A stretch of 49,657 nucleotides of DNA from an uncultured Spirochaetales bacterium (GTDB lineage Bacteria > Spirochaetota > Spirochaetia > Sphaerochaetales > Sphaerochaetaceae), in assembly GCA_949285145.1 (NCBI GenBank), contig CASDXQ010000008.1:1-49657 (forward strand). The letters are read 5' to 3'. The stretch's first letter is position 1, and the number at the start of each line of letters is the position of its first letter. Shown here piece after piece: positions 1 to 49,657 of the stretch. The notes below the pieces were generated by a model, which saw only the letters and a program-made list of their open reading frames with translations, ran no database searches and was not told the DNA's origin. The position numbers were made by a program, and so were the translations under genes.

Positions 1-336
1 TGTCCGTCCTTTAGTTTTTGTGTGGTATCTGAACTTTAGAACGCACATGCTCTTCTTTTCAATCTAGCTCTTCATCCCATATCTTTCCGTGAAGAACCTG
101 TTTTTTTTACTCTTTTTTTGTCGCTTCTGACGCATACAGAAGCGATGAATTCCGAGATATCTGCGCTTTTCTGTGATTCCGGCAATATTTATGATTGCGC
201 TTTTGCGTTTGCCGGGTATGTTGGATGAAATATTGTCGTTTTGTTTTATTTTTTTAATTTTTATTAACAATCATTTGGATTATTTGTGGATTTGCTAAAG
301 ATTTCCTTTTAAATCTTTCAATATAATAAGATTTTG

Positions 337-365
337 TTGACAGATGGGAAAAGCGCACTTAAGCT
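337..365 (+). promoter_or_regulatory. Probable gdhA promoter
   Basis: A perfect -35 box TTGACA (337-342), a 17-nt spacer and a weak -10 TAAGCT (360-365) place a transcription start near 372, just before the ribosome binding site of gdhA. Positions 1-336 are AT-rich. I see no convincing gene or RNA there. Confidence 0.5.
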
Positions 366-388
366 GATGATACAAGGAGATGGTAGTT

Positions 389-1726
389 ATGTACGATCTT
401 GAATCTTTTATCGGCGATCTGAAGCGCAGGAATCCAAGTCAGGATGAGTTCATTCAGGCAGTGGAGGAAGTCGTCGCCTCCGTAATCGATGTGGTGAATG
501 AGAATCCGCAGTATATCAGGAACAAGATACTGGAGCGCATAAGTGAACCCGACAGGGTCATCTCCTTCAAGGTGGAATGGGAAGATGACAGTGGAGATGT
601 GCAGGTGAACAGAGGCTACAGGGTGCAGTTCAACAATGCACTGGGGCCTTATAAAGGAGGACTCCGTTTCCATTCATCCGTCACGCTGGGCTCTCTCAAG
701 TTCCTGGGTTTCGAACAGACTTTCAAGAATGCCCTCACCAGCCTTCCCATGGGGGGCGGAAAAGGCGGCAGCGATTTCTCGCCGCGCGGAAAGAGCGATG
801 CCGAAATACTACGTTTCTGCCGCTCGTTCATGACCGAGCTTTACAAGTACATCGGTCCCGATACCGATGTTCCCGCCGGGGATATCGGAGTAGGTGGAAG
901 GGAGATAGGCTTCCTCTATGGTCAGTACAAGAGGATAAAAGGCGAGAACACAGGTGTTCTCACCGGTAAAGGTCCGGGCTGGGGCGGCAGTCTCATCCGT
1001 CCCGAGGCGACAGGCTTCGGCACAATGTATTTTGCAGACAACATTCTTGGGAATATCGGTGATTCCATCAGGGGAAAGAGAATCGCGGTATCCGGTTTCG
1101 GCAATGTCGCATGGGGTGCTGTGATGAAGGCAACGCAGCTCGGTGCGAAGGTTGTCACGATTTCCGGCCCTGACGGCTATATACTTGATGAAGACGGTAT
1201 AAACACTCCGGAGAAGACAGCTTTCATGCTTCAGCTCAGGGCCAGCAACAATGATATCGTGAAACCGTATGCACAGCGTTTCAAGGCCCAGTTCGTACCT
1301 GGAAGAAAACCGTGGGAAGTTCCTGTCGACATGGCATTCCCGTGTGCCATCCAGAATGAGCTTTCCCTGGAAGATGCGAAGACTCTTGTCTCGAACGGAT
1401 GCAAGTATGTGATAGAGACCTCAAACATGGGTGTGTGCGCCGATGCCGCACAGTATCTCATAGACAAGAGAATAACACTTGCTCCGGGCAAGGCTGCAAA
1501 CGCCGGCGGCGTTGCGGTCTCCGGTCTTGAGATGAGCCAGAACGCACAGCACCTTTTCTGGACGAAGGAAGAGGTTGATTCAAGGCTTAAGCATATCATG
1601 AGCGAGATTCATGCTTCCTGTGTCAGGGAAGGAGTAGAAGACGATGGCTATATAAACTATGTGAAGGGTGCGAATATCGCAGGCTTCAAGAAAGTCGCCG
1701 ATGCCATGTGCCAGCTCGGCTATTGA
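389..1726 (+). CDS. gdhA: NADP-type glutamate dehydrogenase
   Basis: Catalyses reversible reductive amination of 2-oxoglutarate with ammonium to glutamate in the cytoplasm. The 445-residue length fits the hexameric small-subunit family. Visible hallmarks are the glycine-rich PMGGGKGG segment with the catalytic lysine region (about residue 120), the substrate segment PAGDIGVGGREIG, and a Rossmann nucleotide site GFGNVAWG near residue 235. An ATG at 380 overlaps the AAGGAG ribosome binding site (374-379). The ATG at 389 sits 9 nt after that site and is the better start. It is monocistronic and ends in a strong hairpin terminator. Confidence 0.95.
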   Translation: MYDLESFIGDLKRRNPSQDEFIQAVEEVVASVIDVVNENPQYIRNKILERISEPDRVISFKVEWEDDSGDVQVNRGYRVQFNNALGPYKGGLRFHSSVTLGSLKFLGFEQTFKNALTSLPMGGGKGGSDFSPRGKSDAEILRFCRSFMTELYKYIGPDTDVPAGDIGVGGREIGFLYGQYKRIKGENTGVLTGKGPGWGGSLIRPEATGFGTMYFADNILGNIGDSIRGKRIAVSGFGNVAWGAVMKATQLGAKVVTISGPDGYILDEDGINTPEKTAFMLQLRASNNDIVKPYAQRFKAQFVPGRKPWEVPVDMAFPCAIQNELSLEDAKTLVSNGCKYVIETSNMGVCADAAQYLIDKRITLAPGKAANAGGVAVSGLEMSQNAQHLFWTKEEVDSRLKHIMSEIHASCVREGVEDDGYINYVKGANIAGFKKVADAMCQLGY

Positions 1727-1745
1727 TGTTTTTCATTATCTTTTC

Positions 1746-1775
1746 AACAGACAGCGATCCTGCTGTCTGTTTTTT
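1746..1775 (+). terminator. Rho-independent terminator of gdhA
   Basis: AACAGACAGC pairs with GCTGTCTGTT across a 6-nt loop and is followed by a run of T. The first 23-nt repeat unit begins at 1776, immediately after the T run. Confidence 0.85.
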
Positions 1776-1844
1776 GCCAACTGTGGTAATGAAATTCCGC
1801 CAAGTCCGGTAATGAAAATGCGCCAACTGCGGTAATATATTGAA
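1776..1844 (+). repeat. Array of three 23-nt repeat units upstream of DUF4143 ATPase 1
   Basis: Three units begin at 1776, 1799 and 1822. Each opens with GCCAA(C/G)T and carries GGTAAT 9 nt later, so the period is exactly 23 nt. The last unit runs into the -35 box of the ATPase promoter. Units 2 and 3 are repeated almost exactly after the gene, at 3180. The spacing and promoter overlap suggest an operator or iteron-like protein-binding array. No CRISPR-style spacers are present. Confidence 0.85.
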
Positions 1845-1868
1845 TTTTTACTTATCTTATAATAAAAT
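1840..1868 (+). promoter_or_regulatory. Leaderless promoter of DUF4143 ATPase 1
   Basis: -35 TTGAAT (1840-1845), a 17-nt spacer and -10 TAAAAT (1863-1868) lie only 6 nt before the ATG at 1875. There is no Shine-Dalgarno sequence, so the transcript should start at or beside the start codon. The -35 is inside the third repeat unit. Confidence 0.65.
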
Positions 1869-1874
1869 ATATTT

Positions 1875-3155
1875 ATGAGTAAAAATTATGTTCCAAGATT
1901 GGCTGATGAACTGTTAAAACTTCATCTGGAAAGCAGCGGTGCCGTTCTTATCGAAGGAGCAAAATGGTGTGGAAAGACGACATGTGCCAGGCAGGCGGTA
2001 AAAAGCATTGCGGATCTGGGTGATCCTGATAAGGAAGATGAATATCTGGCTATGGCAGATATTGCTCCATCAAAAATTCTGGAAGGAGAACGGCCCCGGC
2101 TTATTGATGAATGGCAGCGGATCCCGAAGCTTTGGGACTCTGTCCGTGTGCAGGTTGACAGGCTTGGAGGTTTTGGCCATTTTGTCCTGACGGGATCTGC
2201 CTCTCCTTTGAGAAGGGATGAGGATAAGAGAAGGCACAGCGGTACAGGCAGGATATCCCGTCTTCTCATGTACCCGTTCACACTTCTGGAATCAGGAGAC
2301 TCCGACGGTTCGGTAAGTTTGAGAAAGCTTTTTGCAGGGGAAGGTGAAATTGACGGGTTCAATCCGATTGATATAGACAGGCTTGCCTTTCTCTGTTGCC
2401 GCGGGGGATGGCCTGCAGTGTGCTGTGCCGGGAATATCAGTGACAGGGCTGCTCTGATGGCGGCAAAGTCTTATGTCGATGCAATCTGTTCAAGAGAAGT
2501 GGATATGACAGATGATGTGGTTTTCGATTCACATAAAATGAGACAGTTTCTTCGTTCCTATGCAAGAATGACAGGTTCTCAGCAACCTGTTTCCCAGATG
2601 GTCAGAGATATTCCCTCTTCTTTTTCCGAGAAAACGGCTTATTCGTATAACAGTCTTCTTAAGAGAATTTTTGCTGTGGATGATATGAGTGCATGGAATG
2701 TAAACCTGCGTTCCCGTACGGCCGTCAGAACATCCGACACTCATTATTTCTGTGATCCTTCCATTGCTGCTGCCGCTCTGGGCATAGGGCCGGGTGATCT
2801 TATAAATGATCTGAAGACTTTCGGCTTCATATTCGAAAATCTGTGTGTACGGGACCTCCGTGTATACAGCTCCGTTCTTGGCGGTACTGTTTTTCATTAT
2901 CGCGACAAATCGGATCTTGAATGTGATGCTGTCGTTCACCTTGAAAACGGTAAATTCGGTCTAATAGAAATAAAACTCGGCGGGAAAGAAGCAATTGAAT
3001 ATGCAGCAAAAACTCTCAAGGAATTGGAAGGGCGTATTGATAAGGAAAAAATGGGATCTCCTTCATTTCTCATGGTTCTTACTGGTGTCGGTTCTTATGC
3101 CTGGCGGAGGGAAGATGGTGTGTTTGTCGTCCCGGTAAGTACTCTTGGTGTTTGA
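1875..3155 (+). CDS. AAA-type ATPase with DUF4143 / PD-(D/E)XK-like C-terminus (copy 1)
   Basis: A 426-residue predicted cytoplasmic ATPase. A Walker A motif GAKWCGKT lies at residues 28-35 and a Walker B-like LIDEW at 76-80. The C-terminal half matches DUF4143 proteins and contains a spaced D...EIKLG signature (about residues 347-370) typical of a PD-(D/E)XK nuclease fold; whether it cuts DNA is unknown. It is clearly paralogous to the gene at 22330, sharing the Walker motifs, HSGTGRI, the FADPS/FCDPS region and EIKLG. The ATG has no ribosome binding site and follows a leaderless promoter. Direct copies of the upstream repeats flank it on the 3' side. The physiological role of the family is not established to my knowledge. 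Confidence 0.85.
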   Translation: MSKNYVPRLADELLKLHLESSGAVLIEGAKWCGKTTCARQAVKSIADLGDPDKEDEYLAMADIAPSKILEGERPRLIDEWQRIPKLWDSVRVQVDRLGGFGHFVLTGSASPLRRDEDKRRHSGTGRISRLLMYPFTLLESGDSDGSVSLRKLFAGEGEIDGFNPIDIDRLAFLCCRGGWPAVCCAGNISDRAALMAAKSYVDAICSREVDMTDDVVFDSHKMRQFLRSYARMTGSQQPVSQMVRDIPSSFSEKTAYSYNSLLKRIFAVDDMSAWNVNLRSRTAVRTSDTHYFCDPSIAAAALGIGPGDLINDLKTFGFIFENLCVRDLRVYSSVLGGTVFHYRDKSDLECDAVVHLENGKFGLIEIKLGGKEAIEYAAKTLKELEGRIDKEKMGSPSFLMVLTGVGSYAWRREDGVFVVPVSTLGV

Positions 3156-3179
3156 CCTCAACTTCCACACCGAAAATTC

Positions 3180-3225
3180 GCCAAGTCCGGTAATGAAAAT
3201 GCGCCAACTGCGGTAATATTTTTGA
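3180..3225 (+). repeat. 3' copy of the 23-nt repeats flanking DUF4143 ATPase 1
   Basis: Units starting at 3180 and 3203 match the upstream units at 1799 and 1822 over about 40 nt and then diverge. A degenerate unit may precede them (about 3157-3179, sharing CAACT and GAAA-TTC). Together the two copies form direct repeats bracketing the ATPase. No gene with a recognisable promoter follows this copy; the next gene is on the opposite strand. Confidence 0.85.
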
Positions 3226-3327
3226 TTTTTCTTTGTAATGTAAACAATTATATTTTGCTCAAATTGAAGCTTGTTCTTTATGTTTTTTAGTGTTGGAAAT
3301 TTCTTGTTTTATTACAGCGAAGAAACA

Positions 3328-3360
3328 CAGCGCTCCTGTTTTTTTGTTCCGGGAGCGCTG
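3328..3360. terminator. Hairpin, possible bidirectional terminator
   Basis: CAGCGCTCC pairs with GGAGCGCTG (9 bp) around a T-rich 15-nt loop. It lies between the ATPase and the converging nitroreductase remnant. The flanking T tracts are weak on both sides. Confidence 0.5.
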
Positions 3361-3372
3361 AGGATTTTGTTT

Positions 3373-4114
3373 TCACTCATTCTCTTCTTCAAACCAGGGA
3401 GAGAGGAATATCTTTGTGCTTCTGTTCATCTCCGCCATAAAATCGGAAGTGTATTTTTTGTTGAAATAACGATCCCCGTAGGTTCCCTTGTTGTCAAGCG
3501 GAAGTGTTTTGTTCTCCCTTGAGAAATCCTCCTGGTTTTTATACATCTTCTCCATCATCTCATATGTGATCTCGGGATATTCATCCGTGAAATAGAAAGC
3601 ATCGTTGTCGGGACGGGGAAGGAGAGGTGCCTTTATCTCTTCTTTCGGATAACCGATGACGAGAAGACATGCGGGAGCTGCGAAAGCGGGGAGATGGAAT
3701 GCTTCTTTCACCGTCTCATAATTTTCTATTATGTCCCCGATATAGCAGGATCTCAGGCCGAGGCTCTCGGCTGCAAGCACGCAGGTCTGAGCCGCAGCCA
3801 TCGCATCCTGCATCCCCAGATGGAAGTCTCCGATGCCGGGCTTCCTTATCGGCTTGCCGAATTTCTCATCACATTTCGAGCCTTTGAAATACTCAATCCA
3901 TTTGTGAGTGTCAGAGAGGAAAAAATAGACAAGAGGTGCTTTTGCGATGAATCTTTTCGGGGTCTCTTACTCTTATCATGGACCACAGCTGCATGTTGCC
4001 GCCGCTGGGGGCGCGCAGTGTCATTGTAAGCAGTTTATCCTCAACTTCCTTCTCAACAGGACGGGATGCAAATGTACGGTAACTTCTTCTTTTGAGTATC
4101 ACATCATCGAACAT
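3373..4114 (-). pseudogene. Nitroreductase-family flavoprotein, frameshifted
   Basis: The N-terminal part starts at the ATG at 4114 behind a strong AAAGGAGG site and reads ILKRRSYRTFASRPV and APSGGNMQLW, the FMN-binding start of nitroreductases. After DPEKIH (about 3945) it runs into a stop at 3911-3913. The missing middle is present in another frame (AKAPLVYFFLSDTHKW...), which continues through AAESLGLRSCYIGDI and VIGYPKEE to 3373. Joined together, the two frames give a normal protein of about 245 residues. One net single-base frameshift therefore separates two otherwise intact halves. The damage looks recent, or it could be a sequencing error. Confidence 0.8.
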
Positions 4115-4313
4115 GGATGTTCCTCCTTTGATTCGTTGTCTTTCATATTATTGTTTTTTCTTTGACTGTTGGAAAAGTAGGATATTGTATGTAACTTTTA
4201 GCTGAACTATTTGCATAGTGTGACACTTTCAAATCGGTACGCCGGTTGAACGATACTTCTGACTGTTACCATGTTTTTTGCTGTTTCTCTCTGCTGTTTG
4301 AAAAATCTACAGA

Positions 4314-4964
4314 TTATTTTTGATTCAATGCGGCGTGTTGACAAATCCATGATTTCACCAATATATTGTGAGTAGAGGCGGTAACATCTGATGGCAATTG
4401 CAGCCTAACAGAAAGTGCCGCCTTAGAATTATCTAAATCATTCCAGTAAATAAGAAGTCCTTTCTTAATCCAGTTTTGAAGCTGTTGTACGGGCCGTCCG
4501 TATATGCTGCTGATTAGATTCACTTCAATATTCTGTGTTGCGCCCAGTTTTGTAGACAGACTGATCATCACAGGAGTATTCTGCTTATCAAGAACGGAGT
4601 GGACAGATACAATAGAATTGTTTCTTGTCGCGGATTTGAAAACATACAGAGGGTCTGCAAGATTATCCGCTATATGACTGATTATCTTTTTATCAATACT
4701 GTAGCTATGTCCGTGCTTTTCGTTTTTGCCAAGATAGGTGGCATGTGCAAGTTTGTCTCTGTATGCGATCACAGGAAGATCGGGAAGAGACAGAAGTCTG
4801 AAAATATATGGCGTTGACGGGTATGCATTCGGTCGTCCTATGTCAGCTTCGCACAGGCTTTCTATTTCTTCCCTGACTGATGAAGGACAGACTGACTGGA
4901 AATATCTGTCGTCATTATTAAGTTTCACTTTGTTGCCGGCATCTGTTTTATGTTTGTCTTCCAC
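4314..4964 (-). CDS. Orphan MuF-C-like domain protein
   Basis: A 216-residue protein starting at a GTG (4964) 6 nt behind a GGAGG site. Residues from about 80 to 170 (DKKIISHIADNLADP, then VFKSATR, a VNLISSIYGR block and WIKKGLLIYWND) resemble the MuF-C domain found at the C-terminus of phage MuF capsid-associated proteins and in phage polyvalent or toxin-like proteins. The match is from memory of family patterns, not a search. No phage genes adjoin it and no immunity gene is obvious. It could be a domesticated phage fragment, a stand-alone effector or a defence-related protein. Confidence 0.55.
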   Translation of the reverse strand: MEDKHKTDAGNKVKLNNDDRYFQSVCPSSVREEIESLCEADIGRPNAYPSTPYIFRLLSLPDLPVIAYRDKLAHATYLGKNEKHGHSYSIDKKIISHIADNLADPLYVFKSATRNNSIVSVHSVLDKQNTPVMISLSTKLGATQNIEVNLISSIYGRPVQQLQNWIKKGLLIYWNDLDNSKAALSVRLQLPSDVTASTHNILVKSWICQHAALNQK

Positions 4965-5126
4965 GAAGATCCTCCATGTATGATTTTTACGGTTCCATAT
5001 TCCAATACACGCAAATCACCGGTTCCAGCTAAAGCGGGGCATCGTGTAATGGGAAGAGAAGGGGGAGATGTTTGTTTTTTTTCTTGTTCCGCTGCCGCTT
5101 TTTCCTTTCTGAAAGGAATTGGAATC

Positions 5127-5155
5127 TTGAAAGGAGGCGATAGTAGAGCTATTAT
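5127..5155 (+). promoter_or_regulatory. nifJ promoter
   Basis: -35 TTGAAA (5127-5132), an exact 17-nt spacer and -10 TATTAT (5150-5155). Just downstream, AGCTGT (5162-5167) and ACAGCT (5179-5184) form an inverted repeat in the predicted 5' leader, which could be an operator or a small hairpin. Confidence 0.65.
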
Positions 5156-5218
5156 TACTTTAGCTGTGTCCTTTGGTTACAGCTGAATTTTCAAATCCAA
5201 ACGCGTACGGAGAAAAAG

Positions 5219-8200
5219 ATGGCTAAAAAGTATGTAACAATTGATGGCAACACCGCTGCTGCTCATATTGCCTATGCATTCAGCGATGTAGCTGCTATCT
5301 ACCCCATCACTCCTTCCTCCCCGATGGCTGAGTATTCAGAACAGTGGGCTTCAATGGGAAGGGAGAACCTTTGGGGAAGACAGGTAGACGTAATGGAAAT
5401 GCAGTCAGAGGCTGGTGCTGCCGGTGCAGTTCACGGCTCCCTCGTTGCAGGTGCCCTCACCACAACATTCACTGCATCCCAGGGTCTTCTTCTCATGATT
5501 CCGAACATGTTCAAGATCGCAGGCGAGATGCTCCCTTGTGTCTTCCATGTATCTGCACGTTCAATCGCTGCACAGTCTCTGTCAATCTTCGGAGACCACT
5601 CTGACGTCATGGCATGCCGCCAGACCGGTTTTGCAATGACATGTGCTTCCTCAATCCAGGAAACAATGGATATGGCTCTCGTCGCTCATCTTTCAACACT
5701 TGAGGCAGAGGTGCCGTTCCTTAACTTCTTTGACGGTTTCAGAACATCCCACGAGATCCAGAAGGTCGAGGAGATCTCCTACGACGATATCAGGACTCTG
5801 GTTGACGAGAAGCTCATCGCAAGATTCCGCTCAAGAGCCCAGAAGCCGGAAAAGCCGCAGATTCACGTGGCAAGCCAGAACGAGGACGTTTACTTCCAGG
5901 GCCGTGAATCTTCAAACAAGTATTATGATGCAGTGCCTTCCATCGTCCAGAAGTACATGGACAAGGTAGCTGCCCTGACAGGCAGACAGTATCATCTGTT
6001 TGACTATGTCGGTGCTCCCGATGCGACAGATGTCGTCATCGTCATGGGCTCTGCTGCCGATACATTCGGCTGGGCTGTTGACTACATCAACGCAAGAGGC
6101 GGCAAGGTCGGTCTTGTCAAGGTACGCCTCTATCGTCCCTTCTCTGCCGAAGCTCTTGTTGCAGCTATTCCTCAGACAGTCAAGAGAATTGCAGTCATGG
6201 ACAGGACAAAGGAACCGGGTTCACTCGGTGAACCTCTCTTCCTCGATGTGGTGGCCGCTCTCAATGCAGAAGGCAGAAACGGCATCAAGGTCATCGGCGG
6301 CCGCTATGGTCTTTCTTCCAAGGACTTCACACCGAGCCATGCAAAGGCTGTTTATGACTTCCTTGCAACAAAGGACGCATTCCACGGCTTCACAGTCGGT
6401 ATCAACGATGATGTCACACACAAGTCAATTCCTGTAAACGACATCATCAACGTAACTCCGAAGGGAGTTGTAAGCTGCATGTTCTACGGTCTCGGTTCTG
6501 ACGGTACTGTCGGTGCCAACAAGAACTCCATCAAGATCATCGGCGACAACACAAACCAGAATGCCCAGGCTTACTTCGCATATGACTCGAAGAAGTCAGG
6601 CGGTATCACGATTTCCCACCTGAGATTCGGCGAAGGCAATCTCGACATGCCGTGGCTCATTGACCATGCCGATTTCGTCGCATGCCACAACCCGGCATAC
6701 ATCGGCCGCTATGACATGCTCGACACTCTCAAGGAAGGCGGTGTGTTCCTTCTCAACAGCGCAATTCCTTCTGACGAGGTTTTCGAACATCTGCCGCGCC
6801 ATGATCAGGAGATCATCATCAACAGGAAGATCCGTTTCTACAACATCAATGCTCTTGCAATTGCACAGAAGGCAGGTCTCGGCACAAGGATCAACACAGT
6901 CATGCAGGCTGCATTCTTCAAGATCTGCGGTGTCCTTCCCGAGGATGAGGCAATCGACCTTATCAAGAAGTACATCAAGAAGACCTTCCTCAAGAAAGGT
7001 GAAGATGTCGTAAACAAGAACTGGGCTGCTGTTGACGGAGCTTCCGAAGCTCTTGTCGAGGTCAAGGTTCCTGCAGTCATCACAAAGAGTCTTGAGCCGA
7101 AGAAGCTCATTCCGGATGATGCAAGCGACTTCGCAAAGCACAACATCCTTCCGATCATGCACCTCAAGGGAAATGACATTCCTGTATCCTGCATGAGCGT
7201 TGACGGTACACTTCCTTCAGGTACATCCAAGCTTGAGAAGAGAGGCGTTGCAGCCTTTGTTCCTCACTGGGATTCCTCAAAGTGTATCCAGTGCAATCAG
7301 TGTGTTCAGTCCTGTCCGCACGCAGCAATCCGTGCAAAGCAGATCACACCGGCAGACATGGAGAAGGCTCCTTCTACATTCCATGCAATCAAATCAAACA
7401 CAAAGAACGAGAGAGACCTCCTCTTCAAGATTCAGGTCTACACAGAAGACTGCCAGGGCTGCGGAGTCTGTGTTGAAGCCTGTCCTGCAAAGGAGAAGGC
7501 ACTTTCAATGGTTGACGTTGAAGGCGAGAGAGCAGCAGGTGAAATCGAGAACTGCGAGTTCTTCGAGAACCTCACATATGACAACCTCGATGGTCTCAAC
7601 ATGAACACCGTGAAGGGTCTGCAGTTCAAGCAGCCTCTTTTCGAGTTCAGCGGTGCATGTGCAGGCTGCGGTGAGACACCTTATGTCAAGATGCTTTCCC
7701 AGATCTGCGGAGAGAGAGCTGTCATTGCCAACGCAACCGGCTGTTCTTCAATCTATTCCGGTACATACCCGACAATTCCTTACACAAAGAGAGCCGACGG
7801 ACGCGGTCCGGCATGGGGCAACTCACTCTTTGAGGATAACGCCGAATATGGTCTCGGCATGAGACTTGCCATCGATTCCAACAGAGGTCTTCTCAAGGCA
7901 AAGTGCGATGCTCTCATGGCAAAGGGCTGTTCTGCAGAGCTCAAGGCTGCGATCGAGAAGTGCTACGGCCTCTGGGATGACATGACAGAAGCTTCCATCA
8001 CGGCACAGAATGAGCTTCAGGCTGTTCTTGCAAAGGAGAAGGCTGCAGATGCAGAGTCTCAGGCTCTTCTGGACAAGATCGTCGAGCTGCAGGACTACTT
8101 CGCTGACAAGAACGTCCTCATCATCGGCGGTGACGGATGGGCTTATGATATCGGATACGGCGGTGTTGACCATGTTGTCGCTTCCGGCAAGAACGTCACA

Positions 8201-8758
8201 ATCCTCGTTCTCGATACAGAGGTTTACTCCAACACAGGCGGACAGGCTTCAAAGTCAACTCCGCTCTCAGCCGTTGCGAAGTTCGCCAACTCCGGTAAGA
8301 AGCTCGGCAAGAAGAACATGGGCTTCATGTGCATGAGCTACGGCTATGTATATGTCGCATCCTGTGCTCTCGGCTACAACAGACAGCAGGCTCAGAAGTG
8401 TCTCCAGGAAGCAGTTGCTTACAAAGGACCTTCAATCGTGTTCTGCTATGCTCCTTGTATCAACCACGGTATCAACATGAGATACTCACAGGTTGAGGCA
8501 AAGAAGGCTGTTGAGGCTGGCTACTGGCCGCTTTACCGCTTCAATCCTGAAGCAGAAGCAGGCAAGAGATTCACATGGGAGACAAAGCCTGCTACAGCTG
8601 ACTACGTCGAATTCATCAAGGGTGAGGTTCGCTACTCATCACTTTACAAGACAAATCCGGAGCATGCTGACGAGCTCTTCGCAAAGGCAGCTGCTGATGC
8701 AAAGGAACGCCTTGCATTCTATGAGAAGACCGGTGCTGTCATGGGTGAAATTCTCTAA
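5219..8758 (+). CDS. nifJ: Pyruvate:ferredoxin (flavodoxin) oxidoreductase
   Basis: A single-chain enzyme of 1179 residues, normal for the family. It oxidatively decarboxylates pyruvate to acetyl-CoA with CoA, CO2 and reduced ferredoxin, the central anaerobic pyruvate reaction. In order it shows the N-terminal thiamine-pyrophosphate pyrimidine-binding region (YPITPSSPMAEY), the CoA-binding middle, a two-[4Fe-4S] ferredoxin insert (CIQCNQC near residue 688 and CQGCGVC near 745), the third-cluster CAGCGETPY near 814 and the pyrophosphate-binding GGDGWAYDIGYGG near 965. The ATG follows GGAG. Codon use is strongly biased to a small codon set, as in highly expressed genes. The stop-codon region is tandemly duplicated. 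Confidence 0.97.
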   Translation: MAKKYVTIDGNTAAAHIAYAFSDVAAIYPITPSSPMAEYSEQWASMGRENLWGRQVDVMEMQSEAGAAGAVHGSLVAGALTTTFTASQGLLLMIPNMFKIAGEMLPCVFHVSARSIAAQSLSIFGDHSDVMACRQTGFAMTCASSIQETMDMALVAHLSTLEAEVPFLNFFDGFRTSHEIQKVEEISYDDIRTLVDEKLIARFRSRAQKPEKPQIHVASQNEDVYFQGRESSNKYYDAVPSIVQKYMDKVAALTGRQYHLFDYVGAPDATDVVIVMGSAADTFGWAVDYINARGGKVGLVKVRLYRPFSAEALVAAIPQTVKRIAVMDRTKEPGSLGEPLFLDVVAALNAEGRNGIKVIGGRYGLSSKDFTPSHAKAVYDFLATKDAFHGFTVGINDDVTHKSIPVNDIINVTPKGVVSCMFYGLGSDGTVGANKNSIKIIGDNTNQNAQAYFAYDSKKSGGITISHLRFGEGNLDMPWLIDHADFVACHNPAYIGRYDMLDTLKEGGVFLLNSAIPSDEVFEHLPRHDQEIIINRKIRFYNINALAIAQKAGLGTRINTVMQAAFFKICGVLPEDEAIDLIKKYIKKTFLKKGEDVVNKNWAAVDGASEALVEVKVPAVITKSLEPKKLIPDDASDFAKHNILPIMHLKGNDIPVSCMSVDGTLPSGTSKLEKRGVAAFVPHWDSSKCIQCNQCVQSCPHAAIRAKQITPADMEKAPSTFHAIKSNTKNERDLLFKIQVYTEDCQGCGVCVEACPAKEKALSMVDVEGERAAGEIENCEFFENLTYDNLDGLNMNTVKGLQFKQPLFEFSGACAGCGETPYVKMLSQICGERAVIANATGCSSIYSGTYPTIPYTKRADGRGPAWGNSLFEDNAEYGLGMRLAIDSNRGLLKAKCDALMAKGCSAELKAAIEKCYGLWDDMTEASITAQNELQAVLAKEKAADAESQALLDKIVELQDYFADKNVLIIGGDGWAYDIGYGGVDHVVASGKNVTILVLDTEVYSNTGGQASKSTPLSAVAKFANSGKKLGKKNMGFMCMSYGYVYVASCALGYNRQQAQKCLQEAVAYKGPSIVFCYAPCINHGINMRYSQVEAKKAVEAGYWPLYRFNPEAEAGKRFTWETKPATADYVEFIKGEVRYSSLYKTNPEHADELFAKAAADAKERLAFYEKTGAVMGEIL

Positions 8759-8780
8759 GTTGGGTGAAATTCTCTAAGTT
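8743..8780 (+). repeat. 19-nt tandem duplication over the nifJ stop codon
   Basis: The 19-mer GGGTGAAATTCTCTAAGTT occurs twice in direct succession (8743-8761 and 8762-8780). The first copy contains the last codons and TAA stop of nifJ; the second lies just outside the gene. This is what slipped-strand replication would leave. Confidence 0.95.
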
Positions 8781-8803
8781 CAGCTTTGAAAGCTTGAATG
8801 ACA

Positions 8804-8838
8804 CAATCCTCCTGAGCGTTATGCCCGGGAGGATTTTT
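8804..8838 (+). terminator. Rho-independent terminator of nifJ
   Basis: AATCCTCC pairs with GGAGGATT around a GC-rich loop and is followed by TTTT. Confidence 0.75.
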
Positions 8839-8984
8839 ATATGCGTGACTTTCAACCATATCTGTCTGAAAGTGGACATTCCGGTTTCTGTCTGAAGCTT
8901 CCTCTTCTCTGTCTGTCCTGATATAATCAGTCTCGTGAAGATTTTCCAGTATGGGGAAAATAGTAAAGAACAGAGGTTGGTTAT

Positions 8985-9466
8985 ATGAACAGAGAACGGT
9001 TTGATTTTTTGATTTACAAAAATGGTGAAGAGAATGTTTCAGTCAATGCAGTGGTCCATGATGAAAGTATATGGCTTACACAGAAAGCCATGGCAGAGTT
9101 GTTTGGTGTAGGTATTCCTGCGATAAACAAGCATCTGAAAAACATATTTTCCGATGGAGAACTTAATGAGAAAGAGGTTGTTTCCAAAATGGAAATAACC
9201 ACGTTGCATGGTGCAATAGAAGGGAAAACACAGGCTCATGAAACAAAGTTTTACAACCTGGATGCCATTATTTCTGTCGGCTACCGTGTCAATTCCAGGA
9301 GAGCCACTGCATTCCGCATCTGGGCAACAAGTGTTCTGTTTCAGCCCGGAGTGCCAGACTGAAGGCTGAGAGCGAGTACGAAATATTCAACAGAACACAG
9401 AAGATCGATTCTGATTTCGACCGTGAAGTGAGAAAAATGCTTGAAGGGATGAAGACAAATGAGTGA
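8985..9466 (+). pseudogene. RhuM-family protein remnant with internal deletion
   Basis: Residues 1-115 (WLTQKAMAELFGV, INKHLKNIF, FYNLDAIISVGYRVNS, FRIWAT) match the DNA-binding N-terminus of RhuM/virulence-RhuM proteins, which are normally about 330 residues long. After FRIWAT the frame breaks and stops at about 9362. The typical RhuM C-terminus (RLKAESEYEIFNRTQKIDSDF) then appears in another frame and ends at 9466. Roughly 190 internal residues are missing, so this is a deletion remnant. It overlaps the start of the acetyltransferase. Intact rhuM genes often sit in accessory or restriction-modification islands. Confidence 0.75.
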
Positions 9467-9989
9467 TTTTTCTGAAGATGAGATGAAATACAGCTTTGAA
9501 AAGGCTGTATGGTCCGATCTTGGTTTCTGCCTCCGTGCAATTGATGAAGGCCGTGCTTTCCAGAGAGAGCAGGGTTTTGTGCAGTGGGCAGATAACTATC
9601 CTGACAGAAGTCTCATAGAAGAAGACATAAGAACCGGTATCGGCCATATCCTTTGCATCAACGGTGAGAAGGCCGGCTATGTTGCAATAGACTTTGCAGG
9701 CGAGCCTGTGTACAAGGACATAAAAGGAAAATGGAATACGGGCGAGCCTTATGTGGTCATAAGGCGCATAACATTCACCCGTGCTTTTGCAGGACGCGGG
9801 CTTTCAGGGATAATGTTCTCAGCCATTGATGATTTCTGCCGCGGGAACGGTGTGAAGAACATCCGTCTCAACACGGGAAAGGAAAACGGAAGGATGCAGC
9901 ATTCACTCATCACGGCGGGGTATTCATACTGCGGTACTGTTGTGTACAGAGGCATTGAGCGCCTTGCCTATGACAAAATCCTCTCCTGA
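9459..9989 (+). CDS. GNAT-family N-acetyltransferase
   Basis: A 176-residue cytoplasmic protein of the GNAT fold. The acetyl-CoA-binding core is visible as VVIRRITFTRAFAGRGLSGIMFSAI (motif A, R-G-x-G-L-like) followed by IRLNTGKENGRMQHSLITAGY, where NxxMxxxxxxxGY is a typical GNAT ending. The substrate cannot be inferred. The ATG at 9459 lies 8 nt after GAAGGGATG and overlaps the end of the RhuM remnant by 8 nt. Its 3' end is one base from the converging phosphatase gene. Confidence 0.8.
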   Translation: MSDFSEDEMKYSFEKAVWSDLGFCLRAIDEGRAFQREQGFVQWADNYPDRSLIEEDIRTGIGHILCINGEKAGYVAIDFAGEPVYKDIKGKWNTGEPYVVIRRITFTRAFAGRGLSGIMFSAIDDFCRGNGVKNIRLNTGKENGRMQHSLITAGYSYCGTVVYRGIERLAYDKILS

Positions 9990-9990
9990 A

Positions 9991-10794
9991 TCAGAGAATC
10001 TCTTCCTGCCAGTATTCTTTCAAGTCCATATCGAAAAGCGTGAGTTTTCCCTTTCCGCTGCCGGCTCCGGTGTCAAGTGCAATGAGGTGGTATGACGGGG
10101 AGATGAAAGGTTTTGCTTCCGGTATGAGCTGGCTGTGGCCGCTCCAGATTGTCCTCTCCGTTTCCAGCGGAGGAATCATTCTTTTCTCATCCCATCTGTC
10201 TTTGTATTTCGGTGGAATCTGCTTTCCATCCGCTTTCATCGCACTGAAAAGATAATCTCTGTCCCAGAGAAAAAACTGAAGTTCCGCATCAAGTTTTTCC
10301 TCCTCTGTCTGTGGTGATGAAATATTCTCAAGCAGACAAGAGGTAAGAGGTGAGGGGCGCTTGATGTGTGAAAGTCCGACAAGCTCAGCTTCATCATAGC
10401 CTGCGGGAATGCCGCCGTGCACTATGATGTCTTTGTCCTCAATGCGCAGGATCGGAAAGGCAGAAAGCCAGATTCCGATATCTTTTAATTCACTTTCAGT
10501 GAAATTATTCTTCAGAGAGTCAATTGTGTCCAAGCCTCCGGCTTTCATCCAGTCGTCATCTTTTCTGCCCTTCAGAAGATACTCTTCCAGCCATACATCA
10601 TGATTGCCGAGAACCGGACGGAAGTCCGGCAGATTCCTGAGAAAGACTATTGTTTCCGCTGCTTTCTCTCCTCTGTCACATATGTCACCGACAGAATACA
10701 GCGTATCGCACTCAGGCTTGAAACCTGCCATCTTCAATACGCTGATCATTGAGGCAAAACGCGCATGTATGTCGCCGATGATGAATCTTCTCAT
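9991..10794 (-). CDS. PPP-family metallophosphoesterase
   Basis: 267 residues with the full calcineurin-like PPP set: GDIH (7-10), GDICDRG, GNHD, HGG (in IIVHGGIP) and SGHSQL. These bind two metal ions and hydrolyse phosphoesters. Relatives include bacterial Ser/Thr protein phosphatases and diadenosine tetraphosphatase-like enzymes, and sequence alone does not decide between them. An upstream in-frame ATG exists at 10908, but the family starts at MRRFIIGDIH, which follows a GGGATGGGA site, so 10794 is chosen. Confidence 0.85.
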   Translation of the reverse strand: MRRFIIGDIHARFASMISVLKMAGFKPECDTLYSVGDICDRGEKAAETIVFLRNLPDFRPVLGNHDVWLEEYLLKGRKDDDWMKAGGLDTIDSLKNNFTESELKDIGIWLSAFPILRIEDKDIIVHGGIPAGYDEAELVGLSHIKRPSPLTSCLLENISSPQTEEEKLDAELQFFLWDRDYLFSAMKADGKQIPPKYKDRWDEKRMIPPLETERTIWSGHSQLIPEAKPFISPSYHLIALDTGAGSGKGKLTLFDMDLKEYWQEEIL

Positions 10795-10810
10795 TTTCCC
10801 ATCCCTATAT

Positions 10811-10841
10811 GAAAAGAGGCCGGCACTGAGTGCTGACCTCT
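10811..10841 (-). terminator. Rho-independent terminator of the GH88/heparinase operon
   Basis: On the minus strand AGAGGTCAGCAC pairs with GTGCCGGCCTCT (12 bp with one mismatch, 3-nt loop) followed by TTTT. It ends the operon that begins at the kinase at 17939. Confidence 0.85.
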
Positions 10842-10849
10842 CCTGTTTT

Positions 10850-11626
10850 TCAGGCTTCCCTTCCGTAAACCTCAATCTGGATGAGTGCAGGGAACGGGGA
10901 CGGATCATCTGACTTGATCAGGCGGTCAAGAGTCAGCCAGCTGATCTTCTTTCCGGCAAATGTGATCTCCTGCGGACCGTCTTTCTTTATGAGCTTCATT
11001 TTCATCTCGCTGCCGTCGGCGAATGCGAATGTGCCTTCATCCCACCATGCATCATGCGGGAAGTCCGCTCTTGTGTACATGATGATCCTGTCGATTATGA
11101 CCTCACGTCCGAAATCGAGGGTGAGTTTTGCCTGCGGATCCCTGTTTATTCCCCAGCTTGACCATGGCCAGCGGCCGTGGTTGTTGGATGCGACTATGCC
11201 GTCAATGGCGTTGCGGGAAGCGAATACCGACTCGCCTCTGGTTTCGATGTTTGCCTTTGAGTGCGGGAAGAGGGATGTATCCTCATGGCAGTCATACGGG
11301 TTGAGTGAAAGATTTCTGTAGCCGCTGTATTCCCATTCATAGGCATCTCTTGCCCACAGAAAGTGAAGGCAGCCTGCAAAGACCGCACTGTGGTAGCAGT
11401 CATGCTTCTGGCCGAACGGAATGTTCATCACGAACGGTGTGCCGTTTGTGTATACAGTCGCACGTCCGAGAACAGCATCGAAGTGCAGCGTCACGAATCC
11501 CTTTCTGCCGGGAGTGAATGCGATCTGGTCGCCTTCTTTGTATTCTTCTTCGAATACGAGATAGAGTTCTTTTTCTCCTTCACTGGAAGCGATTGCCTTT
11601 CCGTCTCTCAGTATTTCAATCTTCAT
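10850..11626 (-). CDS. Beta-rich protein with F5/8C (discoidin)-like features
   Basis: 258 residues, no signal peptide. The first half is beta-rich (KELYLVFEEEYKEGDQIAF). The second half has the look of a discoidin/F5-8 type C carbohydrate-binding module: NIETRGESVFASRNAIDG, then NNHGRWPWSSWGINRDPQAKLTLDFGREV and IDRIIMYTRADFPHDAWW. I do not recognise a catalytic motif. It is the last gene of the kinase/regulator/GH88/lyase operon, 16 nt after the lyase. A glycan-binding or accessory role in that pathway is likely, probably in the cytoplasm given the lack of an export signal. Confidence 0.6.
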   Translation of the reverse strand: MKIEILRDGKAIASSEGEKELYLVFEEEYKEGDQIAFTPGRKGFVTLHFDAVLGRATVYTNGTPFVMNIPFGQKHDCYHSAVFAGCLHFLWARDAYEWEYSGYRNLSLNPYDCHEDTSLFPHSKANIETRGESVFASRNAIDGIVASNNHGRWPWSSWGINRDPQAKLTLDFGREVIIDRIIMYTRADFPHDAWWDEGTFAFADGSEMKMKLIKKDGPQEITFAGKKISWLTLDRLIKSDDPSPFPALIQIEVYGREA

Positions 11627-11642
11627 GTTTTTCTCCTTTCTA

Positions 11643-13442
11643 TTAGTTGAAGCTTATAACCCAGCTGAGCGGGCCTTCAAGTGTGACAAGATTTCTGTAA
11701 AGTCTTTCTGGCCATGCCGCACGCAGTCTTGCATCCGTGATCTCCATTGTCTCTGTTTCACACTTCACGTTTCCGCCGAAGGTGATGCAGAAAGACTCAA
11801 AGGCCAGTTTTCCGTCCTTCATTTCCGGCTTCTCCCGGGTTATGAGGCTCAGAACGGGAGTAAGGCCGGTATCGAAATCCTCGCTTACGGTGATTTCCAT
11901 CTTTTCCCTGTCCAGCACAGTTGAACGTGAGTAGAATCTGAGTCCGTCGTTTTCAGGGTATGCACCGGTGAGAACCATGTATGAGGAATTTTCATCAAAG
12001 TGCACGTTTTCCGCTTTATACTCTTCACCGTCCTTCTGCATTACAGATGAGAAGTTGACGAGATTGTGGTATGCGCTCTGCATCGGTTTCAATGTATAGC
12101 GCTCAGGCGAGAATGTTGTCTTTGTGTAAGTCTCGACACCGATGTCGCAAAGCAGAGCCTTGTCCCCTTTGTAGAGGATGATGGAACCCACATCGTTATG
12201 GTTGTGGCTCTCTCCGTTACTGCCGCCTTTGATTGCGAATGTTATGTCCTTCTCCCTCCAGATTGCAAGCTGGCTGTCGGCAAAGCACTTGAATGCCGGC
12301 TTTGAGCCGTCCACCTTTTTTTCCGCTTCCTTTTTCACCTCATCGTATGAGGATACTCCAATCAGCTTGTAATAAAGGTTGTAGCTGTTGTCTTCTTCCT
12401 CAAAACCGTATTTCATGTAATCAAGGGCGGCATGGTGTGCCATGGCGCTGTTTCCTGTCGCCTTTGCGAACAGGAATTCCCTCGCGCCGAGCCATCCCGC
12501 TTTCGGTGAGCAGTCCGCATAGTTGAGGTACATGTCGCCGGCAATGTGCACGTCTTCAATATAGCCGGCCATCGCTTTGATCTTCCTGTTGCCGTAGACC
12601 GGAGAGAAGTCTCTCATTGTCGCCTGTTCGACAAGTCTGAGCGCGCCGAAGAGTGCAAGTGCCGCTGCATGGTAGTAGCTTGCACCTTCGCCGCAGGCTC
12701 CGTCTTCGGGATATCCGTCAATGAAGAGATCAAGTGTCGCCACAGCCTGACGGATGACCTTGAAGCGGGTTTTCTCGTCAAGATGATCAAGCGAAAGGGC
12801 TGCAATGAGTACGTTCTGAGTGCACCACGGCGACCAGTTGTTCACCGGTCCCTGTCCTCCCATCCACCAGAAACTGTCGCTTATGTACGGCAATACTATC
12901 CTCTGATAAAGCGCCCATTCCATGTCTTTTACGAGGACAGGATTCAGCCTGGAGCCCAGAGTGGAGCGGGTCAGGGCGAGTATTTCGCCGGTCTCACAGG
13001 CAAAGAGATCAAGAACCGGACGCCAGAGAAGTGGTGTGTCGGCCTGTTCCGTATCCCTTATGTAGCTGTTATGAGCCGGGATGACCCATGACGGCTCGCT
13101 CAAGAGTGCCCACACGCCTTCTTCTATGAGATCAATGTATTCACCTTTGCCGTGGACGCATTCTGCAAGGACAAGATTTGAAAGCTTCCGTCTTTTTTCA
13201 AAGTAGACATTCTCAAGTCTTTTCCTGTTTCCCGTCTTTTTGAAATCGCGGAAAAGGGAGAGGGAAATGTAATCATCACCGCTGAAACCGTATTTCGCAG
13301 CTTTGTCCGTGATCTCTTTTTTCATCTCAGGCGGCAGATTGTCCCACAGCGCTCTGTTGTCTATGCCGTACGAAGCAAAGTCCAGAGTTTTCACCCTGGA
13401 CATGCCTGCCGTCTGCCGTTCTATTATCTTTTCATTTTTCAC
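11643..13442 (-). CDS. Heparinase II/III-family polysaccharide lyase (locus 1)
   Basis: About 599 residues. An alpha-helical N-terminal toroid (MGGQGPVNNWSPWC, GACGEGASYYH) is followed by the heparinase II/III beta-sandwich with SHNHNDVGSIILY, whose histidine region is catalytic in the family, and DIGVETYTKTTFSPERY. Such enzymes cleave uronate-containing glycans by beta-elimination. The GTG at 13442 overlaps the GH88 stop as GTGA; an ATG at 13403 is an alternative. No signal peptide, so a cytoplasmic oligosaccharide lyase is implied. The GH88 partner fits, since lyases create the 4,5-unsaturated ends that GH88 removes. The exact substrate is not decidable here. Confidence 0.85.
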   Translation of the reverse strand: MKNEKIIERQTAGMSRVKTLDFASYGIDNRALWDNLPPEMKKEITDKAAKYGFSGDDYISLSLFRDFKKTGNRKRLENVYFEKRRKLSNLVLAECVHGKGEYIDLIEEGVWALLSEPSWVIPAHNSYIRDTEQADTPLLWRPVLDLFACETGEILALTRSTLGSRLNPVLVKDMEWALYQRIVLPYISDSFWWMGGQGPVNNWSPWCTQNVLIAALSLDHLDEKTRFKVIRQAVATLDLFIDGYPEDGACGEGASYYHAAALALFGALRLVEQATMRDFSPVYGNRKIKAMAGYIEDVHIAGDMYLNYADCSPKAGWLGAREFLFAKATGNSAMAHHAALDYMKYGFEEEDNSYNLYYKLIGVSSYDEVKKEAEKKVDGSKPAFKCFADSQLAIWREKDITFAIKGGSNGESHNHNDVGSIILYKGDKALLCDIGVETYTKTTFSPERYTLKPMQSAYHNLVNFSSVMQKDGEEYKAENVHFDENSSYMVLTGAYPENDGLRFYSRSTVLDREKMEITVSEDFDTGLTPVLSLITREKPEMKDGKLAFESFCITFGGNVKCETETMEITDARLRAAWPERLYRNLVTLEGPLSWVISFN

Positions 13443-14605
13443 CACCAGCTCTTCCACTGACCGCCAAGGCGGACAAGTGCCTCCATCCAGTAATAGTCGC
13501 CCCAGCTCACGCACTCGTCGACGCCGGCGGGAGTGCATGTGTTGTACGGGCTTTTCTTGCTGTATGTTCCATGCTTGACAAGGCCGTTGACGCCTTCTTC
13601 GTCCGCTTTGACCATGCAGGTGTCGTAAACAGCCTTGAGAAGCTGTTTTGCAAGACTTCTGTAGTGGCGTGCCTTTTCGTATTCCGCGAGCTTCTCGTAT
13701 GAGTCTGCCGCTTCAAGGAAACCGCAGGCTACAATGGAAGCGGATGATGAATCCCTCGGTTCATCGCCGCTTGTGAATATGAGATCCCAGTAGGGGATCA
13801 TGTCTTCCGGAAGCTTGTCCATGAAATATTTGCTGACATGCTCGAACATCTCGAGATATTTCTTCTCTCCTGTGTGCCTGTAGGCAAGAGCAAGGCCGTA
13901 TACGCCCCACGCCTGTCCGCGTGCCCATGATGAGTCTGCCTTGTATCCCTGGCAGGTCTCGCCTCTTACCGGCGCGCCTGTTTCCGGATCCATGAAGAAC
14001 GTGTGGTAACTTGACCAGTCGCTTCTGAATGAGTTGGCAATGCATGTCTTTGTATGCCTCAGTGCGATATCCCGGTACTTTTCGTTTCCAGTCTCGTCGC
14101 TTGCCCAGTAGAGAAGGGGAAGGTTGAGAAGACAGTCGATGATATACCTGTAGTTGTCCCTTGCTCCCATTGTTCCCCATGCCTGCAGGAACTGACCTTT
14201 CTCCTGAAAGCGCGAGATGAGGTTGTCGGCGGCAAGTATTGCGGCTTCTCTTGCATGTGCATCTTTTTTTATCTGCCAGGCGGCAACACATGAAGGTGTG
14301 TACAGGAAGCCCATGTCGTGATGATCAACCATTATGTGCTTTTTGATCCTCTCGCGGAAGCTTTCGGTGAAGACGCCTGCCGCATGGGCGAAGATCTCAT
14401 CGTCTGTGGCGAGATAGCTGAGCCAGAGTTCTCCCGGCCAGAATCCCGTGGTCCATTCAATGTTGTCAATTGCCGGATAGATACCGTTCACGCTGTTGGC
14501 ATCCTGACATTTGTAGGTGTACTGGGGAAGATTGCGTCTGACAATGGTGACCGCATTCTCAATGGCGTTCCTTCTCTCGGCTTCTGTGATTTCCTTGTGC
14601 ATCAT
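13439..14605 (-). CDS. GH88 unsaturated glucuronyl hydrolase
   Basis: 388 residues of an alpha/alpha-barrel. Removes 4,5-unsaturated uronic acid from the non-reducing end of lyase-generated oligosaccharides such as those from chondroitin, hyaluronan or heparan. The two catalytic aspartates of the family appear as D97 in HHDMGFLYTPS and D157 in YIIDCLLNLPLLYWA. Other family blocks are IEWTTGFWPGELWL and DSSWARGQAWGVYGLALAY. No signal peptide. The start ATG at 14605 overlaps the regulator's stop (ATGA), and its ribosome site AGAAGGAG lies in the regulator gene. The next ATG at 14602 is also possible. Confidence 0.9.
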   Translation of the reverse strand: MMHKEITEAERRNAIENAVTIVRRNLPQYTYKCQDANSVNGIYPAIDNIEWTTGFWPGELWLSYLATDDEIFAHAAGVFTESFRERIKKHIMVDHHDMGFLYTPSCVAAWQIKKDAHAREAAILAADNLISRFQEKGQFLQAWGTMGARDNYRYIIDCLLNLPLLYWASDETGNEKYRDIALRHTKTCIANSFRSDWSSYHTFFMDPETGAPVRGETCQGYKADSSWARGQAWGVYGLALAYRHTGEKKYLEMFEHVSKYFMDKLPEDMIPYWDLIFTSGDEPRDSSSASIVACGFLEAADSYEKLAEYEKARHYRSLAKQLLKAVYDTCMVKADEEGVNGLVKHGTYSKKSPYNTCTPAGVDECVSWGDYYWMEALVRLGGQWKSWW

Positions 14606-16206
14606 TTGTTCTCCTTCTGTCTGATCGTGTTCTGGTAAGCCGTGGGGCTTACTCCCGCAACTTTCTTGAATACCTTTGAAAAGTAAAAAGGCGAGTCATA
14701 ACCCAGCGCGGTGGCGACTTCGTACACCATTGCATTGGGATCTGCCAGCATCTTTTTAGCTTTTTCTATTTTAACAGTGTTTACATAATCAATAAAGCTT
14801 GTAGAGGTGTATCTTGTGAAAAGAGATGAAAGATAGTTCTTGCTGTAGCCGAAGATGGAGGAGACAGAGCCCAGATCGAGGTTGCCTGTTATGTTTTCCC
14901 TGATGTAGGACTGTACTTTCTGTACTGTCTGCAGCCTGTAATCCTGTTTCCTCTCCGCAAAGGCATTTTTAAGTCCCCCGCACAGTTTTTCCAGCCATGA
15001 TATGACATCCTCGCTGCTTCTGGCCTGATACAGGACACGGTAGGAAAAGATATTCTCGCTGCTGGGGAAAATCTCTTCAAGCAGTCCGGCTGTGTCCGGC
15101 AGGGAATTGAAAGCCATGTACAGCACGCTGCTTGCCGCATCAATCGAATGCACCTTTGTCGCGATTGTGTTCCTGATTGAAGTTATCAGCCTGTCAAAGG
15201 TTTCTTCAAGAAGAACAGCATCCAGTTCGCTGAAGGCCTTGAGAAAAGCCCTGCTGTCAAGATCGATGTTCTCTATCTTCAGATTCTGGTTCTGACTGTG
15301 ATCGAAGAAGATTATCTTCTCACCGCCTTCTTCTTCCTTTGCGGAAAGCAGCTTTGCCTTCGAGAATGAATCGGAGATGAGCGAAGAGTGACTGACTATC
15401 GGGCCGATGGAAACGGACGCGTCAAGAGAAAAGTAGTCCCGGAGACTCTCAAGCGATGTCCTGAATGCCGAGTATATGTAGCTTCTGTATCCGTTTCTGG
15501 CTTTCTCGCTGAAAGGAAAAATCGCGGCGCAGTGTCCCAGGTCGAGCTGTGTCACATAGCACAGCGTGTAGCGGTTTATGGTTTCCCTCAGGAGCCGGGC
15601 GGCACTGTAGAAAAGACTTACCGATTTTTTCCTGTCTTTTTCGGACAGGATGCCGGGCAGCGTTATATAGGCGACGACGAAAAACGGAAAATCCATGTTT
15701 ATTCCGACATCGCCCGGTTCTATGTCATGGGTGTCGAGAGAGAAGAGCTGACGCATGAGATAACGTTCCTGCAGCACCTGCTTTTCATTTATGCTTCTTT
15801 CCTCTTCCCTGTCTCCCTTGAGCTCGCTTATTTTCCTGAGAGCCCTCCGGAGCGCCTCCGTGAGCTGGTCTTTCTCCAGTTCAAGCTTGACAATGTAGTC
15901 CACCGCTTCCAGAGAGAGGGCTTTCTTGATCAGATTGAATTCCTCGAAGCTTGTCAGAAAGATGAAGAGGGGAAGATCCTTTCCTTTCCTCTTTTCCTCT
16001 TCAAGCACTTCTATGCCGCTTTTGACTGGCATTTTTATATCTGTGATGACGAGATCGGGCGAATGTTTCTCTATTTCCTCGGACAGCTGTTTCCCGTTCC
16101 TGGCCTGGCTGACGATTTCGAAGCCTTCGCTGCCCCAGTCGATCATATCCTGCAGCCCGATCAGTACAAGAGGCTCGTCATCTGCGATTATAACCTTGTA
16201 GCTCAT
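14602..16206 (-). CDS. AraC-type response regulator (YesN-like, locus 1)
   Basis: 534 residues. An N-terminal receiver domain (IIADDEP; phosphorylatable D56 in DLVITDIKMP; conserved lysine in IVKLEL) is joined through a long middle region to a C-terminal AraC double helix-turn-helix (IRENITGNLDLGSVSSIFGYSKNYLSSLF ... VATALGYDSPFYFSKVFKK). The ATG at 16206 overlaps the kinase stop as ATGA, so it is translated together with its kinase. It should activate the divergent ABC importer and its own operon; candidate sites are the GAAAATTTTACATGC repeats at 17980-18014. Confidence 0.9.
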   Translation of the reverse strand: MSYKVIIADDEPLVLIGLQDMIDWGSEGFEIVSQARNGKQLSEEIEKHSPDLVITDIKMPVKSGIEVLEEEKRKGKDLPLFIFLTSFEEFNLIKKALSLEAVDYIVKLELEKDQLTEALRRALRKISELKGDREEERSINEKQVLQERYLMRQLFSLDTHDIEPGDVGINMDFPFFVVAYITLPGILSEKDRKKSVSLFYSAARLLRETINRYTLCYVTQLDLGHCAAIFPFSEKARNGYRSYIYSAFRTSLESLRDYFSLDASVSIGPIVSHSSLISDSFSKAKLLSAKEEEGGEKIIFFDHSQNQNLKIENIDLDSRAFLKAFSELDAVLLEETFDRLITSIRNTIATKVHSIDAASSVLYMAFNSLPDTAGLLEEIFPSSENIFSYRVLYQARSSEDVISWLEKLCGGLKNAFAERKQDYRLQTVQKVQSYIRENITGNLDLGSVSSIFGYSKNYLSSLFTRYTSTSFIDYVNTVKIEKAKKMLADPNAMVYEVATALGYDSPFYFSKVFKKVAGVSPTAYQNTIRQKENK

Positions 16207-17939
16207 TCTTTCTCCCCCTCGTTTTTCTTTCTGATGCGGATGATGCACTGTGTTCCCACAGAGATTCTGCTTGTGATCATGAAACTGACATCATCCCCGT
16301 AAGTATAGACAAGGCGCTGCCTTATGTTGTCGAGTCCTATGTTCTTGAAAACACCGTCGCCCATGCTTTTTGTCTGTGACGTATCAAACCCGACACCGTT
16401 ATCTGCAACCATTATGACATAGTGATCCGGATATTCCGCGGCTATGATCGCTACAGCTCCGGTGCCCCTGGGCTCAATGCCGTGGAAGATCGCGTTTTCA
16501 ACAAGAGGCTGGAGACAGAAACGCGGCAGAAGGATGTCTGTGCAGCCTTCATCCACACGCCGTGTGTACTGTATCGTGTTGCCGTAGCGGTATTTCATTA
16601 TTACAAGATAATCGTCGATGAAGCTCAGCTCATCTGCAAGCGTCACGGCAGCTGCATCACGCTTGGAAATGTTTTTCATCAGTCTGGAAAGGGATGTGAT
16701 CATCTCGCTGATTCCATCTGCTTTCTGTATCTTTGCCATCCATTTGATTGAGTTGAACGTGTTGTACAGGAAGTGAGGATTGATCTGACTTGAAAGCATC
16801 TTGTATTCAAGTTCGAGCTTCTTTCTTTCATCCTCGACTCTTCTGTCCATGAGATCCGTCACTTCGCTGGAAAGCTTGTTTATGCCGCGTCCTATTATGC
16901 CGAATTCATCTTCCGTGTTTATGTCTTCGTCCTGGCTGAAGTCGCTTTGCTGTATTTTCTCGATGCGCAGTGCGAGTTTTCTGACAGGGCGGTAGAGTGC
17001 CTTGTTGAGATATATGTAGAGTATAAGCGCGATAAGCGAAACAATGATTCCGATCATCACGAAAAGCATGGCAAGCGGAGCCGCTGCAGATGCTCCCGCA
17101 AGGCTCGGGGCGGGAAACACCATGTTCATTTTGAAATTGTTGCTTCTGCTTTCTATTGTGAGAAGGTAGCTGCCGTCACTGCTTTCATATACGCTTCCGG
17201 CCGTATTTGCCATAACCGGCTTTCCGCCGGATGCGGCAGGATATGATGAGACGGTTATAAGCGAATTGTTCTCCACTTTGTAGCCGCTGCCTGAAAAATA
17301 TATGTAAAGTTCGGCATTGTTGAGCTTCTGGTATGAATACAGATTCCTGAGCAGCGAGTTCACATTGACCGAGGCGTATACGTAACCTGTCGTGAGTCCG
17401 CTGTTGTAGTCGATTATCGGCATGAGGATTCCGAGCACCTGATAATCCCTGTAGGCAAGATCCGAGAAGAAAATCCCGCTGAAGCTGCGCTGGGCATCAA
17501 TATGGCTGATTTCATCCAGAAAATAATCCTGCCTCAGCGGCCGTCCCGAGGAAAGGGTAGCCCCTCCCGTCTGGAGGAAGCGGGAATAGGATCTGTCCGA
17601 CACTATAAAGCGGTCTATAACATTGTAGGCAGGGGATGAGAGTATCATGCTTTCAAAGCTGTCGTAGTATGAATCGAGATCGGTTTCATTGTAGGAGAGG
17701 TAGTTTTTGAGTTCATTGTCTATCGAGACTCTTGTGACGAGCGCCTTCACGTTGTCAAGATTGTTGTCAATCTCCTCTGCAAGAAGGGAAAGGGAGAAGA
17801 CATTGGTCTGGCTGGTGTTCATGAGGGCGTAGCTGTCTGCAACTGTCCAGACTGTCACCGTGTAGGCGACAATAAAGAGCAGCAGCAGGAATGTGCTGAT
17901 CAGGATGATTCTTGTCCTGACTGAATGAAAGACCCTCAT
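16203..17939 (-). CDS. YesM-like sensor histidine kinase (locus 1)
   Basis: 578 residues in the inner membrane. TM1 at about 10-30, an extracytoplasmic sensor of about 250 residues, TM2 near 287-310, a HAMP linker, then the His_kinase region with the phospho-acceptor in INPHFLYNTFNSIKW (about H386), the N box QPLVENAIFHGI and the G box ADNGVGFD. Partner of the adjacent YesN-like regulator. The ATG at 17939 has no Shine-Dalgarno sequence and lies 6 nt from a GATAAT -10 box. An upstream in-frame ATG at 17996 would put the promoter inside the gene and is rejected. Confidence 0.9.
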   Translation of the reverse strand: MRVFHSVRTRIILISTFLLLLFIVAYTVTVWTVADSYALMNTSQTNVFSLSLLAEEIDNNLDNVKALVTRVSIDNELKNYLSYNETDLDSYYDSFESMILSSPAYNVIDRFIVSDRSYSRFLQTGGATLSSGRPLRQDYFLDEISHIDAQRSFSGIFFSDLAYRDYQVLGILMPIIDYNSGLTTGYVYASVNVNSLLRNLYSYQKLNNAELYIYFSGSGYKVENNSLITVSSYPAASGGKPVMANTAGSVYESSDGSYLLTIESRSNNFKMNMVFPAPSLAGASAAAPLAMLFVMIGIIVSLIALILYIYLNKALYRPVRKLALRIEKIQQSDFSQDEDINTEDEFGIIGRGINKLSSEVTDLMDRRVEDERKKLELEYKMLSSQINPHFLYNTFNSIKWMAKIQKADGISEMITSLSRLMKNISKRDAAAVTLADELSFIDDYLVIMKYRYGNTIQYTRRVDEGCTDILLPRFCLQPLVENAIFHGIEPRGTGAVAIIAAEYPDHYVIMVADNGVGFDTSQTKSMGDGVFKNIGLDNIRQRLVYTYGDDVSFMITSRISVGTQCIIRIRKKNEGEKE

Positions 17940-17945
17940 AAAAGA

Positions 17946-17974
17946 ATTATCGGGGAAAAAAAGAGTGAATACAA
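17946..17974 (-). promoter_or_regulatory. Leaderless promoter of the locus 1 kinase operon
   Basis: On the minus strand -35 TTGTAT (17969-17974), a 17-nt spacer and -10 GATAAT (17946-17951) end 6 nt before the ATG at 17939. Confidence 0.6.
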
Positions 17975-17979
17975 GTGCT

Positions 17980-18014
17980 GAAAATTTTACATGCAATGAG
18001 AAAATTTTACATGC
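17980..18014. promoter_or_regulatory. Direct repeat, candidate regulator binding sites
   Basis: GAAAATTTTACATGC occurs exactly twice, at 17980-17994 and 18000-18014, start to start 20 nt (two helical turns), 6 bp upstream of the kinase -35. A partial third copy, TTTTACATG (18057-18065), lies just upstream of the importer promoter. AraC-type regulators commonly bind such tandem direct repeats. Confidence 0.65.
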
Positions 18015-18025
18015 CGCAGTCCGTG

Positions 18026-18060
18026 AAGCGGAAAATATTTGATGTTTTTCCGCTTTTTTT
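18026..18060 (+). terminator. Terminator-like hairpin in the divergent intergenic region
   Basis: AAGCGGAAAA (18026-18035) pairs with TTTTCCGCTT (18046-18055) and is followed by T's. It lies upstream of the importer promoter, so it may insulate that promoter from read-through or simply be an AT-rich inverted repeat used as an operator. Confidence 0.45.
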
Positions 18061-18074
18061 ACATGTTTTGCACT

Positions 18075-18103
18075 TTGAAACAGGGTTAGGGTGTAGCTAT
18101 ATC
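18075..18103 (+). promoter_or_regulatory. Promoter of the locus 1 ABC importer
   Basis: -35 TTGAAA (18075-18080), a 17-nt spacer and -10 TATATC (18098-18103). The GGAGG site at 18123-18127 precedes the binding-protein ATG, so this gene has a normal leader. Confidence 0.6.
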
Positions 18104-18132
18104 AATATGTTCACACATTCTTGGAGGTAAAT

Positions 18133-19416
18133 ATGAAAAAAGCATTGGCTGTTCTTCTCATTGCTCTTGTCGCAATGACTTCCGTTTTTGCAAACGGCGG
18201 CGCTGAAGATACAAGCGCAGACGGTACAACAACCCTTACATGGGCTGTATGGGACTATGCAACAACACCTTATTATGATGCACTCATCAACGCATATGAG
18301 GCATCTCATCCCGGCGTTAACGTAGAGGTTATCGATCTCGGTTCTGCAGATTACCAGACAGCACTCCAGATCCAGCTTTCAGGCGGCGGTTCGGAATTCG
18401 ACGTTGTCGCTGTGAAGGACATCCCCGGTTACAACAACCTTGTGAAGGCCGGTCTTCTTGTTGACCTTGCTCCTCTTGCCGAGGCTGACGGGCTTGACAC
18501 TTCTGTCTACGGCGGTATCGTAGAGCAGGTATCTGTAGGTGACAGCTTCTACGAACTTCCTTTCAGAAGCGATTTCTGGGTTGTTTTCTATAACAAGGAT
18601 CTCTTCGATGCAGCAGGTGTTCCTTATCCGACAAACGATATGACATTTGAAGAATATGATGCTCTTGCTCGCCAGATGACAAGCGGCAGCGGCGCTTCCA
18701 AGGTATATGGTGCACACTACCACACATGGAGAAGTGCAATCCAGCTCTTCGGTATTCTCGACGGCAAGCACCAGATCACGGACGGCGGCGATTACAGCTA
18801 CCTCAAGCCGTATTACGAAATGGCTCTTTCCCAGCAGGCTGACGGCGTTGTTCAGGATTATGCAACGCTCAAGACAAGCAACATCCACTACTCAGGTGTC
18901 TTCTACAATGAATCAGTCGCCATGGAGAACATGGGTTCATGGTTCATCGCAACTCTGATCGCACAGACAGAAGCCGGTGCAAACGATGCAGAGAACTGGG
19001 GTATCGTGAAGTATCCTCATGCTGAAGGCGTTGAGCCGGGCACAACACTGGGTACAATCACAGCTCTTGCAATTCCTACCGGTACTGACCAGCAGGATGC
19101 CGCATGGGATTTCGTTAAGTTCGTCTGCGGAGAAGAAGGTGCCGAGGCTCTTGCCGGAACAGGCAACTTCCCGGCTCTCACAAACGATGCAATCAACGAG
19201 ATCATCGCTTCCACACCCGGATTCCCGCAGGATGAGCAGTCCAAGGAAGCTCTCAATGTCGCACAGCTCTATCTCGAGATGCCTCTGCATGACAAGAGTG
19301 CCGAGATCGAAGTTGTTCTCAACGAGTATCATGACCAGATCATGACAGGCAACATGTCTGTTGATGAAGGTCTTGCTGAGATGGGCAGAAGAGTTGACGA
19401 AGTTCTCGCTAACTGA
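18133..19416 (+). CDS. ABC sugar-importer substrate-binding protein (locus 1)
   Basis: 427 residues, family 1 extracellular solute-binding protein. The leader MKKALAVLLIALVAMTSVFA ends before NGG and lacks a lipobox cysteine, so a free periplasmic protein is expected. The mature part shows typical sugar-binding blocks (VWDYATTPYYDALINAYEA, FYNKDLFDAAGVPYP, GSWFIATL, AAWDFVKFVCG, GNFPAL). It is separated from the permease genes by a hairpin, a common way to make more binding protein than permease. Divergent from the kinase/regulator/GH88/lyase operon, suggesting import of uronate-containing oligosaccharides. Confidence 0.92.
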   Translation: MKKALAVLLIALVAMTSVFANGGAEDTSADGTTTLTWAVWDYATTPYYDALINAYEASHPGVNVEVIDLGSADYQTALQIQLSGGGSEFDVVAVKDIPGYNNLVKAGLLVDLAPLAEADGLDTSVYGGIVEQVSVGDSFYELPFRSDFWVVFYNKDLFDAAGVPYPTNDMTFEEYDALARQMTSGSGASKVYGAHYHTWRSAIQLFGILDGKHQITDGGDYSYLKPYYEMALSQQADGVVQDYATLKTSNIHYSGVFYNESVAMENMGSWFIATLIAQTEAGANDAENWGIVKYPHAEGVEPGTTLGTITALAIPTGTDQQDAAWDFVKFVCGEEGAEALAGTGNFPALTNDAINEIIASTPGFPQDEQSKEALNVAQLYLEMPLHDKSAEIEVVLNEYHDQIMTGNMSVDEGLAEMGRRVDEVLAN

Positions 19417-19433
19417 TCGATTATGACTTATGG

Positions 19434-19472
19434 TTCAGCCGCTCTCACTCAGTGCGGCTGAATCTGTTTTCA
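19434..19472 (+). terminator. Intercistronic hairpin between binding protein and permease
   Basis: TTCAGCCGC pairs perfectly with GCGGCTGAA (9 bp), followed by TCTGTTTT. Likely a partial terminator or 3' stabiliser that sets the ratio of binding protein to permease. The second importer has the equivalent element at 32692-32723. Confidence 0.75.
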
Positions 19473-19483
19473 GGGGTTATCTT

Positions 19484-20449
19484 ATGTTGAAGAGAAAAGA
19501 GAAAGAAGTTCCGGCTTTCACCGCAAACGGACTTCCTATCGACAGAAGCATCAAGATTGAGAAATCCCAGGCAGCAAAGAGAGCTGAACTGAACAGGAAC
19601 ATTGTCGCCTATTCGTTCATCGCTCCCAACTTCATCGGCTTTGCCGTTTTCACGCTTGTGCCTATCGTATTCGCATTCGCACTTGCATTCCTTAACTGGA
19701 ACGGCAACACGGAAATGACCTGGGCCGGTCTTGACAACTTTATCTATATTTTCAAGAACGAAATGTTCCTGGCTTCGCTCAAGAACACTTTCATCTATAC
19801 TATCGGAACGGTTCCGCTGACACTTGTCGTGTCTCTGTTCCTTGCAATTGTCCTGAACCAGAAGATCAGGGGAAGAAATTTCTTCAGGACAGTATCATTC
19901 TTCCCTTACGTAGGTTCACTGGTTGCCATCACGGCTGTATGGAACATGCTTTTCAATCCTTCAATGGGTCCTGTCAATGAGATTCTCATGAGACTCGGGG
20001 TTGAGAATCCTCCGCGCTGGATTGCAGACAACGACTGGGCAATGTTCACCATCATCCTGTTCTCCGTCTGGAAGTACATGGGTTACTACATGGTCATCTA
20101 TCTTGCCGGTCTTCAGGGAATCAACAGTGAGCTTTATGAGGCTGCTTCAATCGATGGTGTGAACACATGGCAGAAGTTCTGGTATGTCACGCTGCCGCAG
20201 CTGAAGAACACCACATTCTTCATCCTCATCATGCTCACCATCCAGTGTTTCAAGGTATACGATATCGTGTACATGCTTGCAGGTGCCGGTTCAGGTGCTC
20301 TCAGCGAGGCTACGACTGTTCTCGTATACGAGATCTACAACAGCGCGTTCCGCTACTGGAGACTCGGAGTTGCTTCTGCCGAAGCTCTCGTTCTCTTTGC
20401 CATTGTGCTTGTCGTGACGATTGTCCAGTTCCGTCTGGAGAAGGATTGA
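19484..20449 (+). CDS. ABC sugar permease, MalF/UgpA-like (locus 1)
   Basis: About 321 residues with a roughly 45-residue cytoplasmic N-terminal extension and six predicted membrane segments beginning at VAYSFIAPNFIGFAVFTLVPIVF. The EAA loop that contacts the ATPase is visible as ELYEAASIDGVNTWQKFWYVTLPQL. Forms the heterodimeric channel with the next gene. Start ATG 19484 follows CAGGGG. No ATPase gene is in the operon, so a shared MsmK-like ATPase is expected elsewhere. Confidence 0.92.
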   Translation: MLKRKEKEVPAFTANGLPIDRSIKIEKSQAAKRAELNRNIVAYSFIAPNFIGFAVFTLVPIVFAFALAFLNWNGNTEMTWAGLDNFIYIFKNEMFLASLKNTFIYTIGTVPLTLVVSLFLAIVLNQKIRGRNFFRTVSFFPYVGSLVAITAVWNMLFNPSMGPVNEILMRLGVENPPRWIADNDWAMFTIILFSVWKYMGYYMVIYLAGLQGINSELYEAASIDGVNTWQKFWYVTLPQLKNTTFFILIMLTIQCFKVYDIVYMLAGAGSGALSEATTVLVYEIYNSAFRYWRLGVASAEALVLFAIVLVVTIVQFRLEKD

Positions 20450-20462
20450 GGAGGGTAGACTT

Positions 20463-21299
20463 ATGATGATTGAATCAACGGGACAGAAAGTTCTCAAAGT
20501 CCTGCTTTATGTATTCCTTATTGTCACGGCAGCCATCATGATCCTGCCTTTCCTGTGGATGCTTTCAGCTTCACTCAAACAGGACAGGGATGTTTTCACA
20601 TTCCCGATCCAGTGGATTCCTTCCGAACCGGAATGGTCCAACTACAGCAAGATCTGGACTCAGATACCGCTTCTGACCTACATCCTGAACACGGTCAAGC
20701 TCACGCTTATCGTAACGCTTCTCCAGCTGTTCACCTCTTCCTTTGCGGCCTATGCATTCGCAAAACTCCGCTTCAAGGGAAGGAATGCACTTTTCCTCGG
20801 CTATGTCGCAACCATCGCCGTGCCATGGCAGGCATACATGGTTCCGCAGTTCATGATGCTCAGGGAGATGGGCCTCAACAATACCCATCTGGCCATCATC
20901 ATCCTGCAGGCGTTCAGCGCTTTCGGCGTGTTCATGATGAAGCAGTTCTATGAAGGAATCCCGACAGAGCTGTGCGAGGCTGCAAGAATTGACGGCATGA
21001 CCGAATACGGAATTTATGCGAAGATCATGCTTCCTCTTGCCAAGCCGTCTCTTTCCACACTGACGATCTTCACGTTCGTCAATACATGGAACGACTTCCT
21101 CGGTCCTTACATCTACCTGACCAGGGATAACCTGAAGACCATACAGCTGGGACTGCGAAGCTTTATCGGACAGTATTCATCTGAGTACGGTCTGATCATG
21201 GCGGGCAGTGTGGTGACGATGATACCAGTCATAGCGGTATTCCTCTCACTGCAGAAGTACTTTGTTGAAGGTGTTGCTTCCAGTGGTCTCAAAGGATGA
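20463..21299 (+). CDS. ABC sugar permease, MalG/UgpE-like (locus 1)
   Basis: 278 residues, six predicted membrane segments (first: VLLYVFLIVTAAIMILPFLWML). The EAA loop reads ELCEAARIDGMTEYGIYAKIMLPL and the C-terminus ends YFVEGVASSGLKG, standard for this subfamily. A GAGGAGGG site at 20448-20455 precedes the ATG and overlaps the end of the previous gene. Last gene of the importer operon; very similar in its C-terminus to the locus 2 permease at 30901. Confidence 0.93.
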   Translation: MMIESTGQKVLKVLLYVFLIVTAAIMILPFLWMLSASLKQDRDVFTFPIQWIPSEPEWSNYSKIWTQIPLLTYILNTVKLTLIVTLLQLFTSSFAAYAFAKLRFKGRNALFLGYVATIAVPWQAYMVPQFMMLREMGLNNTHLAIIILQAFSAFGVFMMKQFYEGIPTELCEAARIDGMTEYGIYAKIMLPLAKPSLSTLTIFTFVNTWNDFLGPYIYLTRDNLKTIQLGLRSFIGQYSSEYGLIMAGSVVTMIPVIAVFLSLQKYFVEGVASSGLKG

Positions 21300-21460
21300 T
21301 CTTTCAAAATGGCAGCGTTCTGCTGCCTCATATAAAACAGTTTCATGGACAGAGGAGACAGGCAGAAAGAGTGATCTTCACTTAAAAACAGATCTTCTTT
21401 CTGTTTAAAGGATTCTATGAAAACAGACACCAGCAGGACGATACTGCTGATGGTAATCTG

Positions 21461-21500
21461 AACTCTCCGGAGCGGATATATCCGGAGAGTTCTGTTTTTT
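21461..21500. terminator. Rho-independent terminator after the locus 1 importer
   Basis: AACTCTCCGG pairs with TCCGGAGAGTT around a 10-nt loop and is followed by TCTGTTTTTT. The antitoxin gene converges from the other side. Between 21300 and 21460 I see only a small GGCAGC/GCTGCC inverted repeat and no supported gene. Confidence 0.8.
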
Positions 21501-21514
21501 GAATGGAAAAAGTT

Positions 21515-21874
21515 TTAAAGAAAATGTGCGGGAGATGTTCTGAAGAGTGATGCCAGCTTTTTCGCAGTCTCCCGGCTTATTGCCCGTCTGTCATTTTCCA
21601 TATTTGAAATGTTCTGGACATAAGTGCCGAGCTCATCTGCCAGTTGTTTCTGAGTCATGCCACATAGATTTCTGTAAAAACGGAGGTTTTTCCCCGGAGT
21701 CTGTTTTGCCTTTGTCTCTTTGTACCAGGCCGTTTCCCTGAAATCAACAGACTCATTCTCTTCATATCCGTCTGTGAAAGTATTGATGTTCTCCTCTCCG
21801 TATTCGTTCATTAAATAATTCATGAATGACTTCGTCACAGGCCCTTTTATCTCAAGATTTTCAGTATGGGGCAT
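21515..21874 (-). CDS. HigA-like antitoxin (Xre-type HTH)
   Basis: 119 residues from MPHTENLEIKG. The C-terminal half is an Xre helix-turn-helix (NLRFYRNLCGMTQKQLADELGTYVQNISNMENDRRAISRETAKKLA). The N-terminal half would bind the toxin. The ATG at 21874 overlaps the full-length toxin frame by 14 nt, the usual coupled arrangement with toxin first (HigBA order). A longer in-frame start at 21922 would cover the toxin's C-terminal codons and is unlikely. Likely represses the shared promoter through the palindromes at 22161-22187. Confidence 0.8.
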   Translation of the reverse strand: MPHTENLEIKGPVTKSFMNYLMNEYGEENINTFTDGYEENESVDFRETAWYKETKAKQTPGKNLRFYRNLCGMTQKQLADELGTYVQNISNMENDRRAISRETAKKLASLFRTSPAHFL

Positions 21875-22130
21875 TTTCACGACTACCAACATAATAGACC
21901 TCCACGTAAAATTCGTTCTCAAATTCCTGTCAGCATGCTACCCAGTGATAACTGAGATGACAGTGGTATTTGTTTTTACCTATTTTGCTGAAGTTCTGAT
22001 ACTTCGGCTGAACAGGTCCGTATTGTGCTATATCTTCAAGAAGCATGACCAATGTATTTATGTCCTTTTCCGATAGCTGGTTTATCTTCTTTTCACATTT
22101 TTTCAAGACGCGGACTGTATATTTCCTCAC
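21861..22130 (-). pseudogene. RelE/HigB-like toxin interrupted by an in-frame TGA
   Basis: From a GTG at 22130 (9 nt behind AAGGAG) the frame reads KYTVRVLKKCEKKINQL ... GPVQPKYQNFSKIGKNKYHCHLSYHWVAC and meets TGA at 21930-21932. The same frame then continues QEFENEFYVEVYYVGSRENAPY to a second stop at 21861. This tail is the normal family ending, which commonly reads VACW before it, so TGG to TGA is the simplest explanation. The product is 66 instead of 89 residues and loses the last beta-strands, so it is probably inactive unless the stop is read through. Confidence 0.8.
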
Positions 22131-22146
22131 TCCGTATTTCTCCTTA

Positions 22147-22187
22147 AATATAATCAGAAGTTGATTAGTAATCAATATTTGATTACT
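22147..22187 (-). promoter_or_regulatory. Toxin-antitoxin promoter with overlapping palindromic operators
   Basis: On the minus strand -35 TTGATT (22170-22175), 17-nt spacer, -10 TATATT (22147-22152). Two perfect palindromes share an arm: TTGATTA-G-TAATCAA (22161-22175) and AGTAATCAA-TAT-TTGATTACT (22167-22187). They cover the -35 and spacer, as expected for antitoxin autorepression. This also supports the GTG start at 22130 over more upstream ATGs. Confidence 0.7.
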
Positions 22188-22244
22188 CTTGTCTCTTTCC
22201 ATATCCCTATACACAAAAAGTCCTGATTTTGTGCAAAACTCAGA

Positions 22245-22313
22245 ATTTTTCCGGATACATTAAGGAAATATTTCCGAGTGGATCTGGGAAATATTGCCGA
22301 ATGAGTTTTTGTG
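22245..22313 (+). repeat. Array of three 23-nt-period units upstream of DUF4143 ATPase 2
   Basis: Units begin at 22245, 22268 and 22291, each with AT(A/T)TTTCCG or ATATTGCCG at its start; the first two end GGAA. The sequence differs from the array at 1776, but the period (23 nt), number (three), position and overlap with the -35 box are the same. GG(A/T)AAT and CC(A/G)A elements occur in both. Confidence 0.65.
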
Positions 22314-22322
22314 CGCTAGTAT
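22294..22322 (+). promoter_or_regulatory. Leaderless promoter of DUF4143 ATPase 2
   Basis: -35 TTGCCG (22294-22299, inside repeat unit 3), 17-nt spacer, -10 TAGTAT (22317-22322), then 7 nt to the ATG at 22330. No ribosome binding site. Confidence 0.6.
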
Positions 22323-22329
22323 CTGACAT

Positions 22330-23607
22330 ATGGATAAATATCTTCCCAGACTGATAGACAGTGTACTTGATGTGTATCTCCGCACATTTGGTGCCGTCAG
22401 CATAGTAGGCCCTAAATGGACAGGAAAAACCGTTACCTGTGAGCAGAGGGCGAAAAGTGCGTTTTATTTTACCGGTCGTCCGGGACAGCCAGATCCTCTT
22501 GCTCTGGCTTTGACAGATTCTTCATATGTTTTTCAGGGTGAAAAGCCACGTCTTATTGATGAATGGCAGCTTATGCCTCAGCTATGGGATATGATCCGTG
22601 GTGATATTGACTCCCGTCATGGCGAGCGCGGACTGTATCTGCTTACAGGATCCTCACTCCTGCCTCAGAAAACCAGGACTGGAAAAACGCTTGTACACCA
22701 CAGCGGCACAGGGCGTATCGGATCATTGAAGATGTCTACAATGACACTTTATGAGACAGGGGATTCGTCAGGAGAAGTTTCTCTGGCTTCTCTTTTTGAA
22801 GGAGAAAAAGTACATGGAAGCATAAGGGAAATCAGGCTTGCAGAAATAATTCATTTCATAATAAGAGGAGGCTGGCCGGGAAATCTTGACACGGAAGATC
22901 CTTCCATCATTCCACGTGATTACATTTCCAGGGTATGTGATGAAGATTTTGATAAGCTTGAAGGCGTGAAGATAGACAGGATAAAGTTCAGGAGATTCCT
23001 GTATTCTCTTGCACGAAATGAAAGTACTGTCTGTTCAGCATCAACATTAAGCAGAGATGCCGGAGAAAATGGAAGCAAGCTGGATGATTCAACTGTGAAT
23101 TCTTATCTCAATATTCTCAAAATGCTTTTCCTTGATGAGTCACAGCCTGCTTTTTCTCCGTTTTTCAGATCCAGAACAAGGTTAAAAATAGGAGAGAAAC
23201 GTCATTTTGCAGATCCCTCTCTTGCTGCTGCAATAATGGGTGCAAACGAGAAGAATCTGCTGTCAGATCTGCAGTATCTCGGGTTTCTGTTTGAAGCTCT
23301 CGCAGAGCACGATCTCAGAATCTATGCTCAGGTGCTGGGCGGGGAGCTTTTCCACTATCAGGATTATGATAACGATGAAGTGGACGCAGTCATCCAGTTG
23401 CAGGACGGACGGTTTGCACTTATTGAAATAAAGCTCGGAGCAAATGAGAAAATCATAGATGAGGCGGCGCGTTCTCTTGTAAAAGTGAGCGGTAAAATGG
23501 AGCGTAAACCCGACTTCATGGCCGTTGTTTCAGGTATGGCATCCGCCCCATATTGCAGAAAAGAGGATGGAGTATTTGTTCTTCCTCTGACTTCACTGAA
23601 ACCGTAA
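22330..23607 (+). CDS. AAA-type ATPase with DUF4143 / PD-(D/E)XK-like C-terminus (copy 2)
   Basis: 425 residues, paralogue of the gene at 1875. Walker A GPKWTGKT at residues 27-34, Walker B-like RLIDEWQ near 77-83, HSGTGRIGSLKM, FADPSLAAAIMG, and the nuclease-like EVDAVIQLQDGRFALIEIKLG near 353-374. Leaderless start without a ribosome site behind a three-unit array. It neighbours a toxin-antitoxin pair, which fits an accessory island, but no transposase is seen. Unlike copy 1, I find no second repeat array after it. Function unknown. Confidence 0.85.
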   Translation: MDKYLPRLIDSVLDVYLRTFGAVSIVGPKWTGKTVTCEQRAKSAFYFTGRPGQPDPLALALTDSSYVFQGEKPRLIDEWQLMPQLWDMIRGDIDSRHGERGLYLLTGSSLLPQKTRTGKTLVHHSGTGRIGSLKMSTMTLYETGDSSGEVSLASLFEGEKVHGSIREIRLAEIIHFIIRGGWPGNLDTEDPSIIPRDYISRVCDEDFDKLEGVKIDRIKFRRFLYSLARNESTVCSASTLSRDAGENGSKLDDSTVNSYLNILKMLFLDESQPAFSPFFRSRTRLKIGEKRHFADPSLAAAIMGANEKNLLSDLQYLGFLFEALAEHDLRIYAQVLGGELFHYQDYDNDEVDAVIQLQDGRFALIEIKLGANEKIIDEAARSLVKVSGKMERKPDFMAVVSGMASAPYCRKEDGVFVLPLTSLKP

Positions 23608-23706
23608 TTCTTCAGGATGACTATATACGGATTTTATCCCACTACGGCAATAAGGCTCCATCTTCAAGCGTAAGCGGATATGGGGCAGCTCACCCGCATT
23701 GTAATT

Positions 23707-24618
23707 TCATACTCCGATTTTCATATATTCTTTGGGGCTGATACCATAAAGCTTGTTGAAAGCACGGTAGAAACCGGAATAGTCCAGAAAACCACATTCT
23801 TCCCATATTTTGGTGGGAATGCCTCCTTCGCTCATCAGTTTTCTTGCATGCATCAGCCTCCTGCGTGTCACCCAGTGATGGGCACTTATCCCGGTAATGT
23901 TCTTGAAAAGAGTATTGAGAGCCTGAGTTGACAGGCATGCCTGTGCACATAGGATTTCCAGCGAAAGATCTTTTGCGAGATTATCTGTGATGAATTTGTT
24001 TACACGGTCGAAAACTTCTTCTTTTGGATCCCTTGTCTTATGCGGTTGCATGAAAACCGATGCATAGAGATAAATGATCTGGCTGGCAATTATTTTCCTG
24101 TGCAGGAGGGAGAGAACTTCATCATTTTTCTGAGATTCATATCCGGTCTGAATCAGAGAGGAGAGAGTTTCTTCATTGTCCGGTGAAAGCTGTGTGATGA
24201 ATGGCATATCAAGCATGGGCAGTTTATTTTCTGCAGCGATTTGCAAAGCACTGACGAACGCCCTGTCAAGCCACATCACTTTTCTTTCATAGGGCTCCTT
24301 TCCTCCAAGCTCAGTCATTACAGGACAGTGAGCGATTCCCGGGGGGATCCAGATGATATCTCCGGGGCGTACTTCAATACGTTTTTCATCAAGTATGTAC
24401 TGTACTTTCCCTGAGATGACAAAAACAAGCTCATAGAATGCATGACTGTGAAGTTCTATTCTGTCTTCCCTGTATGACATATCAATGTTGAACTGTACTG
24501 ACTTCATCATCATCGATATATCCTGATATAGATTGAAAGATCCGGGACAGAGCGTTTTCTTTTTTTCCGTAAGCTCTCTGTAGAATGCCTGCTGATGCTG
24601 TCTGTTTATGTACCACAT
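23707..24618 (-). CDS. AraC-family regulator with cupin sensor
   Basis: 303 residues. An N-terminal cupin-like sugar-sensing barrel (RIELHSHAFYELVFVISGKVQYILDEKRIEVRPGDIIWIPPGIAH) is followed by an AraC double helix-turn-helix (LSLEILCAQACLSTQALNTLFKNITG ... KIWEECGFLDYSGFYRAFNKLYGISPKEY). Divergent from the symporter/creatininase operon, which it probably controls. The ATG at 24618 has no Shine-Dalgarno sequence and lies 6 nt from a TAAAAT -10 box (24625-24630), so it may be leaderless. An internal start at MMMKSV cannot be excluded. Confidence 0.85.
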   Translation of the reverse strand: MWYINRQHQQAFYRELTEKKKTLCPGSFNLYQDISMMMKSVQFNIDMSYREDRIELHSHAFYELVFVISGKVQYILDEKRIEVRPGDIIWIPPGIAHCPVMTELGGKEPYERKVMWLDRAFVSALQIAAENKLPMLDMPFITQLSPDNEETLSSLIQTGYESQKNDEVLSLLHRKIIASQIIYLYASVFMQPHKTRDPKEEVFDRVNKFITDNLAKDLSLEILCAQACLSTQALNTLFKNITGISAHHWVTRRRLMHARKLMSEGGIPTKIWEECGFLDYSGFYRAFNKLYGISPKEYMKIGV

Positions 24619-24651
24619 GCTTTTATTTTAGCAATGAATTCAGCTTGTATT

Positions 24652-24665
24652 GCAATATTAATTGC
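24652..24665. promoter_or_regulatory. Candidate operator between AraC regulator and symporter
   Basis: GCAAT-ATTA-ATTGC is a small inverted repeat in the 97-nt divergent region, upstream of both start sites. A plausible regulator site. Evidence is symmetry and position only. Confidence 0.35.
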
Positions 24666-24715
24666 TTCAATTTGCCTACTAAAATTTCAATAAAACACAA
24701 CAAGGAGAAATACTT

Positions 24716-26098
24716 ATGGCTATTACCAACAGCAAGGCACTGTCCAAAAAGAATCTTTTTGGCTATGCAATGGGTGATCTCGGTGGCTGTATGACTTTTG
24801 CTCTCATGGGAAGTTTCCTGACCCCTTATTACACTGAGGTTGCAGGTCTTTCCACAGGAGCAGTTGCAGCCATTTTCCTGATTATTAGGATCTGGGATGC
24901 TCTGAATGATCCGATGATGGGAACTATCATGGACAAGATTTTTTCAAAAACACATAACAGAAACGGAAAATTCCGTCCATGGATGCTTCGTTCCACACCC
25001 CTTCTGCTCATCACTTCAATTCTGATGTTCACAGCTCCGTCTCTTGCAAACGGAATGGCAAAGGCAGTTGTCACATTTGTGGTGTATCTGCTTTATGAAG
25101 CAAGCTACACCATGTTCAATATTCCTTATGGCTCCCTGCTTTCTGCAATGTCGAACACTGACGGTGAAAGAGCAAGCTTGTCATCTGCAAGAGGTTTCGG
25201 TTCATTGATCGGCAATGTTGTTCCTCTCATGATATTCCCTCTTATCATAGAAGCAACTACAGAGAACCCTCAATTCGGTTATACCGTCGGAATCACGATC
25301 TGTGCTGTCATCGGATTTATTGCTTGCATGCTTTCCTATTACTGGACAAGTGAAAGAAATACAAATGCGGTTGTCGATGATGTGACGGAATCCAGCGAGA
25401 TCAGGTTTTCAGATATTCTTGTTGTTTTCAAAAAGAACAGAGCCTATGTCGCACTTTGCATTCAGGGTGTTCTTTTCTGTGTTGCCCAGTATATGGGAAC
25501 AACTCTTGGAATCTATATGTACAGAGATGTGCTTGGTGCTCTTCCTATGATGAGCCTTATGCAGTTCATCACGATGCCTCTATCGATAATATCGCTTGCA
25601 GTTCTTCCAAAATTCTCAGGCAAGTTCGGGCTTGAGGCTACTGTAAGGGGAACACAGCTTATTTCTGCTGCACTTTATGCTCTGCTTTTCTTTCTTCCGA
25701 ATAATGTTTACATATATATGGCAGGATACGCATTGGCAAATGCCTTCATGTCTGTAACTGTATTCATGCAGTGGGGTATGGTCGGGGAAGCTATCGATTA
25801 TAACGAAATGGTGACAGGAAAGAGGACAGAGGGTTCGATTTATGGTACATTCAACCTGATGAGACGTATCGGACAGGCTGTAGGTTCTTCAGTTGCTGTT
25901 GCACTCCTCGGTGTAGTCGGCTACATTCCCAATGCCGCAAGTCAGACTGCTACCGTCCAGGTATGGATCAAGGCTCTTGTATGTCTTTCTGCCGCAATTC
26001 TTCTGGTGCTGATGTTCCTTAACCTGAAGTTTGTTTGGAATATCACTCCTGAAATCAGAGCAAAAATTGCTCAGAGCAAACAGAACAAGGAGAACTGA
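24716..26098 (+). CDS. GPH-family sugar:cation symporter (MelB-like)
   Basis: 460 residues with about 12 predicted membrane segments. The N-terminus LSKKNLFGYAMGDLGGCM and the loop RIWDALNDPMMGTIMDKI are the standard glycoside-pentoside-hexuronide symporter signatures, with GKFRPWMLRSTPLLL following. Likely imports a glycoside or uronide with Na+ or H+. The ATG follows AAGGAG. Its stop overlaps the start of the creatininase-family gene (ATGA), so the two are translationally coupled. Confidence 0.9.
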   Translation: MAITNSKALSKKNLFGYAMGDLGGCMTFALMGSFLTPYYTEVAGLSTGAVAAIFLIIRIWDALNDPMMGTIMDKIFSKTHNRNGKFRPWMLRSTPLLLITSILMFTAPSLANGMAKAVVTFVVYLLYEASYTMFNIPYGSLLSAMSNTDGERASLSSARGFGSLIGNVVPLMIFPLIIEATTENPQFGYTVGITICAVIGFIACMLSYYWTSERNTNAVVDDVTESSEIRFSDILVVFKKNRAYVALCIQGVLFCVAQYMGTTLGIYMYRDVLGALPMMSLMQFITMPLSIISLAVLPKFSGKFGLEATVRGTQLISAALYALLFFLPNNVYIYMAGYALANAFMSVTVFMQWGMVGEAIDYNEMVTGKRTEGSIYGTFNLMRRIGQAVGSSVAVALLGVVGYIPNAASQTATVQVWIKALVCLSAAILLVLMFLNLKFVWNITPEIRAKIAQSKQNKEN

Positions 26099-26931
26099 TG
26101 AGAACACGTTTTCTTCCAAAGCTGATCAACGACGAAGTTGAGCATTATCTTGAAAATAATGACATCATAATTGTTCCTGTCGGCACGACCGAACTTCATG
26201 GAGGTTTTCCCCTTGACAGTGAAACAGTTGTAAGTGAGGCAATTGCTCTCAAACTTGCAGAAAAGTGTGATGCGCTTGTTCTTCCCAATCTTCCTTACTT
26301 CTATGCAGGCGCAACTGCAACGGGCAGAGGCACGACTCAGGTTTCCGTAAGGGCCGGTATTGATTATCTTTTTGAGCTTGCCGAAAGCCTGCTCAGGCAG
26401 GGATTCCGGCGTCAGGTTTACATCAGTTTCCATGGCCCTGCTCATATCACTCTGTCTCCTGTTGTCCGTGATTTCATGGATAAACATGGAGTGCCGATAC
26501 TCTATCTTGATCTTACGATGCAGATGTTCAGTGCAAAAGGATTCGGGCTGACAGTCGATGATTTCCATTCAATAACTGTTGGTGCTTATGATATCCTGGG
26601 CCGTCTTGAGGATGTTCCTCTCACATGTGAATACGAGCATACCAGACCAAGCAGTGTCAGCAGGTTCTCCGTTCTTTCCGGGCTTGCTTATGAAAGCGGG
26701 GCTGCCGGTTATTACTTCGGAGAGAAATCAGATCACATGAGCACACCAGGAATCGAAACTGCCGAACGCAGATCAGAGCTTGCAAAGCAGGGATGTGAGG
26801 TCATTGACAGGCTTGTTGACCATATTGATATTGTCAAGGTGGTCGAGGATTTGAAGATGCTCAAAACATTTGAAGATGATGTTATGGAGCGGTATCCCTG
26901 GGTTCCAGCTGCTTTCAATAAAAACAGGTAA
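26098..26931 (+). CDS. Creatininase-family amidohydrolase
   Basis: 277 residues. The metal-binding start VPVGTTELHGGFPLDSE gives E32, H34 and D40, as in creatininase and related hydrolases (the usual pattern is GSxEQHGxHLPLxTD). The second block, usually NGHGGN, reads FHGPAH here, so the active site is a variant. Substrate unknown. Coupling to a GPH symporter suggests that it acts on the imported compound, perhaps cleaving an amide or a lactone. The name reflects fold only, not creatinine metabolism. Confidence 0.75.
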   Translation: MRTRFLPKLINDEVEHYLENNDIIIVPVGTTELHGGFPLDSETVVSEAIALKLAEKCDALVLPNLPYFYAGATATGRGTTQVSVRAGIDYLFELAESLLRQGFRRQVYISFHGPAHITLSPVVRDFMDKHGVPILYLDLTMQMFSAKGFGLTVDDFHSITVGAYDILGRLEDVPLTCEYEHTRPSSVSRFSVLSGLAYESGAAGYYFGEKSDHMSTPGIETAERRSELAKQGCEVIDRLVDHIDIVKVVEDLKMLKTFEDDVMERYPWVPAAFNKNR

Positions 26932-27015
26932 TGTAAAACGGGCACTTTATGAAAATGGCATATAGTGCCTGCTACTTATGTTGATATTATTAAACTGGCA
27001 TCTCCGGTAAATGAT

Positions 27016-27087
27016 TACCCGCAGGCAGAATCGAACTGCCATATCACCCTCCGGAGGGGCGCGCACTATCCATTATGCTATGCGGGC
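27016..27087 (-). tRNA. tRNA-Arg (anticodon CCG)
   Basis: A full 72-nt cloverleaf on the minus strand. The acceptor GCCCGCA pairs with TGCGGGT; D arm GCAT/GTGC; anticodon stem CGCCC/GGGTG with loop CTCCGGA, giving anticodon CCG; T arm GGCAG-TTCGATT-CTGCC; discriminator A. CCA is not encoded. It lies between the creatininase and heparinase-like genes with no sign of an integrated element beside it. Confidence 0.92.
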
Positions 27088-27104
27088 ACATATGACCTTA
27101 TTTT

Positions 27105-27146
27105 AAGAAAAAGACGGCTGTATGCAAAGATGGTATTCATACAGCC
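27105..27146 (-). terminator. Rho-independent terminator of the locus 2 heparinase-like gene
   Basis: On the minus strand GGCTGTATG pairs with CATACAGCC (9 bp, 13-nt loop), followed by GTCTTTTTCTT. Confidence 0.8.
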
Positions 27147-27155
27147 TTTCCGTTT

Positions 27156-29051
27156 TCAATATTTTATGGCGACAGTCTCTTCATTGTTTTTCTTTATGAA
27201 GACTCTTGCATAACACTCTGCATCGCCGCACTGAAGCAGGAATCCTCCCTGAGGTTTCTCATCGGTCGTGAAGGCGAAAGTGTATGTATCTTTACCATCT
27301 GACAGCAGGAGACCGCATGAAGATTCTTTGTCAACGATGGAAGAGGAAAGCGGCTTTATGACATCGATCTCCTTTATTTGTGTGATATTTTCAAGTGCTA
27401 TGACTGTCACGGCAAGGCGGCTGAAACTCCGCTCAATGAGCGGGGAAGCGGTCATTTCATTATAATGTTTCGATATCGGGAACGTGCTGAGTGCTGTTTC
27501 CCCCGGTTTCATGAAGAACATCTTTATTTCTGCTCCGTTCTTCTGAATGCACAGTGTGTTGTCGTCATTCTGTGTCACGACTGAGCCTTCATCCGCGTGG
27601 AAGATGCTCTTTGCGCTATACTGTCCTGCGGCTGTGACTGAGTCGATTATTATGACGAATTTGTCCTCAACCGTGACAACGCTGCGCCTTGGGAGCACTC
27701 CGTCCTTCATGTAGCCCATGTGGTATGCTGAAAGGTATTTGTACGGTCCTTCAATCTTTGCATCTTCAAAAACGGGGGAGGCGAAGTCCTCAATTCCCCA
27801 GCTGTCACACATCTTTGCCATATCCTTGTCATTGATGATGATCGTGTTATGGCCGAAGGCTCCTTTAAGCTGCCGTCTTTCCTTGCCATCCACATATGTG
27901 TAGCGCCCTGTATCGGTAAGCAGAACTTCTCCTTTTGTGTACAGATCGAAATGAAGCTGGTCGAAATGTCCGTGACCGCTTCCGTAAAGACCGCAGTGGA
28001 AACGGAGCGCAGTATCATCATTCAGAGCCAGGATGGCATTGCCCGTATCTGCAAAGAAAAAAGATTTTTTCCTGTTCTCTTTGCATGCCGGTATGTTTAC
28101 GCTGAGAGGGAATGATGAGTAGAAGTCCTCATCGTTTCCGCCTTTGCCGGATGCTGCAAGTTCTCCGTCATTGAAAAGGACTGCGGCTTCAAGAACCATA
28201 TCGCGGAAATCTATCTCATCGCTGTCGCTGGAAAGATAGCATCTGCCGTCGGGACGGAGATTCCTTGCCATGCCGAGCGCAAGGAGATGAGTCTTGTCAA
28301 GGAGTTTGTTTGAAAGTTCAATGCCGCTCCGCCTTGCAGCAAGGACTGAGTCGAGAAGTGCATGGAGGACTTCTGCGTGATACATAGCGCTCTGTTCCCA
28401 GTGTATGCCGTCATTCATTGTCTGAAGGCAGACTTCTTCCTCAAGCCTTTCAAGCGCGAGCTTTATGTCATCCTTTCTGTCAAGGTATATCGCGGCAAGA
28501 AACAGTCCGTGATCCTGAAGAACTCCCCAGTTGGAAAGCTTGTGGAAAGCGGTATGAGCTGCTTTGAGCACTTCGATATGTGAAGAAAAAACGGCTTTGA
28601 GTTTTTCCATCACCTCTGATGGAAGTGGATTCGCATCATTGAAATATTCAATGCTTCTCAGGTAGTTTTCGATTCTTATGCCGCATTCCAGTGTCCTCCA
28701 GCATCTTTCTCCCGGATGAGTGTTGTCATAGAAATCTTCAAAAAGACGTATCCATGCATTTCTGTATTTTTCATCCTGTGTAAGCGCATATGCTTTTGCA
28801 AGATTCAAAAGGAAAGTGTGCCGGCTGAAGGCAAAACACCACTCCTCATCGCCGAACGGAATAAGATTCCAGTCGATCTGGGAATCAAAACGGACTTCCT
28901 CCGTACAGCGTTCCATTTCATATTTGTCGGTGAATATGAATGTGTTGTCACAGGCAAGATCTGCGATATGCAGAATTCTTTCTGTTATGTTCTCATCATT
29001 TTTAATCCAGTTTATGTATTCTTCTGTGTTTTCAAGATAGAAACGTTTCAT
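27156..29051 (-). CDS. Heparinase II/III-family lyase (locus 2)
   Basis: 631 residues. The N-terminal alpha-toroid (LEDFYDN-like helices, RTLECGIRIENYLRS, NWGVLQDHGLFLAA, WEQSAMYHAEVLHALLDSV) is followed by the beta-sandwich with GHGHFDQLHFDLYTKGEVLLTDTGRYTY and FGHNTIIIN, the typical heparinase II/III-like sequence. It is quite different from the lyase at 11643 and probably prefers another uronate linkage. No signal peptide. Start ATG 29051 follows AAAGGAA. Divergent from the sulfatase across 320 nt. Confidence 0.85.
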   Translation of the reverse strand: MKRFYLENTEEYINWIKNDENITERILHIADLACDNTFIFTDKYEMERCTEEVRFDSQIDWNLIPFGDEEWCFAFSRHTFLLNLAKAYALTQDEKYRNAWIRLFEDFYDNTHPGERCWRTLECGIRIENYLRSIEYFNDANPLPSEVMEKLKAVFSSHIEVLKAAHTAFHKLSNWGVLQDHGLFLAAIYLDRKDDIKLALERLEEEVCLQTMNDGIHWEQSAMYHAEVLHALLDSVLAARRSGIELSNKLLDKTHLLALGMARNLRPDGRCYLSSDSDEIDFRDMVLEAAVLFNDGELAASGKGGNDEDFYSSFPLSVNIPACKENRKKSFFFADTGNAILALNDDTALRFHCGLYGSGHGHFDQLHFDLYTKGEVLLTDTGRYTYVDGKERRQLKGAFGHNTIIINDKDMAKMCDSWGIEDFASPVFEDAKIEGPYKYLSAYHMGYMKDGVLPRRSVVTVEDKFVIIIDSVTAAGQYSAKSIFHADEGSVVTQNDDNTLCIQKNGAEIKMFFMKPGETALSTFPISKHYNEMTASPLIERSFSRLAVTVIALENITQIKEIDVIKPLSSSIVDKESSCGLLLSDGKDTYTFAFTTDEKPQGGFLLQCGDAECYARVFIKKNNEETVAIKY

Positions 29052-29160
29052 TTTATGATTCCTTTTGCTTTCAGAGTGTTTTACAGCTTATCAGTATCCA
29101 CCTTTTATTATTGCGTTGCAATGTTTTTCTTTTGCCTGCAGAAACATCAAAAACATTTGA

Positions 29161-29226
29161 ACAACAGCCTGAATATAGGAATATATTATTGATATGAGCT
29201 TGTAAGTTAAGCGCCAGGCTGTTGTT
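29161..29226. repeat. Perfect 12-bp inverted repeat with 42-nt AT-rich interior
   Basis: AACAACAGCCTG (29161-29172) is the exact reverse complement of CAGGCTGTTGTT (29215-29226). It lies in the divergent lyase/sulfatase region, which otherwise holds only a likely sulfatase -10 (TATAAT, about 29350) and AT-rich DNA. It could be an operator pair, a long hairpin or a remnant of a mobile element's ends. Confidence 0.8.
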
Positions 29227-29371
29227 TTCCTTATTTTTGTTAAAATGATATCCTATGCCGGTCCTTTTCAGGTGACAAAATAATTAAGTTTTGAAAATTT
29301 CCATACAGGAAAACAAGATAATAATAGAAAATCCTTCTTCCTGATGATATAATCCCACCAGAGGTTGAAAA

Positions 29372-30811
29372 ATGAGCAAGAAGAATGTTGTTTTCATCTG
29401 CACCGATGAATGGCCCGGGCAGCTTTTCGGCCACAGGGGCCGTGCAGATATAATGACACCGACAATTGATTTCCTCTCCGGCAACGGTGTCATGATGGAG
29501 AATGCATACAGTGAATGTCCTGTGTGCATACCTGCAAGACGTTCGCTTATGACCGGACTGACACCGGAGCATCACGGCGACCGTGTTTACAGCGACAAGA
29601 TGAAGATGCCTGACTGCAAGACTCTTGCAGGCGCCTTTTCAGATGCGGGGTATCAGAGCGTTGCTGTTGGCAAGATGCATGTCTATCCGCAGCGGGACAG
29701 GGTTGGCTTTGACGATGTAATTCTTCTGGAAGAAGGGCGCTGTGAATTCGGCGTGACTGACGATTATGAGATATGGCTGGGTGAGAAAGGGCTGCCCGGA
29801 GGACAGTTCATGCACGCCATGGGAAACAACACATACTATACCCGTCCCTGGCACCTTGATGAGGAGTCGCATGAAACAAGCTGGGTGACAAATCAGGCAA
29901 TGAGACAGATTGCACGCAGGGATCCTGAGCGTCCGCTGTTTCTCTATGTTTCCTATACATATCCTCATCCGCCTCTTGTCCCGCTTCAGGTGTTTCTCGA
30001 TAAATACCGGGATATCGGACTTGAGAAGCCTCTTTCCGATGACTGGAAGGAAGAGTGGGTTATAAAACAGTTCCGTGACATCGCCTCTTCATACAGCACA
30101 AAAGAGATGGATGATGCACGGCGTGCATTCATGGCCCAGTGCACTCATATTGACTATTCAATCCGTCTTATAATCGGATCTCTCAGGGAGCATAATCTTC
30201 TTGATGACACCATCATTGTCTTCATGTCTGATCATGGTGATATGCTTTTTGATCACGGCATGGTTGCAAAGAGGCTTTTTTATGAATCAAGCGCCTCTGT
30301 CCCTCTTATTTTTTCCGGACGTCCGATGCTGGAATACAGGGGTAAGGGGTATGAGAAGAAACTCTGTCAGATCTGCGATGTGATGCCGACTCTGCTTGAT
30401 TTGTGCGGTATCGAGATTCCTGACAGGATGGACGGCATTCCCATCTTCTCAGATCAGAAGAGGGATTATGTTTTCGGCGAGATAGGTGAAGATGCAAAGG
30501 CGACAAGAATGATAAGGGATGAAAAATTCAAGCTTGTCTATTATCCTGCCGGCAATGTGTCCCAGCTTTTCGACATGCAGCGTGACAGAAGGGAAGAGCA
30601 TGATCTCGCCCCGGATCCGTCATATGGAGATGTGCTGTGCCGGATGCAGGGCCTTCTGATTGGAAATCTGCACGGCGGCGACACAGCATGGATCAAGGAC
30701 GGTCAGCTTGAGGGTATCCCCGTGCCTTCCGGGAAAAACGTTCCTAATTTCGGACTTCTCAATCAGAGGGGAAGTCACTGGCCCCCGGTTGAGACAGGAT
30801 ACAGTCATTGA
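29372..30811 (+). CDS. Type I (Cys-type) sulfatase
   Basis: 479 residues of the alkaline-phosphatase fold. The activation motif CIPAR carries C52, which must be converted to formylglycine, so a maturase (anSME type in an anaerobe) is needed; none is in this window. The region FMSDHGDMLFDHGM binds metal, and the C-terminus has FGLLNQRG typical of this group. No signal peptide, so it probably desulfates imported oligosaccharides in the cytoplasm, fitting the neighbouring lyase. The ATG follows AGAGG. Confidence 0.9.
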   Translation: MSKKNVVFICTDEWPGQLFGHRGRADIMTPTIDFLSGNGVMMENAYSECPVCIPARRSLMTGLTPEHHGDRVYSDKMKMPDCKTLAGAFSDAGYQSVAVGKMHVYPQRDRVGFDDVILLEEGRCEFGVTDDYEIWLGEKGLPGGQFMHAMGNNTYYTRPWHLDEESHETSWVTNQAMRQIARRDPERPLFLYVSYTYPHPPLVPLQVFLDKYRDIGLEKPLSDDWKEEWVIKQFRDIASSYSTKEMDDARRAFMAQCTHIDYSIRLIIGSLREHNLLDDTIIVFMSDHGDMLFDHGMVAKRLFYESSASVPLIFSGRPMLEYRGKGYEKKLCQICDVMPTLLDLCGIEIPDRMDGIPIFSDQKRDYVFGEIGEDAKATRMIRDEKFKLVYYPAGNVSQLFDMQRDRREEHDLAPDPSYGDVLCRMQGLLIGNLHGGDTAWIKDGQLEGIPVPSGKNVPNFGLLNQRGSHWPPVETGYSH

Positions 30812-30849
30812 GATGTATCTGATTTCCTGATCTGTCCAGAGAGAAAAAG

Positions 30850-30881
30850 AAGACTGCCGGTGATGATACGCCGGCAGTCTT
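30850..30881. terminator. Bidirectional terminator between sulfatase and importer operon
   Basis: AAGACTGCCGG pairs with CCGGCAGTCTT (11 bp, 10-nt loop). T-rich sequence follows on the minus strand (CTTTTTC) and weakly on the plus strand (GCTTTG). It serves two converging genes. Confidence 0.8.
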
Positions 30882-30900
30882 GCTTTGTAACTGGTTTGTC

Positions 30901-31734
30901 TCAGCCTTTAAGGCCGCTGGATGCAATACCTTCAACAAAGAAGCGCTGGAAGGCAAGGAAGACGACGAGAACAGGAATGATGGCAAGAACACTGGTTGCC
31001 ATGATCAGTCCGTACTCAGTGGAGTAGATGCCTGTGAACATCTGGATACCGAGCTGGATTGTCTTGTTTCTGTCGCTGTTGAAGTAGATCATCGGTCCCA
31101 TGTAGTCGTTCCATACAGTGACGAAGCTCATGATGATGAGGGTCGCCATTGCAGGCTTTGTAAGCGGGAGGACGATTCTTGCGAATGTTCCGTATTCAGA
31201 AAGGCCGTCGATTCTGGCAGCTTCAAGCAGTTCATCCGGAATTGAGATATAGAACTGTCTGAGAAGGAACACGCCGAATGCGGTGAAGCTCTGAAGCAGG
31301 ATGATCGCAAGGTGAGTGTCGATAAGGTGCATCTTCTGCATCATGATGTACTGAGGCAGCATGTATACCTGCCATGGAATTGCGATTGTCGCAATGTAGG
31401 CAAGGAAGAGGGCATTGCGTCCCGGGAATCTGCATTTTGAGAATCCGTAGGCTGCAAATGAAGATGTGGCAAGCTGGATCAGCGTGATGATTATCGACAG
31501 CTTGAATGAGTTGAAAGTGTAGGTTGCCAGATTGATCTTCTGCCAGATTGTGACGTAGTTCTCCCAGTGGAATGTCTCCGGAATCCATTTGATCGGGAAG
31601 GTGAAGACTTCCGTGGAAAGCTTGAATGATGCTGAAAGCATCCATACAAGCGGAAGCAGTGTCACAACAGTCAGTACGATAAGAAGGACATAGATCAGAA
31701 CTGTTTTTACAGGATTTCTTTTTTCAATCATCAT
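30901..31734 (-). CDS. ABC sugar permease, MalG/UgpE-like (locus 2)
   Basis: 277 residues, six predicted membrane segments beginning VLIYVLLIVLTVVTLLPLVWML. The EAA loop reads ELLEAARIDGLSEYGTFARIVLPLTKPA and the end is FFVEGIASSGLKG, nearly the same as the locus 1 permease. Start ATG 31734 follows AAGGAGG. Last gene of the importer operon; 14 nt after the MalF-like gene. Confidence 0.93.
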   Translation of the reverse strand: MMIEKRNPVKTVLIYVLLIVLTVVTLLPLVWMLSASFKLSTEVFTFPIKWIPETFHWENYVTIWQKINLATYTFNSFKLSIIITLIQLATSSFAAYGFSKCRFPGRNALFLAYIATIAIPWQVYMLPQYIMMQKMHLIDTHLAIILLQSFTAFGVFLLRQFYISIPDELLEAARIDGLSEYGTFARIVLPLTKPAMATLIIMSFVTVWNDYMGPMIYFNSDRNKTIQLGIQMFTGIYSTEYGLIMATSVLAIIPVLVVFLAFQRFFVEGIASSGLKG

Positions 31735-31748
31735 AAGACGTATCCTCC

Positions 31749-32660
31749 TTATAGATAATCAGTGAATTTCTTTTCGCCGCGGAACTGGATGATTGTCACC
31801 GCAAGGACGATGGCGAAGAGGATAATTGATGCTGCTGCTGATTTTCCGTAATCCCAGTATACGAAAGTCTGGTTGTAGATGTAGTTGGACAGCAGTGTCG
31901 TGCTTGTACCCGGGCCTCCCTGCGTGAGTGCGTAGATCAGGTCGAAGCTCTTGAAGCTGTTGATCGTGAGCATGATGAATACGAAGAAGGTGCTCGGGGT
32001 GAGCATCGGCAGTGTTATTTTCATGAAGCGCTGCCATCCGGTTGCCCCGTCAAGGGTTGCAGCCTCGTAGAGCTGATTCGGGATGTCCTGCAGACCTGCG
32101 AGGTAGATCAGCATGTAGTAGCCCATGAACTTCCATATTGCAACTATGATCACACCGTAAATTGCCCAGTCTGTCGATGCGAACCATCCCGGCGGATTTG
32201 AGATGCCGATTGATCTTAAAAGGTGGTTGATCGGGCCGTTGTTTGATTCGAAGAGCTGTTTCCATACGGCGCCGATGGCAATCATTGATGCGACATACGG
32301 GAAGAAGATTGCGGCTCTGAACGCATCTCTTCCTTTTATTTTCTTGTTAAGTGCGCATGCAAGGCCGAGAGAGGCAAGCAGTGTCAGCACAACAGTACAT
32401 ACAACATACAGGAGTGTCAGCCAGAATGAGGACTTGAACACGCGGTCACGGAATATCGACTTGAAATTAGCCATTCCCGCAAAGGTCATTGCATTGAAGC
32501 CGTCCCAGTTCATCACTGAAAGAACAAGAGTGAAAAGAACGGGGAAGAGGATGAAAATCGCGAAGCCTATGAAGTTCGGCGCAATGAAGGAATAGCCGAT
32601 CAGGGCATTTTTTCTTTTAAGGGAAGAGGCTTTTTTTTCGGCAAGGGTCTTTTCTGCCAT
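31749..32660 (-). CDS. ABC sugar permease, MalF/UgpA-like (locus 2)
   Basis: 303 residues with a short cytoplasmic N-terminus and six predicted membrane segments (first: NALIGYSFIAPNFIGFAIFILFPVLFTLVL). EAA loop QLYEAATLDGATGWQRFMKITLPML. Start ATG 32660 follows AAAAGGAGG. Pairs with the gene at 30901 to form the channel; no ATPase in the operon. Confidence 0.93.
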   Translation of the reverse strand: MAEKTLAEKKASSLKRKNALIGYSFIAPNFIGFAIFILFPVLFTLVLSVMNWDGFNAMTFAGMANFKSIFRDRVFKSSFWLTLLYVVCTVVLTLLASLGLACALNKKIKGRDAFRAAIFFPYVASMIAIGAVWKQLFESNNGPINHLLRSIGISNPPGWFASTDWAIYGVIIVAIWKFMGYYMLIYLAGLQDIPNQLYEAATLDGATGWQRFMKITLPMLTPSTFFVFIMLTINSFKSFDLIYALTQGGPGTSTTLLSNYIYNQTFVYWDYGKSAAASIILFAIVLAVTIIQFRGEKKFTDYL

Positions 32661-32691
32661 TTTTTCCTCCTTTTGATAGTGTTTTATTTCA

Positions 32692-32723
32692 GGGAAAAAA
32701 GGGCTGCCCGTTCAGCAGCCCTT
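32692..32723 (-). terminator. Intercistronic hairpin between binding protein and permeases (locus 2)
   Basis: On the minus strand AAGGGCTGC pairs with GCAGCCCTT around a short loop and is followed by TTTTTT. As in locus 1 it sits directly after the binding-protein gene and probably limits permease expression. Confidence 0.85.
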
Positions 32724-32744
32724 TAATTATTTTACAGCTGTTTA

Positions 32745-34010
32745 TCAGTTAGCCATGATCTCTGCGTAGTTTCTGTTCATGTTGGCGATGCCTTCATCAA
32801 CAGTCTCTTCGCCGAGGAGGATGAGCTGGTGCTCTGCAAGGAGCATCTGGTCAATCTCTGTAACCTTGTCCATAGCCGGGCGGTCCGGAGAGATGTGTGA
32901 TGCATAAAGTCCGTCGAGGATATCCTCCGGCATTCCGTCAGCTGCAGCATATGCTTCAAGATAGCCTTCGCCTGAGAGAGCAGGAACCTGTCCGCATTCT
33001 GCAAGGATCTGTGCACCTTCCGGTCCGCTGATGAAGGAAACGAACTTCCATGCGGCATCCTTGTTCTTGCTTGCGTTGTTGATACAGATAGGAGTTGTTG
33101 CACCTACTGTGTATCCGTTAGGAACATCTTCTGCGTGCGGGATGACTGCTACGCCCCAGTTGACAGAGGACTCACCTGTTGCGTTCTTCTGGATCATTGT
33201 CTGGATGAGCCATGAACCCATAGGAAGCATTGCCACCTGGCCGCGTGCGAATACATCTGTGTAACCGATACCGGAACCCTGGATTGTACCGTAATCCATA
33301 CAAGAACCTGCTTCCTGCATTCTGAGAACCATCTCATAGTATGGCTTGAAGAATGAGTACTCGCCTGACATGATTGTGTGCTCTCCGTCCTGAACACCCC
33401 AGTTCTGGACACATGCGTTCCATGAATGGAAGTGAGCACCGTAGGTCTTGTTTGCGCCTTCTCCGCTTGTGAGCTGGAGTGCGAGATCTTCAAATTCTGT
33501 CCATGTCATGTCGTTGTCTGGATAAGGAACTCCGGCTGCGTCGAAGATGTCCTTGTTGTAGAAGAGAACATACTGGTCGGTTCTTACCGGCATGCCGTAA
33601 ACCTTGCCGTCAAAAACAAAGTTGGCTTCTGTGCCGCTGTAGTCGGCCATGTCGATTCCTGATGCTTCGATATAAGGAGTAAGATCTGTGAGCTGACCGC
33701 GATCATAGAAAACCTTTGTCTTGTCAGCTTCCTTCACGAAGAACATATCAACATCGGAACCGCCGTTGAGCTGTGTGTTGAGCTTTGTGACATATTCTGT
33801 TGAAGGTGTGTCCTGAAGCTCGATCTTGATATCAGGATTTGCAGCTTCGAAAGCGGCAATAACCTCATTGATGTAATTGTTCTGAGCAACATCCCAGAAT
33901 GCGAGAGTAAGTGTAGTAACTCCGCCCTTTGATGACTCAGAAGCACCGTTTGCAAAAACGGATGTCATTGCGATGAGAGCAATGAGAAGTACTGTTAAAG
34001 CTTTTTTCAT
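32745..34010 (-). CDS. ABC sugar-importer substrate-binding protein (locus 2)
   Basis: 421 residues. The leader MKKALTVLLIALIAMTSVFA, before NGASES, is almost the same as in the locus 1 protein, showing common ancestry. Mature blocks include FWDVAQNNYINEVIAAFEAANP, FYNKDIFDAAGVPYPDNDMTW, GSWLIQTMIQ and AAWKFVSFISG. No lipobox. Start ATG 34010 follows AAAGGAGAA. Divergent from the second kinase/regulator pair, which should control it. The ligand is unknown; the adjacent fucosidase and sulfatase suggest a fucosylated or sulfated oligosaccharide. Confidence 0.92.
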   Translation of the reverse strand: MKKALTVLLIALIAMTSVFANGASESSKGGVTTLTLAFWDVAQNNYINEVIAAFEAANPDIKIELQDTPSTEYVTKLNTQLNGGSDVDMFFVKEADKTKVFYDRGQLTDLTPYIEASGIDMADYSGTEANFVFDGKVYGMPVRTDQYVLFYNKDIFDAAGVPYPDNDMTWTEFEDLALQLTSGEGANKTYGAHFHSWNACVQNWGVQDGEHTIMSGEYSFFKPYYEMVLRMQEAGSCMDYGTIQGSGIGYTDVFARGQVAMLPMGSWLIQTMIQKNATGESSVNWGVAVIPHAEDVPNGYTVGATTPICINNASKNKDAAWKFVSFISGPEGAQILAECGQVPALSGEGYLEAYAAADGMPEDILDGLYASHISPDRPAMDKVTEIDQMLLAEHQLILLGEETVDEGIANMNRNYAEIMAN

Positions 34011-34124
34011 GTATTTCTCCTTTTGAAAAGTCTTTTACTATTCAATTCAAACATGAAAAATTTACGGGCGAAATGGAAAAATTGGAAAAAAATTGGTAAA
34101 TTTTTGAACTCTCTGCATGTCACT

Positions 34125-34170
34125 TATGGTAAAATCTGGCACTGATGCATGCAATATTGGTAAAATCTTG
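34125..34170. promoter_or_regulatory. GGTAAAATCT direct repeats, candidate regulator sites (locus 2)
   Basis: GGTAAAATCT occurs at 34128 and 34159 (31 nt apart, three helical turns), with the second copy ending a few bp before the kinase -35. A weaker TTGGTAAA lies at 34093. The shared GTAAAAT core with the locus 1 repeats (reading GTAAAATTTTC on the minus strand) supports recognition by the paralogous regulators. Confidence 0.55.
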
Positions 34171-34172
34171 TA

Positions 34173-34201
34173 TTCAATAAGGGCATTCTTCCAGTTATAA
34201 T
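34173..34201 (+). promoter_or_regulatory. Leaderless promoter of the locus 2 kinase
   Basis: Weak -35 TTCAAT (34173-34178), 17-nt spacer and consensus -10 TATAAT (34196-34201), then 7 nt to the ATG. The weak -35 fits an activator-dependent promoter. Confidence 0.55.
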
Positions 34202-34208
34202 TGCCATT

Positions 34209-35915
34209 ATGAGGAAAGGAAAGATACTCAGGACATTGAAGTCAAAGCTCACACTTGCGATTCTTGCCTGTTTCTTTTTTGTGAGCATTCCGTCTTTCTT
34301 CATTATTTTCTCATATATGAATTCACTTGTATTCGCCCAGAGAGCGAGAGTCAACAGGCAGTGGGTGGAGGAAGCTGCAGGAGATGTAAATGACTCTCTG
34401 TCTTCTGTCATAGACGCAGTCTCATGGGGGTGTTTCAATGAGAATGTGGTTTCATCAATGAAGCTTTCTTCTCCGCTTTCAAGTTCCCAGACACTTTCCA
34501 TTCTTGACACCCAGAAGATCACGGCGGCCTATATGGCGGCATCACCCGCATGGGATGATCTGAACAAGATCATCTTCTTCAATGAGGAAGGCGTATTCTT
34601 TGAATACACGAAGAACCGTTACGGTGCTCTTGAAGATTACGAGCTTCTCATTGAGCGGAAGGAAAACTCGGATATAAAGTTTTCTCCCGGATCCTATGTC
34701 GGGCTTTCCATCGGCACGACGCTCAACAGTCCTTATGAGGATGCCCTGCTTGCATACGGGAGGATGGACAGTGTGGATGCATATATATATGCGGAACTGG
34801 ATATGAGCATTTTCGATCCGCTGTTCACTGATGCCAGTGTTGACAACATATATCTGAGGAATGTCGGGACGGGAAAGACATATCCACATGCGATCAGCAG
34901 CGGAATGCTGGATCAGTCCCGCTATCTTGAGGAAAGTTTTTCCACTCTCATTCCGGGCGTGGAAGTCGTCTATTTCGAGAACAGGAATCCGATGACTGTC
35001 AGTTCCGTCTACGGTCTTTCCATGTTCATAATACTCATCGCCGGAAGCACTCTGCTTGTCCTGATCGTATCTTTTCTCATATCAAGATACCTTACGCGTT
35101 CCACCAGCCGGCTTGTGCATTATATGCGGAATCTTGAGGAAACGGAGAACTACGGAAGTGTTGATCCCACGATAGAGGAAGGAGATGACGAGATTGCGAA
35201 TATCGGCAAAAGCGTGAATTCGATGTCTCTTTCCATCGCACATCTGCTTGAAAGCAATGAGAGACTTTATGACGAGAAAAAAGAGACTGAGCTTTCAATG
35301 CTGCAGATGCAGGTCAATCCCCATTTCCTTTACAATACGCTTGAGACAATACATTATCTTGCCCAGCTTCAGAAAGCTGACGGAATCGCCAGCATGAGCC
35401 GGGGGCTTTCGCATCTGCTGAAGAATATCGCAAAAGGAAACGGAGAGAGGATACCGCTCAGAGATGAGATCGCCCTTGTGAAGGAATACGATGAGATACA
35501 GCAGGTGCGCTATATGGGCATGTATGAGATTGTCTATGACATACCGGATGAACTTTATGATTACAGAATACAGAAATTCACGCTTCAGCCTCTTGTGGAG
35601 AATGCGATATTCCATGGTATAGAACCCGGAGGGAAATGCGGTACGATAACGATCAGCGCCCATAGGGATGACACTTTCCTCTATATTGATGTGCTTGATG
35701 ACGGGGTGGGCATGAGTGCTGAGGAACTTTCCCATGTGTTTGATGAGAAAGCGCATTTCAAAGGCAATATGACCGGAGTGGGAATCAGGAATATAAGGGA
35801 GCGCATAAAGCTCTACTACGGTGATGAATGCGATCTGACGTATGAGTCGGTCAAAGGGAAATATACGAAAGCCGTTGTCCGTATATTCCTTGAGAAGGAG
35901 GAGAGCAGTGTATAA
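34209..35915 (+). CDS. YesM-like sensor histidine kinase (locus 2)
   Basis: 568 residues. TM1 at about 15-38, an extracytoplasmic sensor, TM2 near 268-292, HAMP, then the phospho-acceptor in VNPHFLYNTLETIHY (about H372), N box QPLVENAIFHGIEPGG and G box DDGVGMS. Overlaps the start of its regulator by 8 nt. The ATG has no Shine-Dalgarno sequence. The sensor region differs from the locus 1 kinase, so a different glycan signal is likely. Confidence 0.9.
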   Translation: MRKGKILRTLKSKLTLAILACFFFVSIPSFFIIFSYMNSLVFAQRARVNRQWVEEAAGDVNDSLSSVIDAVSWGCFNENVVSSMKLSSPLSSSQTLSILDTQKITAAYMAASPAWDDLNKIIFFNEEGVFFEYTKNRYGALEDYELLIERKENSDIKFSPGSYVGLSIGTTLNSPYEDALLAYGRMDSVDAYIYAELDMSIFDPLFTDASVDNIYLRNVGTGKTYPHAISSGMLDQSRYLEESFSTLIPGVEVVYFENRNPMTVSSVYGLSMFIILIAGSTLLVLIVSFLISRYLTRSTSRLVHYMRNLEETENYGSVDPTIEEGDDEIANIGKSVNSMSLSIAHLLESNERLYDEKKETELSMLQMQVNPHFLYNTLETIHYLAQLQKADGIASMSRGLSHLLKNIAKGNGERIPLRDEIALVKEYDEIQQVRYMGMYEIVYDIPDELYDYRIQKFTLQPLVENAIFHGIEPGGKCGTITISAHRDDTFLYIDVLDDGVGMSAEELSHVFDEKAHFKGNMTGVGIRNIRERIKLYYGDECDLTYESVKGKYTKAVVRIFLEKEESSV

Positions 35916-37482
35916 AGTCATGGTTGTGGATGACGAGCCGATTATTCTCTCCGGTATTGCGCATATGCTCCGCTGGCAGGATATCGGATGCACCATTGAG
36001 GGCACGTACAGGAATGGGAAGGAGGCATATGATGCGCTTTTCTCTTCTCCTGCCGATATAATAATCACGGACATCAAGATGCCTGTGATGGACGGGCTTG
36101 AACTGCTGAGAAAGTGCAGCAGCGATTATCCTGACACTGTTTTCATAATCCTCACCAGTCTTGAGGAATTTCGGCTCGTAAAGGAAGCCATCCGCTATAA
36201 TGTGTGCGAGTATCTTGTGAAGACGGAACTTGACGAAAACCTTCTGAAGAATGCAGTTCTCAAGGCGGAAGCGGAAGTGGAGAGGCGCAATCTCCTCCGG
36301 GGCAGGGAAGATGAGAGAGAAGGGGACGGCAACCGTGCTGCAGAGCTGGTTTCCAATCTGCTTGTCGTGCGCGACATTCCTCCCGCCACGAGAGGGAAAC
36401 TCAACAGGGAGGGTCTGTGTACATCATTCGCTTTCATCGCGTTCATGCTGGAATATCCTGAGGCAAGCGATGATGTCACATGGTATGCCGAAGATTATGA
36501 AAGGCTTTATGAATGGGAGGCCGATATAATAAGAAAGGTTCTTCCGTCAATTTATCCCTCCTGTGTTTTTGTTCACAGCAGAAGCGGAGAAGCCAGCAGA
36601 ATCGTGTATTTTGTCCATAATGTGGACGCCTCTGCTTTCCGTGCCCTGAACAGCAGACTGGAAGACAGGGTCAGAAAAGCATCCCAGCTTGTCACCAAAG
36701 TCGGCATCACGCTTGTCGCTTCCGCCGTTTATAACGGAGCTGACAGTCTTCCGGAGGCAAGAGATGATGTGGAAATGAAAAGCACCTCGTTCTATCTTGA
36801 TAAAGAGAACCCTTCCATTTCCTCACTCGAGCTTGATTCAGTCTACAGCAAGATAGAAGCAGTGGTCAGGACAAAGGATATTGCAGGCCTTGAGGCTTCG
36901 TTCCGTCTGATCATGAACAATATTTCTTTCACGGATCACAGTCTCTGGCAGCTTATGTTCACCCTCTCCGCACTGCGCTCTGCGCTTTGGGCGGGAGTGT
37001 GCGCACTTGGGATTCAGAATCAGGAGTGGATGGATGACACTTTCTCCCTTGTCCCCTACATCAGCCGCAGGAGCATGGCGCTTGATGTCCTGGATGATAT
37101 AAAGACAAGCGTGGAGAGCGAGCTGTTCAGGCTGTCCGCATCCTCTTCCTCTCCGGTCATCGACAAGGCAAGGGAGTATGTCATCTCACATATCGATGAG
37201 AGGATTTCCCTCTCCGATGTGGCATCCTATGCCGGTGTGTCCGAAGGCTACATGTCCAAAAGCTTCAAGAAAGTGATGGGCAAGAGTCTTGTCGATTACA
37301 TAAACACGATGAAGGTGGACAAGGCGAAGGAGATCATAAAAACCTCCGCTTACACAAGGATAAACGAGATAGCTCTCTCTCTGGGCTTTGACAATATCTA
37401 TTACTTTTCCAAGGTTTTCAGGAAAGTGACAGGACAAAGCCCGAGCGAATACATAAAAGAGTGCCAGAGGGAAGGTGTCTAG
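35908..37482 (+). CDS. AraC-type response regulator (YesN-like, locus 2)
   Basis: 524 residues from a GTG at 35908, preceded by AAGGAGG (35895-35901) inside the kinase gene. Receiver domain VMVVDDEPIILSG with phosphorylatable D55 in IIITDIKMP and lysine in LVKTEL; C-terminal AraC double helix-turn-helix (ISLSDVASYAGVSEGYMSKSFKKVMGKSL ... EIALSLGFDNIYYFSKVFRKVTGQSPSEY). Probably controls the divergent importer. Its stop codon shares a CTAG with the stop of the converging fucosidase gene. Confidence 0.9.
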   Translation: MYKVMVVDDEPIILSGIAHMLRWQDIGCTIEGTYRNGKEAYDALFSSPADIIITDIKMPVMDGLELLRKCSSDYPDTVFIILTSLEEFRLVKEAIRYNVCEYLVKTELDENLLKNAVLKAEAEVERRNLLRGREDEREGDGNRAAELVSNLLVVRDIPPATRGKLNREGLCTSFAFIAFMLEYPEASDDVTWYAEDYERLYEWEADIIRKVLPSIYPSCVFVHSRSGEASRIVYFVHNVDASAFRALNSRLEDRVRKASQLVTKVGITLVASAVYNGADSLPEARDDVEMKSTSFYLDKENPSISSLELDSVYSKIEAVVRTKDIAGLEASFRLIMNNISFTDHSLWQLMFTLSALRSALWAGVCALGIQNQEWMDDTFSLVPYISRRSMALDVLDDIKTSVESELFRLSASSSSPVIDKAREYVISHIDERISLSDVASYAGVSEGYMSKSFKKVMGKSLVDYINTMKVDKAKEIIKTSAYTRINEIALSLGFDNIYYFSKVFRKVTGQSPSEYIKECQREGV

Positions 37483-38786
37483 TCCGACACCTCCACTTTG
37501 AGTACATAGTCCACAGGATCCGGCAGCACGGGATCTTCCCCCAGATCTGCAAAAACGACATCGGGGTAGTCCGAGTAATTGAAGTGTGTGACCACGTGCA
37601 CTTCATGTCCGCTTTCCAGCGCTCTTATGCGGCGTATCCTCTTCCTGTCAATTCCCTGTATGGGAAGTGCTCCTACTGCATTTTCAAAGACATGGAAATA
37701 ATAGATGTTTCCTTTCCTTGTCACACGGCCGAAATCCGGCTTGTCCATTCCCGCGTTGCCGCAGCCGTAGATGCTCTCTCCGTTCTTTTTCATCCAGTGT
37801 GCAAAGTATTTCAGAATGTCAACTTCCTCCTGGGGAATATTGCCGTATGCGTCCGGTCCTATGTTGAGGATCATGTTGCCGCCTTTTGAAACGCATTCCA
37901 CCAGCTTGTGGATGAGCATTGAAGGTGTCTTGAAGTATCTGTCTCCTGCGAAGTATCCCCAGTGGCGGTTCATCGTTATGCAGGACTCCCACAGCACGGG
38001 ATTTCCAAGCTCATCCTTTATACCATCAGGCGGTACAATCTGTTCCGGTGTCACGTAGTCGCCGTGATATGGCAGCGGATTCTTTGTCACAAGGGAGCCG
38101 AAACCTCTTCCTCCGGCTTCAAGGCGGTTGTTTATTAGGATGCCCGGCTGAAGCTCTCTGACCATTGTCACAAGCTGTGAGGCTTTCCATTTCTCGCCTC
38201 TCATCCCGTCATACGAGTAGTCGAAGAAAAGCAGGTCAATCTTGCCGTAGTTCGTCATGAGCTCTCTCACCTGTGAGTGCATGAAGTCAAGATAGCGGTC
38301 AAAATCCCTGTTTTCATTTGTTTCGCTTTTGTTGTTCCTCATCGGGTGGATCTCGTCTCCGTAATGAGGATAGTCAGGATGTCTCCAGTCGATTATGGAG
38401 TAATATATGCCGACCTTGAGGCCTTCTGCCCGCACTGCATCCGTGAATTCCTTTACGAAATCGCGGCGGCATGGTGCGTTCATCGAATTGAAGTCAGTGT
38501 ATTTCGTGTCGAAAAGGCAGAAACCGTCATGGTGCTTTGCCGTGAAGACCACATATTTCATGCCGGCTTCTTTTGCAAGATGAACCCACTGTCTGATGTC
38601 GCAGTCCTTTGCGGTGAATTCATCCATGTATTTATCATATTCATCTGACGGCATTTCCTCGAAGTGCCGCATCCATTCGCCTCTTGCGGGTATTGCATAA
38701 AGCCCCCAGTGGATGAACATGCCGAAGCGTGCGTCTTTATACCACTGTATTCTTTTTTCATATTCTTCTCTGTTGAAGGTGTACAT
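37479..38786 (-). CDS. GH29 alpha-L-fucosidase
   Basis: 435 residues. Family blocks: WYKDARFGMFIHWGLYAIPARGEW, YVVFTAKHHDGFCLFDTKYTDFN, GLKVGIYYSIIDWRHPDYP, and KIDLLFFDYSYDG, whose first aspartate is in the position of the retaining nucleophile. Then NIGPDAYGNIPQ and a small C-terminal beta domain. Releases alpha-L-fucose from glycans. No signal peptide, so it acts in the cytoplasm on imported oligosaccharides. Start ATG 38786 follows AAAAGGAG. Divergent from the AraC regulator at 38878. Confidence 0.92.
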   Translation of the reverse strand: MYTFNREEYEKRIQWYKDARFGMFIHWGLYAIPARGEWMRHFEEMPSDEYDKYMDEFTAKDCDIRQWVHLAKEAGMKYVVFTAKHHDGFCLFDTKYTDFNSMNAPCRRDFVKEFTDAVRAEGLKVGIYYSIIDWRHPDYPHYGDEIHPMRNNKSETNENRDFDRYLDFMHSQVRELMTNYGKIDLLFFDYSYDGMRGEKWKASQLVTMVRELQPGILINNRLEAGGRGFGSLVTKNPLPYHGDYVTPEQIVPPDGIKDELGNPVLWESCITMNRHWGYFAGDRYFKTPSMLIHKLVECVSKGGNMILNIGPDAYGNIPQEEVDILKYFAHWMKKNGESIYGCGNAGMDKPDFGRVTRKGNIYYFHVFENAVGALPIQGIDRKRIRRIRALESGHEVHVVTHFNYSDYPDVVFADLGEDPVLPDPVDYVLKVEVSD

Positions 38787-38877
38787 GTCCTATGCTCCTT
38801 TTACTTTGATTATAATACTGTATTGATGCCGTGAAATAGGATATAATGACCAAAAACAAGGATTATTTTCACTTTTT

Positions 38878-39738
38878 ATGATGAGACAGGAATCGAAGGA
38901 AACGAAGGAGCGGGGTACAAAGGATTTCCCGCTCGGGTTCTATTATGTTGACAGCAGTCATCCACGCTACAATATGCCGTTCCACTGGCATATCGAGACA
39001 GAACTCATCCGTGTCGTGCAGGGCAGTCTGATCCTGAAGCTTGGGGACAACATAATCCGGCTCGGGAAAAACGATCTTGCCTTCATCTCTTCCGGTATCC
39101 TGCACGGTGCAGTGCCGTCAGACGCAGTATATGAGTGCATTGTCTTTGACTGTGAGATAATAAGGCACAGGAATTACCTTGATGATGTCTTCATCAGCAG
39201 TGTTTTGAACCATAAGGTGCAGCCCGACGCATTTTTTCACCCTGATGATGAACTCATGGAAATTGAGAACGGGCTTTTCTCTGCCGCATCGTGTGCTGAT
39301 GACTGGTCTCCCCTTGCCGTATGCGCGTATCTCAGGCTCTTCTTCGCATATTGTCAGAAAAACAGGAGATACAGGGAAAATGATTTTGTCATGGACAACG
39401 GTTTCAGAAGAGCCGGACAGATGAAAGCTGTTCTTGAATACATCGGGGAGCACATAGGAGAAAGACTGACACTGGAGGAGGTGAGCCGCGTGGCAGGACT
39501 CAGCAGCCGCTATTTCTGCCGTTTCTTCAGGGAATACACAGGCAGGACGTGTTTTGACTACATGAATTTCATGAAAATGGAGAAGGCGGCACTGATGCTG
39601 AGGGAAAGCGGATGCACGGTAAGCGAGGCATCCTATGCCGTCGGCTTTGAGGATGCATCATATTTCACGCGGCTTTTCAGGCGCTACATGGGACAGAGTC
39701 CCAGTGCATACCGCATGAGGCATGCTCAGGATTCATAG
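38878..39738 (+). CDS. AraC-family regulator with cupin sensor
   Basis: 286 residues. N-terminal cupin (NMPFHWHIETELIRVVQGSLILKLGDNIIRLGKNDLAFISSGILHG) and C-terminal AraC double helix-turn-helix (LTLEEVSRVAGLSSRYFCRFFREYTGRTCFDYMNFMKMEKA ... SEASYAVGFEDASYFTRLFRRYMGQSPSAYR). Divergent from the fucosidase and likely its regulator. A TATAAT box lies about 30 nt upstream (about 38841); no clear ribosome site precedes the ATGATG start, so the exact start is uncertain. Its 3' end overlaps the converging WYL gene by 13 nt. Confidence 0.85.
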   Translation: MMRQESKETKERGTKDFPLGFYYVDSSHPRYNMPFHWHIETELIRVVQGSLILKLGDNIIRLGKNDLAFISSGILHGAVPSDAVYECIVFDCEIIRHRNYLDDVFISSVLNHKVQPDAFFHPDDELMEIENGLFSAASCADDWSPLAVCAYLRLFFAYCQKNRRYRENDFVMDNGFRRAGQMKAVLEYIGEHIGERLTLEEVSRVAGLSSRYFCRFFREYTGRTCFDYMNFMKMEKAALMLRESGCTVSEASYAVGFEDASYFTRLFRRYMGQSPSAYRMRHAQDS

Positions 39739-40700
39739 AGTTTCAGTATGCTTTTCATGTATGAAATGTATTTCTGCCTGTAGCTTTCCGGCTCGATTAT
39801 CCTGACGGCACTGCCGCACTGGAAGAGATGCATCATCAGTTCGATTGAGTTTTCGGCCTTGAAGGTGCAGGAAAGAGATCCGTCAGCCTCATTATGGAAG
39901 CCGATATCTGTGTGTATGATATCGGAGAATGAGTTCATTGCCGATTTCTCTTTCAGTCCCAGTTTAAGAGGGATCATGTCTATGGCATCATAGGAAGCTT
40001 CATTCTCTTTCGTCATTCTGAAAGGCTTGAGGTTGTCGGGAATCGTATAGGTCTCATCAAGCAGGACGGCTTTTGTTATCTTTGTTATGTCCAGTGTTAT
40101 GATTTCCTTCGTGTGGCGGAGTCTTCCCGTCACGGTAATCGGCTTTCTGTCCTGGTTCTCTTCTTCCCTGAAGCCGATGAAGTAGGGGGCAAGCTCTATT
40201 TCCTCATCCCCGTCCACAGTGGTGGAGAGCCGTACGATCCGTCCGGTGACCCATGCGTCTATGAGAACTTCGAAAACCGCATTGTATCTGTAGTTCAGAC
40301 TCTTGTTTTTCTGTATTTCCTGATCGATCCTGTCCGCAACACTGAGAATGTTGTCGCTGACCTTCGGGGCATAGGAACGCATGTTCATTGCGATCTTTCT
40401 CAGTCCGCTTGCAAGGTGCGGAGACTGCAGCTCTGCATTTGATGCGAGGATCTCTGCACCCATGTTGAAGGCGATGCCTTCGTAAATCGAGAGTGCTATA
40501 TTCTCATCCTCATCTTCCTTCTGCCTTATTTTTATCAGGTTGTTGTCTTCATATATATCGATATGTTTTGAAAGATCTTCGACATAGCGGGAGATGGTTG
40601 AGCGGTGAACGCCCAGACGCCGTGCGATTTCCGCTCTTCTGAGCCCTTCCGGGTGTGATCTTAGAAGCAGTTCAAGCTGCGCAACACGTTCTCCTTTCAT
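39726..40700 (-). CDS. HTH/WYL-domain transcriptional regulator
   Basis: 324 residues. N-terminal winged helix (LELLLRSHPEGLRRAEIARRLGVHRSTISRYVEDLSKHIDIYEDNNLIKI) followed by a WYL-type ligand-binding region (ELAPYFIGFREEENQDRKPITVTGRLRHTKEIITLDITKI) and a C-terminal WCX-like domain. Such proteins sense nucleic-acid or small ligands and often repress stress or defence genes. Start ATG 40700 follows AGGAGG. Direct repeats at its own transcription start suggest autoregulation. Confidence 0.85.
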   Translation of the reverse strand: MKGERVAQLELLLRSHPEGLRRAEIARRLGVHRSTISRYVEDLSKHIDIYEDNNLIKIRQKEDEDENIALSIYEGIAFNMGAEILASNAELQSPHLASGLRKIAMNMRSYAPKVSDNILSVADRIDQEIQKNKSLNYRYNAVFEVLIDAWVTGRIVRLSTTVDGDEEIELAPYFIGFREEENQDRKPITVTGRLRHTKEIITLDITKITKAVLLDETYTIPDNLKPFRMTKENEASYDAIDMIPLKLGLKEKSAMNSFSDIIHTDIGFHNEADGSLSCTFKAENSIELMMHLFQCGSAVRIIEPESYRQKYISYMKSILKLYES

Positions 40701-40719
40701 AAAACCTCCTGATGTTTTC

Positions 40720-40740
40720 TGCAACGGTATGCAACAAAAT
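40720..40740. promoter_or_regulatory. TGCAAC direct repeats at the WYL promoter
   Basis: TGCAAC occurs at 40720 and 40730 (10 nt apart, one helical turn). They lie just downstream of a minus-strand -10 box TATAAT with a TTGTTA -35, so a bound protein would block initiation. The second copy is part of ATGCAACAAAAT (40729-40740), which recurs exactly at 49595-49606. Confidence 0.5.
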
Positions 40741-40774
40741 TATAGCATATTATAGGGGCTTAACAACATAATTG

Positions 40775-40804
40775 TTGCCACACTCTCTGATGAAGCGGTA
40801 GAAT
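40775..40804 (+). promoter_or_regulatory. Leaderless promoter of slyX
   Basis: -35 TTGCCA (40775-40780), 18-nt spacer, -10 TAGAAT (40799-40804), then 8 nt to the ATG at 40813. No ribosome binding site. Confidence 0.55.
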
Positions 40805-40812
40805 TCAGGACT

Positions 40813-41016
40813 ATGAATGAAGAAATCGAAAAACTTGAAATAAAGGTAAGCTACCTTGAGGCCGGAATCGCCGAGCTCAACGATGTTGTCGTCCAGCAGC
40901 AGAAAACAATAGATACTCTCAGCTATTCGCTTGAGAAGATGCAGGAGAAGCTCCAGAGCCTGATCGAGGAGGTGGGTACTCCGAACAGACCGAGCAGACG
41001 GCCTCCTCATTATTGA
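40813..41016 (+). CDS. slyX: SlyX-family protein
   Basis: 67 residues, almost entirely coiled coil (IEKLEIKVSYLEAGIAELNDVVVQQQKTIDTL), with the family's proline-rich ending RRPPHY. SlyX proteins are small and widely conserved in proteobacteria; their molecular function is not settled. The short length is normal. Divergent from the WYL regulator. Confidence 0.85.
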   Translation: MNEEIEKLEIKVSYLEAGIAELNDVVVQQQKTIDTLSYSLEKMQEKLQSLIEEVGTPNRPSRRPPHY

Positions 41017-41050
41017 TGTTGACAACAATTTTAGCTGTTTTTAGCATCGC

Positions 41051-41071
41051 AAGTATGAAAATTTCATACTT
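41051..41071. promoter_or_regulatory. Perfect palindrome in a gene-free stretch
   Basis: AAGTATGAAA and TTTCATACTT are exact reverse complements separated by one A. The 21-bp site lies between the ends of slyX and the thioesterase gene, where no promoter is expected. It resembles a dimeric repressor operator. I see no gene between 41017 and 41180. Confidence 0.6.
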
Positions 41072-41179
41072 TCAGGACTGAAAATGGGAATTTTGGAATC
41101 AAGACAATTATTTGAAAGCATCTAATTGCTGGCAGAAAATCTTTTCTCCCTGATGTCTGAGCATCTTATCTTCTCCTGA

Positions 41180-41208
41180 TACAGAAACAGAGCCGTTGCC
41201 GGCTCTGC
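41180..41208 (-). terminator. Terminator of the dnaE-thioesterase gene run
   Basis: On the minus strand AGAGCCG pairs with CGGCTCT around a 4-nt loop, followed by GTTTCTG. The T run is short, so it is of moderate strength. Confidence 0.65.
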
Positions 41209-41212
41209 TGTC

Positions 41213-42037
41213 CTACTTTCTCAGAAGCATGTCTTCTCTTTTCTTCCATTTCATCCAGGCTTCGAAAACCTTGGTCTGTGCACCGCTTTCCTCTGTACGG
41301 AAAAAATCATACCACAGTCCCGGCTCGTCTTTTGTCAGTTCATTGCCGTCTTCCGCCCTGACGACAACGCTGAGATTGTCATGACGGTAGCACTGCCTGA
41401 TCCAGCGCACATCGACAAGAGAAGGCTTGTAAGCATCGCGGAAGTCGTTGGGAAGGGCTTCAAGACACCATGTGATGTAACTCAGGTTGTTCACGTGCTT
41501 GTTGAGATCCGTATCAAGATAGTGGATATGAGGTATGTATCTTGAGATGATGCACTGCGCATTTTTCTCCTCGTCGACAAGGGATGGAAGACGGCTTTCA
41601 CCCTGTTCCTCTTTCGGCGGGGTCTTGAGCCTGTCTGCGATCTGCGCGGCTCTCAGGGGACGGCCTGTCGTGAAATCTATGATGGCCCACTTTGTCTCAC
41701 ATGAGAAAAGCTTTTCTCCGTTTTCCTCTGCAGCCTCGACATGACGGGGGCAGTTGAATCCGGTGGAGTCAAGCGGCCACGTCATGACCTTTATTTCCTC
41801 CGGCCACATGCCGTAGCGGTATATTTCCATGCGGCTTCTGGCAATGACCCATGTCTTGTTTTCCTTCTGCAGGTCGTAAATGCCGAGCTGGCGGTAGTGC
41901 GCATGAAGGCCGGCAGCCTCCTGCACAAGGTTCTCATAAGTATGTATCCTTGTCTGTGAATAGCCGTCGACATCGTTGCTTGTAAGGTTGTAATGAAGAA
42001 CGGCTTTGTTGTTTTCAAGTATTTCAAAGTTGCTCAT
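41213..42037 (-). CDS. Acyl-ACP thioesterase (FatA/FatB-like)
   Basis: 274 residues of a double hot-dog fold. The N-terminal part has DVDGYSQTRIHTYENLVQEAA and WVIARSRMEIYRYGMWPEEIKVMTWP; the second half has HYLDTDLNKHVNNLSYITWCLEALP with the catalytic N and H of the family. Hydrolyses acyl-ACP to free fatty acid. Start ATG at 42037 overlaps the end of rsmD by 14 nt, with GGGGAAAA upstream; in-frame ATGs further upstream would overlap rsmD even more. Confidence 0.85.
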   Translation of the reverse strand: MSNFEILENNKAVLHYNLTSNDVDGYSQTRIHTYENLVQEAAGLHAHYRQLGIYDLQKENKTWVIARSRMEIYRYGMWPEEIKVMTWPLDSTGFNCPRHVEAAEENGEKLFSCETKWAIIDFTTGRPLRAAQIADRLKTPPKEEQGESRLPSLVDEEKNAQCIISRYIPHIHYLDTDLNKHVNNLSYITWCLEALPNDFRDAYKPSLVDVRWIRQCYRHDNLSVVVRAEDGNELTKDEPGLWYDFFRTEESGAQTKVFEAWMKWKKREDMLLRK

Positions 42038-42587
42038 CGGTTCTGTTTTCCCCATCATTTTTATAGAAACGGAGTATTGATCTTCCGTATTTTCTCCTGT
42101 CACACAGCTTCAGGGACTCTATCTTGTCCGGCCAGGAAGAATCCTCTTCCTCAGGGAAGTGGATTATGAAGAGTCCTTCGTCTTCAAGAAGACCGTTCTT
42201 GCTCACTTTATGTGCGATCTTTATCTTGTCTTCCAGCTTGAAAGGTGGATCGGCGTAGATGATGCCGTACTTTCTTGCACATGATGCAAGATAGCGGTTC
42301 ACATCCATGATGAAGAGATGCTTCTCTTCCTTCACGAAGCTGAGATTCTTCTCTATCGTATCCTTTTTCCCTCTGTCCATCTCCACCAGGTGGACAGGGC
42401 TGGCTCCTCTGCTTGCAGCTTCAATCGCAACACAGCCGGAACCGGAGAAAAGGTCCAGAAACGATGTTCCGTAAAGAGGGCCGAGGATCGAGAAAAGACT
42501 TTCCCTCATTCTGTCCATCGCCGGTCTTATGATTCCCGGAGGGCATATTATGTTACGTCTGCAATACTGACCGCCTGTGATTCTCAT
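42024..42587 (-). CDS. rsmD: 16S rRNA (guanine966-N2)-methyltransferase RsmD
   Basis: 187 residues. N-terminal MRITGGQYCRRNIICPPG, the AdoMet site FLDLFSGSGCVAIEAASRGA and the catalytic IIYADPPF are diagnostic. Methylates G966 of 16S rRNA. The ATG at 42587 has no ribosome site, and a TATATT -10 box lies 7 nt upstream (42595-42600), so besides being in the recG run it may have a leaderless promoter of its own in the 22-nt gap. Confidence 0.92.
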   Translation of the reverse strand: MRITGGQYCRRNIICPPGIIRPAMDRMRESLFSILGPLYGTSFLDLFSGSGCVAIEAASRGASPVHLVEMDRGKKDTIEKNLSFVKEEKHLFIMDVNRYLASCARKYGIIYADPPFKLEDKIKIAHKVSKNGLLEDEGLFIIHFPEEEDSSWPDKIESLKLCDRRKYGRSILRFYKNDGENRTDEQL

Positions 42588-42609
42588 AGCATGTAATATA
42601 GAAAAGTTT

Positions 42610-44649
42610 TCAGTTTATGGCTACTTGTGAGGCTGCAATAATTCTGAGCATGGCATTTTCCTGTCTTATGAGTCCGGGATCGGATGCGAGTATTTCACCT
42701 GCATCTTCTTTTGCCTGTGCCATGAGTTCCACATCATTTACAAGGGATGCGACTTTCAGGCGGAGGAAGCCTGACTGCCTGCTGCCGGTGAATTCTCCCG
42801 GTCCTCTTATTTTAAGGTCTGTTTCCGCAATTTCGAATCCGTCATTGGTCTGTCTCATCACTTTCAGCCTGGAGACCGCTTCTTCTGAAAGACTGCCGTA
42901 GTAGACGAGAAAACAGTAGCTTTGCAGACTGCTGCGTCCGACACGCCCGCGGAGCTGGTGCAGTGCCGCAAGGCCGAAGCGCTCTGCGTGTTCTATAATC
43001 ATGCATGTCGCATCCGGGATGTCTATGCCGACTTCCACGACGGATGTGGATACCAGGTACATTATCTTCTTGTCCCTGAATTCATCCAGTATTTCAATCT
43101 TCTCTTCCTCGCTGAGACGTGAATGAATGAGCCGGGAAGGAATATCGGGGTATTTTGTCTTGAGAAATGAATACATTGTTGTGACATCCTTGAGATCGCT
43201 CTCTCCTTCATCATCAATGCGGGGGTAGACGAAATAAGCCTGATGTCCTCTCTGGAATTCGACACCGATCGCCTGATACATTCTCTCCCGGTTCTTCTCG
43301 TCGACTATGTGGGTTATGACGGGCTTTCTGCCATGGGGTTTTGAATATATCGTCGAGATGTCCATTGAGCCGTATACGGTAAGCGCGAGCGTGCGCGGGA
43401 TGGGCGTCGCGCTCATCATGAGAATGCTTGGCTTTTTCCCTTTTGATGAAAGCGCATCTCTCTGTTCGACGCCGAAACGGTGCTGCTCGTCAATGATCAC
43501 ATACTGAAGATTCCTGAAAACAACATCTTTTGAAAAAAGGGCATGAGTTCCGATTACAAGATCGATATCTCCCCGTTTCAGGGCATCCAGCAGGTAGCCC
43601 CGTTCCTTTTTCTTTATATCCCCGGTGAGGAAGGCGACGTTGACGCCTGTCCCGCTGAGAAGTTCAGCCGCTCCTTCCGCATGCTGGCGTGCAAGCAGTT
43701 CGGTCGGTGCCATGAACGCCGTCTGTCCTCCTTTTGCTATCACATGCAGTGCAGAAAGCCATGCGACAAGGGTCTTGCCGCTTCCCACATCACCCTGAAG
43801 CAGACGGTTCATGCCGCCTCTGTCTATGTCGCATCTTATTTCCTCAAGACATTTTTCCTGATCATCCGTCAGTTTGAACGGAAGCCTGCCGATAAGCTTT
43901 TTTTCCAGGGCACTGACTGTGCTTTTTACTGTCTTTTTCCCATCCTTCCTGTTTTTCATCAGGAGGCTGAGCTCAAGATGGAAAAGCTCGCTGTAGGCAA
44001 TAGTCTTTCTTGCCCTCTCAAGGCTTTGCATATCACGCGGATGGTGCATCTGTCTTATGGCTTCGTCTGTGTGCATCAGGCGATGCTTTTCAATGATGGA
44101 ATAGGGGAGTTCATCTTCGAACTTTATGTATTTCACGCCCAGTATGCTGTCGACAGCTTTTCTTACAGCCCGCTGTGTCAGGGATCCTGAAAGAGGGTAT
44201 ACAGGCAGGATCTTTCCCACCCCGACAACCTCTTCGCTGCCAAGTGTGAAAGAAGAGGTGCTGAAGGAGCCTTTCATCCTCGCCACGTTTGCGTTTATGA
44301 ACCAGCTGGAGCCGACAGGGTAGGCATTCTCCATGAAGGAACGGCCGAAACAGTGGATGTACAGAGTCCTGCCCGAATTCAGATCTTTTGCCGTGAGCTT
44401 CAGCACACGGTTCTTTCTGGAATCAAAATAATGGCTGTGCTCCGTTATGGTGACGGCGGTGTTGATTGTACCGCTTTCTTCGCTGATATCATTCAGGCTT
44501 CTCATGACGCTTCTGTCGTCATAGGAGCGCGGGAAAAGCGTTATGAGGTCACTTGCTTTCTCCACACCGAGGGTGGCAAAGTCCGAAGCCGTGACCTTGC
44601 CTATTCCCTTTATTTTCGTTATGGGGTAGGAAAGCTCGTGGACATACAT
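42610..44649 (-). CDS. recG: ATP-dependent DNA helicase RecG
   Basis: 679 residues. N-terminal wedge/OB domain (KGIGKVTASDFATLGVEKASDLITLFPRSYDDRS) and SF2 helicase motifs: Walker A LLQGDVGSGKTLVAW, DEQH box IIDEQHRFGV, SATPIPRTLAL, and motif VI HQLRGRVGRSSLQSYCFL. Remodels stalled replication forks and Holliday junctions. The start is immediately next to the stop of yggT. Confidence 0.95.
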   Translation of the reverse strand: MYVHELSYPITKIKGIGKVTASDFATLGVEKASDLITLFPRSYDDRSVMRSLNDISEESGTINTAVTITEHSHYFDSRKNRVLKLTAKDLNSGRTLYIHCFGRSFMENAYPVGSSWFINANVARMKGSFSTSSFTLGSEEVVGVGKILPVYPLSGSLTQRAVRKAVDSILGVKYIKFEDELPYSIIEKHRLMHTDEAIRQMHHPRDMQSLERARKTIAYSELFHLELSLLMKNRKDGKKTVKSTVSALEKKLIGRLPFKLTDDQEKCLEEIRCDIDRGGMNRLLQGDVGSGKTLVAWLSALHVIAKGGQTAFMAPTELLARQHAEGAAELLSGTGVNVAFLTGDIKKKERGYLLDALKRGDIDLVIGTHALFSKDVVFRNLQYVIIDEQHRFGVEQRDALSSKGKKPSILMMSATPIPRTLALTVYGSMDISTIYSKPHGRKPVITHIVDEKNRERMYQAIGVEFQRGHQAYFVYPRIDDEGESDLKDVTTMYSFLKTKYPDIPSRLIHSRLSEEEKIEILDEFRDKKIMYLVSTSVVEVGIDIPDATCMIIEHAERFGLAALHQLRGRVGRSSLQSYCFLVYYGSLSEEAVSRLKVMRQTNDGFEIAETDLKIRGPGEFTGSRQSGFLRLKVASLVNDVELMAQAKEDAGEILASDPGLIRQENAMLRIIAASQVAIN

Positions 44650-44650
44650 C

Positions 44651-45232
44651 TCAGAACGGTATCCTCAGTGCAAGATTCATCAGCAGGGTGATCAGATAGC
44701 GGCAGGCGAAGTATGAGAGCACGGCAATCACAAGCGCAATCGCGGCAAGCGTGCTTTCCTTCACGATACGGCGCGGAAAGAAGAGGGTCTGCACTTTTCT
44801 TATCAGGCTTTCCGTGATCATGCTCATTCTCGAGAATCCCGGATTGTGACTCAGTGTTCCTATAAGCCTTATCACAAGCATGATGATGAGGATCATGAGG
44901 AAAAGTTGAAGACCGTATGACCAGAATGCATTGAGAAGCACCATCAGCACAAGGGAAAGACGGAGAGTGCCGAAGGATGCGAATATCGTAAGCAGCGACT
45001 GTGCAACTGAAAGCACCGCGATTGCGAAAAGCGGCGAGAAATCAATATAGCCGATGACGAATTTCTGAGAGCGGAACAGGTTTAGATACGGATCGATTAT
45101 TTTCGAGAAATACCATGTAAGGCTTCCTTCTCTCGGATACGGGGAGAACCAGCTCAGGATTATCCTGAGCCAGATTAGGAAGGAGTAAAGGCTTATGAGG
45201 CGTGCCAGAAATGCTGCTATCTGATAGATCAT
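44651..45232 (-). CDS. YggT-family membrane protein
   Basis: 193 residues with two YggT repeats, each a pair of hydrophobic helices with an amphipathic loop (LYSFLIWLRIILSWFSPYPREGSLTWYFSKIIDPYLNLFR; QLFLMILIIMLVIRLIGTLSHNPGFSRMSMITESLIRKVQTLFFPRR). An inner-membrane protein; relatives are linked to turgor, potassium or cell-division functions but the role is not defined. A GGAGAG site precedes the ATG. It lies between dnaE (10-nt gap) and recG. Confidence 0.85.
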   Translation of the reverse strand: MIYQIAAFLARLISLYSFLIWLRIILSWFSPYPREGSLTWYFSKIIDPYLNLFRSQKFVIGYIDFSPLFAIAVLSVAQSLLTIFASFGTLRLSLVLMVLLNAFWSYGLQLFLMILIIMLVIRLIGTLSHNPGFSRMSMITESLIRKVQTLFFPRRIVKESTLAAIALVIAVLSYFACRYLITLLMNLALRIPF

Positions 45233-45242
45233 CTGTACTCTC

Positions 45243-48200
45243 CTATGCTATGTAGACATTTTTTATGATGGGGAATGCGGCAAGATCCTTTCTGATCTCC
45301 CTGTAATAGGAGACTGAAAAGCTTGACTTCACATACTGGTCTTTCCTGTCATCCAGATAGATGCTCAGCGGAAGGCTTCCGCTGTGCTCGATCAGGAAAG
45401 AGATCACTTCATTAAGATAATGCTCTCCCTCGCTGCCGGCAAGGAGTGCCGAATCAAGGGCGAGTCCGATACTCCTGACTGCCCCGCCCGGAAGTTCTTT
45501 CGGCTCGACTGCATTGCTTATTATGAACTGGAAGCCGCCTCCGTCACGGCGTTCGTCAAAGCGTCCAGTGAACCCGTATATCCCGTCATCCTGAATCTTC
45601 TCTCCGAGTTCCTGGAAGACTTTGGGGAATATCACTGCCTCAATGCTGCCCTGATAATTAGTGAGGACAAGGGAAGCCATGAGTGTGCCTTTCTTGGTCT
45701 TTATCACACGCAACGAGCTTACCTGACAGATGAGATTCACATCTCTTTCCTTCGGCAGTTCGTCCGGTTTCGATATATCCACCCACACACAACGTTCTAT
45801 ATCTTCCTTGTAGCTGTCCAGAGGATGCCCGGATACATAGCGTCCGATGAGTTCCTTCTCCATATCAAGCATCTCACGTTTCGACCATGGCTCTGCCGGA
45901 CGGAAGACGAACTCGTCAAGCTGCACCTCATCGCCGAAGAGGGAGATCTGGCCGTAGGCGGTTGTTTCCCTGCAGCCTTTGTCGTATGCGATTGCGGCAT
46001 CAAGGTTTGCCATGAGAGTCGCCCTGTCTTCGCCCAGACAGTCGAAACAGCCGGCTTTTATAAGTGCTTCAAGTATGCGTGAGTTGACGATGCCGTCGCT
46101 CTGACGCGAGAGGAAGTCCATGAATGAACTGTATTTTCCGTTTTCCTCTCTTTCCTGAACTATGAGCTTTGTGATGTTCTCTCCGACTGTCTTTATTCCG
46201 GCAAGGCCGTAGACGATGTCATTGCCTACGACATTGAAATGCATGTCGGAGTCATTGATGGAAGGAGGCAGGATCTTTATTCCCATGTTGTCGGCAAGTG
46301 TCAGATAGTCCTTGAACTTGTCCGGATTCGTCATTTCATTCGTGAGGTTCGCGGCAAGGAACTCCGCGGGGTAGTTCGCCTTCAGAAACGCGGTCTGGTA
46401 TGCGACAACGGAATAGGCGACAGCATGGGATTTGTTGAAGCCGTACTGGGCGAATGGCTCAAGCATTTCAAATATTTCCTCGGCGTGCTTCGCATCACGT
46501 CCGAGCTTCACGGCACCGGCAACGAATTTAACCTTCTCCTCGGCAAGCTTCTCGACCTTCTTTTTACCCATGATACGGCGCAGGATATCCGCCTGTCCGA
46601 GCGAGTAGCCTGCTATGATCTGCGCCACCTGCATGACCTGTTCCTGATAGACGATGACGCCGTAAGTGTTCTTGAGAACCGGCTCCAGCTCAGGATCGGC
46701 GTATTCGATCGGCTGAAGTCCGTTCTTGCATCTTACAAAACGGTCGATGTACTGCATCGGCCCCGGACGGTACAGCGCATTCAATGCGACAAGGTCTTCT
46801 ATGGATTCGGGCTGTGCGTCACGCAGAACCTTCTGCATGCCCCCAGATTCAAACTGGAATACACATTCGGAGTCTCCTCTTTTGAGCATGTCGAATGTAG
46901 GCTTGTCCTCTTCGTCGATCTTCGCAATGTCGAAGGATGGATCCTTTTTGTGTATGAGATCAACAGTATGCTTGATGAGCGTCAGGGTCTTGAGTCCCAG
47001 GAAGTCCATCTTCACAAGGCCGCATTCCTCGATCTGATCCATTGTGTACTGCGTGGCGATGCTCCGTGTTTTCGGATCGAAGGAGATGGGAACGTAATCG
47101 ATGAGATCTGTCTTGCCGATGACGACACCTGCCGCATGCAGCGATGTATGGCGGGCGCCTCCTTCCAGACGGCGTGCAGTGTCAAAAAGCTCTGCATACA
47201 CACCGCCCCTGTCTATGATCTCCTGCAGCTTCGGTTCCTGTGCTATGGCCTTGTCTATGGTCATCTTCGCTTCATCGGGTATGAATTTACATATTGCCGT
47301 TGACTCGTCGAAAGGAATGTCAAGGACACGGGCCACATCCTTTACGACTGCCTTCGCCTTCAGCGTTCCGAAAGTACAGATCTGGCCGACTCTGTCCTTG
47401 CCGTAATGCTCGGTTACATATTGTATCACTTCTCCGCGGCGTTCAAAGCAGAAGTCGATATCGAAATCTGGCATTGAGACTCTTTCAGGGTTGAGGAAGC
47501 GTTCGAACAGAAGGTTGTACTTGATAGGATCCACATCCGTGATGTCAACACAGTAGGCGACAAGGGAACCGGCGCCCGATCCTCTTCCCGGCCCGACCGG
47601 GATATCATGGGTCTTTGCCCAGTAGATATAGTCACGCACGATGAGGAAATATCCGTCGAAATTCATCTTCAGGATGATGTCGAGTTCATGGTCAAGTCTT
47701 TCCCTCAGGGAGGGCGTGATCTCCCCGTAGCGTCTCACGCAGCCTTCATTTGCAAGGTGCACGAGGTATTCCTTTGTATCTTTGAAACCTTCGGGGATCT
47801 CGTAATCGGGCAGGAGAGGGCCGGGGAATACGACATCAAGATTGCACCTGTCCGCAATCACTCTTGTGTTGTCCACAGCCTCGGGGCAGTATGAGAAGAT
47901 GCTGCGCATTTCCTCTTCGCTTTTGAAATAGAAGTTGTCATTCGGGAATCGCATTCTCTTCTCGTCTCTTTTTTTCGTGTTGGTGCCGATGCACAGCAGT
48001 GTGTCATGGGCATTCGCGTCTTCCCTGTTTATGTAGTGGATGTCATTAGTGCATACGAGCGGTATGTCAAGTTCCTTTGCGAGCTTGATGAGAAGAGGAT
48101 TTGTCCTCTTCTGCTCCTCAAGACCGTGATCCTGCAGTTCGATATAGTATCTGTCGCCGAACAGGTTCTTGAACCATGCGGCTCTTTCCTTCGCTTCGTC

Positions 48201-48701
48201 ATATCGGTCATGGAGAAGATTCTGCAGTATCTCGCCGCCCAGACAGGCGGAAAGGCAGATCAGATCCTCGCTGTGGGAAGAGAGAACCTCGTCATCAATT
48301 CTGGGTTTGTAGTAAAAACCCTCCGTATTCGCAATTGTTGTGAGCTCCATCAGATGATGATAGCCCCTGTCGTTCATTGCAAGCAGGATGAGATGATAGA
48401 AATGGTTTCTTCCTTCCGATGCCGGGCTCTGATCCCTTCTGTTGCCGGGGTTCATGTAGAATTCACTTCCTATGATCGGCTTTATCCCCGCAGCTTTGCA
48501 TGCTTTGTAGAATTTCAGCGCCCCGTACATGTTGCCATGGTCTGTTATGGCTATGGCATCCATATTGTTTTCCTTGCACTTTGCGATGTATTTCGATATC
48601 TGGGCGGCACCATCCAGAAGGGAATAGTCCGTATGGTTGTGAAGATGGATGAATCCGCTTCTCTTTGCTTCTGTTTCCTGATTGATGATCTCTTCGCTCA
48701 T
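45243..48701 (-). CDS. dnaE: DNA polymerase III subunit alpha
   Basis: 1152 residues. PHP domain FIHLHNHTDYSLLDGAAQ at the N-terminus, palm with the catalytic PDFDIDF and GPGRGSGAGSLVAYCVDIT, fingers with GPMQYIDRFVRCKNG and the tandem helix-hairpin-helix region, then an OB fold near the C-terminus (VNLICQVSSLRVIKTKKGTLMASLVL). The replicative polymerase of the DnaE1 type. MSEEIINQ at 48701 is chosen as start because a TATACT -10 box lies 7 nt upstream (48709-48714), implying a leaderless transcript; an upstream ATG at 48764 has no support. Confidence 0.95.
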   Translation of the reverse strand: MSEEIINQETEAKRSGFIHLHNHTDYSLLDGAAQISKYIAKCKENNMDAIAITDHGNMYGALKFYKACKAAGIKPIIGSEFYMNPGNRRDQSPASEGRNHFYHLILLAMNDRGYHHLMELTTIANTEGFYYKPRIDDEVLSSHSEDLICLSACLGGEILQNLLHDRYDEAKERAAWFKNLFGDRYYIELQDHGLEEQKRTNPLLIKLAKELDIPLVCTNDIHYINREDANAHDTLLCIGTNTKKRDEKRMRFPNDNFYFKSEEEMRSIFSYCPEAVDNTRVIADRCNLDVVFPGPLLPDYEIPEGFKDTKEYLVHLANEGCVRRYGEITPSLRERLDHELDIILKMNFDGYFLIVRDYIYWAKTHDIPVGPGRGSGAGSLVAYCVDITDVDPIKYNLLFERFLNPERVSMPDFDIDFCFERRGEVIQYVTEHYGKDRVGQICTFGTLKAKAVVKDVARVLDIPFDESTAICKFIPDEAKMTIDKAIAQEPKLQEIIDRGGVYAELFDTARRLEGGARHTSLHAAGVVIGKTDLIDYVPISFDPKTRSIATQYTMDQIEECGLVKMDFLGLKTLTLIKHTVDLIHKKDPSFDIAKIDEEDKPTFDMLKRGDSECVFQFESGGMQKVLRDAQPESIEDLVALNALYRPGPMQYIDRFVRCKNGLQPIEYADPELEPVLKNTYGVIVYQEQVMQVAQIIAGYSLGQADILRRIMGKKKVEKLAEEKVKFVAGAVKLGRDAKHAEEIFEMLEPFAQYGFNKSHAVAYSVVAYQTAFLKANYPAEFLAANLTNEMTNPDKFKDYLTLADNMGIKILPPSINDSDMHFNVVGNDIVYGLAGIKTVGENITKLIVQEREENGKYSSFMDFLSRQSDGIVNSRILEALIKAGCFDCLGEDRATLMANLDAAIAYDKGCRETTAYGQISLFGDEVQLDEFVFRPAEPWSKREMLDMEKELIGRYVSGHPLDSYKEDIERCVWVDISKPDELPKERDVNLICQVSSLRVIKTKKGTLMASLVLTNYQGSIEAVIFPKVFQELGEKIQDDGIYGFTGRFDERRDGGGFQFIISNAVEPKELPGGAVRSIGLALDSALLAGSEGEHYLNEVISFLIEHSGSLPLSIYLDDRKDQYVKSSFSVSYYREIRKDLAAFPIIKNVYIA

Positions 48702-48708
48702 GCCGGAA

Positions 48709-48737
48709 AGTATAACGGAAAAAGAACTGTTTGTCTC
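48709..48737 (-). promoter_or_regulatory. Candidate leaderless promoter of dnaE
   Basis: On the minus strand -10 TATACT (48709-48714) with a GAGACA -35-like hexamer 17 nt further upstream. The start codon follows after 7 nt and no ribosome site is present. Confidence 0.5.
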
Positions 48738-48883
48738 ATAGTTCTGATACATGCGCCAATGCATGAATCAGGATAGATGCTGAAACAATATATTTCTTGC
48801 GCTGCAAAGGAAAATGACTTACTTTATATTTATGAAGAAGGAATGTGTTTTCCTTCTCCAAATCCAAAAACAAGAGGGAAAAA

Positions 48884-49477
48884 ATGAAAAAGACTATTGT
48901 TATTGTGTCTCTTCTGCTTCTGGCAGCCGGTTTTGCCTTTGCAGACGGATGGATCGGTGTGGGCACCGGTGCCGACATCAAGTGGATAAAAAATGCAGAC
49001 AGTCCAGTGGACATTACAACCACTGAAATTGATTATTACCTTGGTGCCTCGGGTGCTCATTATTTCGGAGACTCTGCCGGTCTGGGTTATTCTGTAAGCA
49101 TGCTGTATCCTCTGATGGAAAAGGTTGGAGAAAGTGATTTTCATGATATAAAGAATCCTGATATTATTGTAAAAACATCTCTTTCATTCCAGTTCAAGCA
49201 TGATTTCAGCAGATCCGTGAGCCTGGAGGCAGGTGCCGGTGCTTATTATGCATACAGCTCACAAGAAGTAAATTCAAATCATCAGATAGGAATTGAAGGC
49301 AATGTCGGACTTTCTTTCGGAGTTCTTGATCATCTGGCACTCAAGCTTGGTGCGAAAGTGCTTGTACCTGTTTGTACAATCAAAAGTACGACAGTGCTTG
49401 GTGTTACGGAGGAATTCAGCGTCAGCGAATATGGCGTAGGTGTCATTCCGTATCTGGGTGTTGCTTACAGCTATTGA
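48884..49477 (+). CDS. Outer-membrane beta-barrel protein
   Basis: 197 residues. Signal peptide MKKTIVIVSLLLLAAGFAFA, then alternating polar/hydrophobic strands and glycine-aromatic turns (GVGTGADIKW, YYLGASGAHYFG, GLGYSVSMLYPL, VSLEAGAGAYYAYSS, GNVGLSFGVLDHLALKLGAKVLVPV), ending in YLGVAYSY with a terminal aromatic as in barrels inserted by BamA. Ligand unknown. Start ATG 48884 follows AGAGGG; ends in a strong terminator. Confidence 0.85.
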   Translation: MKKTIVIVSLLLLAAGFAFADGWIGVGTGADIKWIKNADSPVDITTTEIDYYLGASGAHYFGDSAGLGYSVSMLYPLMEKVGESDFHDIKNPDIIVKTSLSFQFKHDFSRSVSLEAGAGAYYAYSSQEVNSNHQIGIEGNVGLSFGVLDHLALKLGAKVLVPVCTIKSTTVLGVTEEFSVSEYGVGVIPYLGVAYSY

Positions 49478-49501
49478 GATCCGCTCATGCACACTTGAGA
49501 G

Positions 49502-49537
49502 CAGGCAGGGATATTCCGCAATTCCCTGCCTGTTTTT
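49502..49537 (+). terminator. Rho-independent terminator of the beta-barrel gene
   Basis: CAGGCAGGGA pairs with TCCCTGCCTG around an 11-nt loop, followed by TTTTT. Confidence 0.9.
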
Positions 49538-49577
49538 ATGCAAAAACTGCATCAGGAATGGTAAATTGTAAAAATAA

Positions 49578-49606
49578 ATGCAACAGAAAAGTTGATGCAA
49601 CAAAAT
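49578..49606. promoter_or_regulatory. ATGCAACA repeats near the window end
   Basis: ATGCAACA occurs at 49578-49585 and again within ATGCAACAAAAT (49595-49606). The latter 12-mer is identical to the sequence at the WYL regulator's promoter (40729-40740). Probably upstream of a gene outside the window. TGCATCA also appears at the window's last bases and near 49548. Confidence 0.4.
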
Positions 49607-49657
49607 GTGGACATAAAAAGGATTGTTTAAGTTTGACGGATTGTCGTAAATGCATCA

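What the first reader, a model, noticed from the sequence alone, without database searches (positions are those of the whole stretch)
1776..3225. DUF4143 ATPase bracketed by 23-nt repeat arrays, the upstream one fused to its promoter
Three exact-period 23-nt units run from the gdhA terminator into the -35 box of a ribosome-site-free ATPase gene, and two of them are repeated almost exactly after the gene. A P-loop ATPase with a PD-(D/E)XK-like tail beside its own repeat array looks like a self-contained unit: an autoregulated DNA-binding system, a selfish cassette that can be lost or moved by recombination between the flanking copies, or a defence module. I know of no described mechanism for this family.
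Basis: partly seen in the sequence, partly recalled or inferred. Interest (0 to 1): 0.78.

Follow-up and report, generated by a model that had tools for sequence, protein, structure and literature searches.

The report
Self-matched DNA arrays on mobile ATPase-nucleases
A very common but uncharacterised bacterial ATPase-nuclease gene, catalogued as a possible anti-phage defence, travels together with a short array of 23-letter DNA repeats at its promoter whose sequence is different for almost every copy of the gene, which suggests that each protein recognises and controls its own private DNA address.

Summary
Observation confirmed and extended. The predicted follow-up succeeds: of 141 homologues of this clade, 127 have a significant upstream array of period 23/24 (or 46/45), against 0 of 38 DUF4143 proteins of sister subfamilies, 24 of which have promoter dyads instead. 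In the window the only period-23 arrays lie at its two DUF4143 genes. Units differ from gene to gene, resemble each other mainly between relatives, and occur nowhere else in the genomes tested. Homology between relatives at different loci begins at the array edge and ends just after the stop codon, so array plus gene move as one ~1.4-kb module. Sister species carry gene-free solo arrays, one being exactly the recombination product of the window's two arrays. Walker and PD-(D/E)XK residues are nearly invariant; the predicted fold is a STAND/ORC-like ATPase with winged helix and McrC/Can2-like nuclease. Best reading: an autoregulated, mobile, single-gene nuclease (PADLOC PDC-S01) with a private operator array. 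Binding, autoregulation and role (defence or selfish) are inferred. No description of the arrays was found in the papers searched.

The parts
1776..1798 (+). upstream array, unit 1 (GCCAACTGTGGTAATGAAATTCC)
   Evidence: nearly the same unit begins the solo array of sister species G012
1799..1821 (+). upstream array, unit 2 (GCCAAGTCCGGTAATGAAAATGC)
1822..1836 (+). upstream array, unit 3 core, abutting the -35 region
1858..1863 (+). TATAAT, predicted -10 box, 11 nt before the start codon (near-leaderless)
   Evidence: prediction
1875..3155 (+). AAA_14-DUF4143 ATPase-nuclease gene, 426 aa
   Evidence: PADLOC PDC-S01 E 1e-57
1956..1979 (+). Walker A (G28...G33 K34)
   Evidence: invariant or nearly so in 188 proteins
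2106..2111 (+). Walker B D78 E79
   Evidence: invariant in 188 proteins
2523..2699 (+). predicted winged-helix region, about residues 217-275 (boundaries by eye)
   Evidence: secondary structure of model, STAND/NLR-like matches spanning residues 1-304; inference
2811..3152 (+). PD-(D/E)XK nuclease domain; E321, D351, E365, K367
   Evidence: model and fold search; residues conserved in 97-99% of the array clade
3157..3179 (+). downstream array, unit 1, of a different (L063/L064-type) specificity
   Evidence: 2 mismatches to CTCAACTTCCACATCGAAAATGC
3180..3217 (+). downstream array, units 2 and 3, window type
3218..3255 (+). diverged copy of the promoter stretch, no gene behind it
   Evidence: matches the right side of the G012 solo array
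22244..22303 (+). 3-unit 23-nt array of the second DUF4143 gene of the window, with different units
22330..23607 (+). second AAA_14-DUF4143 gene (about 40% identical to the first)

Best explanation
The locus is one copy of a mobile single-gene module: an array of two to seven 23-nt direct repeats, a promoter, and an ATPase with a winged-helix region and a PD-(D/E)XK nuclease. The protein most likely binds its own array as a row of protomers, one per 23 bp, and thereby controls (most simply represses) its own promoter, whose -35 region the last unit abuts or overlaps. Array and gene are inherited and moved together, so each lineage keeps a private protein-DNA match that changes quickly. The nuclease activity is what the module is kept for, most likely attack on foreign DNA (PDC-S01 candidate defence), possibly its own spread. 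When the gene is lost the array can stay behind as a solo array. Shown here: array, period, position, clade restriction, divergence of units, co-mobility, solo arrays, conserved active sites. Inferred: binding, repression, nuclease target.
For: Arrays: 127/141 clade members significant, best period 23/24/46/45 in 136/141; 0/38 in sister subfamilies with period 22-24. Also present in plasmid homologues of Bacteroides, Collinsella, Prosthecochloris, Lentilactobacillus and, with 22 nt, Rhizobium/Novosphingobium. Almost always on the upstream side; end of last core to ATG median 39 nt, -10 box mostly within 30 nt of it. Sister DUF4143 proteins have promoter dyads in 24/38 against 7/60 in the array clade, as if both groups were autoregulated by different operator shapes. 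Different units in one genome exclude a shared host factor as the simple explanation. Unit similarity falls from 0.87 at 80-99% protein identity to a background of about 0.57 below 45%. Unit moves with gene: 158 of 167 same-unit pairs share no detected neighbouring gene; DNA homology starts at or near the array edge and ends near the stop. Active sites conserved. Fold: archaeal AAA/STAND ATPases, ORC/Cdc6, NLRs; McrC, Can2/Card1.
Against: No binding or expression data. The residue-level search for specificity determinants did not single out the winged helix: partial correlations are weak everywhere and highest at windows around residues 269-312 and 337-360. The spacing of array to -10 is variable, so neither simple repression nor activation is proven. 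Within-genome units are not more different from each other than expected, so there is no sign of selection for orthogonality. A pure operator does not explain why some solo arrays still hold three clean units.
Confidence: 0.62

Rival explanations
1. Selfish element: the array is the recognition site at which the ATPase-nuclease acts to copy or insert its own module (homing- or transposition-like); solo arrays are landing pads or leftovers, and regulation is secondary.
For: Module boundaries coincide with the array edge; gene-present and gene-absent alleles differ at or next to the array at four loci; the window's array-gene-array against G012's solo array is what integration at, or excision from, an array would give; rapid change of specificity; nuclease site conserved.
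Against: Array on one side only in almost all modules, and no terminal inverted repeats (2/133 above control); array lies at the promoter in fixed orientation; sister subfamilies have ordinary promoter dyads instead; most relatives of the genus lack any array at the gdhA site, so the solo array there is more simply a leftover of a lost gene; at other loci the gene is plainly decayed or deleted next to its former site.
Confidence: 0.2
2. The array is an operator or activator site for a defence nuclease, but bound by another factor or used only for activation.
For: Promoter-proximal position.
Against: Units differ between paralogues in the same genome and follow the gene into unrelated loci; a fixed helical spacing to the -10 is not seen.
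Confidence: 0.1
3. Neutral tandem duplication in AT-rich intergenic DNA without function.
For: Copy number varies between close relatives (L026 four, L025 six units).
Against: Same period at genes of under 30% protein identity and with unrelated unit sequences; none at sister subfamilies; 2 of 36 window genes have such arrays and both are DUF4143 genes.
Confidence: 0.02

Closest known systems
PADLOC PDC-S01 (COG1373 / AAA_14-DUF4143 putative single-gene defence)
   Same: Same protein family by profile; ATPase fused to PD-(D/E)XK; stated to be the fourth most common defence entry across prokaryotes, with validation pending for most PDCs (PMC12988326)
   Different: No operator array is mentioned in the passages read; the array marks one clade of this large group, sister members have dyads
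Iteron-bearing replication initiators (plasmid Rep; from general knowledge)
   Same: Direct repeats of about two helical turns beside the gene of the DNA-binding protein, autoregulation, specificity unique to each system
   Different: Protein is an ATPase-nuclease, not a Rep; mostly chromosomal; no sign of an origin
STAND/MNS ATPases and ORC/Cdc6 (2qen, 2fna, ORC; also STAND activators such as MalT, from general knowledge)
   Same: Predicted fold of residues 1-304; known members oligomerise or bind repeated DNA sites
   Different: C-terminal nuclease; private, fast-changing array at its own promoter
McrC / Can2-Card1 / NucC nucleases
   Same: PD-(D/E)XK fold of the C-terminal domain
   Different: Here in one chain with the ATPase; no CARF domain found in the window protein

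Membership tests
AAA_14-DUF4143 (PF13173, PF13635) | profile match above Pfam gathering score | tested here: met
   46.3 and 98.4 bits against 27 and 28.1
PADLOC PDC-S01 | profile match | tested here: met
   E 1e-57, residues 1-424; further members also match
PADLOC PDC-S01 | anti-phage activity | not testable with these tools
   validation described as pending for most PDCs (PMC12988326)
STAND/MNS-type AAA ATPase | fold | tested here: met
   2qen Z 14.2, rmsd 4.7, 257 aligned; 2fna Z 13.5, rmsd 4.5, 258 aligned; Walker motifs conserved
PD-(D/E)XK nuclease | fold and D...ExK motif | tested here: met
   McrC 6hz4 Z 9.5, rmsd 3.7, 130 aligned; Can2 8q41 Z 9.3, rmsd 4.2, 139 aligned; D351, E365, K367 in 97-99% of the array clade; cleavage not tested
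Plasmid iteron-Rep system | array of direct repeats beside the gene | tested here: met
Plasmid iteron-Rep system | gene product is a replication initiator | tested here: not met
   only AAA_14 and DUF4143 matched in Pfam
DNA transposon | terminal inverted repeats | tested here: not met
   2 of 133 modules above control
Homing endonuclease gene | gene-free alleles with intact recognition site that receive the gene | tested here: inconclusive
   solo arrays exist; direction of change not shown in general
CRISPR array | conserved repeats separated by unique spacers | tested here: not met
   units are head to tail; stretches between the cores are themselves mostly repeated

The most novel reading that the evidence does not exclude
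Each module is a self-recognising selfish or defence gene whose protein reads its own 23-nt array as a private address: it uses the array both to set its own expression and to move into, or out of, matching arrays, so that genomes accumulate solo arrays, and chimeric arrays such as the one after the window gene, as a record of past residents.
Probability: 0.18. Interest if true: 0.92.

Novelty: new variant of a known kind. Interest (0 to 1): 0.74.

Why it matters
One of the commonest putative defence genes of prokaryotes has no known mechanism. The array gives, for every array-bearing clade member, a predicted cognate DNA ligand readable from the genome, turning an untestable family into one with a direct binding, specificity-swap and promoter assay. 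It also offers a large natural data set of matched protein-DNA specificities in an ATPase-nuclease, and a case of a ~1.4-kb module that moves with its operator.

Tried and rejected
Specificity-determinant search by covariation: no domain stands out. Orthogonality of units within one genome: no signal. Flanking direct or inverted repeats as module ends: 7 and 2 of 133, so not general. Unit copies in viruses: the window unit matched one viral contig once (not followed up), a common genus unit none. Other copies of the unit in own and related genomes: only at arrays. PDB relatives by sequence: none credible. Literature: DUF4143 occurs in 1 held paper, COG1373 in 7, none listed for such arrays; PDC-S01 in 3; two searches for direct-repeat wording gave nothing relevant. 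A period-23 signal at 'control' genes near DUF4143 loci was not used as a background: it includes neighbours that share the same intergenic array (checked by coordinates for some, not all); the window scan is the clean control. One protein-family call failed on a wrong coordinate.

Full report
Observation. The window is a whole contig (C8) of a 2.06-Mb genome; its nearest named relatives are Spirochaetaceae MAGs. The gene at 1875-3155 matches AAA_14 and DUF4143 and PADLOC's PDC-S01. Units of 23 nt lie at 1776, 1799 and 1822, and at 3180 and 3203. A further unit at 3157-3179, in register and one base after the stop codon, belongs to the type of other paralogues (CTCAACTTCCACATCGAAAATGC, 2 mismatches). 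A blind scan finds period 22-24 arrays nowhere else in 49.7 kb except before the second DUF4143 gene. The unit is absent from the rest of the genome even with 3 mismatches.

Family test. Homologues were collected from related genomes, plasmids, phage and viral collections. Among 188 distinct genes, those of the same clade (profile score at least 450) have a significant array in the 220 nt upstream in 127 of 141 cases: period 23 in 108, 24 in 10, 46 in 8, 45 in 1. Counting also the arrays below the threshold, 136 of 141 have 23, 24, 45 or 46 as best period. Eleven of 141 have anything significant downstream, with mixed periods. More distant members (220-450) have 22-23 nt arrays in 5 of 9. Typical DUF4143 proteins (below 220) have no array of period 22-24 in 38. 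In a tree the no-array DUF4143 proteins and the array-bearing set fall on opposite sides of the midpoint, with weak support for that split (65) and nine rows without a significant array inside the array side, several of them with a weak one. The no-array set has significant promoter dyads in 24 of 38, often around a TTGACA, against 7 of 60 in the array clade.

Anatomy. Arrays have a median of three units and up to seven. In 98 arrays of period 23, about 16 positions agree at 83-91% between units and about 7, mostly A-rich, at 72-80%. The end of the last core lies a median of 39 nt before the ATG. Predicted -10 boxes lie from a few to about 30 nt beyond it, so the last unit covers or abuts the -35; 18 genes have only 6 nt between -10 and ATG. 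The model of the window protein (pLDDT 87, pTM 0.89) resembles archaeal AAA ATPases 2qen and 2fna (Z 14.2 and 13.5), and NLR/CED-4 and ORC structures. The C-terminal 145 residues alone resemble McrC and Can2/Card1 (Z 9.5 and 9.3). Walker A and B residues and E321, D351, E365 and K367 are conserved in 97-100% of the clade.

Evolution. Units are alike above about 80% protein identity and fall to background below 45%; pairs at 70-83% identity with unlike units exist. Same-unit genes mostly sit in different neighbourhoods: 158 of 167 pairs share no detected flanking gene, though many flanks available were short. Homology between such pairs starts at or near the left edge of the array and ends 0-130 nt after the stop. 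Hence array and gene move together as about 1.4 kb.

Gene-free arrays. Sister species G012 (GdhA 97% identical) has at the gdhA site a three-unit array whose left side matches the window's upstream copy and whose right side matches the window's downstream copy, with no gene: exactly the product of recombination between the two. G001 has neither. Several more distant relatives that keep the gdhA-nitroreductase order have no array there, so the array was gained on this branch and the solo array is most simply a leftover, although a separate loss in G001 is possible. At three further loci G000 has the gene while G001 and/or G012 have a solo array of two to four units. At two more loci the gene is intact in G001/G012 and reduced to remnants in G000, with array units or array-region similarity still beside it. 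The orphan units of the metK locus in G001 and G012 occur nowhere else in those genomes.

Interpretation. Different units at paralogues in one genome, travel with the gene, promoter position, and the alternative dyads of the sister subfamilies all point to recognition by the encoded protein and control of its own promoter. The invariant nuclease site suggests that the module is more than a repressor. Whether its job is defence or self-propagation is open; I put defence first because the family is listed as a defence candidate (PMC12988326, PMC13356809), which is itself unvalidated. The array-guided mobility reading is kept as the novel case.

Limits. No binding data. Arrays were sampled most densely in one family; other phyla come from about a dozen plasmid or phage-collection records. 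The literature library lacks many subscription papers and all preprints.

Noticed in passing
window 3373-4114, minus strand: The nitroreductase next door is split over two frames; sister sequence L237 carries extra bases at about 3950, so the gene looks broken in this genome or assembly.
   Followed up: partly
window 4314-4964, minus strand: Lone protein with a phage MuF C-terminal domain (PF18819, E 1.7e-19); whether it belongs to a prophage was not examined.
   Followed up: no
L100-L129 (upstream of DUF4143 genes without arrays): Promoter dyads around TTGACA (for example TGGTACAATTTGTA...TTGACAATTTGTACCA in L104): a second, unrelated operator shape in the same superfamily.
   Followed up: partly
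L168, upstream of the ATPase gene: Two units arranged head to head as a perfect inverted pair (GCCAAAGTTAGGAA-TACTG-TTCCTAACTTTGGC) instead of a plain tandem array.
   Followed up: no
L164 around the module, also L185, L043, L038: Dispersed repeats containing GTGCCAGGTAC or similar beside the modules; in L164 a 47-nt copy lies on both sides of the module.
   Followed up: no
L217: A long direct repeat (128 positions, gap-free match) containing a tRNA-like sequence lies on both sides of the ATPase gene, which may mark a tRNA-linked insertion.
   Followed up: no
window 8742-8780: Perfect 19-nt tandem duplication at the end of the 1179-aa ORF 5219-8758.
   Followed up: no
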